From a virus: a stretch of DNA of 64,000 nucleotides. Position numbers and translations under genes: made by a program. This document shows positions 1-64,000 of this stretch, piece after piece. Within the stretch, counting starts at the first letter, position 1. Every line of letters begins with the position of its first letter. Under the pieces are notes generated by a model. It ran no database searches. It worked only from the letters and a program-made list of their open reading frames with translations, and was not told where the DNA came from. The stretch lies in the IMG/VR virus record IMGVR_UViG_3300035670_000028, positions 1-64,000 of that record, one strand, 5' to 3'.

Positions 1-675
1 ACAGAATCTCAGCTTCGCAGGATCATCCGCCAGGAGGTTGGCAGGCTCACAGAGGTGGCAGCGCCCACCGCAGGAAAGCTTGCCGTCTTTGAGTTTATCT
101 ACCCTGATGAGGTCCTGCCCGATGGGCGGACCGTCCTGGACACGCTCAAGGAGGAGGCAGCCGCCAAGGGGCTCCCTGCACCAATTGGTCCTATTGCGAC
201 ATCGATCGGTAAGTACGTAATCATGGTGGGTCCTCGAAATGCGCTGAAGTCGATTGGGAGCAAGATTGATAGAGCATTTGGTGGCTACATCGTCGACTTT
301 ACGACGAGCAATGTCGAAAAGTACTTGGATGAGCACCAGAAACCCGAGGTCAAGAGGCCTCTCAACGCCGCGCTTAAGAAGCTCGGATGGACTCCTTCCG
401 CCCCTCTCACCGGCATGGCGAAGCTCGAATTCAGCGCGCTGCTCGCGACCGAGGACACGGACATGTCTGTCGAGGAGATGCAGGAGCTCGCCGCGCGTCT
501 GGGTGTGGAGGGCAAGCTGATTCGCGGAAGGAACAAGGGCGGAACATTCTCTGTGACCGGCCCCCGCCCCGCAGTCGAGAAGTTCGCCCTTGAGATGGAG
601 AACGCCTACTACGGCGGCGCGCAGTCTATCGACCAGGAATCGGGTCTCTTCTCGATGATCAAGGACGTCCGATAG
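1..675 (+). CDS. Leader-bearing putative virion protein (5' partial)
   Basis: The frame is open from base 1, so the true start lies just upstream of the window. The first visible residues (TESQLRRIIRQEVGRLTE) match the MRITEGQLRRIIRQE leader seen at 702, 16901 and 61141, so only about three residues (MRI) are missing. A GTG at 55 is an internal codon. The leader ends in LTE followed by Val, fitting a T4 gp21-type (L/I)xE cleavage site. The remaining ~200 residues are a soluble alpha/beta protein I do not recognise. I infer packaging in the capsid; the function is unknown. It is followed closely by two leader-bearing ADP-ribosyltransferases. Confidence 0.75.
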   Translation, partial: TESQLRRIIRQEVGRLTEVAAPTAGKLAVFEFIYPDEVLPDGRTVLDTLKEEAAAKGLPAPIGPIATSIGKYVIMVGPRNALKSIGSKIDRAFGGYIVDFTTSNVEKYLDEHQKPEVKRPLNAALKKLGWTPSAPLTGMAKLEFSALLATEDTDMSVEEMQELAARLGVEGKLIRGRNKGGTFSVTGPRPAVEKFALEMENAYYGGAQSIDQESGLFSMIKDVR

Positions 676-701
676 GTCTAAGCGCTACAGGAAGGGTGGA
701 T

Positions 702-1910
702 ATGAGAATTACTGAGGGACAGCTTCGTACAATCATCCGCCAGGTGCTGTTTCGTCTCACAGAGACGTCAGCACCTAATCCAGATCATCTGTTTGAAGAT
801 CAAGACGTCTTTGGTCAGTCATTTAATGATCCGGATAAGCGTAAGTCCTTTCGAGTAAGTGATCCACCCGAAAAGAATACGTCAGAAGAACAAAAATTCA
901 TCAACAAGCTTAAGAAATGGTTCAACGGTCACTTGGTTGCTGGTAGCTTGAATAGCTTTGCTAGTGACATAACAGAGCTAATGCCAGTTATTAGATCAGG
1001 AATATATCCAGAGCTAACTCCTCCGTCTGGCAATGTCTATAGAGGCATGAAGTTGACACCAGATCAACTTAAGAGTTTCTTAGACTTAGAAGAGTTTACT
1101 ATCAAGGCCGGTAAATACAAAGTCATTGACAAGGGCGGTGTCTTGACACCCCAGCGAATAAAGTTTTACAAGCAAGGCAAGCCAATAAGCTCTTGGTCTA
1201 CTAGTGCCTCTGTGGCCGCAAACTTTTCAGATAAGTCTACAAATCCAAGTGTTGATGAAGCATCTCTTATGAGTGTGGTGTTTGTAGCTGACACTAGCGA
1301 TTCGTCTAACATGTTTTTTCTGAATCCAGACAATCTCGCAAGATCTTATTCGAAGCAGATGTCAAACTACAGCAATGAAAAAGAGGTCATAGCAGTTGGC
1401 CCTGTTAGGTTCAACAGCGTTGTTGTATACAGTAGCAGAGATGTGGTCGAGAGTGGATCTCCTGAATCTGAAAAAATGGAATTTTTGGAGTCTGTATTCA
1501 GAGACATCGTCAGCAGAATTGATGAAGCTATACAAGACAGGAAAACTAAGCTGTCTCAGGCGGCAAGCAAGCTCGGTCTAAAAAAACCATCAGATGGGCG
1601 CAAGATCAAGTACATTGGTAAAGACCGTGCGTTTGTCTCTATAGTAACCACTGCGGCAAATGGCATATCTGATATCATAGAAAGCGTTGCAACAGAATAC
1701 GGCATAAAGAAGCTCGAAAATTCTGGAAGTATTAGGCAGGAACTATTCTTCTTGCATGACTTTAGAGCTTCCGGCGAGTACAGAGATCTGAGCAGTCCTG
1801 CCAATATTACAAAGTTTCTAGGAGAAGAAATTAGAGCTATAATAGGTTTCAAAAGAGGATATGCTCCAAATCTTCAGACACTAGCCAAGAAGGCATCTGC
1901 AAAAAGATAA
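702..1910 (+). CDS. Leader-bearing ADP-ribosyltransferase, candidate injected effector
   Basis: 402 residues. ATG 702 is preferred over GTG 696 because it begins the MRITEGQL leader and has AGGAAGG upstream. The leader ends LTE|T. The core carries the R-S-E signature of mono-ADP-ribosyltransferases: VYRGMK (Arg ~114), SSWSTS (~163-168) and NEKEVIAVG (ExE, Glu ~226/228). R-S-ExE enzymes transfer ADP-ribose from NAD+, typically to arginine. T4 Alt is the model of an ADP-ribosyltransferase packaged behind a cleaved targeting peptide and injected with the DNA, and I infer the same here. The ~150 C-terminal residues are unrecognised and may recognise the target. The gene is visibly more AT-rich than both neighbours, suggesting separate acquisition. 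Confidence 0.8.
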   Translation: MRITEGQLRTIIRQVLFRLTETSAPNPDHLFEDQDVFGQSFNDPDKRKSFRVSDPPEKNTSEEQKFINKLKKWFNGHLVAGSLNSFASDITELMPVIRSGIYPELTPPSGNVYRGMKLTPDQLKSFLDLEEFTIKAGKYKVIDKGGVLTPQRIKFYKQGKPISSWSTSASVAANFSDKSTNPSVDEASLMSVVFVADTSDSSNMFFLNPDNLARSYSKQMSNYSNEKEVIAVGPVRFNSVVVYSSRDVVESGSPESEKMEFLESVFRDIVSRIDEAIQDRKTKLSQAASKLGLKKPSDGRKIKYIGKDRAFVSIVTTAANGISDIIESVATEYGIKKLENSGSIRQELFFLHDFRASGEYRDLSSPANITKFLGEEIRAIIGFKRGYAPNLQTLAKKASAKR

Positions 1911-1923
1911 GAGAGTGTTTTCT

Positions 1924-3063
1924 ATGAGAATCATTGAGAGCATCGGCACTGATTGGGACACCGCCATATCGAACTGGTTCTATGACCACCCCACCGGATT
2001 CTCAGACCGCGTCCTCGCAGTGCTCGAGGACAATGCCATGCACGCCTATAATGAGCTCATGCTGCTGGGATCGTGGGGTCCGAGGAACTGCACAGAGGCC
2101 TCTGAGGTGTGGAGGAAGATCTTCGCTGAGAATGGTATTAGGGCCAAAATTGTGAACGGATTCTTTGAGCCCGCGCACTCACCCGGCCAGGCATTCAGGG
2201 GCAGCTCGGACCACGTGTGGCTGGAGGTCGAGGGCGGCGTCTTCGATCCGACTGCCGCACAGTTCTCAAGCAACATCAGCCTCGCAGACTACTGGCTCGA
2301 TGAGGTGACGCCGGCGTACGACGCTCCTGGAGCGATTGTTGAGAAGGTCGACCCGGACGCGGCATTCGAAAAGTATCTCGATAGTCACTATGGCCTGGAT
2401 CCGTCTGAGATTCGCAAGGCCAAGCGCGACCTTGAGAAGCACGCTGAAGAGCCTCCCAGCGCTCCATTGGGAAGAGTTGCATTCGGTCCTGAGCGCTACC
2501 CACCCATATACGAGCCCAACACGAAGGAGGAGAAAGCCCTCCTCAATGCGCTCTGGCACCACTTTGAGGGCTACGAAATACTCAGCGCGAAGAACGCTGA
2601 GGCGATCAGGGGAATGATGAGGAAGGGGCGATATCCCTCTGTCTTTGTGCCGCCGCGCGTCACAACTGTCTATCGTGGCATGACTGTGAATCTCACCTGG
2701 CTCGCAAAGGCGCTCGGTGTGTCAGTGCGTGACCTCAAGCGCATAGGCAAGACGACGCGTCCGCATCCGGCCGAAATGTTCACCAAGGGAAAGACTGAGG
2801 TCAACTTTAAGTTTGTCCCTAGGAAGGGCGCCGCCTCCTGGTCTAAGTCTCACCGTGTTGCGCGAGGGTTTCTGTCATCCGACTACGACACCGCCCAGAT
2901 CATCTTGCACGCTGATGTGGCCGAGAATGAGGGCAGGCTCATGGACGCAACCGGCCTGTACGGGAAGGTTTCAGGATTCGGCGGATTCAAAGCTGAGAAA
3001 GAGGTCCTCGGCCTAGGCCCCATTCGAGTGCACATGATCGAGTGGGAGATCGAGTGGGAGTAG
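1924..3063 (+). CDS. Transglutaminase-like / ADP-ribosyltransferase fusion
   Basis: 379 residues from ATG 1924; GTG 1915 is an alternative. A minimal leader (MRIIE|S) still gives an IxE site. Residues ~50-115 hold Cys56 in a GPRNCTEAS context, His97 in SSDHVWLEV and Asp108 in GVFDPTA. This Cys-His-Asp order and spacing is typical of transglutaminase/NAT-type papain-like folds. Residues ~245-379 form a second domain with VYRGM (Arg251), ASWSKS (~304-309) and AEKEVLGLG (ExE, 358/360), the R-S-E motifs of ADP-ribosyltransferases. Two candidate protein-modifying activities in one chain, next to another transferase, suggest an injected takeover effector. Domain calls rest on motifs only. Confidence 0.72.
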   Translation: MRIIESIGTDWDTAISNWFYDHPTGFSDRVLAVLEDNAMHAYNELMLLGSWGPRNCTEASEVWRKIFAENGIRAKIVNGFFEPAHSPGQAFRGSSDHVWLEVEGGVFDPTAAQFSSNISLADYWLDEVTPAYDAPGAIVEKVDPDAAFEKYLDSHYGLDPSEIRKAKRDLEKHAEEPPSAPLGRVAFGPERYPPIYEPNTKEEKALLNALWHHFEGYEILSAKNAEAIRGMMRKGRYPSVFVPPRVTTVYRGMTVNLTWLAKALGVSVRDLKRIGKTTRPHPAEMFTKGKTEVNFKFVPRKGAASWSKSHRVARGFLSSDYDTAQIILHADVAENEGRLMDATGLYGKVSGFGGFKAEKEVLGLGPIRVHMIEWEIEWE

Positions 3064-3118
3064 TTTCAATGAGATCAGATCCCATCGTGTTTGGCCGGTC
3101 CTGTAGGCTCACAACTTG

Positions 3119-3125
3119 ATACTTA
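3119..3125 (+). promoter_or_regulatory. Late-promoter-like ATACTTA element
   Basis: ATACTTA lies 41 nt before the ATG of the PAS-domain gene in a 103-nt gap (3064-3166). No -35 box is visible. The same heptamer precedes several other late genes. Confidence 0.5.
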
Positions 3126-3166
3126 CGTCTAGCGCGTTTAGCGCCCCATTGACGTGAGGATTTTTG

Positions 3167-3727
3167 ATGTCGAAGACGGGACGTGAGAGCCTATCCAAGC
3201 TGAGAACTTTGGTCGACGACCTCTGCGACAGGGACGAGGGGATCAAGCGCGACGTCTCCCTGTTTGAGGCTGTTTTTCACAACTTCCCAGTACCAGTTGC
3301 CATATGGCTCAGTGATGAGAAGGGGCACTGTGTGTCACGCAGGGTCTCCGGCAATGGCTCCAGGGGATGGCAGGACCCTGAGGGAACGATCGACAGCGTC
3401 TTCAGCATCTACCGGTGCCCGGAGCTGAGGAAGCAGATCGACAGGCACTTCAAGCGCGCGGTGAAGGGGAAGCAGCTGAGCTTCCTGACCGAGGTTGAGG
3501 GCACCTGCGTGTGGACCCGACTGACGCCTCGATTCACAGGAAGCGAGTGCACCGGCGTGATTGGGATCTCGTGGGACATCACCGCGAACTATAGGATGTA
3601 CCAGATCCTCCGCAGAGTGGAGGCGCTTCAAGTTCCAGGTGTCGACCTCGACAGCCTCAAGACAGAGGCCCAGGGCGCAATTGGCACCAGCATCATCAAG
3701 AAGCTTTTAGAGGAGGCAGAGAAATGA
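3167..3727 (+). CDS. PAS-domain protein
   Basis: 186 residues from ATG 3167 (TTG 3164 is less likely), with GAGG upstream. Residues ~30-145 look like one PAS sensor fold: a FEAVFHNFPVPVAIWLSDE opening strand-helix and a closing VIGISWDITANYRM strand, the usual PAS ending. There is no kinase, cyclase or DNA-binding domain attached; the C-terminus is a short helix. PAS domains bind small ligands or mediate dimerisation, and the ligand here cannot be predicted. The stop overlaps the next start (ATGA), so it is translationally coupled to the membrane coiled-coil gene. It begins an operon that runs into the neck genes. Confidence 0.65.
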   Translation: MSKTGRESLSKLRTLVDDLCDRDEGIKRDVSLFEAVFHNFPVPVAIWLSDEKGHCVSRRVSGNGSRGWQDPEGTIDSVFSIYRCPELRKQIDRHFKRAVKGKQLSFLTEVEGTCVWTRLTPRFTGSECTGVIGISWDITANYRMYQILRRVEALQVPGVDLDSLKTEAQGAIGTSIIKKLLEEAEK

Positions 3728-4074
3728 GCAGTGATTCTCCGTCTGGCGACCGCCGCCAAAATGGATGGAACGAGTATTCCAAGCTCGTCCTCAAGGAACT
3801 GGAGACCCTCGCCGACAGCATCGACAGCCTGCGCACCGAGATCCAGCAGGTGAAGCAGGAGATCGCCAAGATGCAGGTTCGGGAGGACAAGGTGAATGAG
3901 CTCAAGGACTGGAAGGCCAAGATGGACGAGGCCGCCACACCGACCCAGATCAAGGAGGTCGTCAAGCAGGTGGATGACCTCAAGCTCTTTAAGACCAAGG
4001 CGATCACAGTGTTCGCAGTGGTGCAGTTTCTGATGGCAGCTTTTGCGCTGCTGATCAGATTTATCGATAGGTGA
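3724..4074 (+). CDS. Coiled-coil protein with C-terminal membrane anchor
   Basis: 116 residues. Residues ~20-90 are a charged heptad-rich helix (LKELETLADSIDSLRTEI...), followed by one C-terminal hydrophobic segment (~95-112, ITVFAVVQFLMAAFALLI) and a short basic tail. This layout resembles XhlA-type haemolysin/holin accessory proteins and other small phage membrane proteins. It overlaps the PAS gene by 4 nt, so the two may work together, but that is inference. A role in lysis is possible, although no endolysin is adjacent. Confidence 0.6.
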   Translation: MSSDSPSGDRRQNGWNEYSKLVLKELETLADSIDSLRTEIQQVKQEIAKMQVREDKVNELKDWKAKMDEAATPTQIKEVVKQVDDLKLFKTKAITVFAVVQFLMAAFALLIRFIDR

Positions 4075-4084
4075 GGAGAAATAA

Positions 4085-5254
4085 GTGGCCACATTCATAC
4101 AGACGACCGCGCCCACGCCGTTTGGCTTCTTCGACTCGGACACAACGTTCCAGACCGAGGCGGACGCCATGGTCGTCTTTGTGAAGAGGAAGCTGGGAGA
4201 CGACATCCTCTCCGTTGAGCTCACCAAGAAGCAGATCTGGGCGTGCTTTGAGGAGGCGGTGCTTGAGTACGGCGCGCTGATCAACCAGTACCAGGCAAAG
4301 TCCCAGCTTCTCAACCTCCTCGGTGTTGAGACAGGATCCCTCTCGGGCGCCGAGCAGAAGCTCCCCCGTGAGAACCTGGAGTACGTCCTCCGCCAGGCTG
4401 AGCCGTACGGCATGGAGGCCTCTCTCGGAGGCTCCTACACGTCAATGTCAGGTTCCATTCAGCTATCTCAAGGGCAGCAGGACTACGACATTTACACTGA
4501 CCTCAAGGATGGCAGCGGCAATCTCATCTTCTCTAGCAGCCTCAACACACCGCGCTCCAAGATGAAGATCATGGAGGTGTTCCACTACAACCCGCAGGCC
4601 GCGTATCGCTTCTTTGACACGACATCCGCCATCAACTACCTGAACAATGAGTTCGCGTTCGAGTCCTTCACACCTGAGACTGTGTTCTACATCCTTCCCA
4701 CCTTCGAGGACGTGCTCCGTGGAGGAATGCTCAACATCTCCCAGAGGGTGAGGCGGTCCAACTACTCCTACCGCATTGTGGGAACCAAGCTCAGAATATT
4801 CCCAATGCCGACCGAGGGCGCGCCTAAGAGCCTGTGGGTGAGAGTGCAGTTCGCTGCAAATCCACTCTCCTCACCGTACGGCGACGCATCAATCAACGGA
4901 ACAAGCAACCTCTCTAACGTGCCGTACGGCAACCTCCAGTATGGCAAGCTCAACTCTATCGGTCGACAGTGGATCAGGCAGTACTGCCTTGCCCTGGCGA
5001 AGGAGCTCCTGGGACTCATTCGATCAAAGTTTTCCACTGTTCCTATACCTGGTGCGGATCTCACCCTAAACGGTGCCGATCTGGTGACGCAGGGACGCGA
5101 GGAGCAGACAGAGCTAATGACCCAGCTGAAGGAGATGCTCGACTCCCTCACATACAGCAAGCTCCTCGAGCAGAAGGCAGCGGAGGTCGACAACCTCCAG
5201 AAGATCCTCAGGAATATTCCCATTCCAAACGGCAAAGCAATTCTCATGGGCTGA
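4085..5254 (+). CDS. Neck / head completion protein (gp13-like position)
   Basis: 389 residues from GTG 4085, preceded by GAGGAGAAATAA. The protein is soluble and starts with a mixed N-terminus followed by KKQIWACFEEAVLEYGALINQY. It heads the run neck-neck-terminator-sheath-tube that matches T4 gene order 13-14-15-18-19. That order, more than a motif, is the reason for the call. An upper-collar or adaptor role is a close alternative. Confidence 0.5.
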   Translation: MATFIQTTAPTPFGFFDSDTTFQTEADAMVVFVKRKLGDDILSVELTKKQIWACFEEAVLEYGALINQYQAKSQLLNLLGVETGSLSGAEQKLPRENLEYVLRQAEPYGMEASLGGSYTSMSGSIQLSQGQQDYDIYTDLKDGSGNLIFSSSLNTPRSKMKIMEVFHYNPQAAYRFFDTTSAINYLNNEFAFESFTPETVFYILPTFEDVLRGGMLNISQRVRRSNYSYRIVGTKLRIFPMPTEGAPKSLWVRVQFAANPLSSPYGDASINGTSNLSNVPYGNLQYGKLNSIGRQWIRQYCLALAKELLGLIRSKFSTVPIPGADLTLNGADLVTQGREEQTELMTQLKEMLDSLTYSKLLEQKAAEVDNLQKILRNIPIPNGKAILMG

Positions 5255-5266
5255 TAGGAGCGTCTC

Positions 5267-5926
5267 ATGGCAAGACTTTTCATAACGCCCCGGGAGATAG
5301 ACTTCATAAGCGACATTACGAAGGAGATCACCAAGGACGTCCGCGGCCAGAAGATCTACTACTACGGAGTCCGTGAGGACCTCTCTCAGGTCCACGACGT
5401 CTACGAGGAGTCTCCGGAGAAGGTGTTCAATCCACCTATTGAGCTGGAGGCCTCTGTTGAGTGGGAGCAGCCTGTTATCACTACCAATAAGTTCGGCTCT
5501 GAGACGCTGTCAAAAGTCGTCTTCTATGCCCACACTCGAGATCTGCTCGATCGAGACATTGCGGTGAAGGTGGGAGACTATTTCTCATACGGTCAGGAGT
5601 TCTATGAGATCACATCTGTCATCATTGAGAAGCAGGTCTACGGTCAGATTGAGCACCAGGTGGGTAAGAAGGTGTCGGGTATCCAGGCGCGCCGCGGTCT
5701 TATCGATCGCCCAGCAAACGGTCCCACATCCGAGGAGGATCTCGATGCAGGATCTGTTCAGACGGTGTTCGATCAGCAGAGGGGCTATGAGCAGAATAGC
5801 TTGGGTCCCACTGAGGACAAGCGGCAGCTAGTCGAGGACGGAAAGCTCGATCCAGGATTAACAGGCCCCAAGATAGTTAAGGAGCAGGGCTCAGAGCCCA
5901 CATCCTTCTTCTACGGAGATGAGTGA
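5267..5926 (+). CDS. Neck protein (gp14-like position)
   Basis: 219 residues. The N-terminal ~130 residues are beta-rich and include a GDYFSYGQEFYEITSV segment typical of head-tail connector beta barrels. The C-terminal third is polar and low in structure. It lies 12 nt after the preceding neck gene and ends in TGATG with the next start, so the three genes are translationally coupled. By order it corresponds to T4 gp14. Direct identity is not provable from motifs. Confidence 0.5.
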   Translation: MARLFITPREIDFISDITKEITKDVRGQKIYYYGVREDLSQVHDVYEESPEKVFNPPIELEASVEWEQPVITTNKFGSETLSKVVFYAHTRDLLDRDIAVKVGDYFSYGQEFYEITSVIIEKQVYGQIEHQVGKKVSGIQARRGLIDRPANGPTSEEDLDAGSVQTVFDQQRGYEQNSLGPTEDKRQLVEDGKLDPGLTGPKIVKEQGSEPTSFFYGDE

Positions 5927-7236
5927 TGAGCACTAGAAGAGACATTCCGCCTGGATCCAATAACGTTCCAACAGGATTCGAAGGCAATGATGTCCCTAAC
6001 GACATTGAGATCCCTTCGTGCTCTATAGAGGACGTCGACCGCGCAGTGTTCAATTTATTTGACAAACAGCTCCCTATGCAGGTGCGACAGGGAGGAAATG
6101 GATCGGGAACAGGGACCCGAAAGGTCCCTGTCATCTTTGCAACAGGAGAGAGATTTGCATTTCTCCGAAGAAAAATCCCACTAGGCGATCGCGGCGGAGA
6201 CCACAGCGCGCTCATTATTCCGCTCATATCAATTACACGCTCGGCGATATCACAGGAGCCTGACAACGGAATTAGCGGTGGGCAAACTGAGCCTATTGTG
6301 ATCAAGCGCAGGCTCTCAAAGGACAGCCCCATCTACAAGCGCCTCATCAATGAGTATGAGCTTAAGAATCAGGATGAGGTGTTTGATCAGACACACAATT
6401 TGCCTGGTTTGGGTAGCGGATCAAATCCGGGAACAGCGGGCTCAAGAAGAGCCGGCACTTCCACCCCAGACGATGCTCGACAGGGAAAGCTTCTAAGACC
6501 GCACCTCTCTAACAACATCTACGAGACACTTACAATTCCTCCTGTCAAGTACTACACAGCCACCTACAACATAACGATATGGACCCAATACACGCAGGAG
6601 ATGAACGATCTCCTGATGGTCATAATGAGCCTCTACCAGAATAATCACAAGAGGACATTTAAGCTTGAGACGAGCAAGGGATACTGGTTTGTGGGATACG
6701 TTGGAAGTGACCTAACTGCTGAAAATAACTCTGATGACTTCACTGACGCTGAACGTCTGATCAAATACAATTTTGACATGAAGGTAAATGCATATATTGT
6801 TGCTCCTAAGTACCAGGGATCTCCTGCGTACATCAGAAGATATGTCTCGGCGCCTACTGTCGAGTTCAACACATTTGCGACCCAAGGAAAAATTATTGTT
6901 GGAGGATACACTCCAAGGAGCGGTGATCCCAATAAGTTTGTTCTAGAGGATGTGTACAGTGAGACAAATGAAGACGTGGGCTCAGGTGTCGCTGCAAACA
7001 CAGCTGAGAATGTCGTTCTCTCTCTTGATTCACACACAGACAGGAGCGCAGCCACCGTGGGTGGTTACAACAACAATAACTTTAATACTTCTGCAAGAAC
7101 TGTTGTGACAAGTAGAAACATATTCACCGGTGCAGAGCAGAACAACATTCTAACTGTCAAGTCAGTAAATTCAAGAAAAGGTGAGACGGTGTTTAGAGAG
7201 CAGCAGATATTCAAGATTGATGATTTCGATGTGTAA
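5926..7236 (+). CDS. Tail terminator / tail completion protein (gp15-like)
   Basis: 436 residues. ATG 5926 overlaps the previous stop; GTG 5923 is an alternative. The region ~205-310 contains ITIWTQYTQEMNDLLMVIM, TFKLETSKGYWFVGYVG and LIKYNFDMKVNAYIVAPKY. This pattern of a paired strand, long helix and strand ending in a 'VxAYIxxPK' motif fits tail-tube terminator proteins of the gp15/gp3 type. The N-terminal 150 residues are an extra, polar extension (T4 gp15 is 272 residues). It sits immediately upstream of the sheath genes, as gp15 would. Confidence 0.5.
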   Translation: MSTRRDIPPGSNNVPTGFEGNDVPNDIEIPSCSIEDVDRAVFNLFDKQLPMQVRQGGNGSGTGTRKVPVIFATGERFAFLRRKIPLGDRGGDHSALIIPLISITRSAISQEPDNGISGGQTEPIVIKRRLSKDSPIYKRLINEYELKNQDEVFDQTHNLPGLGSGSNPGTAGSRRAGTSTPDDARQGKLLRPHLSNNIYETLTIPPVKYYTATYNITIWTQYTQEMNDLLMVIMSLYQNNHKRTFKLETSKGYWFVGYVGSDLTAENNSDDFTDAERLIKYNFDMKVNAYIVAPKYQGSPAYIRRYVSAPTVEFNTFATQGKIIVGGYTPRSGDPNKFVLEDVYSETNEDVGSGVAANTAENVVLSLDSHTDRSAATVGGYNNNNFNTSARTVVTSRNIFTGAEQNNILTVKSVNSRKGETVFREQQIFKIDDFDV

Positions 7237-7292
7237 TGTTGGACAGAGTTTTACATGTGGCAGTCAGTGATGGAAGTATGAGTTTCGAACTA

Positions 7293-7299
7293 ATACTTA
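7293..7299 (+). promoter_or_regulatory. Late-promoter-like ATACTTA element
   Basis: TAATACTTAG is centred 31 nt before the first sheath ATG in the 93-nt gap 7237-7329. There is no -35 hexamer. Confidence 0.6.
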
Positions 7300-7329
7300 G
7301 AAGAGAAACGTTCGTAAGGAGTTAACTCG

Positions 7330-10300
7330 ATGCCTGAACAGACATTTAGATCCCCCGGATTCTTTGAGCAGGAGATTGACCTGTCCGCTCGCGCCGGCAG
7401 CACTCTTGGAATACCGGCAGGAGTAATCGGCACATCAAAGAAGGGCCCTGCGTTCGTGCCTGTGACGATTGGAACATTTACTGATTTCGAGAATCGTTTC
7501 GGCACCCTCGATCCCGATCGCTTTGGACCTTATGCAGTCAATGAGTTCCTCAAGCATCGAAATGCTGTGACATTCGTGAGGGTCCTTGGCGCAGGAGCGA
7601 ACAGCACGGAGTCTGATCTCAACAACACGGAGACGATGGGAATCGTAAAGAGCGCAGGATTCGTCCTGTCAGCTTCAGCGACCGACTACTCTCCTGGCGC
7701 AGTTCAGTTCCTCTGCGCAAGCCAGTCACTCCAGTCTGGAGAGCTTGCAGGTTACCCTGTCTTCTCTGACAATCGCTCCTTCAATGAGAGAAGCACGACT
7801 CTCAACGACGCGAACCTCGTCCGCGCTGTGATATTCACAACGACAGGCTCTAGGATTGAGGTGCTTGACTACAATCAGTCTTATTCGGCACCTGCTGCTG
7901 GAGACTCTCTTGCTGATGTAGGAAATGGATCGATTGGTGAGCCCTACTTCAAGCTCGTAATTTCGTCATCTCAGGGCGCGTCCTTCTCCTATGATGAGCT
8001 AAATGCTGGAATAAGGATCCTCACAGCTTCGCTTAATCCATCGAGCAAGCACTACATCGCAAAGATTCTCAATACAAATCCTGACAAGTTCCAGGAGATG
8101 CAGCACCTCCTGTATGTCGACCTTCCTGTTGAGAACGAGCTTGCAACAGTCAAGTCTGTCGCAATCCTCTCAGGAACGAGCGGAACCACGACATCAGGCG
8201 GTGACAAGACGACACCCTACAGAAATCTATTCGGCAAGTTCAATACGCGTTACACGACTCCCAAGACGACTGCCATCATCTCACAGCCGTTCGGAACTGT
8301 TGAGTACGATCTCTTTCACTTTGAGACGATAAGCGATGGAGAAGCGACCAACGAGGAGTACAAGGTGTCGATTGCGAATATTCGCAAGTCGCTCGATCCT
8401 GCAAACGCGTATGGAACTTTCGATGTTCAGATACGTCGCTTCACAGATGTGGACACTCTGCCAGAGATTCTCGAGGTATATCCTGCTTGCAATCTCAATC
8501 CAAAGAGCGAGAATTACATTGCTCGAAAGATTGGAGACAAGAAGGTACACTTCAACTTTGATACGACTTCTGACACAGAGCAGCGCCTCATCGTTACAGG
8601 CAAGTACCCCAATCTGTCAACGAGAATTCGCGTCGTCATGAATCAGGCAGTTGAGAATCAGACGGTTCCCACCGACGCGCTGCCATTCGGTTTCAGAGGA
8701 ATTCCTGTCCTCAAGACATCTAACTCTCTCACAGACGATAGTCTTGTTGTGCTCTCAGACAGATTCGGTGTGAGCCTAGGTGATAGTGCAACATCTCGAC
8801 TCGGAGGCATAACAGCAGCAGTGACTCCGCTCTCTGCGTCCATTCTTCCTCCCCTTCCTCTTCGATTCAAGGTGACAAGAGGCGCTGTGAATGATGGAAC
8901 GTCAACAGCTATCTCTTTCATAGGAGATCCAGGCGACAACGAGCGCGCCGACAATCGTCTATACTGGGGTGTGAAGTTTGAGAGGCTTCCCCTAGAGGCC
9001 ACAGTCACAAATGCCGTGCTGAACTCTAACGTCTCTGATGTCGCCAATCCCCTTGTGAAGGGATATGCGAAGTTCCAGGGAATTGCAAAGCTTGACACAC
9101 TAGTGACAGGCGCAGCAGCAGACGAGTTCAACAACAATAAGTTCACACTGTCTCGTGTCGCTCTCTACAATCAGCTGCAGGGCGGCCAGATAACTGACGT
9201 GACAGGAACAGCGAGAGAGCACATGCTTGAGGCGTCCTACCTCAGAAATGGCACGCCTAGCGCAACTGACTACACCATAAACGACGCAGTTCTTGGTGCG
9301 AACAGAATCACAATGGCGACACTTGTTCACTCCGCGTCCTCTGTGTTCAACAGGTTCCAGGAGTTCAATAAGTTCACCACAATGTTCTACGGTGGTTTTG
9401 ATGGCGTGAACCTCCTTGATAGAGACAATCGTCTCCTCAACGATCGCGCGAGCTCCTCCGACACAGGTGGTAAGGCAGGTGACACGTATGCTGGAGGCCT
9501 AGGCCTTGCAGGAACAGCTGTTGCTGCGATGTCAGGCAAGGGCAAGGACAACAACGTTGTTGCCGCATACCAAGTTGCCACACGACTCATGACTGATGAG
9601 ATCTCTTCCAATGTCAACGTTCTTGCAATTCCAGGCATCAGAGATGTTCTCGTCACAGACTTTGCGCTGGATGCTGTAAAGAAGTATGGCATGGCCATCT
9701 ATCTCATGGATGTCCTAAACTATGACGTGGACTCAAACCGCCTCTTCGATGACTCCTCCGCCAAGCCGGATGTGAGAGAGACATCAGAGCAGTTCGATGC
9801 GAGAGCAATCAATAACAACTACGGCGCATCGTACTTCCCAGATGTCTTCCTTCGCGATAACGTTGCAAATCGTCCTGTGAAGGTACCCGCTTCGGTCGCA
9901 GCTATGGGAGCCCTTGCATTCAATGACAAGATTGCCTACCCATGGTTCGCACCCGCAGGATTCAATCGCGGTGCCCTCGCGGAGGTCTCAAACGTCGCGA
10001 CACGTCTTAATTCTGAGGACAGAGACGTTCTCTATGACAGCAGAATTAATCCCATCGCGACATTCCCAACCGGTGGATTCGTGATCTTTGGTCAGAAGAC
10101 ACTTCAGCAGGCGAAGTCTGCTCTCGATCGAGTCAATGTCCGTCGTCTTCTTCTCGAGGTCAAGCGTCTTGTCGCTGGCGTGGCAAAGCGGTTGCTCTTT
10201 GAGCAGAATGATGCCACAACTCGCGCCAAGTTCCTAAGTCAAGTGACACCTCTTCTTGCTCTAATACAGTCTCAGTCTGGCATTGAGCAGTTCCAGGTTG

Positions 10301-10440
10301 TCTGCGACGATACAAATAACACAACTCTTGACGTAGAGGCCAATAGAATGAATGGAAGAATCGTTCTTGTGCCAACACGTGTTGTAGAGTTCATCTCCAT
10401 CGACTTCATCATCACAAATAGCGGCGTGTCGTTCGAGTGA
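7330..10440 (+). CDS. Tail sheath protein, copy 1
   Basis: 1,036 residues, well above T4 gp18 (659). The N-terminus (FRSPGFFEQEIDLSARAG, then IPAGVIGTSKKGPAFVPV) is the standard sheath opening. The C-terminal ~150 residues (AYPWFAPAGFNRG, SALDRVNVRRLLLEVKR, then VEFISIDFIITNSGVSFE) are the conserved sheath core that joins neighbouring subunits. The middle ~500 residues are an insertion, presumably the outward-facing decoration domain. The sheath contracts around the tube during DNA injection. SD AAGGAG at 7317-7322. A second paralogue follows 44 nt downstream. Confidence 0.92.
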   Translation: MPEQTFRSPGFFEQEIDLSARAGSTLGIPAGVIGTSKKGPAFVPVTIGTFTDFENRFGTLDPDRFGPYAVNEFLKHRNAVTFVRVLGAGANSTESDLNNTETMGIVKSAGFVLSASATDYSPGAVQFLCASQSLQSGELAGYPVFSDNRSFNERSTTLNDANLVRAVIFTTTGSRIEVLDYNQSYSAPAAGDSLADVGNGSIGEPYFKLVISSSQGASFSYDELNAGIRILTASLNPSSKHYIAKILNTNPDKFQEMQHLLYVDLPVENELATVKSVAILSGTSGTTTSGGDKTTPYRNLFGKFNTRYTTPKTTAIISQPFGTVEYDLFHFETISDGEATNEEYKVSIANIRKSLDPANAYGTFDVQIRRFTDVDTLPEILEVYPACNLNPKSENYIARKIGDKKVHFNFDTTSDTEQRLIVTGKYPNLSTRIRVVMNQAVENQTVPTDALPFGFRGIPVLKTSNSLTDDSLVVLSDRFGVSLGDSATSRLGGITAAVTPLSASILPPLPLRFKVTRGAVNDGTSTAISFIGDPGDNERADNRLYWGVKFERLPLEATVTNAVLNSNVSDVANPLVKGYAKFQGIAKLDTLVTGAAADEFNNNKFTLSRVALYNQLQGGQITDVTGTAREHMLEASYLRNGTPSATDYTINDAVLGANRITMATLVHSASSVFNRFQEFNKFTTMFYGGFDGVNLLDRDNRLLNDRASSSDTGGKAGDTYAGGLGLAGTAVAAMSGKGKDNNVVAAYQVATRLMTDEISSNVNVLAIPGIRDVLVTDFALDAVKKYGMAIYLMDVLNYDVDSNRLFDDSSAKPDVRETSEQFDARAINNNYGASYFPDVFLRDNVANRPVKVPASVAAMGALAFNDKIAYPWFAPAGFNRGALAEVSNVATRLNSEDRDVLYDSRINPIATFPTGGFVIFGQKTLQQAKSALDRVNVRRLLLEVKRLVAGVAKRLLFEQNDATTRAKFLSQVTPLLALIQSQSGIEQFQVVCDDTNNTTLDVEANRMNGRIVLVPTRVVEFISIDFIITNSGVSFE

Positions 10441-10483
10441 TGAATACCTATAGTAAGATCACAGATAATCAGGAGCAAAGATA

Positions 10484-13400
10484 ATGGCTGAGCTGACATT
10501 CAAGAGTCCAGGCGTGAGCACAAGGGAGATCGATCTCAGTGGTCCTGCGAACGTTCTGCCACAGGGAACTCCTGCTGGTGTTATTGGCACCGCGCAGAAG
10601 GGCCGCGCATTCGTTCCGATCACAGTAGCAACATATCAGGACTTCGTCGCTGAGTTCGGTGCTACTGATGGTGAGAAGTTTGGACCACTTGCAATGTATG
10701 AGTGGTTCCAAAACGCCCGGGCAGGAACATATGTGAGGACCCTGGGTGTGGGTGATGGAACAAAGCGGCTAGTTTCAGGAATCAATGCTGGCAAAGTGAA
10801 CTACGCAGGATTCGTTGTAGGCGCTCAGCAGGTTCAAGTAAACGGTCAGATTGGCAGCAATTCGTACGCCGGCATCGATAAAGCAGGTTACAAGGGAGAG
10901 CTTGGAAGGACCTACTTCCTAGGCGCTTTCATGTCAGGAACTTCTGCCTCTCCCATTCTCTCAGACACCAATGTGCAGAAGACATCAGCAGCTGTTCCGA
11001 TTGTTCGCGGCGTTCTAATGGCTGCATCTGGCGTCATTGTCTCACTATCTTCATCCTACTCAACAAATAACGATCCAAGCGACATCTATAAGTCATCTGG
11101 CTCATTCACGTCCAACACTGTGATTGGCGACGCTGGAGCTCACCTAGGCACTGTCAATATCAACAGTGGCAGGTCTGACTTCGTTCTCTTTATGAACGGC
11201 CTCGTTCCCACGGCCCAGTTCTCCAACGTTATAACAGCATCTTTCGATCCCGCCTCCGCTCAGTACTTCCCGAAGGTTCTCAACACTGATCCTTATAGAC
11301 TTGAGTCCGCGGGACACTACCTGTACACAAGCTGGGATGTACATCCATCCTACGCAGTTGTTACCTCGTCGGGCGTTCAGACAGGAACTCCTGCAGGAAC
11401 AGGTCTGGTTGAGGCAGCATTCCTTCTCACGGGAACACAGACATACAACAGCGGTGCCCTCACACTGCCCAATTACGAAGGCTTCGAGTCAAGGTACGCT
11501 ACCGCATTCTCACCCTTCGTAGTTTCTCAGAAGTTTGGTGGCAAGCCTCAGAATCTCTTTAGACTACACTCACTTGATGACGGTTCCTCCGGAAACAGCC
11601 AGTTCAAGATCACAATCGAGAACATCGCTGCCTCCAGAAATGAGAACAGCCCCTACGGTACCTTCGACCTTGTAATTCGGTCCTTTGGCGACACGGATGA
11701 GGATAAGGTCGCGCTGGAGACGTTCCGAGCCCTCTCTCTCGATCCCAACTCCGATCGTTACATCGCACGTGTGGTGGGCGACCAGCACATCTACTACGAC
11801 TTCGATCAGCGGAGAGGCGCTCAGAAGCTTCGCGTCGAGGGGTCCTACCCGAACTCCTCCAAGTACGTGAGAGTGGAAGTGGCGTCCGATGTTGAGAGGC
11901 AGATAATTGACGCGTCAGCGCTTCCAGTCGGATTCCGCGGACCACACTTCCTCCTCACATCCGGAACAAACGCGTCGGGCGCAGCAGCACTCCACGGCTA
12001 TGTGACAGGAACGCTGGATCACGGAGTCGATGTCGCAGACCTTCAGGCCGCGCAGGTCGCACCAATCCCATACCGACTCAACATCGCGAAGGGAACAGGC
12101 CTCAGCAAGAAGGTCAATGCTTCCCTCACGTGGGGCGTTCAGTTTGAGGTTCAGGACAATCTCGCTGATCCGAACGGCACTGTGGGTCCGGACGCATCCC
12201 GTGCATCCTACACCAAGTACTTCCCGATGTACCACACCAACTTCCGCAATGTGATGCTCGGAGACACTGTGGGCCTCGCTGACGACGGTGGCATGGTCCT
12301 TGACTCAGATAAGTTCCAGAACAACCTCTTCTCTCTGGAGAACGTTCAGATTGCGACGGGGTCCACTGATAAGCCCGATGAGAAGGCGTGGGATATTGCC
12401 TCCTACCGAAGGAACGGAGTGAAGCTCACAGCACTCACTGCCTCTGATGGACGCACATTCGACGCAAACAACACGCGCTTCCTCGACCCTATCAAGGACT
12501 TCGACCACGTTCCCTCGAGGAAGTACCTCAAGTTCTCCTTCTTCATGCAGGGAGGATTCGACGGTGTCAACATCTTCGATCGCCAGAAGTCCAAGCTCAC
12601 TGATATCGCGGTTCGCCGTGAGATCGACAATATCGCGCAGGGCGGAATTGAGGGACCCACAGTCAACGCCTACAGGAAGGCGATCGATGTTATGTCCGAG
12701 AAGTCCGACGTCGACATTCAGCTCCTCGCCATCCCAGGAATTCGACACTACAGCGTGATGGACTACGCGGTCGACGCTGTGGAGAGCCGCTTCGACGCCC
12801 TCCTCCTGATGGACGTCGAGGAGCGCGATCAGTTCAACGAGCCCATGACAGGCTCCTCCGTGCAGATGCCCTCCGTCTTCAACACGGTCAACCGCATGGC
12901 GGACCGCAACATGGACACCTCCTTCGCTGCGGCGTACTACCCCGACGTCGTGATGCAGGATCCAGGCACCCTCACAAACATTGTGGTTCCTCCCACGGTC
13001 CCCGTCCTCGGCGCCTTCGCGCTGAACGACACAGTCGCCTACCCCTGGTTCGCTCCCGCTGGCTTCACACGCGGCGCGATGCCACGGGTCCTAGAGACTC
13101 AGGTGAAGCTCAACAGGGCGAACCTCGATGACCTCTACGAGGTGGACATCAACCCGCTCACATCCTTCGCCGACTCCAACGGTGTCGTGGTGTTCGGACA
13201 GAAGACCCTCCTCGCTGCACAGAGCGCGCTTGATCGGGTCAACGTTCGCCGCCTCCTCATTGAGATCCGCCGGCGCGTGCGCCGCGTCGCGAACACGATC
13301 CTCTTCGAGCCTAATCGTGAGTCCACCCTCTCCCGCTTCTCCGCTGCCGTGACACCCATCATGCAGCAGATTCAGGCGCAGCGCGGCCTCGATCGGTACA

Positions 13401-13543
13401 AGGTGCAGATCGACACCACAACGACCACCGCGGCCGACGTGGAGAACAACACGATCCGCGGCAAGATCTACCTCCAGCCCACGCGGTCCCTGGAGTTCGT
13501 CTCCCTCGACTTCGTGGTCACAAATCAGGGCGCGACAGTTTGA
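10484..13543 (+). CDS. Tail sheath protein, copy 2
   Basis: 1,019 residues, colinear with copy 1: FKSPGVSTREIDLSGPANVL opening, then TPAGVIGTAQKGRAFVPI, and the same APAGFTRGAM / LDRVNVRRLLIEIRRR / FVSLDFVVTNQGATV ending. Both copies look intact, so two sheath isoforms could co-assemble or occupy different zones of the tail. The 3' half is visibly more GC-rich than copy 1. SD GGAG (10472-10475) is followed by ATG 10484. Transcription is probably stopped by the hairpin at 13573-13600. Confidence 0.92.
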   Translation: MAELTFKSPGVSTREIDLSGPANVLPQGTPAGVIGTAQKGRAFVPITVATYQDFVAEFGATDGEKFGPLAMYEWFQNARAGTYVRTLGVGDGTKRLVSGINAGKVNYAGFVVGAQQVQVNGQIGSNSYAGIDKAGYKGELGRTYFLGAFMSGTSASPILSDTNVQKTSAAVPIVRGVLMAASGVIVSLSSSYSTNNDPSDIYKSSGSFTSNTVIGDAGAHLGTVNINSGRSDFVLFMNGLVPTAQFSNVITASFDPASAQYFPKVLNTDPYRLESAGHYLYTSWDVHPSYAVVTSSGVQTGTPAGTGLVEAAFLLTGTQTYNSGALTLPNYEGFESRYATAFSPFVVSQKFGGKPQNLFRLHSLDDGSSGNSQFKITIENIAASRNENSPYGTFDLVIRSFGDTDEDKVALETFRALSLDPNSDRYIARVVGDQHIYYDFDQRRGAQKLRVEGSYPNSSKYVRVEVASDVERQIIDASALPVGFRGPHFLLTSGTNASGAAALHGYVTGTLDHGVDVADLQAAQVAPIPYRLNIAKGTGLSKKVNASLTWGVQFEVQDNLADPNGTVGPDASRASYTKYFPMYHTNFRNVMLGDTVGLADDGGMVLDSDKFQNNLFSLENVQIATGSTDKPDEKAWDIASYRRNGVKLTALTASDGRTFDANNTRFLDPIKDFDHVPSRKYLKFSFFMQGGFDGVNIFDRQKSKLTDIAVRREIDNIAQGGIEGPTVNAYRKAIDVMSEKSDVDIQLLAIPGIRHYSVMDYAVDAVESRFDALLLMDVEERDQFNEPMTGSSVQMPSVFNTVNRMADRNMDTSFAAAYYPDVVMQDPGTLTNIVVPPTVPVLGAFALNDTVAYPWFAPAGFTRGAMPRVLETQVKLNRANLDDLYEVDINPLTSFADSNGVVVFGQKTLLAAQSALDRVNVRRLLIEIRRRVRRVANTILFEPNRESTLSRFSAAVTPIMQQIQAQRGLDRYKVQIDTTTTTAADVENNTIRGKIYLQPTRSLEFVSLDFVVTNQGATV

Positions 13544-13572
13544 TCGCGCGCAGATAAAAGGTAATTGATCGC

Positions 13573-13606
13573 TCAAACGGGGACTTGCGTCCCCGTTTGA
13601 TTTTAT
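13573..13606. terminator. Bidirectional rho-independent terminator
   Basis: A perfect 12-bp inverted repeat (TCAAACGGGGAC / GTCCCCGTTTGA, 13573-13584 and 13589-13600) with a TTGC loop is followed by TTTTAT. It lies between the + strand sheath gene and the convergent minus-strand endonuclease, so it can serve both directions. Confidence 0.88.
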
Positions 13607-13621
13607 AGACGCTGATTATCT

Positions 13622-15274
13622 TTAGACATCTAGCGTTAGAAGAAGATTAGGGCATCCCCAGATCTTTACTACGCCGTGCAAGTCTGCGACCTGCTGCTCG
13701 GTGAGATTCTGTTCTGAGTCAGCTCGGATCTTAAACCTATCAATCCTTACGCGCCCATCCGTCCACCAGAATCGGTTTGGAGTCGTGGCCACGTGCTGCC
13801 ATCCTGACTTGATGTATCCATCACCGCTGCCCCACCGAGTGTCGACATATGTCATGAGCTTCGAGGCTCCCACCTCTTTCGCATGCTTTCTTGCAGCGGA
13901 TGTGAGTCGTCCGAGTCCACCCACAACATTGGTCGCGAGCCGTGTGCTGTACCTGGCTATCTCGAGGTGGTCAACAAACTTCTTGTGAAGAGGCCTCCGA
14001 AGGGACATGCACGCCACTAGATTACCGTCTCTATCCTGCAACCCAAAGCATGCAGAGGACTTCACGTCTCCGTCTATGTGAGTCTCGTTGAAGAACGCCC
14101 TCTTCTGCGCAGGATCGACTCTAACAACTGTGCACTCCCTAGCTCCGATTGACCGCCTGGACATACCTGTCTTGTGAGCAATAATCGACTCACATATTGC
14201 CCGCTTATCCCTCCACTCATCCTCGAACACGTGAATGAGCCGCACACCGACCTCCTGACACATCCGTGATTTATTAGAGTGGTAGTTCTTACTCTTGAAC
14301 AGCGCGCTGTGAAAGTAGAGTCCATTGTACTCTATGCCAATCCGTTTCTCAGGAATGATGACGTCTATCTCGTACGGGGAGATGATGGATCTGTCAGACA
14401 TGGAGGTCTTAAGCCCCATGAACCTGATATACCTCTCAACCTCCACCTGCGCCTGGGATCCTGCCGGAGAGCAAGTGCCGCATCGACCGGATGATGCCTC
14501 TATCAGGCTCTTCACAGAAACATTGTCACACTTTACACACCGAAACTTAAGATTCTTGACCCGGTCACGCACGTAGTCTGCTGGATCGCTCTCGAGCACT
14601 AGCGTGCCCTCTGACGCTGACAGACGCTTGAGGATCTCATCAGTAGAGAGACGCTTAAGTGCGTCCAATCGACTGCGCACCTCCTCACGTCTAAGGGTGC
14701 GAGACACTGTCTGACTCATCGACAACACCCTCTCGTCTGTCTCCTTTGTGAGCCCTTTGGCCCACGGCACGTACCGACCGGAAGTGTATCCTTCTATCAG
14801 GTTATTACGGCACTTCTCGATCGTCTCAGACGTCTCGTGCGTGCTGCCCTTATTCCACGCAGACCGCTCTCCTGACTCGAACTGCCGAGACACTGTCTTG
14901 CTCCTCGTCTGCGCTCCGCGAGCGAGAGCCTCAGAAGTCTCTTTATTGAGGCCTCGAGACCATCCCACCCGGCCTGTAAGCTTCGCTCTTCTCTCTGATG
15001 ATATTCTACCCGCCTCATCTTCTCCGTAGGCAGAGTAGATGCTCCCATTATGTCCTAGGACGAACTTTGAGTAGCCCTTGTTCCACCCATAGAATGTAGG
15101 AACCTCATCGCACGCGTTGCACCCGCACCGAGGCTTTAGTCCGTTCAGCTTGAGAGCGACATAGGCTGCCTCCACGCTCTCGAACCCGTGCGCAGACATG
15201 TGCTCCTCAAAAGGCGCCGCCCTTCCAGACGTGTACTCACACATGGGGCACGCAAAACGCTTGCTAGATTTCAT
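13622..15274 (-). CDS. Homing endonuclease, EDxHD/Vsr-type nuclease with zinc-finger N-terminus
   Basis: About 550 residues from ATG 15274; the frame is open to ATG 15334. The nearer start sits right before the zinc finger and has ATAGTTA 5 nt upstream. N-terminus: a C2H2-like finger (FACPMCEYTS...HMSAHGF) and a Cys-rich CGCNACDEVPTF module. Middle: repeated WSRGLNKET / WNKGSTHET / WAKGLTKET targeting modules. A second CxxC pair lies near the centre (FRCVKC...CGTC). C-terminal part: PYEIDVIIPEKRIGIEYNGL, YHSNKSRMCQEVGVRLIHVFEDEW, as in I-Bth0305I/Vsr-like (PD-(D/E)xK-related) homing nucleases. It lies free-standing and antisense between sheath and tube genes, a typical invasion site. Confidence 0.82.
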   Translation of the reverse strand: MKSSKRFACPMCEYTSGRAAPFEEHMSAHGFESVEAAYVALKLNGLKPRCGCNACDEVPTFYGWNKGYSKFVLGHNGSIYSAYGEDEAGRISSERRAKLTGRVGWSRGLNKETSEALARGAQTRSKTVSRQFESGERSAWNKGSTHETSETIEKCRNNLIEGYTSGRYVPWAKGLTKETDERVLSMSQTVSRTLRREEVRSRLDALKRLSTDEILKRLSASEGTLVLESDPADYVRDRVKNLKFRCVKCDNVSVKSLIEASSGRCGTCSPAGSQAQVEVERYIRFMGLKTSMSDRSIISPYEIDVIIPEKRIGIEYNGLYFHSALFKSKNYHSNKSRMCQEVGVRLIHVFEDEWRDKRAICESIIAHKTGMSRRSIGARECTVVRVDPAQKRAFFNETHIDGDVKSSACFGLQDRDGNLVACMSLRRPLHKKFVDHLEIARYSTRLATNVVGGLGRLTSAARKHAKEVGASKLMTYVDTRWGSGDGYIKSGWQHVATTPNRFWWTDGRVRIDRFKIRADSEQNLTEQQVADLHGVVKIWGCPNLLLTLDV

Positions 15275-15279
15275 AAACC

Positions 15280-15286
15280 TAACTAT
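15280..15286 (-). promoter_or_regulatory. ATAGTTA element 5 nt before ATG (leaderless-type)
   Basis: On the minus strand ATAGTTA is followed by GGTTT and ATG 15274. No SD is present. The spacing is identical to the elements before 34339, 58418 and 63063. Confidence 0.5.
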
Positions 15287-15409
15287 ACATGCACCTACCT
15301 CGTTTACATCATATGGCTGTGACAGGAGGCGCAATAGATATTTAGATTCACACTGCTAGCCTAGTCAATTAAAGACCGGGCAAGAGATAAACAGTAGAAG
15401 GAGAAACAA

Positions 15410-15898
15410 ATGGCAGATACACTTTCAGTCTCAGAGATGCTACCAAATAAATTCGAACCGAAGCGTAAGTTCCGGTGGGTCTTCGCAATCGAGGGAATCG
15501 ACTCATTCCTCATGAAGACGGCAGCCCGCCCCACGATCAACACCGCGGAGCAGGAGGTTCCCTTCATCAACTCAACGCGCTACCTCGCGGGAAAGACGAA
15601 GTTCGACGCGATCACAGTGACCCTGTACGATCCGATCGCACCGTCAGGCGCGCAGCAGGTGATGGAGTGGGTGCGCACTCACTTCGAGTCAGTCTCAGGC
15701 CGCGCCGGCTACGCCGACTTCTACAAGCGCGACTGCCAGCTCAAGATGCTCGACCCCGTGGGCACGGTCGTTGAGCTCTGGGACCTGAAGGGCTGCTTCC
15801 TCACGGCGGCGCAGTTCGGCGACCTCGACTACGGCGCAGAGGACCCAACCGAGATCTCGCTCACGATCCGGTTTGACAATTGCGTACTTCAGTTTTGA
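15410..15898 (+). CDS. Tail tube protein (gp19-like)
   Basis: 162 residues, the usual gp19 length. It has the PNKFEPKRKFRWVFAIEGID opening, a central VTLYDPIAPSGAQQVMEWV stretch, and the WDLKGCFLTAAQFGDLDYG...ISLTIRFDNCVLQF ending typical of T4-type tube proteins. The tube is the inner channel polymer within the sheath and conducts DNA. SD AAGGAG (15398-15403) precedes ATG 15410. It is separated from the sheath genes by the minus-strand homing endonuclease, so the ancestral order sheath-tube has been interrupted. Confidence 0.9.
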   Translation: MADTLSVSEMLPNKFEPKRKFRWVFAIEGIDSFLMKTAARPTINTAEQEVPFINSTRYLAGKTKFDAITVTLYDPIAPSGAQQVMEWVRTHFESVSGRAGYADFYKRDCQLKMLDPVGTVVELWDLKGCFLTAAQFGDLDYGAEDPTEISLTIRFDNCVLQF

Positions 15899-15902
15899 CC
15901 TA

Positions 15903-15964
15903 ATACTTCGACAATCGCGTTTTACAATCGCTCCTTGGAGGTTACAATTCCTTCAAGGAGCGAT
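15903..15964 (+). promoter_or_regulatory. Promoter-like elements and SD-sequestering hairpin
   Basis: ATACTTC (15903-15909) and two TTACAAT elements (15922-15928, 15942-15948) lie before the HNH gene. A perfect 11-bp inverted repeat, ATCGCTCCTTG (15927-15937) and CAAGGAGCGAT (15954-15964), buries the SD AAGGAG (15955-15960). Transcripts made from upstream would have a closed RBS. A start ~7 nt after TACAAT 15923-15928 would fall inside the 5' arm and free the SD. This resembles the hairpin control known for T4 I-TevI. Confidence 0.6.
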
Positions 15965-15969
15965 TCAGT

Positions 15970-16758
15970 ATGCACTGTCCGAAATGCGACTACCATGTCG
16001 AAAGCATCAACTCACTTAGAATCCATGCTGCCAAGCAGCACTGCCTTCCGTCCGAGGAACTGTACCTAGCAGTTGTCTCCGGAGGCATCAAGCCCACGTG
16101 CAAGTGCGGCTGTGGAGAGACAACATCGTTCATCAGTCTTCAGAAGGGCTACAACGAGTTCATTCAGGGGCACGCCGCGCGTGTCAACAACAACTGGGGA
16201 CACAATGCGGCAGCGCGCGAGAAGAGCCTCAAGAAGCGCCGAGACGAGGGTCTGTGGAGCAAGGACCCTTGGAACCGAGGCAAGACAAAGGAGACAGATG
16301 CGAGACTTGCCCGTGCCGGTGAGACAATGAGTCTCAAGAACGGAGAGAGATACGCCAAGCTCATGAGTAAGAATCGAAGAGAGGGCGTCATCCCATCGCT
16401 CAGGGGAGTCAGACACCCTAAGTGGAAAGGCGGCACCTCCGCCCTCGGCGCCATGTGCCACGGCGACAGTCGCCTCTACAAGCAGTGGAAGCTGCCTAAG
16501 CTTCAGGCCGCCGGCTTCAAGTGCACCCGGTGCGGATCGGACAGGCACCTCCACGTCCACCACGACGGTGTACGAATGGCGGTCATCATCGGCTCCTACC
16601 GTGACCAGCTGCCGGAGGGTGAGCTCACTCACGAGCAGAAGTTGTGGGTGGTGGACAGGGTGGTGGAGCACCACGAGAGGGAGGCAGTGTCCGGCGTCGT
16701 CCTATGCGAGCAGTGCCACGAGGCGGAGCACGAGAGTCTCAATTTTAGCTGCGCGTGA
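15970..16758 (+). CDS. HNH homing endonuclease with zinc-finger N-terminus
   Basis: 262 residues. N-terminus: a C2H2-like finger (MHCPKCDYHVESINSLRIHAAKQH), then a CKCGCGETTSF...KGYNEFIQGH module and a WNRGKTKETDARLARAGETMS module, all with counterparts in the minus-strand endonuclease at 13622-15274. C-terminus: an HNH nuclease with CTRCGS...LHVHHDG and VVLCEQCHEAEH; the two CxxC pairs bind structural zinc and the HH/H residues bind the metal. It is free-standing after the tube gene. Translation is likely controlled by the hairpin that covers its SD. It shares DNA-recognition modules with its neighbour but has a different nuclease domain. Confidence 0.85.
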   Translation: MHCPKCDYHVESINSLRIHAAKQHCLPSEELYLAVVSGGIKPTCKCGCGETTSFISLQKGYNEFIQGHAARVNNNWGHNAAAREKSLKKRRDEGLWSKDPWNRGKTKETDARLARAGETMSLKNGERYAKLMSKNRREGVIPSLRGVRHPKWKGGTSALGAMCHGDSRLYKQWKLPKLQAAGFKCTRCGSDRHLHVHHDGVRMAVIIGSYRDQLPEGELTHEQKLWVVDRVVEHHEREAVSGVVLCEQCHEAEHESLNFSCA

Positions 16759-16850
16759 CTCCCGGTGACACACGGAGACACTCTCTCACTCGATCCAACC
16801 GTAAACCCATCCCCAATCCCGGTGTCACGTGCAGTCTCCTGCGGAAGCCC

Positions 16851-16857
16851 ATACTTA
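16851..16857 (+). promoter_or_regulatory. Late-promoter-like ATACTTA element
   Basis: ATACTTA lies 43 nt before ATG 16901 in the 142-nt gap 16759-16900. The gap also holds a loose GGTGACAC/GTGTCAC inverted pair and no gene. Confidence 0.55.
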
Positions 16858-16900
16858 TTGGCAGCGCCGATTGAGCGTGTAGACCACAGGAGACAACGTC

Positions 16901-17251
16901 ATGAGGATCACAGAGGGACAGCTTCGCAGGATCATTCGCCAGGAGAGGGCGAGGCTTAATGAATCATACGCGTCTGAGGGAACCGGTTCAACGCTCCTCG
17001 ACTTCGCGCATGCGTACGCTTCTCTCGGGCGCGCAGTCTCCGAGCAGGTCGAGTCGGTCGTTAGCGCTCACATCAACAGCAACGGAGACGTCAACGACGT
17101 GGTGTTCCAGGATGCAGTGTACGGCGTCAACCCCAACGCGATGGCAATGGCGCTTGAGAAGCTTGGACCCATCCTCAGGCGTGGCTACCTCGGTGACGAG
17201 GGTGACTACATCCTCGAGGCGCTGGACGCTGCAGCCCACACCGGCGGGTGA
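16901..17251 (+). CDS. Leader-bearing small putative virion protein
   Basis: 116 residues beginning with the full leader MRITEGQLRRIIRQE and ending it as RLNE|S, an (L/I)xE-type site. The mature part is ~95 residues, helical, with no motif I recognise (GRAVSEQVESVVSAHIN, ALEKLGPILRRGYLG). The coding DNA of the leader is nearly identical to that at 61141. It overlaps the next gene by 4 nt (GTGA). Packaging in the capsid is inferred from the leader only. Confidence 0.7.
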   Translation: MRITEGQLRRIIRQERARLNESYASEGTGSTLLDFAHAYASLGRAVSEQVESVVSAHINSNGDVNDVVFQDAVYGVNPNAMAMALEKLGPILRRGYLGDEGDYILEALDAAAHTGG

Positions 17252-17733
17252 GACACGTGAGGTCCACGCATCCCATAAAAAAGTATGGTGGATCCCGCGA
17301 GGGCCTCATAATTCCGCGTCGAAAGGATGAGGCGCTACTTCGTCAATTAGTCAGAGAGGTTCTTATTTCTGAGGCGCCGGAATCCAAAGATGAGAAGCCT
17401 CCTCCTCCACAGACGGGCCCTGATGTGAAGGGGAGCCCTGTTGCGCAGGCTGCTGAGAAGCGCCTGGACGCATTTCCGTCCATAAACTCTGTTCTCAAGA
17501 ACATCAGCACTGCCAAGGACCTCCGTGCGCTCGTTCAGAACATCCTCGACAAAGTGGGTGAGAGCGGCAAGATAACACAGGCCGAGATGCAGGGTGCTCT
17601 ATCCAAGACGCTTGCAGCGTCAAGGAAGGCCGCAGTCGAGAAGAAGAAGCAGGAAAAGGAGGCTGCCGACCGCGAGGCAGCTGCTGCTGAAGCCCAATCG
17701 CCATCTGAAACATCTCCTGCAAGGTCATCTTAG
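17248..17733 (+). CDS. Lys/Glu/Ala-rich protein with internal leader-like segment
   Basis: 161 residues from GTG 17248, coupled to the previous gene; GTG 17257 is an alternative. Residues ~27-45 (DEALLRQLVREVLISE|AP) resemble the capsid leader and its IxE site, but are preceded by a basic 26-residue extension. A proline-rich linker follows (PPPPQTGPDV), then a helical domain (~75-125), then a long charged tail (AVEKKKQEKEAADREAAAAE). It could be a scaffold-like or internal head protein. No family is recognised. Confidence 0.6.
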   Translation: MRHVRSTHPIKKYGGSREGLIIPRRKDEALLRQLVREVLISEAPESKDEKPPPPQTGPDVKGSPVAQAAEKRLDAFPSINSVLKNISTAKDLRALVQNILDKVGESGKITQAEMQGALSKTLAASRKAAVEKKKQEKEAADREAAAAEAQSPSETSPARSS

Positions 17734-17769
17734 CTTTAGAATTCTCCTGTTTTACAGTCACATTTACCT

Positions 17770-17799
17770 CTGTAGATTTGTACAACCGCACATCTACAG
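17770..17799 (+). promoter_or_regulatory. Hairpin touching the SD of the gp26-like gene
   Basis: CTGTAGAT (17770-17777) and ATCTACAG (17792-17799) form an 8-bp stem. Its 3' arm runs into the AGGAG SD (17798-17802) of the gene starting at 17808. It may modulate translation. Confidence 0.35.
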
Positions 17800-17807
17800 G
17801 AGCTTAA

Positions 17808-18674
17808 ATGTCAGAAGAGGAATTTACTAGAGCAGAGAGAAACGAAGTTTTCACGGCAGCAGACGCTGCTCGAGCAGGAATTCCTGTTCGAAATGTGATG
17901 AAGGACGACTTCAACTTTGAGGTGCCAGTTGAGTCAGTTCCACTTCCATCGCTTGGTGTCGTGTACGGTACTGACTCACCCCTCTTCAGGCAGGAGACAG
18001 TCGACATCAGGGCAATGACAGCGAAGGAGGAGGACATTCTCACCTCTCGTGCCCTCATCAAGAAGGGCACAGTCATCACACACCTACTGCGGTCCTGTAT
18101 GATCAACAAGCAGGTCGATCCTGATGAGATGCTCACAGGCGATCGTAACGCGATCATGACTGCTGTCCGAATCACAGGCTACGGTTCAGACTACAACGTC
18201 GAGGTTGAGTGTCCTGCGTGCAGTGAGAGGTCCAAGCAGAAGTTTGATCTCGCCTCTCTTCCAATCAAGCGTCTCAATATTCAGCCTGTTGCTGAGGGCG
18301 CGAACCTCTTTGATTTCACACTTCCAGTTTCCAAGAAGCGTGTGCGTTTTAAGTTCCTCACAGGCGCAGATGAGGCTGAGCTCGCTGTCATGCAGGAGCG
18401 CAAGAAGAAGCAGGGATCGTCTGCCGACAATCTCGTGACACAGCGACTCATGTTTGCGATCCAGTCGATCGACAATGTCACGGATAAGTCAAAGATTGCT
18501 ACGTTCTGCCGCAACATGCCTGCACGCGACTCTCTCGAGCTTAGACGCCACATTGACAACAATGAGCCTGGCGTCGAGATGAAGTCTTGGATGGACTGCC
18601 CATCCTGCCTCGAGCACTCGGAAGTGAGGCTGCCAATCGGCGCCGCCTTCTTTTGGCCTGACTCCGACAGATAA
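17808..18674 (+). CDS. Baseplate hub protein, T4 gp26-like family
   Basis: 288 residues. The central region (DIRAMTAKEEDILTSRALIK, LLRSCMINKQVDPDEMLTGDR, RITGYGSDYNVEVECPAC) follows the T4-type baseplate gp26 family. Two Cys pairs, CPAC (~residue 129) and CPSC (~265), would bind a metal. The gene is followed by a short overlapping frame and then the tape measure, the place where hub assembly/tail chaperone genes sit. In T4, gp26 helps build the central hub of the baseplate. Confidence 0.65.
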   Translation: MSEEEFTRAERNEVFTAADAARAGIPVRNVMKDDFNFEVPVESVPLPSLGVVYGTDSPLFRQETVDIRAMTAKEEDILTSRALIKKGTVITHLLRSCMINKQVDPDEMLTGDRNAIMTAVRITGYGSDYNVEVECPACSERSKQKFDLASLPIKRLNIQPVAEGANLFDFTLPVSKKRVRFKFLTGADEAELAVMQERKKKQGSSADNLVTQRLMFAIQSIDNVTDKSKIATFCRNMPARDSLELRRHIDNNEPGVEMKSWMDCPSCLEHSEVRLPIGAAFFWPDSDR

Positions 18675-18690
18675 AGAGATCTTCCTGGAG

Positions 18691-18909
18691 GTGATCTTCC
18701 TCCTGATGTACTACACAGGCTTCTCCTACGCCGAGGCATACAATCTGCCAATTTGGCAGAGGACGTGGTTCATCAACAGAATCAACAAGGAGATGAAGGC
18801 ATCCCAGGGCCAGAACTCTAGGGCAGCTCACGCCAACACGCCTGATGCTCGAGCGATGATGTCGCGCGCTCGGGCACAGGTGCCCTCAAAACTGAGGCGC
18901 TTCACGTAA
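18691..18909 (+). CDS. Small hub assembly / tail chaperone-like protein (gp51-like)
   Basis: 72 residues from GTG 18691, or 67 from ATG 18706. The sequence YYTGFSYAEAYNLPIWQRTWFINRINKEM looks like the short 'P-x-x-x-R-x-W-x-x-x-R-x-x-K-E' proteins that accompany gp26 (T4 gp51-like). The frame is open upstream and stays protein-like (LTPTDKEIFLEVIF) through the end of the gp26-like gene in its +1 frame. The real product may therefore start within that gene or be joined to it by a frameshift. No good SD sits at either start. Confidence 0.55.
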   Translation: MIFLLMYYTGFSYAEAYNLPIWQRTWFINRINKEMKASQGQNSRAAHANTPDARAMMSRARAQVPSKLRRFT

Positions 18910-18921
18910 ACTGTGTGGGAC

Positions 18922-18928
18922 ATACTTA
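18922..18928 (+). promoter_or_regulatory. Late-promoter-like ATACTTA element
   Basis: CATACTTAGC lies 68 nt before ATG 18997, in the 87-nt gap after the gp51-like gene. Confidence 0.5.
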
Positions 18929-18996
18929 GCTGCTGAGCTATGTCTCTCGATGAACTTTCAATGACAGGACGTTCACGACACACTGAGGAGTGATAA

Positions 18997-19248
18997 ATGA
19001 AGAATGCATCTGATAGAGGACTAATGAGAGCGTGCGCGAGATACATCCTAGGTGAGTCCACAGGCGTAAAGATAAAAGGCTCTCCTGAGAGAAGAGATGC
19101 AATTCATCGTGTCCTGACAGCAAGTAAGGCACTCTACGAGGCGCTTTCATCTAATAGGTCACTCGATGAAGTGAACGTTCTTATTGAGAGAAAGCGCGCC
19201 GCGGCTCAGGAATTTAAGAAGATTGTCGGAATCACCTGGCAGCTCTGA
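18997..19248 (+). CDS. Small protein upstream of tape measure
   Basis: 83 residues, basic and helical (DAIHRVLTASKALYEALSS, DEVNVLIERKRAAAQEFKKI). SD GAGG/AGGAG occurs upstream (18984-18988). ATACTTA elements flank the gene at 18922 and 19272, so it forms its own transcription unit. No recognisable family. The position suggests a tail assembly accessory protein. Confidence 0.6.
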   Translation: MKNASDRGLMRACARYILGESTGVKIKGSPERRDAIHRVLTASKALYEALSSNRSLDEVNVLIERKRAAAQEFKKIVGITWQL

Positions 19249-19271
19249 TCACGGCACGCTCAAACGTAGAG

Positions 19272-19278
19272 ATACTTA
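19272..19278 (+). promoter_or_regulatory. Late-promoter-like ATACTTA element
   Basis: GATACTTACG lies 27 nt before the tape measure ATG 19306, which has the SD AGGA at 19298-19301. Confidence 0.6.
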
Positions 19279-19305
19279 CGTGTGAGGTGACGAGCGCAGG
19301 AAGTC

Positions 19306-22300
19306 ATGGCTGAGAACGAATCAAAAGCATCTAAGGCGGACACTGCTGAGACAAAGGCACAGCTTGACCTGCAAATGCAGATCAATCAGGTGCTGCAGGA
19401 CCGCATGAAGGTCTTCAAGGCCCAGGAGAAGGCACTGTCAGGCCAAGTTCAGATGGCTGTTGACCTGTGCAAGGCCCTCAAGTGCGATGAGCTCGATAAG
19501 ATTGAGGAGAGGCTCAAGACTGCTCGCGATGCGATGCAGGAGGCAGCAGATCAGGCTGCAGAGCTAGGTGACTCCCTTGAGGACGCAGCTGATAAAGGCT
19601 CGGAAGGTGCTGGCAGGACCCAGACCATGTTTGAAAAGCTTAAGGAGAAGCTTACAGCTGTCAACGGTGCCGCGGTTGGCGCCGGACTAGGACTCGCGCA
19701 GGGATTTGGAAGCGCCATTCAGACAGCAACAAACCTCACAACAGGAATCTTTGGCATTGTCGGCTCTCTAGGAAAATTGGGCATCTCAATTGCGACTCTG
19801 CCATTTAAGCTCCTGAGTGGTCTCTTCTCACTCGCTGGCAGCGGAGGAGGAGGTGGCCCCTCGCCAATTCAGCAGGAGCTTGAGAAGATTAGGGGAGAGT
19901 TTGGCTCACTCGCTGTGGGAGCTGGAAAAGTCGCCAAGTCTGCGCTTAGCCAGTTTAGAGGTGAGATGAAAAATCTCGCCGGGACAGGACTGACACTCAG
20001 AAAAGTCTTTGGCGGCGGCAGAGAGGGATTGGCAAAGGCACTCGCTGAGAACGCGGAGCTTCTAAAGGCACTGGGTCCTGCCGCAGAGAATTTCAATGAT
20101 GTGTTAAGCACCGGTGCTGTTGCCCTGTCCATGTACCGCAAGGGTCTCGGCATGACAGTTGAGCAGCAGGCCAAGTTCCTAAAGCTAGCTCAGGCTGCAG
20201 GCAAAGACCCAATGAAGGAGATGACCAAGTTCGCCTCACAGGCCATAAACATGGGTGAGGCATTTGGAATGAGCTCGAAGCTGATTGCAAAGGACATGGC
20301 AGAGATGCAGTCTGACTTTGCACACTTCGGAGGGCTCGGGCCAAAGGTGATGTCCCAGATCTCCGTCTACACGAGAAAGCTCGGAATTGAGATCAAGGAC
20401 CTTACTGGCCTTATTGATGGATTCGATGACTTTGAGAATGCAGCTCAGGGCGCTGCAAAGCTCTCACAGGCGTTCGGAATGAACGTCGATGCCATGAAGA
20501 TGATGCAGGAGCAGGACCCGGCTGCCCGCCTCTCAATGCTGCAGCAGGCTTTCAAGCAGACAGGCAAGTCAATTGAGCAGATGTCCCGTCAGGAGAAGAA
20601 GCTCCTTGCCCAGCAGTCTGGACTATCTGAGGAGGCTGCTGCTCTAGCATTCAGCCAGCGCGGCCTGTCCATGTCGTACGACCAGGTCCAGAAGGCAGGT
20701 GCGAAGTCCGAGAAGAAGCAGCTATCTCAGGCAGAGGCAATGTCCAAGCTCGCAGACTCGATTGAGCGCGTCTTTGGATCCGGCGGCGGCGGCGGCTTTA
20801 AGAGCTTCTTTGAGGCATTCTCGAAGGGATTCCAGTCAGGAATCATGCGCACGGTTGAGTTCCGCCAGGCAATGAAGGCAATTAGGGGCGCCATGCGTGC
20901 CGTCTACATGGGAGGACGTGAAGTAGGAAAAATGTTCGTCCAGATGTTCCCAGGCATCAAGCAAATGCTGGGAGGAATTAAGGACCTGTTCAACCCTGCC
21001 AGATTCAAGCAGATGATGGCGAGCGTCAAGAACATCTTCAAGGACTTCTTCAAGGACCTACAGACAGATCCCAAGGCAGGAGTTGAAAAATTCCTGGATA
21101 GGTTCAAGGATCTCTTCAAGAAGTTCTTCTCAGCGTCTGGCCCAGGCGCCTCATCTATCATGGAGGGCGGCAAGACGTTCCTAAAGACTCTGGGCGCGAT
21201 ATTCAAGGCAGTCTTTCCAATCGTGGTCAGCGGCCTAGTGACCGCAATCAACAAGATCACTGAGATCCTCAAGAATCCTCCGGGAGTTCCGGGTGCCCTC
21301 ACTCAGCTCTTCAAGGACCTCGGCAACGCGATGATGGACCTCCTATCGACGCTGTGGACACGTCTGGCTCCTGCGCTCGGCGATATGTTTAAAACGCTGT
21401 TTGAGAAAGTGGGTCCCTACCTCGCTATGGGCGGCACCGCAATACTCGCGGTCTCCTTCGGCAAGGTGATCCTCAATGCGGTCGTGAAGGGTCTGGCCGG
21501 TGGCCTCGTTGCTGTTGTTGCCAAGAAGATCGCCGACTTCTTTGGTGCTGCATTTGGGCAGGCAAACCAGGGAGCAGGCGACGTTGGAAGGGGCGTCGGC
21601 GAGGGATTCGCTGCTTCTCTCAAGGGATTTTTCCAGGGGCTAGGAGATGTTCTCAAGGAGATCGGCAAGATAACTGCTCCTGATATAGGCAAAGCAGCTC
21701 TGAGCCTATTTCTATTGACAGCAATGCTTATACCACCACTGGTTCTTCTTGCGGGGGGCATAGCAATTATTGCCATGCTGTTTAGCCCCGCCTCAGCGAT
21801 TACTGCTGCCCTAGCAATGGTCGCTCTAGCAGTTGCTGCTGTTGCGATAAAGGTCCTGATGGAGGCTATTAATCTCGTGCAGCCGTCAATGATTGGACAA
21901 GCTCTTATGGGTGCAGCAGCAGCCGCACTCTTTGTGGTGTCAGGTGTGCTGATTCTCGCGTTTTCTCTTAGGCTCATTTCTGGAGTATTTAGAGGTGTGA
22001 ACTGGGAAAATGTTGCCATGGGAATGCTCGGCATGGTTGTTTCGATTATTGCAATTGGTGTGATGGTTCTGGCAGCTGCTGCTCTTGTCGCCGACGGCGG
22101 AATGACTGCAATGCTCGCAATTGCAGGACTAGGCGCTGCAACACTATTCCTCTTTGCACTTTCCATCTTTATGATTCCCCTTATGCTAGTGTCAAATTTG
22201 CTTTCTGCTATTAATATGGATCCGATGCCATTCATTAGCATGGCAGCAATCATGGTGGCAATTGCAGTAATGGCAGGTGCTTCTGTAATACTTGCGCTTG

Positions 22301-24750
22301 TTGCTCAACCCGCTCTAACAGGACTAATTGTGTCCGGCGGTTTCATGCTTGCCCTTGTTTACCTGATAATGCCCATCATGAAGGAGTTGAGCAATCAGGC
22401 AAACGAGATGGATTTTGGAAAGCTAGCGCTAGGAATTCTTAAGATGTCGCTAGTGTTTGTGGGTCTGGCAATAATCGCAGTAGCTGCTGTAGCTGCTGGA
22501 GCTTTCGCAGTGCCTGCAATGATAGGACTCTTGCTCGTGCTCGCCTTTGCATCACTTTTGGCCAGTGATTCAGTGGGTCTCAAAGGAGTGCTAGATAAAC
22601 TAAAGGATGCAGCTAGCACACTCAATGATAAAGGCATCATTGACACAATGAAGAATCTCGTGGGAATTATTCAGGAGATTGCCAGCCTGGCATTTATTGT
22701 TGCAGAGGCAGGTTCAGCAGCATTCATGGCGTACGCTACAATGGGATCTCTTAAGGACTACCTCGAAGAGGCATCGACTGCTCTTCTTCCTGCAATGAGT
22801 TCATTCATCAGAGAGCTTGTTCCAACTCTTCAGCAGCTATCTTCCATCACAGGAAATGTTGAGGAGCTGAGCCAGAAGGTCGAGCTCATTGGCAACATCA
22901 TGGGAATGATCACGGACCTGGGTGAGATTGCAGTGTCGCTGGGTGAGATGGATGTGGGTATGTTCACAACAGGCGATGGAAGCACTCTGAGAGCGGCAAC
23001 AGACTTTGCAGACAAGATGTTTAGTGGCACCAAAGGACTCATAGACAAGATCATTGAGACGGGTGCGGGAATGACTGCGGATCAGATTGCCTCCGCCGTT
23101 GCGCTGGGGTCCGTTCTTGGATCAATAGGCGGCCTAGTGAAGTCTCTTCAGCCTGATCCGGAGATGATGAAGGCACTCAAGGACACCGAGTCGTGGGTCG
23201 GAGATGAGACACCAGAGAGAATGGCAGCGCTCTCCGATCACATGGAGAGAATGTTGAATGTACTCAAGGACAATATTGGCAAAGTCTTTACGGCTGTGAA
23301 GACTGCAGCTGAAGGCATCACAGATCCTGCTGCTCTAGAGCCAAAGATAAAGATTGTGGCAACGTCATTCCAGGTGCTGGGTAACTTCTCCAAGGTGATA
23401 GGAGAGATGATCAAAAATGTCGCAGGCGAAGAGGGAACGTCTGAGGAGCAGATGAAAAAGTTTAGTAACACAGTCACAGGCATAGTTGACGCACTGTTTA
23501 GTACAAATAGCCCTTCTGCTTTCAAGAAAGCTTTCGACGGCATCAATGAGATTGCCAGCCTAGTGTCAGACCCAGCTGCGCTCGAGCCAAAGATCAAGGT
23601 TGTTGCATCGATGTTTGAGGTCCTAGGGAAGTTCGCGGCTGTCATAGGTGACATGTCGAAGCTGATACCTGAGGCAGCTCTAGCCGGCGCCGGCGAGCTC
23701 GTCGGCGCCGGATCATTTGCAAAACGCCTTGCAACACTCACTGGCCCAGAGGGCATGATAAACAGCTTTGTGAACGCGCTCTCAGGTGACTCTGGTGCGC
23801 TCAAGAAGACATTTGACAGTCTCAACACACTTGTTGAAATGATTCCATCAACAAAAAAGGGTGCGCTCAAGGAGTTCCAGACAAAGGTGTCTGCGCTTGT
23901 TGGACTATTTGATATTGTTGGAAAGTTCTCATCTGCAGTGAAGGAAATTGTGGGCCTCACAGCCAACGCTGAGGGAAAGGTCGACGCGAGCAAGCTTCAA
24001 GGTGTTCTTACAACCGTCAATGGGGCTCTCTTCAGCATAGAGGGACAGGGCGGCGCCGGCACAATGAAGTGGATCGCGCAAGGAATCGCCAAGGTGATCA
24101 CTGAAGTGGGCACAGGCCTCGTGGGCAAGGAGAAGGAGATAAAGGCACTCTCTAACACTTTCAAGGCAATAGGTGACTTTGCCAGCGCGATAAGCGCCAT
24201 CAGAGGGCTCGCTGGAGAGAGTGGCGACATGAACGCAGTCGCAACTACTCTTAATGGTATCGCCGATGTTTTTAAGCAAGGAACACTTATACAAAGTATC
24301 ACGACGATAGTTGGAAAAATGGTAGAGCTCCAGGCATTACTTGCTAGAAACCCGCTCAGCACTCGGAACGTCACAAAGCTCACAGACTTTGCGAACGGCT
24401 TAGACACTGCAATTTCAGCGATGGAGAGGATATCGAATCCCAGCACAGACATAACGACGCGCGTCGAGTCTCTGAGCACCGCTTTCACAACACTCTCAAC
24501 AGCATTCTCTCAGCTAGAGAACGACCCCAACCTCCGCCTAGCAGTCAGGGTCGGAGAGAACCTCACAGGCAACGGAACTGTGACTGTCACCCACGAGCCA
24601 GTCAACATTACACTCAATGTCAACATAGAGATGAGCGCTGAGCAGATCGGCCGCGGTGTGATTAGGTGGAACAACACTGTCGCACGTGGCACTCCTGCAA
24701 ATCCGAAGTTTGTTGTGCACAATGGCACAAGCAATGTTCCGGGACCATAA
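19306..24750 (+). CDS. Tape measure protein
   Basis: 1,814 residues, the longest gene in the window. N-terminal ~110 residues: coiled coil (LDLQMQINQVLQDRMKVFKA). Then Gly/Ala-rich stretches and amphipathic helices with many Phe-Lys repeats (~500-650). A long block of hydrophobic segments (~700-1,110) probably inserts into or crosses the host membrane. A helical region with repeated 'DPAALEPKIKVVASxFEVLGKF' units follows (~1,340-1,600), and a beta-rich C-terminus ends the protein. This profile is typical of tape measures, which set tail length and later help DNA entry. At roughly 1.5 A per residue it suggests a tail on the order of 270 nm, an inference from a general rule. Confidence 0.9.
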   Translation: MAENESKASKADTAETKAQLDLQMQINQVLQDRMKVFKAQEKALSGQVQMAVDLCKALKCDELDKIEERLKTARDAMQEAADQAAELGDSLEDAADKGSEGAGRTQTMFEKLKEKLTAVNGAAVGAGLGLAQGFGSAIQTATNLTTGIFGIVGSLGKLGISIATLPFKLLSGLFSLAGSGGGGGPSPIQQELEKIRGEFGSLAVGAGKVAKSALSQFRGEMKNLAGTGLTLRKVFGGGREGLAKALAENAELLKALGPAAENFNDVLSTGAVALSMYRKGLGMTVEQQAKFLKLAQAAGKDPMKEMTKFASQAINMGEAFGMSSKLIAKDMAEMQSDFAHFGGLGPKVMSQISVYTRKLGIEIKDLTGLIDGFDDFENAAQGAAKLSQAFGMNVDAMKMMQEQDPAARLSMLQQAFKQTGKSIEQMSRQEKKLLAQQSGLSEEAAALAFSQRGLSMSYDQVQKAGAKSEKKQLSQAEAMSKLADSIERVFGSGGGGGFKSFFEAFSKGFQSGIMRTVEFRQAMKAIRGAMRAVYMGGREVGKMFVQMFPGIKQMLGGIKDLFNPARFKQMMASVKNIFKDFFKDLQTDPKAGVEKFLDRFKDLFKKFFSASGPGASSIMEGGKTFLKTLGAIFKAVFPIVVSGLVTAINKITEILKNPPGVPGALTQLFKDLGNAMMDLLSTLWTRLAPALGDMFKTLFEKVGPYLAMGGTAILAVSFGKVILNAVVKGLAGGLVAVVAKKIADFFGAAFGQANQGAGDVGRGVGEGFAASLKGFFQGLGDVLKEIGKITAPDIGKAALSLFLLTAMLIPPLVLLAGGIAIIAMLFSPASAITAALAMVALAVAAVAIKVLMEAINLVQPSMIGQALMGAAAAALFVVSGVLILAFSLRLISGVFRGVNWENVAMGMLGMVVSIIAIGVMVLAAAALVADGGMTAMLAIAGLGAATLFLFALSIFMIPLMLVSNLLSAINMDPMPFISMAAIMVAIAVMAGASVILALVAQPALTGLIVSGGFMLALVYLIMPIMKELSNQANEMDFGKLALGILKMSLVFVGLAIIAVAAVAAGAFAVPAMIGLLLVLAFASLLASDSVGLKGVLDKLKDAASTLNDKGIIDTMKNLVGIIQEIASLAFIVAEAGSAAFMAYATMGSLKDYLEEASTALLPAMSSFIRELVPTLQQLSSITGNVEELSQKVELIGNIMGMITDLGEIAVSLGEMDVGMFTTGDGSTLRAATDFADKMFSGTKGLIDKIIETGAGMTADQIASAVALGSVLGSIGGLVKSLQPDPEMMKALKDTESWVGDETPERMAALSDHMERMLNVLKDNIGKVFTAVKTAAEGITDPAALEPKIKIVATSFQVLGNFSKVIGEMIKNVAGEEGTSEEQMKKFSNTVTGIVDALFSTNSPSAFKKAFDGINEIASLVSDPAALEPKIKVVASMFEVLGKFAAVIGDMSKLIPEAALAGAGELVGAGSFAKRLATLTGPEGMINSFVNALSGDSGALKKTFDSLNTLVEMIPSTKKGALKEFQTKVSALVGLFDIVGKFSSAVKEIVGLTANAEGKVDASKLQGVLTTVNGALFSIEGQGGAGTMKWIAQGIAKVITEVGTGLVGKEKEIKALSNTFKAIGDFASAISAIRGLAGESGDMNAVATTLNGIADVFKQGTLIQSITTIVGKMVELQALLARNPLSTRNVTKLTDFANGLDTAISAMERISNPSTDITTRVESLSTAFTTLSTAFSQLENDPNLRLAVRVGENLTGNGTVTVTHEPVNITLNVNIEMSAEQIGRGVIRWNNTVARGTPANPKFVVHNGTSNVPGP

Positions 24751-24765
24751 CAATATTGAGGTGCC

Positions 24766-25041
24766 ATGAGAGACACAGACAGCAAGACAGGCACAAAATC
24801 ACCAGACCCAGCCAAAGCCTTTGAGCAATACAGGGATCTGCCCGGCGTCGAGATGCTCATAGGCTTGATGTCAGGAATGGCACCTGAGGCGCAGGAGGCA
24901 TTTATTGACTCCAACAAGCGTGTCTTCACAATCTTCGACGCGATGAGTCAGGGACTTCAACAGATACTTAGCACGGAAGAGGGCAGGAAGCAGTTCCTCG
25001 AGGAGCTGCAGAAGAGGACAGGTGGAGGCCTTGGGAAATAA
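24766..25041 (+). CDS. Small tail-associated protein
   Basis: 91 residues, acidic N-terminus and helical core (PGVEMLIGLMSGMAPEAQEAF, FTIFDAMSQGLQQILSTEEGRKQFLEELQ). SD GAGG at 24759-24762. It overlaps the following baseplate gene by 20 nt, so the two are coupled. An ATACTTA copy lies inside it (24964-24970). No family recognised. Confidence 0.6.
   Translation: MRDTDSKTGTKSPDPAKAFEQYRDLPGVEMLIGLMSGMAPEAQEAFIDSNKRVFTIFDAMSQGLQQILSTEEGRKQFLEELQKRTGGGLGK
24964..24970 (+). promoter_or_regulatory. Intragenic ATACTTA element
   Basis: ATACTTA falls inside the preceding small gene, 51 nt before the start of the large baseplate gene at 25022. The spacing matches the intergenic copies, but chance occurrence inside a coding sequence cannot be excluded. 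Confidence 0.3.
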
Positions 25042-28000
25042 GGGAAATCAGACAGGATATGACGTAGAGGGTGATATTGATGCCCTCTACAACCCAGGCT
25101 TTGCCGACTCAGGAAATGCAGCTCCTCGTGAGCCATCTGCTGTGCCTTACAGTGGACATGATCTACGCGCCCAGTCAAAGGTGACTCTCGGAAACTACCT
25201 GAGTGCTGTGACGAAGGGAAATGCAGGCGTAGCTCGACCAAACTCCTTCTCAGTCCCTGGCGGATCCTCTGACCTCGGCGGCACAGGACAGTCAGTAGAT
25301 CCCAATGCCTCCTCAAACTTGAGTCCAGGCGAGGCCAAGGAGCAGATGAGGTCCGCCGGCACCACGCTGGGAACATTTCTAGATCTCGCAAAGTCTTATA
25401 GTGCCGAGGCAGGCAGTAGGTTTGAGAGCACAAAGGACTCACAGTACTCAAAGAACATCAATCCGTTTGTGGACACGAACATAAAGAAGGTGGGCAGCGC
25501 TGACAGGACGACCTCACTTCAGGATGGACACTCGCTCTTGACAGGAATTAGTGCGCCTGAGGGTGTTCAAGGTGCACCAACAGACCTGGGTGCACCAAGC
25601 ATAGCACCTCCCCCTGATGACGCGCCTGTTGTACAGAGAAAGATATCCGAGGTCCTCAGGAACAATCGATTTAGCGCTGTTGAGAAGGCGTTCGTCCAGA
25701 ACCACACACGCAGTGTTCCAGGAGGTTACTCCATTCAGCGCAAGATGGGCGCATATGATCCAGACGCGCCTGCTGTTGACGAGGAAAGCCTTAAGACCCT
25801 AGGAAAGCTCCTCGTTGTTCGATCCACAGGCCACGCGTCAGGTGTCGCTGATGTCCTGCAGGCGAACGCCAGCCTCACTGACATTGCAAACATTGTTCCA
25901 TTTGTCCCATCACTCTCTCAGCTCACAGGCCTACCAATTATCGACACAGTCAATCTACAGGCGGGAAATGTCCCACTGAAGGATGCTGCCGGCGCTGAAA
26001 TACCTCTTAGAACAGAGTACATAAATCAGGAGAACGCTGAGTTTAGCCCTTTCTCCGGAAAGTCCTATGGAAATTTAAACTCTCAGTTCGAGCCATTTGA
26101 TGGTGTATTTCCCATTGGAACGCTGACGACAACAGTTGGCAACATTTTTGCAATCCTCGCTTTCGCTGTGGTGATTGGGGGAATCCCGCTCATAATTGGA
26201 GCCGCCGCTCCTGACACAATGATGCGCTCAGACTCAAACCCGAAGGCACCCTGGGAAATGGTGAAGGGAAGGTATCTACTTCGAGCCAACGATAGTGCAG
26301 GTAACTTTATTTCGGAAATGTTGGGAATTCCCCTCACAACACACCCGTGGGGAGAGTGCATGTTCGTGGGATTGGCCAATTTTTTGGGATTCGCTGACAG
26401 TGTGTCCGTAGGAAGCAGCGCGTTCGCCGGTATATCTGAAGACTCACTTTTTAAGGCATGTTTCGACCTTGTCACTGCACCAGGATATTACGCTGCAGTG
26501 CTTAGAAATGCTGTTCGAGACATTCAGCAAGTAGTCCAGTCAATCTCAGATCTAGCAGGAAATTTCTCTGGAGGAGACATTCTAGGTGGCATTGTTGGCA
26601 TCTTTAAGATGATAGAGTCCATAACATCCTCCGCGACTTTTAGATTTCTGATGCAGATGGTTTCCCTGGGTGATAGGGTCTTGGAGGAGTCTAAGTCTGC
26701 GTCTGTTGACTCGAGAATCGGTCCCCGCTCAAGGGCAGTGAAGTCCAGAATCGCACAGATTGATGACATTGGAGCTGATGACATAGGCAGAAGAGACGTC
26801 TCTGCGTTAGTGTGGAAGCACTCAGCGACACCGTCTCAGTATATTTTTCCTGATTCATTTAAAACAAGTAAGTTAAGTGCGAGGTCTCTGACTTCTACAC
26901 AATTCTGGAGCCAAGCATTTAAATGGACAGAAGGCTCAAGAAGAATTAGTGCTGATCAAGTAGAAGAAATTGAGAATAGATTGGACGCCGAGTACGTGCC
27001 CTTCTACTTTCATGATATGAGAACGAACGAGGTGATATCATTCCACGCGTTCCTCTCAGATCTCTCGGATGGATTCACAGCATCCTACACTGAGACAGCG
27101 GGGTACGGAAGAGCCGACAGTGTGATGACGTACAACAGCACGAAGAGGAGCATTAGTTTCACCTTCACAGTTGCTGCCACCTCCCCAGAGGATTTGGACG
27201 TGATGTATTGGAACATTAATAAGCTTGTCTCAATGCTCTACCCACAGTACTCGCGGGGCAGAGCCATGCAGGACAACAATCTCAAGTTTATTCAGCCTTT
27301 CTCGCAGATTCCAACTGCCTCCCCAATGATCAGAATTAGAATTGGTGATGTGATTAAAGGCAACTACTCTAAGTTCGGTCTAGCTAGGCTCTTTGGGCTG
27401 GGCCAAAGTTCCAACGTGTTTAATGCCGACAGAGTAAGTCCGGAGTCGAGTTCAGGTGCGAGTTCCAGTGCGGCGCCACCTACTGTTGATGTAGTGGCTC
27501 AAGCAACTGAACAAATACGCATAGAAGAAGACATAAAGTCATATGACGTTGATCTGGGCTTCAGTGTAGGTGATATTGTCATAATTCAGAACGAGAGACA
27601 CTCGTGGCGCGACCGCGACGGCTCCCCGCCCGCGCCAGGCCGAGGAACGATTCCTCAGAATCGAAGAATTATTACGTACTCAAATCCACCGTACGGAACA
27701 ATTGTGGCTGTCTATAACAGCACACCAGGAATTGCAGGAGCTGCAACACTACAACTAGATAATGCCAGGAGTCGTCGAGCTCGTGAAGATGAATCATTCG
27801 ATCGAGCCATTTCACCGCAGTTCACTTATGTCATCAAAATTGATGAGTCGTTAATTCCTGAAAATCGTCGAAGTGTGATCTCTGATAACTATCGACATCA
27901 TGTTGTGCATCACTCTGACATAACAGGATACACAGACGCCTATAGGCAGCAGAGAATTAACGATGAAATAAGTCAGCGTACTGCTAGCACGCCCGAAGCT

Positions 28001-28438
28001 TCAGCAGCAGCTGCTGCTGAATCTAATTCTGCACCTCAAGATCTTTCGAAACTACAGAGCTTCCTAAATTCTAGCAACAATCCAGTCGTGAGAAGCTTTG
28101 AGTCGACTAGGGGACGCGGTCTAGCAGGATTTATCACTGACCTCAAGATGGACTGGGGTGAATCAACCTGGGAGGTTGATCCCGAGATCGGCAGAGCACC
28201 CACCGTCATGAAGCTGTCGGTCTCATTCTCACCGGTGCATGACATACCCATGGGATTGGACAGTGATGGAATGATGCGGTCTGTCGCTTACAATGTAGGA
28301 AGCTTGTCCAGAGAAATAGGCTCTGACCCTTACACAGAGCTTGGTCCAAATGATTCTGCTGCAGAAACTCGAACAAATTCAGCATCAGCATCAACTGCAG
28401 CAACGTCAGAAGAAAGCTCGACCGCTCCAACAAATTAG
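25022..28438 (+). CDS. Large baseplate/tail structural protein
   Basis: 1,138 residues from GTG 25022 (TTG 25031 is possible). The first ~300 residues are polar and low complexity. Residues ~370-395 are strongly hydrophobic (NIFAILAFAVVIGGIPLIIG), unusual for a soluble baseplate protein. The C-terminal half has SYTETAGYGRADSVMTYNSTKR and VMYWNINKLVSMLYPQYS, a pattern seen in myovirus baseplate/tail hub proteins. It also has Ser/Ala-rich linkers and a final beta domain (LKMDWGESTWEVDPEIG, MKLSVSFSPVHDIPMG). It lies between the tape measure and a LysM baseplate gene, which supports a baseplate role. Confidence 0.65.
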   Translation: MEALGNKGNQTGYDVEGDIDALYNPGFADSGNAAPREPSAVPYSGHDLRAQSKVTLGNYLSAVTKGNAGVARPNSFSVPGGSSDLGGTGQSVDPNASSNLSPGEAKEQMRSAGTTLGTFLDLAKSYSAEAGSRFESTKDSQYSKNINPFVDTNIKKVGSADRTTSLQDGHSLLTGISAPEGVQGAPTDLGAPSIAPPPDDAPVVQRKISEVLRNNRFSAVEKAFVQNHTRSVPGGYSIQRKMGAYDPDAPAVDEESLKTLGKLLVVRSTGHASGVADVLQANASLTDIANIVPFVPSLSQLTGLPIIDTVNLQAGNVPLKDAAGAEIPLRTEYINQENAEFSPFSGKSYGNLNSQFEPFDGVFPIGTLTTTVGNIFAILAFAVVIGGIPLIIGAAAPDTMMRSDSNPKAPWEMVKGRYLLRANDSAGNFISEMLGIPLTTHPWGECMFVGLANFLGFADSVSVGSSAFAGISEDSLFKACFDLVTAPGYYAAVLRNAVRDIQQVVQSISDLAGNFSGGDILGGIVGIFKMIESITSSATFRFLMQMVSLGDRVLEESKSASVDSRIGPRSRAVKSRIAQIDDIGADDIGRRDVSALVWKHSATPSQYIFPDSFKTSKLSARSLTSTQFWSQAFKWTEGSRRISADQVEEIENRLDAEYVPFYFHDMRTNEVISFHAFLSDLSDGFTASYTETAGYGRADSVMTYNSTKRSISFTFTVAATSPEDLDVMYWNINKLVSMLYPQYSRGRAMQDNNLKFIQPFSQIPTASPMIRIRIGDVIKGNYSKFGLARLFGLGQSSNVFNADRVSPESSSGASSSAAPPTVDVVAQATEQIRIEEDIKSYDVDLGFSVGDIVIIQNERHSWRDRDGSPPAPGRGTIPQNRRIITYSNPPYGTIVAVYNSTPGIAGAATLQLDNARSRRAREDESFDRAISPQFTYVIKIDESLIPENRRSVISDNYRHHVVHHSDITGYTDAYRQQRINDEISQRTASTPEASAAAAAESNSAPQDLSKLQSFLNSSNNPVVRSFESTRGRGLAGFITDLKMDWGESTWEVDPEIGRAPTVMKLSVSFSPVHDIPMGLDSDGMMRSVAYNVGSLSREIGSDPYTELGPNDSAAETRTNSASASTAATSEESSTAPTN

Positions 28439-28486
28439 AGCTCCCTCTTGTGTGACTAATACGAAATTATTGATTAGGATACTACT

Positions 28487-28780
28487 ATGACTTACGGTAG
28501 ATATGACAACGTCACGAGAATTGCGGGCGGCAAGGTTATAGGAACCACAACTGGTCATGTCGCTGTGAGAAACGCAGCAACATCAGGCAGGCTGTCAACA
28601 AAAGTCTACGTCCTACAGGAGGGAGAGCGCCTGGATATCCTTGCCGGCAGGGAGTACGGTAACGCTCGCTACTGGTGGGTGATCGCGGCAGCGTCAGGAG
28701 TTGGCTGGGGACTCCAGGTGCCTCCTGGCACACGGCTTATAATTCCTACAGATCTCAACCAGGTTCTAGGTATCGTATAA
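28487..28780 (+). CDS. LysM-like baseplate protein (gp53-like)
   Basis: 97 residues. Residues ~43-90 form a LysM-type fold: YVLQEGERLDILAGREYGN, ARYWWVIAAASG, PPGTRLIIP. T4 gp53 is a baseplate wedge protein with the same fold, and many contractile tails carry a small LysM protein linking hub and tube. ATG 28487 has AGGA (28476-28479) at good distance; the same bases also read TAGGAT-N6-ATG, so a leaderless start is possible. It ends TAATG, overlapping the next start by one base. Confidence 0.75.
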   Translation: MTYGRYDNVTRIAGGKVIGTTTGHVAVRNAATSGRLSTKVYVLQEGERLDILAGREYGNARYWWVIAAASGVGWGLQVPPGTRLIIPTDLNQVLGIV

Positions 28781-31700
28781 TGCCAGGATCCAACAGAGGC
28801 ATTCAGCTCGGCGCCATCGGCAAGTACTACGGAATTGTCGATAGGCATGCTTTTGTGAGCATGTTGAACAACACAGGATCTGCGGGAGATGCGCTTAGTC
28901 CTCCTGAGACAACAGACATTTCTAATACGCTGGCTGATCTTCTTCTAAGCGTGAGTGAGGGTGTTCATAAGACACCGAATCTCATAGCAGAAATCAATAG
29001 GATGACAGAGGGTGCGACTGCCGCCTCAGCTGAAGTAAATGAAATAAAGCGCAAGGTTCGAGTGCTTTATGAGCCTACGGGACCGCACATATCTGATGAT
29101 GCAAAGTCTGTTGTAATGACTTCACAGGACAAGATGCCTATTTTTGGCACACTTGTACAAGGACTTCTGAGAGATGACTCTAACAAGTACTCATTTCGAA
29201 AGGTTGCAGGAATAGACGAGTCTGAGCGCATAAATGAGCCCGGGGTAGGATCTGCAGGCAGCTCCACAGCTTCAATAATTCAGGTGTTTGGTAATCACAT
29301 ATCTCCCTCCAACAGGGACGCAGGATCGCTCTCCTTTTTCATGAACGCGATTCCCACCATTGAGATAAGCAGGGCAGTTCCATTCATAGACATTGTTCTC
29401 ATACAGCAGGGACCGCACATAAACACGCAAAATGTTCTTTCTAGCCTCTCAATGGGCCAGTTTCTATTGGGCAATGTGAAGACAGATGGTATGTCAAGTA
29501 TTGAGAGGGCCTACTTGTCAGCGAATGACAGCGAGATAGTGAACGCTAACTCAGTTGATCCCGAATTCTCAGAGACAAGAACCGATGCCACAACCGGTGA
29601 GACGACATCCACACCGGCGCAAATATCCACTGCTGGAATGGAGCTTTTCACAGCGCCTCAGACGCTAGTCAATGCAGATGAGGTGCACCAGGAGATTGAT
29701 GCTGTTGACGCGTCAGATGAAAATGCTATTCGACGCCGTGCCGCACCGGTGATAGACAGATTTCGCCCTCTAATGACGCTCAAGTCAGTTAACTTTACTG
29801 TCGCGCCCTCGGGCGGAATGATGAGCATGAAGACGGGGAAAATAACTCTCACCGTTCACGATAAGTCTCGTCTCGCTGAGGTGGCAGCCTTTGTTCGTCC
29901 TGCTAGGTTTGGCACAACTCACCTGCAGATAGAGTACGGATGGGCACATCCGGACGCGCAGGCGCAGTCATCCAATAGAACGGAGGAGGCTCTGCTGTTT
30001 GGAAGCTTCATTGGGAGCCTCAGGACAAAAGAGAAGTATCAGATCGTCAACTCATCTTTCAACTTTGATGACACGGGTCAAGTTGAGGTCGATCTATCAA
30101 TATCCATGCTCTCGGAGAGAGCTGTTCAGAACGTCAACATTGGAATAACCGAGAACAGTAGTTCTCAGCTCAACAGCCTCCAGCAAACAATTGAGTTAAT
30201 AAGAACTATACGCTCACGCCTTCCTGAGTCAACAATTACCGCCATAACCGGAGATGAGGACGTAATAGGATCACTCACGAGCCCACAGTCAGCTCTGAGC
30301 TTAAGCGCTGAAGCGTTAACAGAGCTGAGAAGAATTATTGACACGACAAACAGATCTTCCACGTCGTCGCCTGATCTCGTGGCGCTCGGCGACGCGCTGG
30401 AGGAAATGATTGGAACCAGAGGTGGCCGCGGCAGAAACGCTACCGCCGCTTCAACGTCTGAGGTGGGTCGTTTGAGAGCGTCCCTGACAGATGAGATAAG
30501 GGATAAAATTGGAAAGCTCACGACAACGCAGGATCCCTTCTTTAGGCCTCTTCGCACCACCACTAAGTCAATAGGCGCCGAGCGCGGAGGCAGCGGAGTT
30601 AGCGCAGAAAATGTCAACAACTACTTCTCTCTAGGTAAAGCTATTGCAACTTTTGTCGCAGGCCCTATTGCCCGAGCAGGAAACTTCAAGGACACGCAGA
30701 TCATCTTCTACAACTTTAACGATAAGGCCTCCTACATGGGAGGCAGGAATATTGCATCATTTCTTATAAACAAGTCAGACTTTCAAAGTCTTCTTGAGGA
30801 AGAGCTCGAGCAGCTTGTCGATATGAACGTGGGGAGCTTCATTGGATTCATTAACACCTATTTCCTGTCTGATCCTGGGGCAATCTCATACGGATTTAAT
30901 GGCCTGTATGAGAGAAATAGAGATGATGAGGACAATTCCACAAGACAGTTAGTCTCACGATATCGAGAAAATGAGCCGGAGCTATTTAATGCGCAGCAGA
31001 CTATTCTTAGAGATGCTTACGGACCTGCGACTGGTGAGGTGGAGTTTAAGATGCCAACTCTCCAGATGGTCATGGAGACAGTTCCTGTCGCCCGCGCCGA
31101 AGGCACTGCGACAGGCGCAGTTGACGCTGGGAGCGACACAATACTCAGGATTCACATTTTTGACTCACAGTCGACGTCACACTCCACACTGCAGAGCTTT
31201 CTTGAGGCCAGGATGGACAATAGGATAGGAGAGCTCAACTCAGCATCACAGGCGCTCGTAAGGAGTCGAGAGCCCGATGCAGATGGAAACGACAGTGAAT
31301 CTTCCTCTTCAGCCGAGAGATCAAACTTTCAAAGGCAGCTTCAGCTTGCAATGAACGAGGGGCTTATTGAAATATGGCCTCCCACTTCAGCTCCTTCTTC
31401 AACAGACCCAGGTGCGGCTAGAATTTCGCCTAACACTGATGCGAGGTATAGGATGCGAGGAGGATTTGGAAATCTCAAGCGCTTCATAATGAGAAACATG
31501 CCGAGCATTAGGCACGGAGAGGCAAGCTCAGGAATACTATCCGCGAAGATCTCATCAATGAGTGACCCTGCGCTCTCTACGGTGAATATGCTCAGGCAGG
31601 CGAGGTCTCCCGACGCTCCCACAGACTCTAGGGAGAGGGGAATTCCTCTCCAGATAGCGCCTGTTGAGTGTCAGCTGGAGACAATTGGGTGCCCCCTGTG

Positions 31701-31959
31701 GAACTATGGGCAGCAGATCTTCATCGACTTTGGCACGGGCACAACGATCGACGCGATATACGCAGTGGGAGGAGTTGAGCACAGCATAGCGCAGGGAGAG
31801 TACAAGACCAGCGTGAAGCTCATGCCGATCAATTCCTACGCGAGGTACATATCAATGTTCGACCAGATTGACGCCGCTGTCAGCACGATAAGGGGAATTG
31901 AGGAGGGCAGCGCAAGGTCCGGCACTGGTGGGTCAGCAGCGGGCACAACCTCGCGCTGA
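28780..31959 (+). CDS. Baseplate hub-like protein
   Basis: 1,059 residues from ATG 28780 (coupled, TAATG). The frame is open upstream inside the LysM gene, but that stretch is not protein-like. Residues ~330-420 carry GKITLTVHDKSRLAEVAAFV and FGTTHLQIEYGWAHPDA, a 'YGW.HP' motif found in tail hub proteins. The C-terminal ~100 residues (VECQLETIGCPLWNYGQQIF, GVEHSIAQGEYKTSVKL) resemble the gp27/gpD hub beta-barrel ending with its 'H.I..G.Y.T...L' pattern. Ser/Thr-rich linkers separate the domains. It closes the baseplate cluster. Confidence 0.65.
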   Translation: MPGSNRGIQLGAIGKYYGIVDRHAFVSMLNNTGSAGDALSPPETTDISNTLADLLLSVSEGVHKTPNLIAEINRMTEGATAASAEVNEIKRKVRVLYEPTGPHISDDAKSVVMTSQDKMPIFGTLVQGLLRDDSNKYSFRKVAGIDESERINEPGVGSAGSSTASIIQVFGNHISPSNRDAGSLSFFMNAIPTIEISRAVPFIDIVLIQQGPHINTQNVLSSLSMGQFLLGNVKTDGMSSIERAYLSANDSEIVNANSVDPEFSETRTDATTGETTSTPAQISTAGMELFTAPQTLVNADEVHQEIDAVDASDENAIRRRAAPVIDRFRPLMTLKSVNFTVAPSGGMMSMKTGKITLTVHDKSRLAEVAAFVRPARFGTTHLQIEYGWAHPDAQAQSSNRTEEALLFGSFIGSLRTKEKYQIVNSSFNFDDTGQVEVDLSISMLSERAVQNVNIGITENSSSQLNSLQQTIELIRTIRSRLPESTITAITGDEDVIGSLTSPQSALSLSAEALTELRRIIDTTNRSSTSSPDLVALGDALEEMIGTRGGRGRNATAASTSEVGRLRASLTDEIRDKIGKLTTTQDPFFRPLRTTTKSIGAERGGSGVSAENVNNYFSLGKAIATFVAGPIARAGNFKDTQIIFYNFNDKASYMGGRNIASFLINKSDFQSLLEEELEQLVDMNVGSFIGFINTYFLSDPGAISYGFNGLYERNRDDEDNSTRQLVSRYRENEPELFNAQQTILRDAYGPATGEVEFKMPTLQMVMETVPVARAEGTATGAVDAGSDTILRIHIFDSQSTSHSTLQSFLEARMDNRIGELNSASQALVRSREPDADGNDSESSSSAERSNFQRQLQLAMNEGLIEIWPPTSAPSSTDPGAARISPNTDARYRMRGGFGNLKRFIMRNMPSIRHGEASSGILSAKISSMSDPALSTVNMLRQARSPDAPTDSRERGIPLQIAPVECQLETIGCPLWNYGQQIFIDFGTGTTIDAIYAVGGVEHSIAQGEYKTSVKLMPINSYARYISMFDQIDAAVSTIRGIEEGSARSGTGGSAAGTTSR

Positions 31960-31989
31960 TCAGTGCTTGTACACTGTGACACTCGAGTG

Positions 31990-31995
31990 TAAATT
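31990..31995 (+). promoter_or_regulatory. TANNNT-N6-ATG element (leaderless-type)
   Basis: TAAATT is followed by six bases and ATG 32002. No SD precedes the polymerase gene. Confidence 0.45.
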
Positions 31996-32001
31996 TAAGA
32001 C

Positions 32002-33207
32002 ATGCGTGTATGCATTGATCGGACAGCGCTCGGGACACCTGCGTCCCTGATCATCAACGACGATGGCACCTTCGAGTGGGGAAACGGTGACTCGTGCGAG
32101 GTGTGCCTCTTCGACAGGGACAGGTGCGACGCCCCGCTCGAGGATCTCGCCCGCATCGCGGGGCTAACCATACATGACCTGAGCGTCGCGCCAGCGCCCC
32201 AGACAAAGGCTTTCGCTTCACTCGGCGTCGAAGCGTCATCTGTGCCGTGGTTCATGGCGATGAGCAAGGAGCAGTTCACGGATCGAATCCGTGTGATATC
32301 CCAGACGATCCAGGATGTCTTTAGGGACACTCTCTTGGGCTCATATGTGAAAACATACGGACAGTGTCGGAAGTTCCTCAGAGGCCTCTCTAGGCCCACC
32401 GTTGATGTCGCTCTACTGCGCCAGCACGTCGCAGAGTGTGACTCAGGCCTGTCAGTCATCAAGTCAATCAAGAGCTTCACGCCAGGGCCCGACGGCCTCG
32501 CTCCGCGCGTGGTGTACGACCAGTTCAGCTCTGCCACAGGACGGCTCACAGTCGAGCAGGGTCCCTCCATTCTCACACTCCCAAAGTCGTGCAGGGACAT
32601 GATCAAGTCCACGACCGGAGGCAGCATCTATGAGGTGGACTTTGTCTCACTGGAGCCCCGCTTCGTGCTGCACGTGATGGGAAAGAAGCCGCCGCGAGAC
32701 ATCTACGAGAGAATTCGGCAGGATGTCTTTGGAGGTGATCTCACACGCAAGATTGTGAAGACTGCGACAATAAGCGCCCTCTACGGCTCCTCAGCAGGCC
32801 TCATATCAGAGCTCACAGGCGCCTCGGTCTCTGCCAGGTCTGTTGTTCGTCGCGTGAAGGAGTACTTTGGCGCCGAGGAGCTTGGAGCGAGGCTCGCGTT
32901 CGAGGTCGAACAAGGAGCTCTGCACAACCACTACGGCAGACCACTAATTGAGATGCGCCGAGGTGAGTCCGAGGCAAAGCTCATCAGCTACTTCGTTCAG
33001 TCCTCCTGTGTGGACACTGCTCTGTTGGGATTTTCCAAGCTGAGTGATTCATTCAAGTCTCTAGGCGCACGTCCTATTTACGTCATACACGATGCTGTGC
33101 TTGTTGATGTTCCTCCGGGTGCTGACAGTGAGTTTCTTGAATTATGTAGTGCAGGCTTGGACTTGAGTGTGGGTCACTTTGATCTCGGCGTCAACAAGGT
33201 CTCCTAG
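32002..33207 (+). CDS. Family A DNA polymerase, exonuclease-less, variant motif C
   Basis: 401 residues: palm and fingers only. Motif A DFVSLEPR (213-220; cf. DYSQIELR), the fingers O-helix as RKIVKTATISALYG (249-262; cf. RRAAKAINFGIIYG), and motif C IHDAV (362-366; cf. VHDEL). The two catalytic Asp (213, 364), Arg249, Lys253 and Tyr261 are present. The Glu after the motif C Asp is Ala, and the Phe of the O-helix is Ile. There is no 3'-5' exonuclease domain; the N-terminal ~130 residues are unrecognised. Proofreading would need another protein. SSB, recombinase, helicase and FEN genes follow, so this is probably the replicative polymerase. Confidence 0.82.
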   Translation: MRVCIDRTALGTPASLIINDDGTFEWGNGDSCEVCLFDRDRCDAPLEDLARIAGLTIHDLSVAPAPQTKAFASLGVEASSVPWFMAMSKEQFTDRIRVISQTIQDVFRDTLLGSYVKTYGQCRKFLRGLSRPTVDVALLRQHVAECDSGLSVIKSIKSFTPGPDGLAPRVVYDQFSSATGRLTVEQGPSILTLPKSCRDMIKSTTGGSIYEVDFVSLEPRFVLHVMGKKPPRDIYERIRQDVFGGDLTRKIVKTATISALYGSSAGLISELTGASVSARSVVRRVKEYFGAEELGARLAFEVEQGALHNHYGRPLIEMRRGESEAKLISYFVQSSCVDTALLGFSKLSDSFKSLGARPIYVIHDAVLVDVPPGADSEFLELCSAGLDLSVGHFDLGVNKVS

Positions 33208-33215
33208 GTGAAATC

Positions 33216-33749
33216 ATGGCAAATGAAGAGTTTATAAGACAGCAGATACGAAGAATACTTCTTGAAGCTAACGCTGAAAGTGATGACAGCGAGTCTCCTC
33301 CTGCGCCTAAATCAAAGGCAGAGCCAGCGCCTCAAAGAGGCCAGGTCCAGAAGGGAAAGGTTGGACGCGGGAGAGTTTCAGGTGGTGTAAAGGAAGCTGA
33401 GGCCCTCGCAAATAGCAATCCCGGTGAGCTCATGAGAAAGCTGAAAATATCAGCGGTGACAGGATCAGACGAGGAGAAAGTCGAAAAGATTATGAAACAG
33501 GCTGTGAGCACGCTTAAGTCCACCAAGGGCCTCGAGCAGGCCTACAGCGGAGTCTCACTCGTCAGAGAGCAAGACACGGGCAGTGTCTACGTCAAAATTA
33601 GCCCAAACAAGTTGTCAGCAAGAAATGCTCTCATCTACATGAAGCATGTTCTAGTTGGCGCTTTCAATGCGGGTGTGCTCTCACTTGACAATGATGTGAT
33701 TCCCACCTATGAGGACGACAAGGCACTTATAAAATTTGCCAGTTCATGA
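33216..33749 (+). CDS. Leader-bearing protein with Pro/Lys-rich linker
   Basis: 177 residues. The N-terminus MANEEFIRQQIRRILLE|AN is a variant of the capsid leader ending in an LLE site. A disordered acidic, then Pro/Lys-rich linker spans ~20-55. The folded C-terminal ~120 residues (AVTGSDEEKVEKIMKQAVSTL, SVYVKISPNKLSARNALIYM) are unrecognised. It lies 8 nt downstream of the polymerase. Packaging is inferred from the leader. Confidence 0.65.
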   Translation: MANEEFIRQQIRRILLEANAESDDSESPPAPKSKAEPAPQRGQVQKGKVGRGRVSGGVKEAEALANSNPGELMRKLKISAVTGSDEEKVEKIMKQAVSTLKSTKGLEQAYSGVSLVREQDTGSVYVKISPNKLSARNALIYMKHVLVGAFNAGVLSLDNDVIPTYEDDKALIKFASS

Positions 33750-33755
33750 TAGTAT
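33750..33755 (+). promoter_or_regulatory. TANNNT-N6-ATG element (leaderless-type)
   Basis: TAGTAT, then six bases and ATG 33762, immediately after the previous stop. No SD is present. Confidence 0.45.
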
Positions 33756-33761
33756 TGTTGC

Positions 33762-34319
33762 ATGGACGCAGAAACTATTGAGATCAACTGGAACAAGTAC
33801 GAGTCTCTCTGCAAGAGATTCAACGATGAAGGCATCAACTCGCTTCTTGAGGCGCTTGGTGAGAGGATGGCAGCATGCCCCTCTGCCATCAAGACAGAGT
33901 ACACTGGCTGCTACCCGGGTGGACTCATCGACACGACGCTGAAGATCACAGCCGCCATGAGGAAGATCAACGACACGCTCGATGACAAGCTGCCTACGTC
34001 CTCCGTTCTAAAAGTGGGCCTCTTGCACGACATCGGCAAGGTGGGTGATGAGAGCGCCGACCACTTCCTTGACCAGGACTCGGACTGGCACCGTGAGAAG
34101 CTGGGCCAGCTCTACAAGTATAATGACGAGCTTCCCAAGATGACGTACGCGCACAGGACGCTACACCTCCTTCAGCACTTTGGTGTGAAGCTCACCCGTG
34201 AGGAGTGGGAGGCAGTTGCCACCTCCGGAGGCTACCACCTCGAGGAGAATCGATTCTACGTGGGGACGAAGAACACCCTGGGTAAGGTTTTGTGCTCCGC
34301 CCGCCTTCTTGTGCTTTGA
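33762..34319 (+). CDS. HD-domain phosphohydrolase
   Basis: 185 residues. SSVLKVGLLHDIGKVGDE gives the HD pair (His89, Asp90) of the metal-dependent HD superfamily. A downstream YAHRTLHLLQHFG helix and EEWEAVATSGGYH segment supply further His residues. HD enzymes hydrolyse nucleotides or cyclic nucleotides; the substrate here cannot be assigned, but the replication cluster makes nucleotide hydrolysis plausible. Similar small HD proteins occur in T4-like marine phages. Confidence 0.75.
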   Translation: MDAETIEINWNKYESLCKRFNDEGINSLLEALGERMAACPSAIKTEYTGCYPGGLIDTTLKITAAMRKINDTLDDKLPTSSVLKVGLLHDIGKVGDESADHFLDQDSDWHREKLGQLYKYNDELPKMTYAHRTLHLLQHFGVKLTREEWEAVATSGGYHLEENRFYVGTKNTLGKVLCSARLLVL

Positions 34320-34326
34320 TCGCTCC

Positions 34327-34333
34327 ATATTTA
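34327..34333 (+). promoter_or_regulatory. ATATTTA element 5 nt before ATG (leaderless-type)
   Basis: ATATTTA, CTAGC, ATG 34339. No SD. Identical spacing to 63051-63063, 58406-58418 and the minus-strand 15286-15274 case. Confidence 0.5.
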
Positions 34334-34338
34334 CTAGC

Positions 34339-34638
34339 ATGAACGAGACGCAGCTTCGGGAAGCCATCAGAGCAATACTTGAGAGCGACGAGGACAAGAA
34401 AAAGTCAAAGAAGAAGAAAAATCTTCTTGTTGAGCCTGACAAGGTGGAGAAGTCCAAGAAGGACGCCGAGGCCAGCCATGAAGTTTCTGCAGGCGGAGTG
34501 CAAGGTGTTGCAGTTCCCCTCGGCGCAGGACCTCACTATCCCGCACCTGACTCTCCTGCTGTGAAGAGAATTAGAAAGCAGATCGACGTTGTCGGTCGTG
34601 CTTTTGGTGGCGCAAAACCCACCAAGAAGAAGAAGTAA
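34339..34638 (+). CDS. Leader-bearing Lys-rich internal head-type protein
   Basis: 99 residues from ATG 34339. The frame is open further upstream within the HD gene, but only this ATG starts the leader (MNETQLREAIRAILE|SD). Downstream there is a highly basic segment (KKKSKKKKN), a short Ala/Gly/Pro-rich region and a KPTKKKK tail. Basicity and leader together resemble internal head proteins that pack with DNA. No enzymatic motif. Confidence 0.65.
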   Translation: MNETQLREAIRAILESDEDKKKSKKKKNLLVEPDKVEKSKKDAEASHEVSAGGVQGVAVPLGAGPHYPAPDSPAVKRIRKQIDVVGRAFGGAKPTKKKK

Positions 34639-34740
34639 CACATTTGAAGATTTGGCGTTTCTTGAACATTTGACAACCGAAGGCTAGTCTTTATTGGCTA
34701 ATGTCAAGAACATTTGATCATTAGAAATTGAGGTAATAAC
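34639..34740 (+). promoter_or_regulatory. AT-rich leader of the SSB gene, possible autoregulatory operator
   Basis: A 102-nt AT-rich gap. GAACATTTGA occurs twice (34664-34673 and 34708-34717), and a related ACATTTGAA lies at 34640. TTGACA (34670-34675) with TATTGG 16 nt later could be a host-type promoter. T4 gp32 represses its own mRNA by binding an A/U-rich unstructured leader, and this sequence could serve the same purpose. Confidence 0.4.
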
Positions 34741-35562
34741 ATGGCAATTAATTTTGATGCAATTCGTAAGAAGTTGAACAAGCTCTCCGGCCAGAACTCC
34801 AAGCGCGACATCATGTGGCGCCCGCAGGAGGGCGAGGAGGCAACAGTGAGGCTCGTTGCGTTCCCCGACAACGACGGCCAGCCCTTCAAGGAGCGCTGGT
34901 TCTACTACAACATCGGCAACAACCCAGGCCTTCTCGCGCCGTACCAGTTCAATCGACCCGATCCCATCCAGGAGCTCATCAACAAGCTCCGCGATGATGA
35001 GAACAAGGAGTCGTACGAGCTCGCCAAGAAGCTCTATCCGAAGATGCGCGCGTATGCCGCAGTCGTCGTGCGCGGTGAGGAGGACAAGGGAGTCCGACTC
35101 TGGGCGTTCGGCAAGCAGGTGTATCAGTCGCTTCTGAACATCATGCTCGATGAGGACTACGGCGACATCACCGATCCGAAGACTGGACGCGACGTGAAGG
35201 TAACCTGCTCGAAGGCGAACGGCAAGACCTACGCCTCAACAGACGTCATGCCTCGTGGCAAGTCCTCTCCTCTCTCAGAGAGTCCGGACAAGGCGAAGCA
35301 GTGGCTCTCCAGCATTCCCAGTCTCGATGATCTCTTCACTGAGAAGTCCTACGAGGAGCTCGAGAAGATCGTCAATGACTGGATCAACGGCGATATGTCG
35401 ACCTCGTCATCTGAGATGGGAACGTCCCGCGGCGCCCCCGCTGCGGCAGCTCCCGCTGCAGCCTCCTCTGACGAGGACGATGATGCTCCCAAGCAGAAGG
35501 CATCCGGAAAGGGAGGCAAGTTCAAGAGCCTCGAGGACGCCTTCGCCGATCTCGAGGACTGA
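34741..35562 (+). CDS. Single-stranded DNA-binding protein (gp32-like)
   Basis: 273 residues. The N-terminus INFDAIRKKLNKLSGQNSK matches the basic cooperative-binding region of gp32. A central OB-like core follows (VRLVAFPDNDGQPFKERWFY, RAYAAVVVRGEEDKGVRLW, KVTCSKANGKTYASTDV). An Ala-rich linker then leads to an acidic/aromatic C-terminal tail (DEDDDA...SLEDAFADLED) that would recruit replication partners. The Cys/His zinc site of T4 gp32 is not visible. It is in an operon with the recombinase, FEN and helicase. SD: weak GAGG 12 nt from ATG. Confidence 0.85.
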   Translation: MAINFDAIRKKLNKLSGQNSKRDIMWRPQEGEEATVRLVAFPDNDGQPFKERWFYYNIGNNPGLLAPYQFNRPDPIQELINKLRDDENKESYELAKKLYPKMRAYAAVVVRGEEDKGVRLWAFGKQVYQSLLNIMLDEDYGDITDPKTGRDVKVTCSKANGKTYASTDVMPRGKSSPLSESPDKAKQWLSSIPSLDDLFTEKSYEELEKIVNDWINGDMSTSSSEMGTSRGAPAAAAPAAASSDEDDDAPKQKASGKGGKFKSLEDAFADLED

Positions 35563-35587
35563 ACTAACTAGAGTGTGAGCCAGCGAG

Positions 35588-35610
35588 CGCGCCCCGCCAG
35601 GGGTGCGTTT
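35588..35610 (+). terminator. GC-rich hairpin between SSB and recombinase genes
   Basis: CGCGCCCC (35588-35595) and GGGGTGCG (35600-35607) pair over 8 bp (one G-U) with a GCCA loop, followed by TTTGCATTT. It may act as a partial terminator that lets SSB mRNA exceed recA mRNA. Confidence 0.45.
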
Positions 35611-35628
35611 GCATTTAACGAGGGCACC

Positions 35629-36810
35629 ATGGCAAAGAACACAGAGCAAGACAGCTTCACAGATGATCTGATCAAGTCACTCAATAAGTCGCACGGATCC
35701 CGTGTGGCCTATAACCTCGCATTCGATGAGTCACCCACACACGTCAAGCGGTGGATCAGCACGGGCTCCAAGCAGCTCGACTACATCATCTCTAACCGCC
35801 GCAACGGTGGCCTTCCTGAGGGACGGATCGTCGAGATCTTCGGCCCACCCTCTATCGGTAAGTCACACATCGCCATTCAGATCGCGCGCTCCACTCAGAA
35901 GATGGGTGGAATTGTGGTCTACATCGACACGGAGAATGCCACCTCAGTCGAGAACCTTGGACTCCTCGGGGTCGACGTCAAGAAGCGCTTCGTCTATGTT
36001 GACACCCACTGCACAGAGGAGGTCCTCTCGATCGCGGAGGAGACGATCCTCAAGGCGAAGGCGATGGACAAGGACGTGCCTGTCACCATCATCTGGGACT
36101 CAGTGGCTGCAACATCACCCAAGGCTGAGCTCACAGGTGACTACGACAAGGACTCGATCGGCCTGCAGGCCCGTGCAATCTCCAAGGGCATGCGCAAGAT
36201 CACAGGCGTCATCGCCAACCAGAACGTGCTTCTCGTCTGCCTGAACCAGATTCGCACGAAGGTGGGTGTCATGTACGGCGATCCCACCACAACACCTGGC
36301 GGTATGGCGATCCCCTTCCACGCATCAGTCCGAATCAAGCTCGGTGCAGGTCAACACATCCTCAACAAGGACAAGGAGGTCATTGGCATCAATGTCTCCG
36401 CAAAGACTGTCAAGAACAAGGTGACAGCGCCCTTCAGGACCGCTGACTTTGAGATTCACTTTGGCGTCGGAATCAAGGAGCACGAGCAGCTGTTCGACAT
36501 CCTTCGGCGCCACGGTCCTGAGACCGTTAACGGCCGCACGATCGAGATAGGTGGAACCGGCGCATGGAAGACACTGACGGTGCACAACGCATCGACAGGT
36601 GAGATCATTGTCGACAAGAAGTTCTACAAGGCTGAGTTCGACAAGATTCTCTCGGACCCTGAGTACGCTGACTACCTCGATGACCTCCTCGAGGCGGCGA
36701 TGTCCAAGAAGAAGGCGACTGAGGCTGCCGACGTGGATCCGGAGTCGTACGAGGAAGTGCGTGCCATTGCGATGGATGTAGATGTGTCAGACGTCTCTCC
36801 TGAGGACTGA
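35629..36810 (+). CDS. uvsX: RecA/UvsX recombinase
   Basis: 393 residues from ATG 35629 (SD GAGG); an upstream GTG 35575 lies before the hairpin and is unlikely. Walker A GPPSIGKS (72-79), Walker B TIIWDS (~153-158), catalytic-loop Glu in YIDTENA (~102), and an L2 region NQIRTKVGVMYGDPTTTPGG. The L2 and the GGMAIPFHASVRIKL strand look closer to bacterial RecA than to T4 UvsX. The protein forms filaments on ssDNA for recombination and recombination-dependent replication, with the adjacent SSB. The acidic C-terminus is typical of RecA. Confidence 0.88.
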   Translation: MAKNTEQDSFTDDLIKSLNKSHGSRVAYNLAFDESPTHVKRWISTGSKQLDYIISNRRNGGLPEGRIVEIFGPPSIGKSHIAIQIARSTQKMGGIVVYIDTENATSVENLGLLGVDVKKRFVYVDTHCTEEVLSIAEETILKAKAMDKDVPVTIIWDSVAATSPKAELTGDYDKDSIGLQARAISKGMRKITGVIANQNVLLVCLNQIRTKVGVMYGDPTTTPGGMAIPFHASVRIKLGAGQHILNKDKEVIGINVSAKTVKNKVTAPFRTADFEIHFGVGIKEHEQLFDILRRHGPETVNGRTIEIGGTGAWKTLTVHNASTGEIIVDKKFYKAEFDKILSDPEYADYLDDLLEAAMSKKKATEAADVDPESYEEVRAIAMDVDVSDVSPED

Positions 36811-37769
36811 TGCGGCACCCGATCATCATAATTGACTCGCTGAACGTTTTCACTCGACATTTTATTGCAAATCCCACTATGAGCCGCCAGGGTCAGCAGA
36901 TCGGCGGATTTGTGGGTTTCCTCAAGGGCCTCAAGCTTCTAACGGAGAAGCTCAGGCCCAAGAGGGTGATAGTGGTGTGGGAGGGTGGTGGATCCGCTCG
37001 TCGAAGGGCAATCTTTCCTGACTACAAGCAGGGAAGCAGGCCACAGAAGCTTAACCGCTACTACGATGATGACATTCCCGACACGTACGAGAACAGGGAC
37101 TTTCAGATCAAGATGACGATTGAGGCACTGAAGCACGTTCCAGTGCAGCAGATCTACGTCTCGGACTGCGAGGCCGACGATGTGATAGGCTACATGTGCC
37201 GTCACCTCTTTCCAGAGGATCCGCTTGTTGTCGTGTCGTCTGACAAGGACCTGTACCAGCTCATCGATGACAGGGTCACGCAGTGGTCGCCTGGCCAGAA
37301 GAAGTTCATCACACCTGAGGAAGTGCACGAAAAGTTTGGTGTGTGGCCCGTGAACATGTGTGTCGTGCGAAGCTTCGTGGGAGATCCCTCTGACAGCATT
37401 CCAGGGGTCGCAGGAGCTGGCTTCAAGACAATGACCAAGAGATTCCCATTGTTGTCCGAGAAATCATCCCTGATGATCCAGGATGTCCTAGACGAGGCTT
37501 CCAGACTGTCAGCGACAAAGTCCGGCGCTAAAGTTCAGGTCCTTAAAAACATCCTTGAGGAGCAGGATATAGTGATGCGTAACTGGAAGCTCATGCACCT
37601 GGACATTTCGAACCTCTCAGGTGACCAGATTAAGAGAATAAACGACTCCGTGTCGAACTACTCGCCGAAGAAGAACAAGTTGGAGCTTATGCGCCTATTT
37701 GTAAGGCAGGGAATCCAGGACTTTGACGTGGACTCCTTCTTCATGTCTCTGAGCGCTTCAATAACTTGA
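36810..37769 (+). CDS. 5'-3' exonuclease / RNase H (FEN family)
   Basis: 319 residues, overlapping the recombinase stop by one base (TGATG). Acidic metal ligands occur in order: IIIIDSLNVF (Asp ~9), YVSDCEADDVIG (~117-122) and VVSSDKDLYQL (~139-141). FVGDPSDSIPGVAGAG is the H3TH DNA-binding element, and the GSARRRAIFPDYKQG loop is typical of the family. It removes RNA primers and flaps behind the fork. T4 Rnh has the same role and similar length (305). Confidence 0.88.
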   Translation: MRHPIIIIDSLNVFTRHFIANPTMSRQGQQIGGFVGFLKGLKLLTEKLRPKRVIVVWEGGGSARRRAIFPDYKQGSRPQKLNRYYDDDIPDTYENRDFQIKMTIEALKHVPVQQIYVSDCEADDVIGYMCRHLFPEDPLVVVSSDKDLYQLIDDRVTQWSPGQKKFITPEEVHEKFGVWPVNMCVVRSFVGDPSDSIPGVAGAGFKTMTKRFPLLSEKSSLMIQDVLDEASRLSATKSGAKVQVLKNILEEQDIVMRNWKLMHLDISNLSGDQIKRINDSVSNYSPKKNKLELMRLFVRQGIQDFDVDSFFMSLSASIT

Positions 37770-37776
37770 GGAAATA

Positions 37777-39177
37777 ATGGAAGAAAAAGAGTCACAGATC
37801 GAGCTCGCGCTGAATGGTTCGTTCTCGAAGTACGGCAAGCAGTTTCAGGAGGGCATCTTTCACGGCCTGCTGACAGACCACCCATGGGCTGCTCAGATGA
37901 TGGAGGTCATGAAGCCCACCTTCTTCGACGTGAAGTACCTCGAGTTCCTGTGCGAGAAGTACTTCCTGTACCACAACAAGTACAAGTGCTTCCCATCCAT
38001 GGGCCTGCTCATTCCTCTCATCAAGGAGGACCTCGCCGAGTCGAACGACAAGATCCTCCTCGACCAGACGGTTGAGTACCTGCACAGGCTGAAGACCAAC
38101 CCCAACATGGGTGACCTCCAGTACATCAAGGACAAGTCCCTCGACTTCTGCAAGCGGCAGGTCTTCAGGGACGCGCTCGAGAAGGCTGTCGAGCTCATCT
38201 CCACGGACAAGTTCGAGTCTGTCGTCGGCCTCATGAAGGAGGCAGTCGGTGTCGGCCTTCCGAGCTCAGTTGGCCACGACTTCTTCGAGGACTTTGAGGC
38301 GAGATTCGTCAAGTCTCGGCGCCAGTGCTGCCCAACAGGCATTGCCCGCCTCGATGAGAAGGACATCCTGCAGGGTGGACTCGGTCGCGGCGAGATTGGA
38401 GTCATCACTGCGAACACTGGCGTAGGTAAGAGCCACTTCCTGGTTGCCCTTGGTGCCAATGCAATGCGTGTCGGCAAGAATGTCGTGCACTACACGTTCG
38501 AGCTCACAGAGACCGCTGTCGGCATTCGATACGACTCCAACCTCTGCGACGTCGCGTCAAATGAGGTGCCTGACAGCAAGGAGCTCATCAAGAAGCGCTA
38601 CAGCGACCTCGAGCTAGGCCGACTCATCATCAAGGAGTATCCAACAGGATCCGCATCCGTCATGACGATCAGGAACCACCTCGAGAAGCTGATGATGAAG
38701 AACTTCATTCCCAGCCTCGTTGTGATCGACTACGCGGACGTCATGAGGTCCACACGGCAGTATGACTCTCTCAGGCACGAGCTCAAGCTTATCTACGAGG
38801 AGCTTCGCAACCTGTCGATGGACATGAACATTCCAGTCTGGACAGCCTCACAGGCAAACAGGGCGTCCTCAACAGCAGAGGTTGTCGGCCTCGAGAACAT
38901 GTCAGAGGCCTACGGCAAGGCCATGGTCGCCGACGTCGTTTTGTCACTTTCTAGAAAGCCTTTGGAGAAGGATAAGGGCACCGGACGGATATTTATTGCA
39001 AAGAACCGAGCAGGTAGAGATGGAGTCGTTTTTCCTGTACACATTGACACAGCAAGGTCCAAGATTGACATCCTGGACCCCAATGAGCTCTCACTGAATG
39101 AGGCCGTGATGCAGGATGAGTCGACAATGAAGGACTTGCTTAAGCAAAAGTGGAAGGAAGTCAGCAACGCATCTTGA
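37777..39177 (+). CDS. Replicative DNA helicase (gp41/DnaB-like)
   Basis: 466 residues. Helical N-terminal domain (~1-160), then a RecA-type motor: Walker A ANTGVGKS (212-219), Walker B SLVVIDYADVM (~305-315), a sensor QANRASSTAE (~350) and an IAKNRAGRDG arginine-finger region. T4 gp41 is 475 residues. It would form the hexameric 5'-3' helicase. No primase gene is adjacent in this window. SD GAGGA precedes ATG 37777. Confidence 0.88.
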   Translation: MEEKESQIELALNGSFSKYGKQFQEGIFHGLLTDHPWAAQMMEVMKPTFFDVKYLEFLCEKYFLYHNKYKCFPSMGLLIPLIKEDLAESNDKILLDQTVEYLHRLKTNPNMGDLQYIKDKSLDFCKRQVFRDALEKAVELISTDKFESVVGLMKEAVGVGLPSSVGHDFFEDFEARFVKSRRQCCPTGIARLDEKDILQGGLGRGEIGVITANTGVGKSHFLVALGANAMRVGKNVVHYTFELTETAVGIRYDSNLCDVASNEVPDSKELIKKRYSDLELGRLIIKEYPTGSASVMTIRNHLEKLMMKNFIPSLVVIDYADVMRSTRQYDSLRHELKLIYEELRNLSMDMNIPVWTASQANRASSTAEVVGLENMSEAYGKAMVADVVLSLSRKPLEKDKGTGRIFIAKNRAGRDGVVFPVHIDTARSKIDILDPNELSLNEAVMQDESTMKDLLKQKWKEVSNAS

Positions 39178-39210
39178 TGCTGCGTCGGTGCTTTTGAAGC
39201 AGGAGAGTCT

Positions 39211-40176
39211 ATGGAGCCAATACTTCGTCCGAACCCAGAGAGATTTGTCATCTATCCAATCGTTCACTCTGACCTTTGGCAGGAATTTAAACGGCAGGAG
39301 GCCTCCTTCTGGACTGCCGAGGAGATCGACCTGACTGAGGATCGACGCGACTGGGAGAGGCTCAAGGAGGATGAGCGGCACTTCATCAAGCACGTGCTAG
39401 CATTCTTCGCCGCCTCAGACGGCATCGTCAATGAGAATCTCTGCTATCGATTCGCGAACGAGGTGCAGTACCCTGAGGCCCGGGCCGCATACACATTCCA
39501 GGCAGCCATGGAGACCATCCACAGTGAGACTTACTCGCTGCTCATCGACTCCTATGTGACCGATCCCGCTGAGAAGACACACCTCCTGCGCGCAATCGAG
39601 ACGATTCCCGCTGTCAAGAAGAAGGCTGAGTGGGCCCTCAAGTGGATGAGCAATGACTCACCTTTCGTCCAGCGGCTCCTAGCCTTCGCCTGCGTCGAGG
39701 GGATATTCTTCAGCGGCTCATTCTGCGCCATCTTCTGGCTCAAGCACCGCGGATTGGGAATGAAGGGTCTCACGTTCTCCAACGAGCTCATAAGCAGGGA
39801 CGAGAATGCACACACGGACTTCGCCTTGAAGATCCTCAAGAATCACATCGTCAACAAGCCTGACGTCAAGACTGTCCACAGCATTGTGTCAGATGCTGTC
39901 AGCATTGAGAAGGAATTTGTTTGCGACGCGCTTCCTGTTTCTCTCATTGGAATGAACGCGGATGCAATGTCTGCGTATATTGAGTTCGTGGCCGATCGAT
40001 TGCTCACAGACCTGGGATATCCGAAGCTCTACAACGCCAAGAACCCATTTCCCTGGATGGAGATGCTCGGCCTCGAGGGCAAGACCAACTTTTTTGAGCG
40101 TCGGGTGAGCGAGTACGCAAAGGCCGGCGTCAAGAGCGGTACAACACAGTCACTCACATGGGATGGAGACTTCTGA
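39211..40176 (+). CDS. nrdB: Ribonucleotide reductase class Ia beta subunit
   Basis: 321 residues. All di-iron ligands are in place: Asp40 (TAEEIDL), Glu101 and His104 ([10 protein letters not shown]), Glu163 (VEGIFFSG), Glu198 and His201 (ENAHTDF). The radical Tyr108 sits four residues after His104. The sequence around [12 protein letters not shown] and [12 protein letters not shown] resembles eukaryotic-type R2. It supplies the tyrosyl radical for reduction of NDPs by NrdA. It overlaps nrdA (TGATG). Confidence 0.93.
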
Positions 40177-42533
40177 TGCGTTCATTTGTAGTCAAGAGCA
40201 GCGGCAAGAGAGAAGAGATCAAGTTCGACAAGATCACACAGCGCATCAAGCGCCAGTGCAAGGGCTTAAACGAGGAGTATGTGAGTCCCATCGCTGTCAC
40301 TCGTGAGGTCGCGGAGTCCGTTGTCGACGGCATCACGACAGGTGAGATCGACGCGCTGATCGCCCAGGAGGCAGCTCGAATGGTGACGATTCACCCAGAC
40401 TACTCGCTCCTGGCCGCACGCATCCTTGTCACGAGGTGGCAGAAGTCAATCCCTGTCAACTTCTCAGAGAACGTTGGTAGGCTCTACGACAACGTCGATC
40501 CTGTCACTGGAAAGCACGCGCCCCTCGTCAGCAAGGAGCTCGTTGAGCTCATGTCCGACAAGAAGCACTCAGAGCTCGTCGACCGCGCGATCGTCCACGA
40601 GCGTGACAAGAACTTTGACTACTTTGGCCTGGCAACTCTACAGCACGGGTACCTAAAGTCCATCGACGGTCAGCCGGCTGAGACGCCCCAGTTCATGTGG
40701 ATGCGTGTGTCACTAGGCATCCACGGCGACGACATCGAGTCCTCCATCAGGTGCTACGAGGGCCTGAGCACAGGCAGGTACATCCACGCTACACCAACCC
40801 TGTTCAACGCAGGCACACCTCGCGCCCAGATGGCCAGCTGCTTCCTGCAGAGTCTCGCTGATGACTCCATCGATGGAATATTCAGCACCTATAAGCAGAC
40901 GGCTCACATCTCCAAGTGGGCAGGCGGCATCGGTCTACATGTCCACAACCTTCGGGCGAAGGGAAGCCTAATCGCTGGAACAGGTGGCCAGTCTGAGGGC
41001 ATCGTTCCGATGCTCAAGGTCCTCAATGAGATCGCACGATACGTGAACCAGGGCGGCAAGCGCAAGGGCGCTTTCGCGGTCTATCTCGAGCCCTGGCACT
41101 CCGACATTGAGGAGTTCCTTGAGATGAAGAAGAACCACGGCAAGGAGGAGCTTCGCGCTCGTGATCTCTTCTACGCACTGTGGGTGCCAGACCTCTTTAT
41201 GCGCCGCGTGAAGGAGGACGGTGTGTGGTCGCTCATGTGCCCACAGGCCTCACCGGGTCTCGCAGATGTACACGGAGATGACTTCGTCAAGCTCTATGAG
41301 AAGTATGAGGAGGCCGGAAAGTTCGTCCGCCAGGTGAAGGCACGAGACCTCTGGATCAAGGTGATCACTGCGCAGATCGAGACAGGAGTGCCGTACATCC
41401 TCTACAAGGATGCTGCCAACAATAAGTCAAACCAGAAGAACCTAGGCACAATTAAGTCATCAAATCTCTGCACAGAGATCATCGAGCACAGCACACCTGA
41501 GGAGACTGCAGTGTGCAACCTCGCGTCCATTGCACTAAGTCGATTTGTGCACGATGGAAAGTATGACTTTGAGGGCCTCCGACAGACTGCCGCAGAGGTC
41601 ACCTTTAACCTCAACCGTGTGATCGACCGAAACTACTACCCTGTGCCTGAGACTGAGGTCTCCAACATGAAGCACAGGCCCATCGGCATCGGTGTTCAGG
41701 GCCTCGCTGACACGTACGCGATGCTCAAGATGGACTTCACCTCTCCCGAGGCTGTTGAGCTGAACAAGCGGATCTTTGCGACCATATACTACGGGGCACT
41801 TGACGCGTCCTGTGAGCTCGCAAAGGAGGAGGGAACTTACTCATCCTACGAGGGTTCGCCGGCGTCGAAGGGGCAGCTGCAGTTCGACATGTGGGGTATT
41901 GAGCCACATCCCTCTCTGAACTGGAAGTCCCTGAAGGCGAGGATCGCAAAGCACGGTCTGAGGAATAGCTTGCTCCTCGCGCCCATGCCTACCGCTTCCA
42001 CGTCCCAGATCCTAGGCAACAACGAGTGTTTCGAGCCTTTCACGTCAAACATCTACGTGAGGAGAGTCCTCTCGGGTGAGTTCGTGATTGTCAACAAGCA
42101 CCTCGTCAATGACCTTATCGAGGTGGGTCTCTGGGGTGAGGATATGAAGAACGAGATCGTGCGCAATGCAGGATCCATTCAGGAGATCTCCAAGATTCCA
42201 GAGGAAATTCGCAGTAGATACAGGACAGTGTGGGAGATGTCGATGAGGCCGATCATCGATCAGGCAGCCGACAGAGGCGCCTATATCTGCCAGTCACAGT
42301 CGATGAACCTGTTTATCGCTAGCCCTAACATTGGCGCCGTCAACTCAATGCACTTCTACGCCTGGGAGAAGGGCCTGAAGACTGGCATGTACTACCTGCG
42401 CTCCAAGCCCGCGTCAACAGCGAAGGCGATCACCGTCGAGGAGAAGCAGGAGAAGCCAGACACAGAGATGGATGAGGCCGCTCTCGTGTGCTCCCTGGAG
42501 AACCCAGAGGCGTGCGAGATGTGCGGATCCTGA
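40176..42533 (+). CDS. nrdA: Ribonucleotide reductase class Ia alpha subunit
   Basis: 785 residues. ATG 40176 is coupled to the nrdB stop and starts the ATP-cone ([20 protein letters not shown]). An upstream in-frame ATG 40158 lies in nrdB. Active-site residues: Cys222 (MASCFLQSL), Asn430-x-Cys432-x-Glu434 (SNLCTE), Cys447 (AVCNLASIAL), and a C-terminal redox pair Cys780/Cys783 (CEMCGS). The complete ATP cone suggests normal dATP feedback. The complex makes dNDPs for phage replication. No intron or intein interrupts the frame. Confidence 0.94.
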   Translation: MRSFVVKSSGKREEIKFDKITQRIKRQCKGLNEEYVSPIAVTREVAESVVDGITTGEIDALIAQEAARMVTIHPDYSLLAARILVTRWQKSIPVNFSENVGRLYDNVDPVTGKHAPLVSKELVELMSDKKHSELVDRAIVHERDKNFDYFGLATLQHGYLKSIDGQPAETPQFMWMRVSLGIHGDDIESSIRCYEGLSTGRYIHATPTLFNAGTPRAQMASCFLQSLADDSIDGIFSTYKQTAHISKWAGGIGLHVHNLRAKGSLIAGTGGQSEGIVPMLKVLNEIARYVNQGGKRKGAFAVYLEPWHSDIEEFLEMKKNHGKEELRARDLFYALWVPDLFMRRVKEDGVWSLMCPQASPGLADVHGDDFVKLYEKYEEAGKFVRQVKARDLWIKVITAQIETGVPYILYKDAANNKSNQKNLGTIKSSNLCTEIIEHSTPEETAVCNLASIALSRFVHDGKYDFEGLRQTAAEVTFNLNRVIDRNYYPVPETEVSNMKHRPIGIGVQGLADTYAMLKMDFTSPEAVELNKRIFATIYYGALDASCELAKEEGTYSSYEGSPASKGQLQFDMWGIEPHPSLNWKSLKARIAKHGLRNSLLLAPMPTASTSQILGNNECFEPFTSNIYVRRVLSGEFVIVNKHLVNDLIEVGLWGEDMKNEIVRNAGSIQEISKIPEEIRSRYRTVWEMSMRPIIDQAADRGAYICQSQSMNLFIASPNIGAVNSMHFYAWEKGLKTGMYYLRSKPASTAKAITVEEKQEKPDTEMDEAALVCSLENPEACEMCGS

Positions 42534-42548
42534 CAAAACGGAGGAAAG

Positions 42549-43151
42549 ATGAAGTGGACAACAAAGGTATCGCCGCTGATCAAGGAAATTGAGCTCAGGA
42601 AGAGCCCAGTCATCATTCGAGTCAACAAGTTCGATGAGGAGTCTGCCCTCAAGTTCGATCAAGAGGTGGCACAGGCCCACAATACCGGTCAGAAGGTGAT
42701 TCCTGTGGTCATTGATTCATACGGAGGGCAGGTGTACTCCCTCATGTCGATGATCTCAGCCATCAAGCACGCTGAGCTTCCTGTGGCCACGATCGTCGAG
42801 GGTAAGGCGATGAGCTGCGGAGCTGTCCTGCTCACCTTCGGCGCAGACGGCATGAGGTTCGCTGATCCTAATTCCACGATAATGGTGCACGATGTCTCCT
42901 CCATGGAGCTCGGCAAGGTCGAGGAAGTGAAGGCAGGCGCAGCAGAGGCCGATCGACTGAATGAGAAGATCTACACCATGATGGCCAGGAACTGCGGTAA
43001 GCCAGACGATTACTTCCTCAAGATCGTCGATGGTAAGAAGCACGCTGACTGGTTCTTCGACGCCGAGGAGGCCCTCAAGCATGGGTTCGTCAATCACCTG
43101 AGGGTGCCAAAGCTGAACGTCGAGGTCGCTGTCACAATCGATTTCGAGTGA
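42549..43151 (+). CDS. ClpP-family serine protease
   Basis: 200 residues. Catalytic Ser89 (GKAMSCGAV), His114 (IMVHDVSSM) and probable Asp167, with the 25-residue Ser-His spacing of ClpP. A SYGGQVYSLMSMISAIK helix provides the oxyanion segment. The protein begins close to the fold, without a long propeptide, and no unfoldase gene is adjacent. Phage ClpP-like proteins either work with host Clp ATPases or act as head maturation proteases. It lies after nrdA, not in a head operon, so a regulatory role is as likely as cleavage of the leader peptides described here. Confidence 0.85.
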   Translation: MKWTTKVSPLIKEIELRKSPVIIRVNKFDEESALKFDQEVAQAHNTGQKVIPVVIDSYGGQVYSLMSMISAIKHAELPVATIVEGKAMSCGAVLLTFGADGMRFADPNSTIMVHDVSSMELGKVEEVKAGAAEADRLNEKIYTMMARNCGKPDDYFLKIVDGKKHADWFFDAEEALKHGFVNHLRVPKLNVEVAVTIDFE

Positions 43152-43187
43152 GTCACATGGGTCCTAATCCTCCGCAGGCTGCGTGTT

Positions 43188-43194
43188 ATACTTA
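43188..43194 (+). promoter_or_regulatory. Late-promoter-like ATACTTA element
   Basis: TTATACTTAG lies 28 nt before GTG 43223, the first tail-fibre gene. It marks the switch from replication to fibre genes. Confidence 0.6.
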
Positions 43195-43222
43195 GACCCA
43201 GAGATTTGACCCACCGTGAACT

Positions 43223-44863
43223 GTGACAGCGTATAGAGTAGTAGAGTCTTCAGGATCTAACGGCACTATTCAGTTTGCCGCTGATGGAGATTTCAGCTCC
43301 AGTGGCAATTTTGTATTCGTCACAGGCTCTGAGCGTGTAGGCATTGGCACTCCTGCACCTCTCGCAAAACTGCACGTCTCAGGAGGCACCCTCTTCGGTG
43401 CCTCAGAGACAGACCTACACCAGTTCACAGGCAGCGCGCAGTTCTACTCAGGACTATCCGGATCCCTCACGAGACTGCCCGATGGCCGCTCCTACCTCGT
43501 CGCCGGCGCGAATGTAACGATCACGTCCGAGTCCAACGGACAGGTGACAATATCGTCGACGGGAGGCGGCGGTGGGAGCGGAGACAGCTACTGGACCTCG
43601 ACCCAGCCCGGCAAGATCTTCACAACGGGCTCAGCTGAGGCGCAGGGCGGTCTCACGGGCTCTCTGCAGGAGGTCTCTGCCGGCGTCCCATATCTTGTTG
43701 CCGGTGCGAATGTCTCAATAAGCACTGGGACAAACGGGCAGATAACGATATCTTCTACAGGCGGTACACCTCCGGGGTGCGGAGTGTACTGGGAGTCTGT
43801 TGTCTCTGGCACAGTGCAGACAACTGGGTCTGTTGCCGTCGGCACGCAGGGAGATCCCTCACAGCTTTGGATCAATGACATCAACATCACACCAATTGCA
43901 AGCGGTGTGATAGTTCCAGGATCCACGCTCACAGACACAGTCCTACTAAATCTCTCGGGGGCGCTGTCTGGCAATCAGTACGGCAGCTTCAACATCGATG
44001 TGATTGGCACCACAAAAGGCATCACGTCCATAAGCAGTCTAGCCACTGCGAAGTGGAACCTCTCGGTGTCCATGCTGCAGTCAAGCGGCTCATTCCAGGT
44101 GGTGGGCGTAACCGAGGTTGACGCGCAGCGGTTCAAGGGACCCACATCTATAGACGCACCGGCGCTCTGGGACGTTAACTTCAACGCCTCAGGGTCTCTC
44201 TATGTCAACACTGCGGGCACACCCACGGACACATCCTGGGGTGCGATCGTCACGAACCAGACGATCATCGATGTTGAGTCAGGCCTCCTCTTCAGCGGCA
44301 AGACTCTCGTGTCCGGATCACTATCGTCTGCGTGCAGCTGCTGCCACGATCCCTACTGGATCTCGAACAGCCCAGACGTCATATTCACAACAGGCTCCGT
44401 CGTCATCGGCGCAGGAAGCACGGGCGACCTAATCGTCAACGGAATCAATCTCACACCGATCAGCGGATCCGCTGTCGTCCCAGGTGGAACCTCGACAAGC
44501 TACAACATCCTCAGCCTCTCTGGCACAATGAGCAACAATCAGTTTGCCACATTCAACATCGATGTGATCGGCAGCACAAAGGGCGTCACAAACATCTCGA
44601 ACGTCTCCACCGCCAAGCGGCTTCTCACTGTCTCCATGGTGAAGTCCGGAGGGCAGTTCGCTGTCGTGGGCATCACAGAGCTCGATGCACAGAACTACAC
44701 CGGACCCACGTCTTCCGACAACGCGTCCCTCTGGGACATTAACGTCGACGTCTCAGGCACCCTTTACGTCAATACAAACACCACACCGACTGATACGGCA
44801 TGGGGTGTTATCGTCACGAAACAGTCAGTGATGGATGTAAACTCAGGTGTACTAATTGGGTAA
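43223..44863 (+). CDS. Tail fibre protein with repeated modules (fibre 1)
   Basis: 546 residues from GTG 43223. The N-terminus includes a VGIGTPAPLAKLHVSG stretch common in fibre stalks. Two copies of the GLSGSLTRLPDGxxYLVAGANV...ITISSTG module (~73-114 and ~137-178). Then a ~145-residue unit occurs twice in tandem (~217-360 and ~405-546), each with NINITPI, FNIDVIGTTKGITSIS, ALWDVNFNASGSLYVNT and TPTDTSWGAIVT landmarks. Ser/Thr/Gly-rich and beta-structured throughout. Probably a trimeric fibre or tip protein for receptor binding. A CSCCHDP Cys cluster separates the two repeats. Confidence 0.75.
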   Translation: MTAYRVVESSGSNGTIQFAADGDFSSSGNFVFVTGSERVGIGTPAPLAKLHVSGGTLFGASETDLHQFTGSAQFYSGLSGSLTRLPDGRSYLVAGANVTITSESNGQVTISSTGGGGGSGDSYWTSTQPGKIFTTGSAEAQGGLTGSLQEVSAGVPYLVAGANVSISTGTNGQITISSTGGTPPGCGVYWESVVSGTVQTTGSVAVGTQGDPSQLWINDINITPIASGVIVPGSTLTDTVLLNLSGALSGNQYGSFNIDVIGTTKGITSISSLATAKWNLSVSMLQSSGSFQVVGVTEVDAQRFKGPTSIDAPALWDVNFNASGSLYVNTAGTPTDTSWGAIVTNQTIIDVESGLLFSGKTLVSGSLSSACSCCHDPYWISNSPDVIFTTGSVVIGAGSTGDLIVNGINLTPISGSAVVPGGTSTSYNILSLSGTMSNNQFATFNIDVIGSTKGVTNISNVSTAKRLLTVSMVKSGGQFAVVGITELDAQNYTGPTSSDNASLWDINVDVSGTLYVNTNTTPTDTAWGVIVTKQSVMDVNSGVLIG

Positions 44864-44914
44864 AAAATGTTTGTGATCGAGGTGACCTAAAGCTTATTTC
44901 ATTCTTCCATCGTG

Positions 44915-44921
44915 ATATTTA
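44915..44921 (+). promoter_or_regulatory. ATATTTA promoter-like element
   Basis: GATATTTAG lies 51 nt before ATG 44973 in the 109-nt AT-rich gap 44864-44972. Confidence 0.4.
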
Positions 44922-44972
44922 GTGTTGGACTCGAACGAAGACTTGTAGACGCTTTAACGGGAGAACACTAAG

Positions 44973-46298
44973 ATGGCGATTTTGAAGAGATATACGCAGC
45001 TGAACAGGTCAGGATCTAATCACAGCATCCTTGACGCTGAGACCGGTTATATCACCGGATCTTTCGAGGTAGACGGAATTACGCGCCTCGACGGCGCAGT
45101 AACAGCCTCTGTAGGACTCGAGCTCACAGGCTCGTCGACGTTCGCAGCGGGCAGCACATTCACCTTCAACGGCAACGGCGTGTTCACGTCCGGCCTCTCT
45201 GGATCACTTCAGAGGACATCGAACGGCGATGCTTATTTGGTCGCCGGCCCGAATGTAACAATTACAACGAATTCGCTGGGTCAGGTCGAGATAAGCGGCT
45301 CTGATCCGAACACACTAATTCCAACATTCTGGTTCTCGACTCAGAACCTCGCAGTGTACACCACAGGATCTGTGCTCCTCCGCGGTCCTGCAGGCACAGC
45401 AGACTCCCCTGCTGACCTAGGCACTGACCTCTTCTTCTTCTCATCCGGATCGATAGGAAGCAAAGACACTGCAGTCACTGGAACAGCTGCATTCGGTGGT
45501 GATCTCGTCGTCTCCGGCGGCCTATACGTTGAGACAGGGCTTCAGGTGACAGGTGCAGCTTCCTTTGCGGGAAGCGTTACACTCGGTGACTCTGCTGCTG
45601 ACCTGATCGCAGTGTCTGGTTCGATGGACTTCCTCAATCCAGCCACATTCCAGGCCGGCCTCTCCGGCTCTCTCACACACCTCGAGGACGGCACCTCCTA
45701 CCTGATCGCAGGACCAGGCATCACTATCGTGACTGGAACGAACGGTGCGGTCACAATCTCCTCCACGGGCGAGATTGAGACACCCCCTGAGCTATACTAC
45801 GACGGTGTCGACACGGCGGCCACAAGCGGCTCGCTGGCAGTCACAGGATCGATCACACTGGCAACAGCAGGCACAGGACGCGGTCTCCTGGTGTTCGGTG
45901 GTCTAGACATCGGACCAATCACAGGCTCGATGCAGACCATTGGCGCAGGACCTGGAATAATGAGCGGAAGCCTCCTCTCAGCGTCACTAGGTGTCTGGGA
46001 TGGAACTAACGCAGCAGCACTCCGCCACGAGTTCCACGTCGTTGGAATTAGCACAGACGCCTCGGCGATGTTCGCAGGCTCCTACCTGGTCTCATCTTTC
46101 GTGAACGCAGCTGGAGCTCAGACCGCGACAGGCGCAACTGAAACCTCACGCGAGGTGACAGGCGTGGCCAGTGCATGGGACGTCAACATCAACTCCAACG
46201 TGGACATCACAGTGACAGGCTCCGCAGGCCTCACGGTGAACTGGTACGCCCAGCGCACGAAGGAGATGTCGATCAGCGCTGACGGTAACAGGACCTGA
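44973..46298 (+). CDS. Tail fibre protein with repeated modules (fibre 2)
   Basis: 441 residues. It carries two copies of the shared module, GLSGSLQRTSNGDAYLVAGP (~74) and GLSGSLTHLEDGTSYLIAGP (~229), separated by beta-rich repeats (GGDLVVSGGLYVETGLQVTG). The C-terminal ~120 residues (HEFHVVGISTDASAMFAG, ASAWDVNINSNVDITVTG) resemble the tandem unit of fibre 1. SD GGGAG before ATG. A terminator hairpin follows. Likely part of the same fibre or tip complex. Confidence 0.7.
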   Translation: MAILKRYTQLNRSGSNHSILDAETGYITGSFEVDGITRLDGAVTASVGLELTGSSTFAAGSTFTFNGNGVFTSGLSGSLQRTSNGDAYLVAGPNVTITTNSLGQVEISGSDPNTLIPTFWFSTQNLAVYTTGSVLLRGPAGTADSPADLGTDLFFFSSGSIGSKDTAVTGTAAFGGDLVVSGGLYVETGLQVTGAASFAGSVTLGDSAADLIAVSGSMDFLNPATFQAGLSGSLTHLEDGTSYLIAGPGITIVTGTNGAVTISSTGEIETPPELYYDGVDTAATSGSLAVTGSITLATAGTGRGLLVFGGLDIGPITGSMQTIGAGPGIMSGSLLSASLGVWDGTNAAALRHEFHVVGISTDASAMFAGSYLVSSFVNAAGAQTATGATETSREVTGVASAWDVNINSNVDITVTGSAGLTVNWYAQRTKEMSISADGNRT

Positions 46299-46321
46299 TA
46301 GCTAATTCCTTAGCTTGAGTG

Positions 46322-46356
46322 AGGCGCCGGTCGAGAGGCCGGCGCTTTACTTTTTA
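46322..46356 (+). terminator. Rho-independent terminator after fibre 2
   Basis: GCGCCGG (46324-46330) and CCGGCGC (46339-46345) form a 7-bp GC stem (extendable) with an 8-nt loop, followed by TTTACTTTTT. Confidence 0.8.
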
Positions 46357-46375
46357 CCTGTCCCGACACAGCGTG

Positions 46376-46382
46376 ATAATTA
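46376..46382 (+). promoter_or_regulatory. ATAATTA promoter-like element
   Basis: GATAATTAC lies 17 nt before ATG 46400, directly after the terminator; an SD (TAGGAG) follows it. It fits restart of transcription for the third fibre gene. Confidence 0.4.
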
Positions 46383-46399
46383 CACGTGTAGGAGTGTGA

Positions 46400-47293
46400 A
46401 TGGCATTGAATGAGAAGAAGCCCCTTTTCGTGAGGATTGCGGGCGAGCGGCAGCCAAACCTGTTGCCTGTCACTGCATCGGCAGTAGGGTTCGATTTCAA
46501 TCGCGATCGCTTCGTGTTCTATCACACGGCATCAGACGATTGGGCCGACATCTCACCTGATGGAGTCGACTTCGTTGGTAGCATATACGCAGACAATTTC
46601 TTCTCCGCAGGAGTTGTGACCGCATCGCTGGGTCTCTCAGGCTCGCTCACACAGCTGGCTGACGGCACCTCATACCTGATCGCAGGAACGAACATAACGA
46701 TCACCTCTGAGTCCAACGGCGCTGTCACAATTTCATCAACAGGAGGTGGGAGTGGCACTCCAGGAGGCCTAAACACCTACGTCCAGTTTAATGATGGTGG
46801 CACATTCGGCGGTGATGCAGGACTAACTTACGATAAGAATGCTGACACTCTGCGAGGAACAGTAATAACTGCCTCTCTAGGATTTAGCGGCTCTCTCACC
46901 CGCTTGTCCGATGGCACATCATACCTGATCGCTGGAAACAACATCAACATCACATCACAGTCGAACGGTCCTGTCACGGTGACCGGCATACACGACTCTC
47001 TGAGGGATCTAATCCACTTCATCGATCAGGGTCCTGCGTGTGGATTTGGCGTAGGAGCCTACAAGGAACAAGGTCCCGCAGGCGCATTCCCCACGCAGTC
47101 TGTGTGGTATACTGATATCACGAAGGTGAATAAGATTGTTGAGCTAATCATGACGTGGTCAGGAGCCGTGCCATCATCCCAGACATGGAGATCATACGCA
47201 GCAGACGGTGTCACCGTGAACTGCACTGTGACTGACTCCTACACTTACGCCAACAGCATATTCGAGACATCTAGGAACAGAACTATTACATGA
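46400..47293 (+). CDS. Tail fibre protein with repeated modules (fibre 3)
   Basis: 297 residues. A short N-terminal domain (KKPLFVRIAGERQPNLLPV) and two module copies: GLSGSLTQLADGTSYLIAGT (~79-98) and GFSGSLTRLSDGTSYLIAGN (~157-176). A STPGGLNTYVQFNDGG-type linker typical of phage fibres joins them. The C-terminal ~95 residues (CGFGVGAYKEQGPAG, VWYTDITKVNKIVELIMTW) form a distinct small domain that could contact the receptor. It overlaps the next gene by 4 nt. Confidence 0.7.
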   Translation: MALNEKKPLFVRIAGERQPNLLPVTASAVGFDFNRDRFVFYHTASDDWADISPDGVDFVGSIYADNFFSAGVVTASLGLSGSLTQLADGTSYLIAGTNITITSESNGAVTISSTGGGSGTPGGLNTYVQFNDGGTFGGDAGLTYDKNADTLRGTVITASLGFSGSLTRLSDGTSYLIAGNNINITSQSNGPVTVTGIHDSLRDLIHFIDQGPACGFGVGAYKEQGPAGAFPTQSVWYTDITKVNKIVELIMTWSGAVPSSQTWRSYAADGVTVNCTVTDSYTYANSIFETSRNRTIT

Positions 47294-47712
47294 GCATTCA
47301 GCTAGTAAAGAATGTGAACTTTGGCCGCTCGAAGAGGGGCCTGGCCACCGTGGGGTACACGCTGATCAACTCTGCCGGCGGTGTGGCGCAGGTCCGGACC
47401 ACTGCGGGTGTGTACGAGGTGGGAACCCTAACAGGCATCTACGCTGCGCTGATCACATTCGCGACGGGATTCAAGGGAAGCATCCTCTGGGATACAGGTG
47501 AGGTTGTTCCTGTGCACGCCACAGAGGACTACAGCCCGATCGATGAGCAGACGCAGTTCAACTACGACATCTCAGGCGGCCGATGGAAGATCGTGGGCAA
47601 CCAGATGATCTTCTACCAGGAAGACAACGTTACCGAGATCAGACGCTTCAACCTGTTCGACGACCTGGGCAGCCCATCGATGGACTCCGTCTTTGAGCGT
47701 GTCAAGGTCTGA
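47290..47712 (+). CDS. Fibre-cluster small protein
   Basis: 140 residues, overlapping fibre 3 (ATGA) and joined to the next gene by a one-base overlap. Beta-rich: GLATVGYTLINSAGGVAQVRT, ISGGRWKIVGNQMIFYQED. No family recognised. Coupling suggests an adaptor or chaperone for the fibres. Confidence 0.6.
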   Translation: MSIQLVKNVNFGRSKRGLATVGYTLINSAGGVAQVRTTAGVYEVGTLTGIYAALITFATGFKGSILWDTGEVVPVHATEDYSPIDEQTQFNYDISGGRWKIVGNQMIFYQEDNVTEIRRFNLFDDLGSPSMDSVFERVKV

Positions 47713-48089
47713 TGCCGCCCGTCAATAAGCTCGTCACCCGTGGAATGGGACCCTCACGGGGTGTGCCAGGCCGCGCAGGAATGGTGACGCAGGGATACGG
47801 TGGAATATTCAGGGCAGTTGTTGAAGCGGTCTCTGCGGTCATCCAGGGTGGCTCCAAGGCCTTGCGGCGCCTGCCCGAGATCCTCTGGACAGTCTACGCG
47901 CGGCTTGCTGCTGTCAACGATCGGGAGCTGCTCGAGGATGTGTCAGGCGTCGACAAGAAGGTGGTCGATCCGAACCTCGAAGAGCCTGAGATTAAGGCAG
48001 ATCTTGGATCCGCAAAGATAAGTAAACGTGATACAGGCATAGTTATTAGGGCCGAGAGAGTGCGCTCGGGCAAGAAGGAAGGCGACTAA
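47712..48089 (+). CDS. Fibre-cluster small protein
   Basis: 125 residues. Basic Gly/Pro-rich N-terminus (RGMGPSRGVPGRAGMVTQGYGG), a helix (AVVEAVSAVIQGGSKALRRLPEILW), and an acidic then basic tail. It overlaps the previous stop by one base. No family recognised. Confidence 0.55.
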   Translation: MPPVNKLVTRGMGPSRGVPGRAGMVTQGYGGIFRAVVEAVSAVIQGGSKALRRLPEILWTVYARLAAVNDRELLEDVSGVDKKVVDPNLEEPEIKADLGSAKISKRDTGIVIRAERVRSGKKEGD

Positions 48090-48090
48090 A

Positions 48091-48639
48091 GTGAGCGATT
48101 TCGACATTTTTCTAGACACAGACAATGAGCTGGCCTTCACAGTCGCGATCGAAGGCGCCAATGAGGCAGCAGTGAGAAGCCAGTTTATCCTTGAGGGGCC
48201 ACGTGGAATCAGCCTGTGCTTCGAGGGCCGGGCATCTGGCGCTGAGATCACAGTTGGAGTTCCGACGCTCAAGGGAATCATACGAGAGGGCCTGTACAAC
48301 ACGCGGCTAGAAGTGATCGTTGACGACCGCGTCTTTACACCGCTCCAGATGCAGGCAAACGTGAAGCCGGCGATCAAGGTCGAGGCTGTTGTTAGGACTG
48401 CAGCAAAGGTGGGAGGACCGGTCGTCACAGCTGCTGTTGTCAATAGGACGAAGCCGCTTGTTGAGACCGCCGTCGAGAAGCCAGCAGCTCCTCCGCCGGC
48501 TCCAATACCAAGAGCAGCCACTGTGCCAGTGACGCAGGTAAAGCCGCCTGTCGCACCTGTTCGACCAGTTGCGAAAGACCCTCCGATGAGACCCACATCT
48601 GAACTTGACAGCTTATTGGATAGTTTAGAGAGTGAATGA
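48091..48639 (+). CDS. Beta-domain protein with Pro/Ala/Val-rich tail
   Basis: 182 residues from GTG 48091, one base after the previous stop. N-terminal ~95 residues: a beta fold (FDIFLDTDNELAFTVAIEG, GLYNTRLEVIVDDRVFTPL). The C-terminal half is a Pro/Ala/Val-rich linker ending in a short acidic amphipathic segment (SELDSLLDSLESE). That layout resembles head scaffold/core assembly proteins, but the neighbourhood is fibre genes; unassigned. Confidence 0.55.
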   Translation: MSDFDIFLDTDNELAFTVAIEGANEAAVRSQFILEGPRGISLCFEGRASGAEITVGVPTLKGIIREGLYNTRLEVIVDDRVFTPLQMQANVKPAIKVEAVVRTAAKVGGPVVTAAVVNRTKPLVETAVEKPAAPPPAPIPRAATVPVTQVKPPVAPVRPVAKDPPMRPTSELDSLLDSLESE

Positions 48640-48685
48640 CACTTTACTCGGCTAGGATCCTGCCTATATTAAGACACGAGAATAA

Positions 48686-51235
48686 ATGATCAAGTCGCCC
48701 GCATCGATACTGTTCGACATCAACGGCATTGCGACAGCAGTGTCCGCCTCGGACCAGCCAACGTCAGGCGCCCTGGGGCATGTGATGGCAGGCTTCGACG
48801 AGACGAAGTCGGTCAGGTACGCCTCATTCATCGGTGATGCCCTCAAGGTCGATGGCCTCGTGAATATCGCCTCGAGCGATTCGTTCTCGAGCGCAATCGT
48901 GGGCAGCAGGTACAACCAGCTGGAGATCGCCTACGATTCCACCGATCCTGACAGCATCGATAAGATAACTGTCACGAAATCGAACGGCGGCGATGCCATC
49001 AACTCAGGTGGCCAGGCTGTTTTCAGTACCTCAGTGGCCACGAACGGCGGGATCAAGGCAGTAACTGATGCCACCGTATCCTACCGCCCGCACGCTGAGG
49101 TGTACGCTGCCTTCACCTGCATATTCACGGCAGGGGTTGCTGATAGCTACCAGCGGATCGGCATCTACGATAGCAACAACGGATTCTTCATCGGATACGA
49201 GGGCACCTCGTTCGGAGTAACGATCCGCAAGGCAGGCTCCGATACAACCACCGCCCGCGCCTCCTTCAACCTGGATACTCTCACCGGCGCCTCGGACTCG
49301 AAGTACACCCGCGCTGGAGTTCCTGAAACCCTGGATCCCACGAAGGATAACCTCTACCGGATCAGGTACGGGTGGCTGGGCGCAGCACCGATCGTATTCG
49401 AGGTGCTATCACCGGATGGCGGCTGGGTGCCATTCCACATCATCAGGCACCCGAACACCAACGCTGCAACCACGATCAACGATCCTGACCTCCCGATCAC
49501 CCTGGATGCGCAGAAAACTGCAGGCGCCACCAACATCACAATGTCGACCGCCTGCTGGGCTGCTGGCACCACGAGCGATCTTGACCGAGTAACTGCCACG
49601 ATATCTGATGATACTCTGGCGAAGCTGACCAGATCTGTTATAGCCGGCCAAACAACCGGCGGCGGTGGCGGATACGTGAACGTGAAGGTTACGCCGAGCG
49701 GTGCCCTCACGGTAGAGATCGATGATGGCGGCGGCAGCATCACCGTGGATGGCGTGATCACTGGATCAGGTGATGTTGGCATCCTCAGGCAGGCGGCCAC
49801 CCGCGATCTCTTCATCACCGGCTCAGTGGGTATCACGGAGGCACACGGGGTATTCAGCGGCACCCTCCCATCCACCGGAATGCCGGCAGGGTTCTCCGAT
49901 GGCACCCTCATGCAGGCTGCACGGGTGTACGATCTGAACACCTCCACGGGATCGGCGAACGAGGAGCACGTGCTCGGTGTGAGCCTGCGCTCGAGCAGCG
50001 TTTCAGGATCCCAGGAGCTGGGCACGATCTCGAACCCGCTCATCACCTCACCCGGCCCATACGGGAAAACGGTTTTCGGTGAGGAGAGGGTTGCCCTCCC
50101 ATTCGCCCTCGCTGATCTTATCAACAAGTACGAGATCACTCCCACCGAGTACTCCACGCTAACGAGCTCGGTTGGCACTCCCACGATCCTGCACGTTCCG
50201 GATGAATCTGCCATCCGGCTAACTGTGGATGGCACATCCGGGAGCTTCGGCAGGCTCCGCACGAACACCTTCTACCGGTACCAATCCGGCAAGGGGCAGA
50301 ACATCAAGATGACCCTGTACCACGGTGATACAGGCGAATCTGATCAGGTGAGGCGGTGGGGCTACTTCGATGAGGGTGATGGCCTCTTCTTCCAGCTATC
50401 GGGCTCGAACCTGGGCGTAGTGGAGAGGAAATCCACCACTGGATCCCCCACCGAGCTGTTCTACTCCCAATCTGCCTGGAACGTGGATCCCCTAGATGGC
50501 ACCGGCCCGAGCGGGATCACCCTCGATATCACGAAGAGCCAGATATACGAGATCAGGTTCCAGTGGCTGGGCGTAGGATTCGTTGATTATTACATCAACG
50601 GATATCGGATCCACAATATCCAGCACGCGAACCTCGTTTCCGGCCCCTACATGAAAACAGGCCAGCTTCCACTATCCTGGGAGGTGGAGAACAACCTCTC
50701 ATCATCAGCAGGGAGCATGACAACAGTGTGCTCATCCGTTCTTTCTGAGAACGGAGAGCCACCCCCAGAGTTCAGCTTCGCCGCCTTCAACTCCACCCCT
50801 GTGAGCGTAACCACAACCGAGGTTCCGGTCCTGAGCATCCGCCCGAAGGCAACCTACAATGGGATAACGAACAGGATCATCACCCTCCCGAAGAAATCCG
50901 TGGTTTCCACTGAGGGCTCGCGCATATCCTACCGGATCCTGTACAATGCAACCCTCACCGGCGCCTCATGGGCATCCGTGGCATCCACATCCGGAACCGA
51001 GTTCGATGTATCTGCCTCTGCATTCACGGGCGGCGAAACACTGTTCTACGGGTTCCTTCCCAACAGCAATGATGCCGAGGGCGCTGAGCTGGAGAAGTAC
51101 TTCAGCATCCTGGCCAGGAAGCTGCGCCAGAACGCATTCGCCACAGGTGTTGATACCCTCACGATCGTGGCGAGGAACGAGGCTGCAGGTTCAACCTCAG
51201 TGCGCGCAGCACTGGTATTCACAGAGGTGCGGTGA
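48686..51235 (+). CDS. Large tail-tip / receptor-binding-type protein
   Basis: 849 residues. Two related ~130-residue beta domains: one at ~165-305 (YDSNNGFFIGYEGTSFGV, NLYRIRYGWLGAAPIVFEV, WVPFHIIRHPN) and one at ~550-690 (FDEGDGLFFQLSGSNLGV, QIYEIRFQWLGVGFVDYYI, YRIHNIQHAN). Both read as jelly-roll or lectin-like sheets. The C-terminus is a third beta region. There is no SD at the usual place and TATATT lies 18 nt before ATG. From about 48,972 onward GAC and GTC are almost absent, unlike the first ~280 bases of the gene, so the composition break falls inside the gene. Receptor binding is inferred from layout and position. Confidence 0.65.
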   Translation: MIKSPASILFDINGIATAVSASDQPTSGALGHVMAGFDETKSVRYASFIGDALKVDGLVNIASSDSFSSAIVGSRYNQLEIAYDSTDPDSIDKITVTKSNGGDAINSGGQAVFSTSVATNGGIKAVTDATVSYRPHAEVYAAFTCIFTAGVADSYQRIGIYDSNNGFFIGYEGTSFGVTIRKAGSDTTTARASFNLDTLTGASDSKYTRAGVPETLDPTKDNLYRIRYGWLGAAPIVFEVLSPDGGWVPFHIIRHPNTNAATTINDPDLPITLDAQKTAGATNITMSTACWAAGTTSDLDRVTATISDDTLAKLTRSVIAGQTTGGGGGYVNVKVTPSGALTVEIDDGGGSITVDGVITGSGDVGILRQAATRDLFITGSVGITEAHGVFSGTLPSTGMPAGFSDGTLMQAARVYDLNTSTGSANEEHVLGVSLRSSSVSGSQELGTISNPLITSPGPYGKTVFGEERVALPFALADLINKYEITPTEYSTLTSSVGTPTILHVPDESAIRLTVDGTSGSFGRLRTNTFYRYQSGKGQNIKMTLYHGDTGESDQVRRWGYFDEGDGLFFQLSGSNLGVVERKSTTGSPTELFYSQSAWNVDPLDGTGPSGITLDITKSQIYEIRFQWLGVGFVDYYINGYRIHNIQHANLVSGPYMKTGQLPLSWEVENNLSSSAGSMTTVCSSVLSENGEPPPEFSFAAFNSTPVSVTTTEVPVLSIRPKATYNGITNRIITLPKKSVVSTEGSRISYRILYNATLTGASWASVASTSGTEFDVSASAFTGGETLFYGFLPNSNDAEGAELEKYFSILARKLRQNAFATGVDTLTIVARNEAAGSTSVRAALVFTEVR

Positions 51236-51648
51236 TGGCCACATTCGATACAGATAGGATAACCACAACCCGCCTCGATTCCTGGGCCGAGATCAGGAAG
51301 TACCTCGATGGCACGATCGCCTCACTCGCCTTCCAGTTCGATGATCGCGGGGATTTCTACACGATCATCACCGAGCCGTACGCAGGGATCACCCTGCAGT
51401 ACTCGATCAAGAAGGATGATGGGCCCGAGCAGAGCGATTTCGAGAACAACTACAAGGATCTGGCACCCCGCCGAACTGGAACCTTCGATGGGAACAGTAA
51501 TGCAACTCTGGTTACCAGCAATGGGCAGAGCGTGCAGATCGTTAACTCGCTCCGCCTCGAGCAGCTCCTATCCCAGGTGCTGCAGGAGCTGAAGAGGATG
51601 AATTCTCAGCTGCAGATAATTACAGATGAGGAAAACGATCTACTATAG
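51235..51648 (+). CDS. Tail-tip cluster small protein
   Basis: 137 residues, ATG coupled to the previous stop (TGATG). Polar start, a beta core (SLAFQFDDRGDFYTIITEP, GITLQYSIKKDD) and a C-terminal coiled coil (LRLEQLLSQVLQELKRMNSQLQI). Shape suggests an oligomeric connector in the tip complex. Entirely within the GAC/GTC-depleted block. Confidence 0.6.
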   Translation: MATFDTDRITTTRLDSWAEIRKYLDGTIASLAFQFDDRGDFYTIITEPYAGITLQYSIKKDDGPEQSDFENNYKDLAPRRTGTFDGNSNATLVTSNGQSVQIVNSLRLEQLLSQVLQELKRMNSQLQIITDEENDLL

Positions 51649-51666
51649 AGCACTGGAGATGAACCG

Positions 51667-52242
51667 ATGAACTACATTCAGGATGGAACCGGCAAGGGCT
51701 ATCTCGCCGAGGTAACAGAGCACAATCAGCTTTCGATCGCAGGAATCGCAGATACGAGCTATGATGCTGCCTCCCAAACGGGGGAGAGCTTCAACGTGAA
51801 CACGGAGTTCGTTTCGATCACAGTTGGCACAGAAACCCCCCTGTTCTACTTCAAGAACAATGAATCGAATCCAGCAGTGATCGTGGGTTGGTTCATCGGA
51901 ATTGGGCTAGCCGGCGGCGCTGCCACCGAGAACGCGATCCTTCGAACGTATGCGAATCCCACTTCAGTTTCCGGTGGAGTTAGCCTAACAACCGTGAACA
52001 GAACGATCGGATCAGGCAGAACCTTCTCCTTCGATGCGAAGAAGCAGGATAGCGGAACTCCACTCACCGGCACACTGCCATCAACTCCGGTCCTGTACCA
52101 AACGCAAACGGCATCATCCCGCGTGTTCGGAAACGTGTACCTCACCGTTCCAAAGGGCAACTCGCTGATCGTTACGTGCCAGCTGAACGGTGCACAAACA
52201 GCGAACATTTACACAGGCTTCACCGGCTTCGTGGCAGGATGA
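51667..52242 (+). CDS. Tail-tip paralogue A
   Basis: 191 residues. N-terminus IQDGTGKGYLAEVTEHNQLSI matches paralogues at 52259 and 52861 ('I-x-D-G-x-G-x-G ... V-x-x-x-N-x-L'). A beta-sandwich follows (FVSITVGTETPLFYFKNNE, VFGNVYLTVPKGNSLIVT) ending in a small hydrophobic cap. SD GGAG before ATG. Within the GAC/GTC-depleted block. Likely one of three related decoration or tip proteins. Confidence 0.6.
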   Translation: MNYIQDGTGKGYLAEVTEHNQLSIAGIADTSYDAASQTGESFNVNTEFVSITVGTETPLFYFKNNESNPAVIVGWFIGIGLAGGAATENAILRTYANPTSVSGGVSLTTVNRTIGSGRTFSFDAKKQDSGTPLTGTLPSTPVLYQTQTASSRVFGNVYLTVPKGNSLIVTCQLNGAQTANIYTGFTGFVAG

Positions 52243-52258
52243 GGAGAAGGAGCACACC

Positions 52259-52846
52259 ATGGCAAGAATAGAGGATGGCAGGGGCAAGGGATTCCAGGTA
52301 GCTGTTGATTCCACCAACCGGTTGGAGGTTCACGCTGCCACTGTTGATGAGGAGAGAGTTGCAACCATCGATGGTGAGGCATGGCAGTTTGGCAGTGCCA
52401 CGGTTGCCTTCACGGCAGCAACAGCATCCGCGATCCTGTTCGTGAAGAACACCGATACAAGAGATATGGTTATCGATCGCCTCCGCCTGCACCTAGGCAC
52501 GGTCACGGGAGGCACCGGAGATTGGACACTGGGAATCGTTAGGAATCCCACCGCGGGAACCCTAGTTTCTGCCGGCACTGTGATCACGCCCACGAACATC
52601 AACCACGGATCATCGAAGGAGCCAACCGGCACGTTCCTCCGCGGAGTGCAGGGCTCAACCCTCACTGATGGCACCACCTCATCATTCCCGATCAAGTCAT
52701 CGGGAGATGGAATCATCATCTTCCCGTTCGGCAGGATCCTGCCAACAGGTGCCTCGATCGGGATCAGCGTGACCCCACCAACAGGCACCACCGCAGCGAA
52801 CGCGGTGGCAGTTCTGAGGGGCTACTACCCAGCTGCAGATGTGTGA
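52259..52846 (+). CDS. Tail-tip paralogue B
   Basis: 195 residues from ATG 52259, with SD GGAGAAGGAG; the frame is open upstream in the previous gene. N-terminus ARIEDGRGKGFQVAVDSTNRL repeats the family motif. The beta body (SATVAFTAATASAILFVKN, GDWTLGIVRNPTAGTLVS, GIIIFPFGRILPTGASIGI) parallels paralogue A. Within the GAC/GTC-depleted block. Confidence 0.6.
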   Translation: MARIEDGRGKGFQVAVDSTNRLEVHAATVDEERVATIDGEAWQFGSATVAFTAATASAILFVKNTDTRDMVIDRLRLHLGTVTGGTGDWTLGIVRNPTAGTLVSAGTVITPTNINHGSSKEPTGTFLRGVQGSTLTDGTTSSFPIKSSGDGIIIFPFGRILPTGASIGISVTPPTGTTAANAVAVLRGYYPAADV

Positions 52847-52860
52847 GGGCGTGAGGGCAG

Positions 52861-53490
52861 ATGATTAAGAACCTCATAGTAGATGGAGAGGGCTCCGGGA
52901 GGATCGCCGCTGTAACCCCCCAGAATGCCCTCAAGGTCCTGCCCCTGCCCACCACATCCCGCGGATTCACGGCGCGCGAGCTCGCCAGCCTGCGCATATA
53001 CCGAGAGTTCCTCAGCAACACAGCCGGCTCCACCGAGATGGCAGTGGATGGCTCGGTCACGAACGTGGAGTTCAGAATTGTTGCTGCCAGCACCCAAACG
53101 AAGTGGATCAAGCAGCTCAGGTTCACCCTCGAGGATGCGAACATGGAGCTCACCACATCAGATTTCCGTAGGTTCGGAGCAGCAACTGCAACGAACACGC
53201 CCCTCACCAATGGGATCCAGATCGAGGCAGTGCAGGGAGGAATACTCACCAATATTGCTGCCGAGCCGATCACCGTTCTCGGAGACTTCCTCAACTACGC
53301 GGATGCCTACCTCAACTTCTCGAACGCGATCTCCACGAACGAGGATTTCGTGCTCTTCGACTTCGACTTCATGACTCCAGTTGTGCTCGTGCCAGGAAGC
53401 AACGATTACATAGCAGTTCGCATAAGGGACAACCTCACCGCAGTGAACACGTTCAGGTGCCTCGGAAGGGGGATCGCGGAGATTCTATGA
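52861..53490 (+). CDS. Tail-tip paralogue C
   Basis: 209 residues. N-terminus IVDGEGSGRIAAVTPQNALKV is the third version of the family motif. The rest (EMAVDGSVTNVEFRIVAAST, KWIKQLRFTLEDANMEL, SNDYIAVRIRDNLTAV) looks beta-structured. The GAC/GTC depletion ends in its last ~200 bases (from ~53,285). It overlaps the next gene by 4 nt (ATGA). Confidence 0.6.
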   Translation: MIKNLIVDGEGSGRIAAVTPQNALKVLPLPTTSRGFTARELASLRIYREFLSNTAGSTEMAVDGSVTNVEFRIVAASTQTKWIKQLRFTLEDANMELTTSDFRRFGAATATNTPLTNGIQIEAVQGGILTNIAAEPITVLGDFLNYADAYLNFSNAISTNEDFVLFDFDFMTPVVLVPGSNDYIAVRIRDNLTAVNTFRCLGRGIAEIL

Positions 53491-53930
53491 TAACAGGAAC
53501 GATCGTAAGCGGCCCCAGGGCAGCAGATGGCTCACAGGTGGTCACCACCACACCCTACGCGTACTCCAACGAGAGGACGAAGTTCTCCGGGCACTTCTAC
53601 ACCTGCCCACCTGGAACATCACAGCACTCAACAGCCACACCGGGAGTGATCCGGCTCCAGGGAGGAACCTACTGGGCCCGGGGCGCCACAGCGGGAGACA
53701 GGGTTACATTCGAGGTGGTGGATGCCGACAATGTCCTGGGCGGAGGGGCGGGAGCTGTTGTCAGCCAGTACGTGAGCGAGCTTCCTGTTGCCCCCTGGGA
53801 CCACCACATCGAGGTGTCATCGCCGAACGCCGGCACGGTTCCCGCTGGCCTCTACCTGCGGATCACGTACGTGAACACCGGCGCGAGTGACGTCCAGTTC
53901 GGTGTGACTTATCGCTGGTATCAGCAGTGA
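53487..53930 (+). CDS. Small beta-rich tail-tip protein
   Basis: 147 residues from ATG 53487, coupled to paralogue C; an upstream GTG 53457 is inside that gene. All-beta pattern (GVIRLQGGTYWARGATAGD, HIEVSSPNAGTVPAGLYLRI, VQFGVTYRWYQQ), typical of a small decoration or tip protein. GAC and GTC return to normal frequency here. Confidence 0.6.
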   Translation: MITGTIVSGPRAADGSQVVTTTPYAYSNERTKFSGHFYTCPPGTSQHSTATPGVIRLQGGTYWARGATAGDRVTFEVVDADNVLGGGAGAVVSQYVSELPVAPWDHHIEVSSPNAGTVPAGLYLRITYVNTGASDVQFGVTYRWYQQ

Positions 53931-53960
53931 GGCCTGCTTGAACATTCACTGCCCCGCGTC

Positions 53961-53966
53961 TATACA
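53961..53966 (+). promoter_or_regulatory. TATACA-N6-ATG element (leaderless-type)
   Basis: TATACA, six bases, ATG 53973; no SD before the glycosylase gene. A weaker match to TANNNT than others in the set. Confidence 0.35.
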
Positions 53967-53972
53967 TGGGGC

Positions 53973-54434
53973 ATGGACCAACCCAGCAGTTGGACTCCGC
54001 CTCGCTCACCGCACGGCCTCCTCCAGGAGGACCTGTGGCCCAATGAGTGGCGGATCCTCGTTGCATGCCTCATGCTCAACCTCACCACCCGCAAGCAGGT
54101 CGACGGTGTGATCCACGAGTTCTTTCGGCGGTGGCCCGATCCGGGATCCCTGGCGGCCGCAGATTTGAACGAGCTCGAGGGGCTGATCAAACCCCTAGGG
54201 ATGTGGCGAAAGCGGTCACAGACGCTGCTCAGATTCAACCGGGAGTATATGGCAGGAGGCTGGTCGACCGCCCGGGACCTCCACGGCTGCGGAAAGTACG
54301 CCGATGACTGCTGGCGGATATTCTGCCGCGGTGACTGGCGCGCCGTGCAGCCCCAGGACCACATGCTCAACAAGTACCACGATCACCTCGCCAGGACCCT
54401 TGGCGAGACCAATAACAACGCAACAATGGAGTAG
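53973..54434 (+). CDS. MBD4-like HhH-GPD DNA glycosylase
   Basis: 153 residues, a whole helix-hairpin-helix glycosylase domain. Landmarks in order: PPRSPHGLLQEDLW (9-22), EWRILVACLMLNLTTRK (25-41), IKPLGMWRKRSQTLLRF (72-88), the hairpin LHGCGKYADDCWRIF (103-117), and QPQDHMLNKYHDHL (126-139) with catalytic Asp129. From memory these correspond closely, block by block, to the glycosylase domain of animal MBD4, which removes T or U opposite G. There are no Cys for an iron-sulfur cluster after the domain, unlike EndoIII/MutY. A Fpg/Nei glycosylase follows two genes on. Confidence 0.85.
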   Translation: MDQPSSWTPPRSPHGLLQEDLWPNEWRILVACLMLNLTTRKQVDGVIHEFFRRWPDPGSLAAADLNELEGLIKPLGMWRKRSQTLLRFNREYMAGGWSTARDLHGCGKYADDCWRIFCRGDWRAVQPQDHMLNKYHDHLARTLGETNNNATME

Positions 54435-54438
54435 ACGA

Positions 54439-54909
54439 ATGATTGCATTTCTCAAGTGGCTCAACAAGTACGAGATGCCTGTTCACTTTCTTGTGATGAT
54501 CTCTGTTTTCTATGGCATCTCTCTAGGCATCACAGCTGCAACAGCTCCCTCAGCCGTGGAGGCGCTCGTTGTCTCCTTCACTGCAGGAATGCTGCTTGTC
54601 GTGATCGGCGCTCTGTCGTTTAAGGTCGCGACCCTTTTCACCGACGCGATCAAGAATGCCGTCGCCCGAGCCACGCTGGAGCAGATGAGGGAGAGCCTTC
54701 CTCCGGCGGAGCTGCTCACAAAGGAGAAGATTGTGGACTACACAAGCAGCAATGTGATGATTGTCAAGAACGTGCCCGACGAGCTGAAGGAGGCTGTGGC
54801 AAACCTCAACGCGGCAGCCTCTGCTGATGCAACCGAGGTCGCACCGATCCCGCCCGTTGAGAAGAAGAAGCGCGCGCCCCGTTCCAAGTCCATCAAGAAG
54901 GAGGGCTGA
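54439..54909 (+). CDS. Two-TM membrane protein with Lys-rich tail
   Basis: 156 residues from ATG 54439; the frame is open upstream in the glycosylase gene. Two membrane segments (~11-35, PVHFLVMISVFYGISLGI; ~43-66, VVSFTAGMLLVVIGALSF), then a cytoplasmic helical region and a basic tail (KKKRAPRSKSIKKEG). Four nt after the glycosylase stop. The topology resembles small phage inner-membrane proteins such as holins, but a function is not assigned. Confidence 0.6.
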   Translation: MIAFLKWLNKYEMPVHFLVMISVFYGISLGITAATAPSAVEALVVSFTAGMLLVVIGALSFKVATLFTDAIKNAVARATLEQMRESLPPAELLTKEKIVDYTSSNVMIVKNVPDELKEAVANLNAAASADATEVAPIPPVEKKKRAPRSKSIKKEG

Positions 54910-54910
54910 G

Positions 54911-55717
54911 GTGCCCGAAGGCAGCGAAGTCAAGCTGTTCGGAGAGTCCCTCGCGAAGGTTGTGTCTGGAAAGGACATTACTTCTGTTGATGTGATCTCC
55001 GGGCGGTACGCGAAGAGCGATGTTGAGGGTCTGGACCTGCTTAAGGCTCGACTTCCGACGAAGGTGGTGGGAATTGGAGTGCACGGCAAGTTCCTGTACT
55101 GGATTGTCACCAACGACGTCTTCATCTACAACACGCTGGGCATGACTGGCAGCTGGTCGACCCAGGAGACGAAGCACTCGCGCGTGGTGTTCCAGCTGAG
55201 TGACGGCGTGAGCGTCTACTTCAACGATCAGAGGAACTTTGGCACGCTCAAGATGGTTCCAGGACGAGACGAGCTCGTGAAGAAGCTGAAGTCGCTGGGC
55301 CCTGATATGCTCTCTGAGGCCGTTTCGGACGCGAGGTTCACAGAGAGCCTCATGAAGCGCCCAGAGTGGACGCTGGCAGAGGCAGTGATGGACCAGAGCC
55401 TGATCTCCGGCGTGGGCAACTACGTCAAGGCGGAGTCCCTCTACAGAGCACAGCTCTCTCCGCACAGGCAGGTGCAGTCGCTCTCGCCCACTGACATGTC
55501 CCGACTGCGCCAGAGCATTCAGCTCGTCCTCAACGAGGCGTACAGGAGGGGAGGTGCCTCGATTCAGACCTACCGTGACTTCGAGGGCAATGAGGGCGAA
55601 TACACCCAGAGGTTCCTCGTCTATAATAGGGACCAAGATCCAAACGGCAATAGTGTCGTGCGTGAGAAGACAGCAGACGGCAGGACCACGCACTGGGTTC
55701 CTGCAGTTCAAAAGTGA
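54911..55717 (+). CDS. Fpg/Nei-family DNA glycosylase, zincless finger
   Basis: 268 residues from GTG 54911, which gives the required N-terminus (M)PEGSEVKLF with catalytic Pro2 and Glu3. Lys60 (VHGKFLYW) and C-terminal Arg258 (DGRTTHWVPAVQK) complete the active-site set. The H2TH region is VMDQSLISGVGNYVKAESLY. The usual four-Cys zinc finger is replaced by a Cys-free beta hairpin (VYNRDQDPNGNSVVREKTAD), as in zincless Nei-like/plant Fpg proteins. It removes oxidised bases with beta-elimination of the abasic site. Together with the MBD4-like enzyme it forms a small repair unit. Confidence 0.88.
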   Translation: MPEGSEVKLFGESLAKVVSGKDITSVDVISGRYAKSDVEGLDLLKARLPTKVVGIGVHGKFLYWIVTNDVFIYNTLGMTGSWSTQETKHSRVVFQLSDGVSVYFNDQRNFGTLKMVPGRDELVKKLKSLGPDMLSEAVSDARFTESLMKRPEWTLAEAVMDQSLISGVGNYVKAESLYRAQLSPHRQVQSLSPTDMSRLRQSIQLVLNEAYRRGGASIQTYRDFEGNEGEYTQRFLVYNRDQDPNGNSVVREKTADGRTTHWVPAVQK

Positions 55718-55723
55718 GGCAAT

Positions 55724-55987
55724 ATGGAAAACGAGACCACATACACATTCTCCCCCGAGCTGCTCGCCACTGTGGCACAGCTCCTTCAGCTGGCGATCCT
55801 CACAGGCACTGACCTGTATGATCACCTCCAGACCCTACAGATGGTTGTCCAGGACGGAAAGCTGCACGTGAGCGCGGAGTTCAAGCAGAAGCTGGCCGAA
55901 GAGATCACTCGTCTCACGTCCCAGGCTGAGTCCTTGGCAACGCAGCAGCTCTCCTTTGGCTTCAAGCTCGACCAGAGCGGCAACTGA
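55724..55987 (+). CDS. Small helical protein
   Basis: 87 residues, 6 nt after the Fpg gene. All-helical (SPELLATVAQLLQLAILTGTD, SAEFKQKLAEEITRLTSQ). No known family; the position suggests a helper in the repair/nucleotide operon. Confidence 0.6.
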   Translation: MENETTYTFSPELLATVAQLLQLAILTGTDLYDHLQTLQMVVQDGKLHVSAEFKQKLAEEITRLTSQAESLATQQLSFGFKLDQSGN

Positions 55988-55995
55988 GGCGACAA

Positions 55996-56376
55996 ATGGA
56001 GTCGGATGATAAGCTTCGACACATGTTTGAGCTGCGTGAGCAGTTCATGCGTGCACTAAAGTCTCAGAAGTCGAGCATCTACCCAAAGTGGCCTGTCGAC
56101 CTCGCCGACAAGAAGTCACAGCAGGCCATTCGGGACACCGCGCTGAAGGGCGTCGAGGAGGTGTTCGAGGCGATGCAGCACTGCAAGAACTGGAAGCCCC
56201 ACCGGGTGACCGAGGATCGATCATTCGATCGTGAGAAGTTCCTCGAGGAGATGGTGGACGCCTTCAACTACTTCTTCTCCGTGCTCGTTCTCACTGGAGT
56301 GACCGCAGATGAGCTCCACGAGGCCTACGTCGAGAAGGATAGGATCATCCACGAGCGCCTGAAGTCGGGGTACTGA
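55996..56376 (+). CDS. All-alpha NTP pyrophosphohydrolase (dimeric dUTPase/MazG-like)
   Basis: 126 residues. Metal-binding motifs of the all-alpha NTP-PPase superfamily: VEEVFEAMQH (EExxE, ~49-58) and REKFLEEMVDAFNYFFSVL (EExxD, ~76-94), then a final helix DELHEAYVEKDRIIHERL. Dimeric dUTPases and phage MazG-like proteins share this arrangement. dUTP to dUMP conversion would protect DNA from uracil and supply ThyX downstream. It overlaps the next gene by one base. Confidence 0.72.
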   Translation: MESDDKLRHMFELREQFMRALKSQKSSIYPKWPVDLADKKSQQAIRDTALKGVEEVFEAMQHCKNWKPHRVTEDRSFDREKFLEEMVDAFNYFFSVLVLTGVTADELHEAYVEKDRIIHERLKSGY

Positions 56377-57329
56377 TGTCGTTCGAGACAATCTCAGGTG
56401 CCCTCACGCGCCAGAGGGCCTACTCTGACAAATTCTTCGAGCCCGGAGGCCTCTCTGTCAAGGAGAAGGAGGAGATCACAAAGACCTTCGCCCTCTCCTT
56501 GCACACCGAGGTCTCCGAGATCGCATCCGCGGTCAATTTTAAGGACCACCGGCGCGTCCAGGAGCCTGTCGACCACAATAAACTGCTGTACAAGTCTGTG
56601 GACGCCTTCAGGTACGTGCTCGCCCTGCTCAACCTGTGGGAAATTGACTCCCAGACCTTCATTCAGGCCTGCGAGGACAAGGACCTGTACCTCAACCGAC
56701 GCCACCTTGAGTCGGAGAGGACCCGCGGCGACCGTCCTGTTGTCATTTTTGACGCCGACGACGTGATCGCTGAGTTCCGGGCAGCATTTTTCGAGTGGCT
56801 GGACCAAAAGTGGGGCATTAAGGCTGACATTAACGACAAGCAGTACTACAGCGCAGCTGAGATGCAGAAGGGCGGAGTCGACTCTGAGACCGCGTTCAGC
56901 ACTTTCATCGCAGACGGGGGCTTTAGGACGCTCGGAGTCAATGGCCACGCCTTCGAGGCGATGCGAATGTGTCAGGAGGCGGGATTTTGGGTCCAGATTC
57001 TCACCGCGAGGCCCTCTGGGAACCTGAAGTGCTTCTACGACACTCACCGATGGCTCCACGAGGCCAAAATTCCCTACGACAGCGTCGCTTTCTCACCAGA
57101 GAAGTACTTGTGGCTCGTCGGACAGGACTTTTACTCAAAAAAGCAGCTCGTCTGCGTCGTGGATGACTCCTCCAAGCACGCGTCTGAGTTCGCCAAGCAC
57201 GGAGTGCCCGTAATTGTGCCCGTTAAGTCCTACAATGAGGACACGCAGGGCATTAAGGGCATCACTCGAGTGGACTTCTCACACGTCGGTGGCCGCGGGC
57301 TGTTCGACCTGATCAGAAGTCACGCCTGA
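56376..57329 (+). CDS. NTP pyrophosphohydrolase - HAD phosphatase fusion
   Basis: 317 residues. Residues ~15-110 repeat the preceding protein's fold (LHTEVSEIASAVN, LLYKSVDAFRYVLALLNL, ACEDKDLYLNRRH). Residues ~120-317 are a HAD hydrolase: motif I VVIFDADDVIAEF (Asp126/Asp128), motif II WVQILTARPSG, motif III Lys region (SKKQLVCVV) and motif IV VVDDSSKHA. The HAD part resembles 5'-nucleotidases. A single chain could take an NTP/dNTP to the monophosphate and then dephosphorylate it, for instance to clear dUTP or dCTP. The N-terminal module has fewer clear acidic residues than its neighbour, so it might be structural. Confidence 0.72.
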   Translation: MSFETISGALTRQRAYSDKFFEPGGLSVKEKEEITKTFALSLHTEVSEIASAVNFKDHRRVQEPVDHNKLLYKSVDAFRYVLALLNLWEIDSQTFIQACEDKDLYLNRRHLESERTRGDRPVVIFDADDVIAEFRAAFFEWLDQKWGIKADINDKQYYSAAEMQKGGVDSETAFSTFIADGGFRTLGVNGHAFEAMRMCQEAGFWVQILTARPSGNLKCFYDTHRWLHEAKIPYDSVAFSPEKYLWLVGQDFYSKKQLVCVVDDSSKHASEFAKHGVPVIVPVKSYNEDTQGIKGITRVDFSHVGGRGLFDLIRSHA

Positions 57330-57400
57330 GTCCCGTTTCACTGTACATTGTCGCCTAGATTGTTAGATTTGACTGCCTCTCACGAAGGAAGGAATGTAGA

Positions 57401-58381
57401 ATGCCGCTGAATAAGGATTTGGAGCCCATTGAGCTTCCGATGGAGCTCAAGTTTGGTAGACCTGTCAAGACTGAGTACCTCAATGCCCTCGACGCGCTCA
57501 AGGTCGAGCTCGTGGACCACCCCACACGTCAACAGGCGTGGAATGTCGCGTGGCACTACGTCAAGGCGACGTGGGCCGATCGCCCGGACATCGATCCGTC
57601 TCGTGCGACAGAGCACGAGCTCTCCAAGAACCTCGAGGACGTGTTCGGCGGCAGGACCCTGCCCGCTCCGATGGAGTGCCTAGGCTTCACGTTCCGCCTC
57701 AGTGGCCTCTCCTTCCAGGATGTGACCCACATCATTCGCCACCGAGCTGGAACGTTCGCCGCGCAGTGCACAGGTGATCGCGACCTCCGCGACGATGCAG
57801 CAGTCATTCCTGAGCCCGTCCAGAACTCCCCCGAGTTCCTCGAGCGCTGGAAGCAGATCGTGGACGACGCGAAGGAGCTCTACGCCGACATGACCGACTC
57901 CAAGGTCGTCTCGATGATGGACGCTCGCCTCATCCTGCCGAAGTGCATGACCTCGTTCTACTACATGCGCCTGCCCCTCAAGGACCTCGTCGGGTTCATC
58001 TATCAGCGTAAAGATGTTGCAATCCAAACCGCCAGTGACAATATTCTTGCCGTTAAAATGGCTGTTGAAGTTGCAAAGGTCATTCCTGAGTTCACTTCTA
58101 TGATTGATTTTGATAAGCCTGACATGCATTTTGTAAAGACATTTAGAGTCAAGGACGGTGATAAGTGGGTTTCTAGAGGAACAAACTTGTATTGGCCTGC
58201 ACAGAAGAACGATATTTTCGAATATCACCCGAATGACACGATTTATCAGTCGACCAGAGAAGATCTCAATGGCACTGATGGTGTGGGTCCACAGAAGAAG
58301 TTCACAGAGCATTGGAACGCAGGCCTCGCTGAGTTCAATCAGATCAAGTCTGATTATAATGCCTGGCGTTCTCAAAAGTGA
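57401..58381 (+). CDS. thyX: Flavin-dependent thymidylate synthase (ThyX-like)
   Basis: 326 residues. The key region GLSFQDVTHIIRHRAGTFAAQ (~102-121) contains the ThyX RHR (113-115), although the usual RHRxxSxNExSxRY motif is changed (RHRAGTFAAQCTGDRDLR). ThyX converts dUMP to dTMP using FAD and folate, matching the dUTPase-like genes upstream. It is longer than typical ThyX (~220-250), with a C-terminal extension. From about 58,010 the sequence turns AT-rich, inside the gene, and this continues through the homing endonuclease downstream. SD GAAGGAAGGA precedes ATG. The 71-nt gap before it shows nothing else. Confidence 0.78.
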   Translation: MPLNKDLEPIELPMELKFGRPVKTEYLNALDALKVELVDHPTRQQAWNVAWHYVKATWADRPDIDPSRATEHELSKNLEDVFGGRTLPAPMECLGFTFRLSGLSFQDVTHIIRHRAGTFAAQCTGDRDLRDDAAVIPEPVQNSPEFLERWKQIVDDAKELYADMTDSKVVSMMDARLILPKCMTSFYYMRLPLKDLVGFIYQRKDVAIQTASDNILAVKMAVEVAKVIPEFTSMIDFDKPDMHFVKTFRVKDGDKWVSRGTNLYWPAQKNDIFEYHPNDTIYQSTREDLNGTDGVGPQKKFTEHWNAGLAEFNQIKSDYNAWRSQK

Positions 58382-58405
58382 TTAGTACTTTCTAGTACTA
58401 GAAGC

Positions 58406-58412
58406 ATAGTTA
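58406..58412 (+). promoter_or_regulatory. ATAGTTA element 5 nt before ATG (leaderless-type)
   Basis: ATAGTTA, TCCTC, ATG 58418; no SD. A short palindrome-like TAGTACTTTCTAGTACTA precedes it (58384-58400). Confidence 0.5.
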
Positions 58413-58417
58413 TCCTC

Positions 58418-58600
58418 ATGAAGCAAGAAAAGATCTCAATTGATATGGACACACATCGTCTTCTCAAAGTCTACTGTGCTGAGAGAGATTTAAAGATGGG
58501 TGCCTTTGTCGCGAGACTGATTCGAGAGAGGATTAGCGATGAACGAGAAAATTTGCGCCCAGTGCAAGACAAGATTTTTGCCAAAGAATCGATTAAGTAA
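58418..58600 (+). CDS. Ribbon-helix-helix-like small protein
   Basis: 60 residues. ISIDMDTHRLLKVYCAERDLKMGAFVARLIRERI is a ribbon-helix-helix pattern (beta strand, two helices), usually a DNA-binding repressor. The last ~20 residues overlap the HNH gene (62 nt shared in another frame), so the two are tightly linked; the small protein may control it. AT-rich like the endonuclease. Confidence 0.6.
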   Translation: MKQEKISIDMDTHRLLKVYCAERDLKMGAFVARLIRERISDERENLRPVQDKIFAKESIK

Positions 58601-59435
58601 TAAGTCTGGTTTCTTCTTCTGTTCAAAAGAGTGCATTTATCTTGCACAAAAGAAGAACGGTGTCACGTATGAGCTTCGTCGAAAGAGATCGTTAGAAAAG
58701 TACGGTAAAGACTTTCCAATCTCTTGTGATGAGATCAAAGAAAAGCGCAAGAAGAATAATATTGAAAAGTATGGTGTTGCTAATACGTTTGAGCTTGATG
58801 CTGTTAAAGAGAAGACAAAGAAGACCACACGTGAGCGATATGGTGTCGATGTCTACTCACAAACCATAGAATTCAAGTCTAAAATTGAGGAAACAAATCT
58901 AAAGAGATTTGGGTACAAGTCTCCAATAGAAAATCCTGATATTCTCGCACAGCGCCGTCAAACAATGACAGACCGATATGGTGGACCATCAACTTTAGAG
59001 TCGCCTATTCTACGTGAAAAAATGGAAGCGACTTGTCGTGATTTGTTTGGAACATCGAATATAGTCATGTCACCGCAGTTTATTTCATCATCTATGGATA
59101 AGAAATTGCTAAAGACACACGGCAAGACATGGCAGCAGTACATAGATGATCTACCAGCTCTTCAGGATTATCGTCGTAAAGTTGAACACATTACACGGCA
59201 GCAAGCAGTTGAAACTTTGCCCTACTATGATAAATGGGGTGAATATCATCTTGATCACAAATTTTCTATTGCTGAAGGATTTAGGCAAGGGTTATCACCA
59301 GAAATCATTGGAAATATTGCAAATTTGGAATTTATTCCTGCCCACGAAAATATGAGTAAGCAGGATGATTGTTCAATTGACAAGCATAGTCTACTATTAG
59401 AAATTGAGAGGATGAAAGGTCATAACAATGAGTGA
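58539..59435 (+). CDS. HNH homing endonuclease with KYG repeats
   Basis: 298 residues. N-terminal Cys motif (CAQCKTRF...FFCSKEC), then about five repeats of the 'K-x-x-x-x-x-[KR]-Y/F-G' type (LEKYGKD, IEKYGVA, RERYGVD, LKRFGYK, TDRYGGP), a DNA-contacting array seen in phage HNH enzymes. The nuclease core is EYHLDHKFSIAEGF...NIANLEFIPAHENMSKQ. It lies between thyX and a deoxyribosyltransferase gene in an AT-rich tract whose edges fall inside both neighbours. It overlaps the next gene by 8 nt. Confidence 0.8.
   Translation: MNEKICAQCKTRFLPKNRLSNKSGFFFCSKECIYLAQKKNGVTYELRRKRSLEKYGKDFPISCDEIKEKRKKNNIEKYGVANTFELDAVKEKTKKTTRERYGVDVYSQTIEFKSKIEETNLKRFGYKSPIENPDILAQRRQTMTDRYGGPSTLESPILREKMEATCRDLFGTSNIVMSPQFISSSMDKKLLKTHGKTWQQYIDDLPALQDYRRKVEHITRQQAVETLPYYDKWGEYHLDHKFSIAEGFRQGLSPEIIGNIANLEFIPAHENMSKQDDCSIDKHSLLLEIERMKGHNNE

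Positions 59436-64000: not shown

What the first reader, a model, noticed from the sequence alone, without database searches (positions are those of the whole stretch)
48972..53284. GAC/GTC trinucleotide nearly missing from the tail-tip block
Reading by eye, about 15 GAC or GTC (either frame) occur in ~4.3 kb, with about 1.26 kb (50,827-52,089) lacking any. A control stretch, 42,541-43,140, has about 21 in 600 bp. Asp is almost always GAT and Val is rarely GTC. The avoidance also acts across codon boundaries: CTA and GTA are chosen before ACN (cggCTAACt, agcGTAACc, ggaGTAACg) where other genes use CTG or GTG. This is DNA-level avoidance, not plain codon bias. The edges are sharp, and one lies inside the gene at 48,686. 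Possible causes: a donor lineage under pressure from an enzyme reading GAC/GTC (restriction, nicking, deamination), or avoidance of a GTC primase site such as T7 primase uses. The symmetric loss of both GAC and GTC argues against a strictly one-strand model.
Basis: partly seen in the sequence, partly recalled or inferred. Interest (0 to 1): 0.9.

Follow-up and report, generated by a model that had tools for sequence, protein, structure and literature searches.

The report
Imported phage blocks lacking GAC/GTC
Parts of this bacterial-virus genome, apparently swapped in from other viruses, have lost almost every copy of the three-letter DNA word GAC/GTC, as if a sequence-recognising enzyme had hunted it out; two distantly related viruses carry similar blocks that also avoid the two-letter word GC.

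Summary
GAC/GTC (= GWC, its own reverse complement) occurs 16-17 times in 48,972-53,284 against about 164 expected; no other trinucleotide comes close, and protein- and codon-usage-preserving shuffles exclude codon bias. The window is the first 64 kb of a 147-kb phage record with five GWC-poor blocks; the second begins at 61,789 in the window (7 seen, 237 expected). Two diverged IMG/VR phages (298 kb, 200 kb) carry similar blocks, the first with homologous small genes; an IS200/IS605 insertion inside that block has normal GWC. In those two phages the blocks are also poor in GpC, and alanine is halved. Lost sites are redistributed in proportion (Val GTC to GTG, GTT and GTA; Gly/Arg codons before C end in G or C), so this is site avoidance, not C-to-T deamination. 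Same-family small genes outside the blocks are normal, so the signal follows imported DNA. Best explanation: recombination with unsampled relatives in which a GWC-recognising, probably restriction-like enzyme purged the site. Two phages sharing a block-1 structural gene eliminate orthodox restriction sites genome-wide (GGCC 0 in 300 kb). Neither the enzyme nor a donor genome was found.

The parts
48972..53284 (.). GWC-poor block B1 (segmentation end 53,358)
   Evidence: 16-17 GAC/GTC against 164 expected
48686..51235 (+). Gene for a virion structural protein, 849 aa; first 95 codons have normal GWC, the rest is depleted, so the left edge of B1 lies inside it
   Evidence: phrog_1645, E 1e-91; site positions; relatives in IMG/VR at 40-72% identity are not depleted
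51232..51648 (+). Small gene in B1, no GAC/GTC at all, function unknown
51667..52242 (+). Gene in B1, 1 GAC/GTC; relatives in two phages (62-66% identity) that are not GWC-depleted
52190..52846 (+). Gene in B1 (true start probably near 52,262), 6.1 GWC per kb
52861..53490 (+). Gene at the right edge of B1, 11.1 GWC per kb; the transition to normal density falls here
61789..64000 (.). GWC-poor block B2, part inside the window (continues to about 69,100 in the record): packed small genes inserted between the epimerase gene and DNA polymerase III
   Evidence: 7 sites against 237 expected for the whole block; 1 site (63,650) in the window part; core genes adjacent in relatives
61867..62217 (+). 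First gene of B2, 0 sites; homolog in the depleted island of phage G001 (61,114-61,611)
62090..62677 (+). Small gene of B2 (true start probably near 62,216), 0 sites
62667..62969 (+). Small gene of B2, 0 sites
63063..63332 (+). Small gene of B2 with the MRIT..LR.IIRE N-terminal motif, 0 sites
63422..63712 (+). Small gene of the GDLVR family in B2, 1 site
61568..61870 (+). Comparison: GDLVR-like gene just left of B2 with normal GWC (42.9 per kb)

Best explanation
The depleted blocks are DNA imported by recombination from related but unsampled phages. In those donors the duplex word GWC (GAC/GTC) was almost eliminated by selection against its occurrence, most likely because a restriction-type enzyme in their hosts attacks it. 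Shown: avoidance at DNA level in all frames and in intergenic DNA; confinement to discrete accessory or structural blocks; similar blocks in diverged phages, in one case with shared genes; replacement patterns that fit selection rather than C-to-T mutation. Inferred: that the blocks were imported rather than constrained in place, that the agent is a restriction-like nuclease, and that it is host-encoded. The untouched core survives either because the present host lacks the enzyme or because the core is protected; the phage's own beta-class N6/N4 methyltransferase (76,669-77,460 of the record) is a candidate of unknown specificity.
For: Only GWC is eliminated. Codon-preserving shuffles. Proportional replacement. 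B2 and B3 are insertions in a conserved core order. Same-family small genes outside the blocks are normal. Phage G001 shares island genes, one at 84% protein and 86.5% DNA identity over 185 bp although most core proteins are far more diverged. An IS200/IS605 insertion in that island has normal GWC. Two phages sharing gene 51,667 eliminate GGCC or GAGCTC/CTGCAG genome-wide, so restriction-site elimination occurs among gene-sharing phages. o/e below 0.1 is the 'eliminated' class of known restriction-site avoidance (PMC6286503).
Against: No donor genome with genome-wide GWC loss was found in about 3.9 Mb of other loci. No enzyme with a 3-bp GWC site is known to me or found in the open library. 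Block GC content differs between carriers (57%, 43%, 46%), so several donors are needed or the pressure outlasted a change of GC. The core of the same phage is full of GWC, so the present host cannot restrict it unless it is protected.
Confidence: 0.55

Rival explanations
1. The donor phages themselves encode a GWC-specific nuclease that shreds host DNA and protect their own genome by lacking the site instead of by modification.
For: Avoidance appears in blocks of very different GC content (57%, 43%, 46%), as expected if it travels with a phage lineage rather than with one host.
Against: No nuclease was recognised among the depleted-block genes tested; most block genes have no family match. 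The core of G000 would be cut if such a gene were active in it.
Confidence: 0.15
2. Constraint in place: the blocks are not imported relics, but something acts only on them, for example an endoribonuclease cutting GAC and GUC in transcripts of one temporal class.
For: All block genes of G000 lie on one strand; block GC roughly follows the carrier in G000 and G001; RNA-cleaving activity cannot be separated from DNA cleavage by counting, because GWC is closed under reverse complement.
Against: A gene pair of the same family can be depleted in the block and normal outside it. Edges fall inside genes. Both avoided words, GWC and GpC, are reverse-complement symmetric, which a single-strand reader has no reason to show. 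The IS insertion shows no local depletion, though it may be young.
Confidence: 0.14
3. Mutational loss: a cytosine deaminase, or C5 methylation of GWC followed by deamination, turned GWC into GWT in the donors.
For: In block 1 GAT/ATC and AAC/GTT rise by about the number of sites lost.
Against: Val GTC is redistributed in proportion and GTT is not raised; conserved Val positions that are GTC in relatives are GTG, GTA and GTT here; Gly/Arg before C end in G or C; missing GpC is replaced by GG/CC rather than GT/AC; no C5 methylase detected in the six records tested.
Confidence: 0.05
4. Avoidance of a CRISPR protospacer-adjacent motif or of a primase start site.
For: Both involve trinucleotides; either strand of a PAM would be avoided.
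Against: Neither gives near-total loss of a 3-bp word over many kilobases, since CRISPR selects only where a spacer matches and a primase needs its sites (established knowledge; not tested with tools here).
Confidence: 0.04
5. Codon bias, base composition or an assembly artefact.
For: The blocks are slightly richer in GC than the core (57% versus 54%).
Against: Codon-preserving shuffles; wobble composition lies inside the range of the core; intact ORFs; the same pattern in separate records, and G002 is 100% identical to part of G001.
Confidence: 0.01

Closest known systems
Restriction-site avoidance ('eliminated' sites) of prokaryotic viruses, Rusinov et al. 2018 (PMC6286503)
   Same: A reverse-complement-symmetric word at o/e below 0.1 in dsDNA phage DNA, coding and non-coding alike; other large phages sharing a block gene show it genome-wide for GGCC, GAGCTC and CTGCAG.
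   Different: The word is 3 bp with no enzyme known to me; it is confined to mosaic blocks while the core is full of it; in two phages it is joined by GpC suppression.
Phage T5 first-step-transfer DNA lacking EcoRI sites (from memory, not tested; the one library search found no paper)
   Same: Avoidance confined to part of a phage genome.
   Different: There, one leading region protected by entry order; here, five scattered blocks in G000 and different positions in other phages.
CpG/UpA suppression in viruses of vertebrates (from memory)
   Same: A very short word avoided strongly enough to shift codon or amino-acid use (here GpC and alanine).
   Different: Bacterial dsDNA viruses, different words, mosaic distribution.
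Phage mosaicism and accessory gene islands
   Same: Inserted cassettes of small genes between conserved core genes.
   Different: Here the imported DNA is marked by a missing word that identifies it without homology.

Membership tests
Restriction-site avoidance | Site strongly under-represented relative to its subwords (o/e below 0.1 = eliminated) | tested here: met
   o/e 0.10 in B1, 0.03 in B2, 0.01 in B4+B5, 0.06 in G001 and G008 islands
Restriction-site avoidance | Avoidance independent of reading frame and codon usage | tested here: met
   Shuffles in G000 and G001; intergenic DNA
Restriction-site avoidance | Avoidance extends over the whole genome of the virus under pressure | tested here: not met
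   Only blocks are depleted in the three carrier records; the proposed donors were not found
Restriction-site avoidance | A cognate enzyme with that site exists in hosts | tested here: inconclusive
   Hosts unknown; literature searches found no GWC enzyme
Mutational (deaminase or m5C) loss | Lost sites replaced by C-to-T (G-to-A) products | tested here: not met
   Proportional replacement
Mutational (deaminase or m5C) loss | Phage-encoded cytosine-C5 methylase | tested here: not met
   PF00145 absent from six phage records, present in controls; records may be incomplete and the donors are unknown
Imported (horizontally acquired) DNA | Block lies where relatives have adjacent core genes | tested here: met
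   B2 and B3 beside DNA polymerase III; not tested for B5
Imported (horizontally acquired) DNA | Homologous block genes in a diverged genome, more similar than most of the core | tested here: met
   Gene 65,664 at 84% protein identity; most core proteins roughly 30-60%, up to 74%
Imported (horizontally acquired) DNA | A donor genome of the same character | tested here: inconclusive
   None found

The most novel reading that the evidence does not exclude
There is an unrecognised anti-phage (or phage-encoded) nuclease family whose duplex target is only three base pairs, GWC, with a separate activity against GpC, strong enough to purge over 90% of GWC sites (97-99% in the cleanest blocks) and to halve alanine use. 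Its target phages form a gene pool whose fragments can be traced in other phages by the missing word alone.
Probability: 0.35. Interest if true: 0.9.

Novelty: new variant of a known kind. Interest (0 to 1): 0.76.

Why it matters
Site avoidance in phages is normally reported genome-wide, for 4-6 bp sites of known enzymes. Here a 3-bp word is eliminated in mosaic blocks of diverged large phages, and in two of them a 2-bp word is suppressed hard enough to alter protein composition. If right, it points to an undescribed short-site DNA-recognising activity, and it offers a marker of gene flow between phages that needs no homology: a missing word can reveal the source of imported DNA even where no relative is known.

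Tried and rejected
Codon bias and composition: rejected by shuffles. C-to-T deamination or methylation: my own first reading pointed that way because GAT and AAC rise by the amount lost; codon-level tests rejected it. Gene-family effect: GDLVR-like genes outside the blocks are normal. GWC-poor host DNA as source: bacterial relatives of the AgmX-like gene of G008 have normal GWC (o/e 0.89-0.96). Led nowhere: DNA similarity in phages and plasmids; the KLYSCSKYF family and the HVNRIDFNGTG family outside these phages; the AAA ATPase in bacteria of the phylum of G027 (only general AAA matches). The GpC result came from following up a codon oddity in G001, not from a prior prediction, and only GpC stood out among dinucleotides there.

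Full report
WHAT WAS CHECKED. GAC/GTC (GWC, closed under reverse complement) was counted and compared with a dinucleotide-based expectation. In 48,972-53,284 there are 16-17 sites against 164 expected, o/e 0.10; the next lowest trinucleotide is AAA/TTT at 0.64. Between 50,828 and 52,090 there is none. The window is the first 64 kb of a 147,186-bp IMG/VR record, here called G000; I read the rest. A two-state segmentation finds five depleted blocks: 48,972-53,358 (B1), 61,789-69,130 (B2), 73,131-75,326 (B3), 138,398-140,246 (B4) and 145,245 to the end (B5), with 0.5-5.9 sites per kb against 37-49 per kb elsewhere. In 1.5-kb windows over the whole record, o/e below 0.3 occurs 51 times for GWC, 4 times for AAA and never for another trinucleotide.

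NOT CODON BIAS. With synonymous codons permuted (protein and codon usage fixed), out-of-frame sites fall from 54.7+-5.8 and 161.6+-8.0 expected to 2 and 20 observed; in frame, GAC is 4.7% of Asp codons (62% in the core) and GTC 2.7% of Val codons (33%). Asn, His, Tyr and Phe codons in the blocks still mostly end in C. Gly and Arg codons followed by C end in A or T 0 times in 115, against 41% before other bases. Intergenic stretches of the blocks have 1 site against about 29 expected.

SELECTION, NOT C-TO-T. B1 shows a rise of GAT and AAC that at first suggested deamination. Codon-level tests say otherwise. Val codons other than GTC keep their core proportions (GTG 0.605, GTT 0.273, GTA 0.122; core renormalised 0.588, 0.313, 0.099), where C-to-T would give GTT about 0.54. 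At conserved residues where relatives of B1 proteins use GTC, B1 has GTG, GTA and GTT in mixture. The same holds in the second phage. No cytosine-C5 methylase was detected in six phage records.

OTHER GENOMES. Relatives of the B1 structural protein and of DNA polymerase III are not depleted in the loci fetched. A search with the AAA ATPase beside B4 brought in a 297,894-bp phage record (G001, IMGVR_UViG_3300009181_000033) with a depleted island at 56,668-69,322, 21 sites against 341. It carries homologs of several G000 island genes. Most core proteins shared by the two phages are roughly 30-60% identical (up to 74%), but gene 65,664 is 84% identical in protein and 86.5% in DNA over 185 bp, a sign of exchange. 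The island is interrupted by a TnpA/TnpB (IS200/IS605) insertion, and there GWC is normal: newly arrived DNA is not depleted. A third phage record (G008, IMGVR_UViG_3300034101_006325, 200 kb; DNA polymerase III 67% identical) has depleted stretches at its left end, 6 sites against 99, with a gene of the myxobacterial AgmX/PglI type, which hints at a myxobacterial host.

A SECOND WORD. In G001 and G008 the islands are also poor in GpC (odds ratio 0.38-0.49 against 0.99-1.14 in the core); in G000 they are not. Alanine, whose codons all contain GC, falls from 6.8% to 3.2% and 2.7%, and GpC across codon boundaries falls to 62 against 107.5+-7.2 by shuffle in G001 and to 18 against 43.2+-4.8 in G008. 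In G001 the GpC-poor stretch extends beyond the GWC-poor one, so the two pressures are separable. This was found by following up a codon oddity, not predicted.

ORIGIN OF THE BLOCKS. B2 and B3 sit on both sides of DNA polymerase III, where relatives have adjacent core genes. Edges fall inside or close to other genes. Small genes of the same GDLVR family outside the blocks are normal. I infer that the signal belongs to imported DNA. Block GC differs between carriers (57%, 43%, 46%), so more than one donor is needed, or the pressure persisted while GC changed. This is the weakest point of the import model.

WHICH AGENT. A duplex site at o/e below 0.1 is what Rusinov et al. call eliminated, and it is mainly seen for orthodox Type II restriction sites (PMC6286503). 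Two large phages sharing the 51,667 gene show exactly this genome-wide for known sites: G006 has no GGCC in 300 kb (442 expected), and G005 has GAGCTC 0 of 50 and CTGCAG 1 of 35. So phages that exchange genes with this one live with restriction. For GWC no enzyme is known to me and the open library gave none. A host restriction-type enzyme is the most economical inference; a phage-encoded nuclease with self-avoidance, or an RNA-level activity on block transcripts, remains possible. G000 has a beta-class N6/N4 methyltransferase near B3 (76,669-77,460), not seen beside DNA polymerase III in the relatives; its specificity is unknown and its role as protector of the core is speculation.

LIMITS. 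No donor genome was found; about 3.9 Mb of other loci were scanned. Expected counts use Markov models and ORFs were called by a simple script, so individual small genes are provisional; the block-level result does not depend on them. Absence of literature refers only to the open-access library searched. Records may be incomplete or misassembled, although part of the G001 island is identical in a second record.

Noticed in passing
G006 (IMGVR_UViG_3300036770_007539), loci L180-L194: GGCC is absent from 300 kb (442 expected); GAGCTC 1 of 44, GACGTC 1 of 17, GTGCAC 0 of 12: genome-wide elimination of restriction sites.
   Followed up: partly
G005 (IMGVR_UViG_3300005527_000040), loci L200-L207: GAGCTC 0 of 50, CTGCAG 1 of 35, CTCGAG 2 of 31, TCTAGA 6 of 32: several 6-bp palindromes eliminated.
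   Followed up: partly
L193:7001-10000 (G006, about 267-270 kb): A 3-kb stretch poor in GpC (odds ratio 0.1-0.5) without GWC loss, in a phage whose median is 1.31; it is a different gene set, with a methyltransferase-like gene.
   Followed up: partly
G001:63543-64839: IS200/IS605-type TnpA and TnpB genes inserted in the GWC-poor island of a large phage.
   Followed up: yes
L208:3157-4446 (G008): Phage gene with an AgmX/PglI C-terminal domain related to gliding protein GltG, in a GWC-poor stretch; it hints at a myxobacterial host.
   Followed up: partly
window:696-1910, 61141-61503, 63063-63332; also 65,362, 65,664, 88,829 and 121,315 of the record: Many unrelated-looking proteins share an N-terminal motif like MRITE.QLR.IIR.E; it may be a targeting or packaging signal.
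   Followed up: no
record 73,869-74,466 and 146,083-146,373: Three paralogs of a small protein (VGKLYSCSKYFLL...VLAVEEKYVEVL), only in depleted blocks, with no relative found in IMG/VR.
   Followed up: partly
record 98,659-100,296: Phage-encoded full-length GroEL.
   Followed up: no
window:57401-58381 and record 128,822-129,574: Two genes whose sequences look like ThyX-type thymidylate synthases in one phage (by eye).
   Followed up: no
window:7330-10440 and 10484-13543: Two adjacent large paralogous structural genes, both duplicated in G001 as well.
   Followed up: no
G001:210362-212129: The homolog of RecA-like gene 35,575-36,810 matches in two pieces about 700 bp apart, perhaps an intron or homing-gene insertion.
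   Followed up: no
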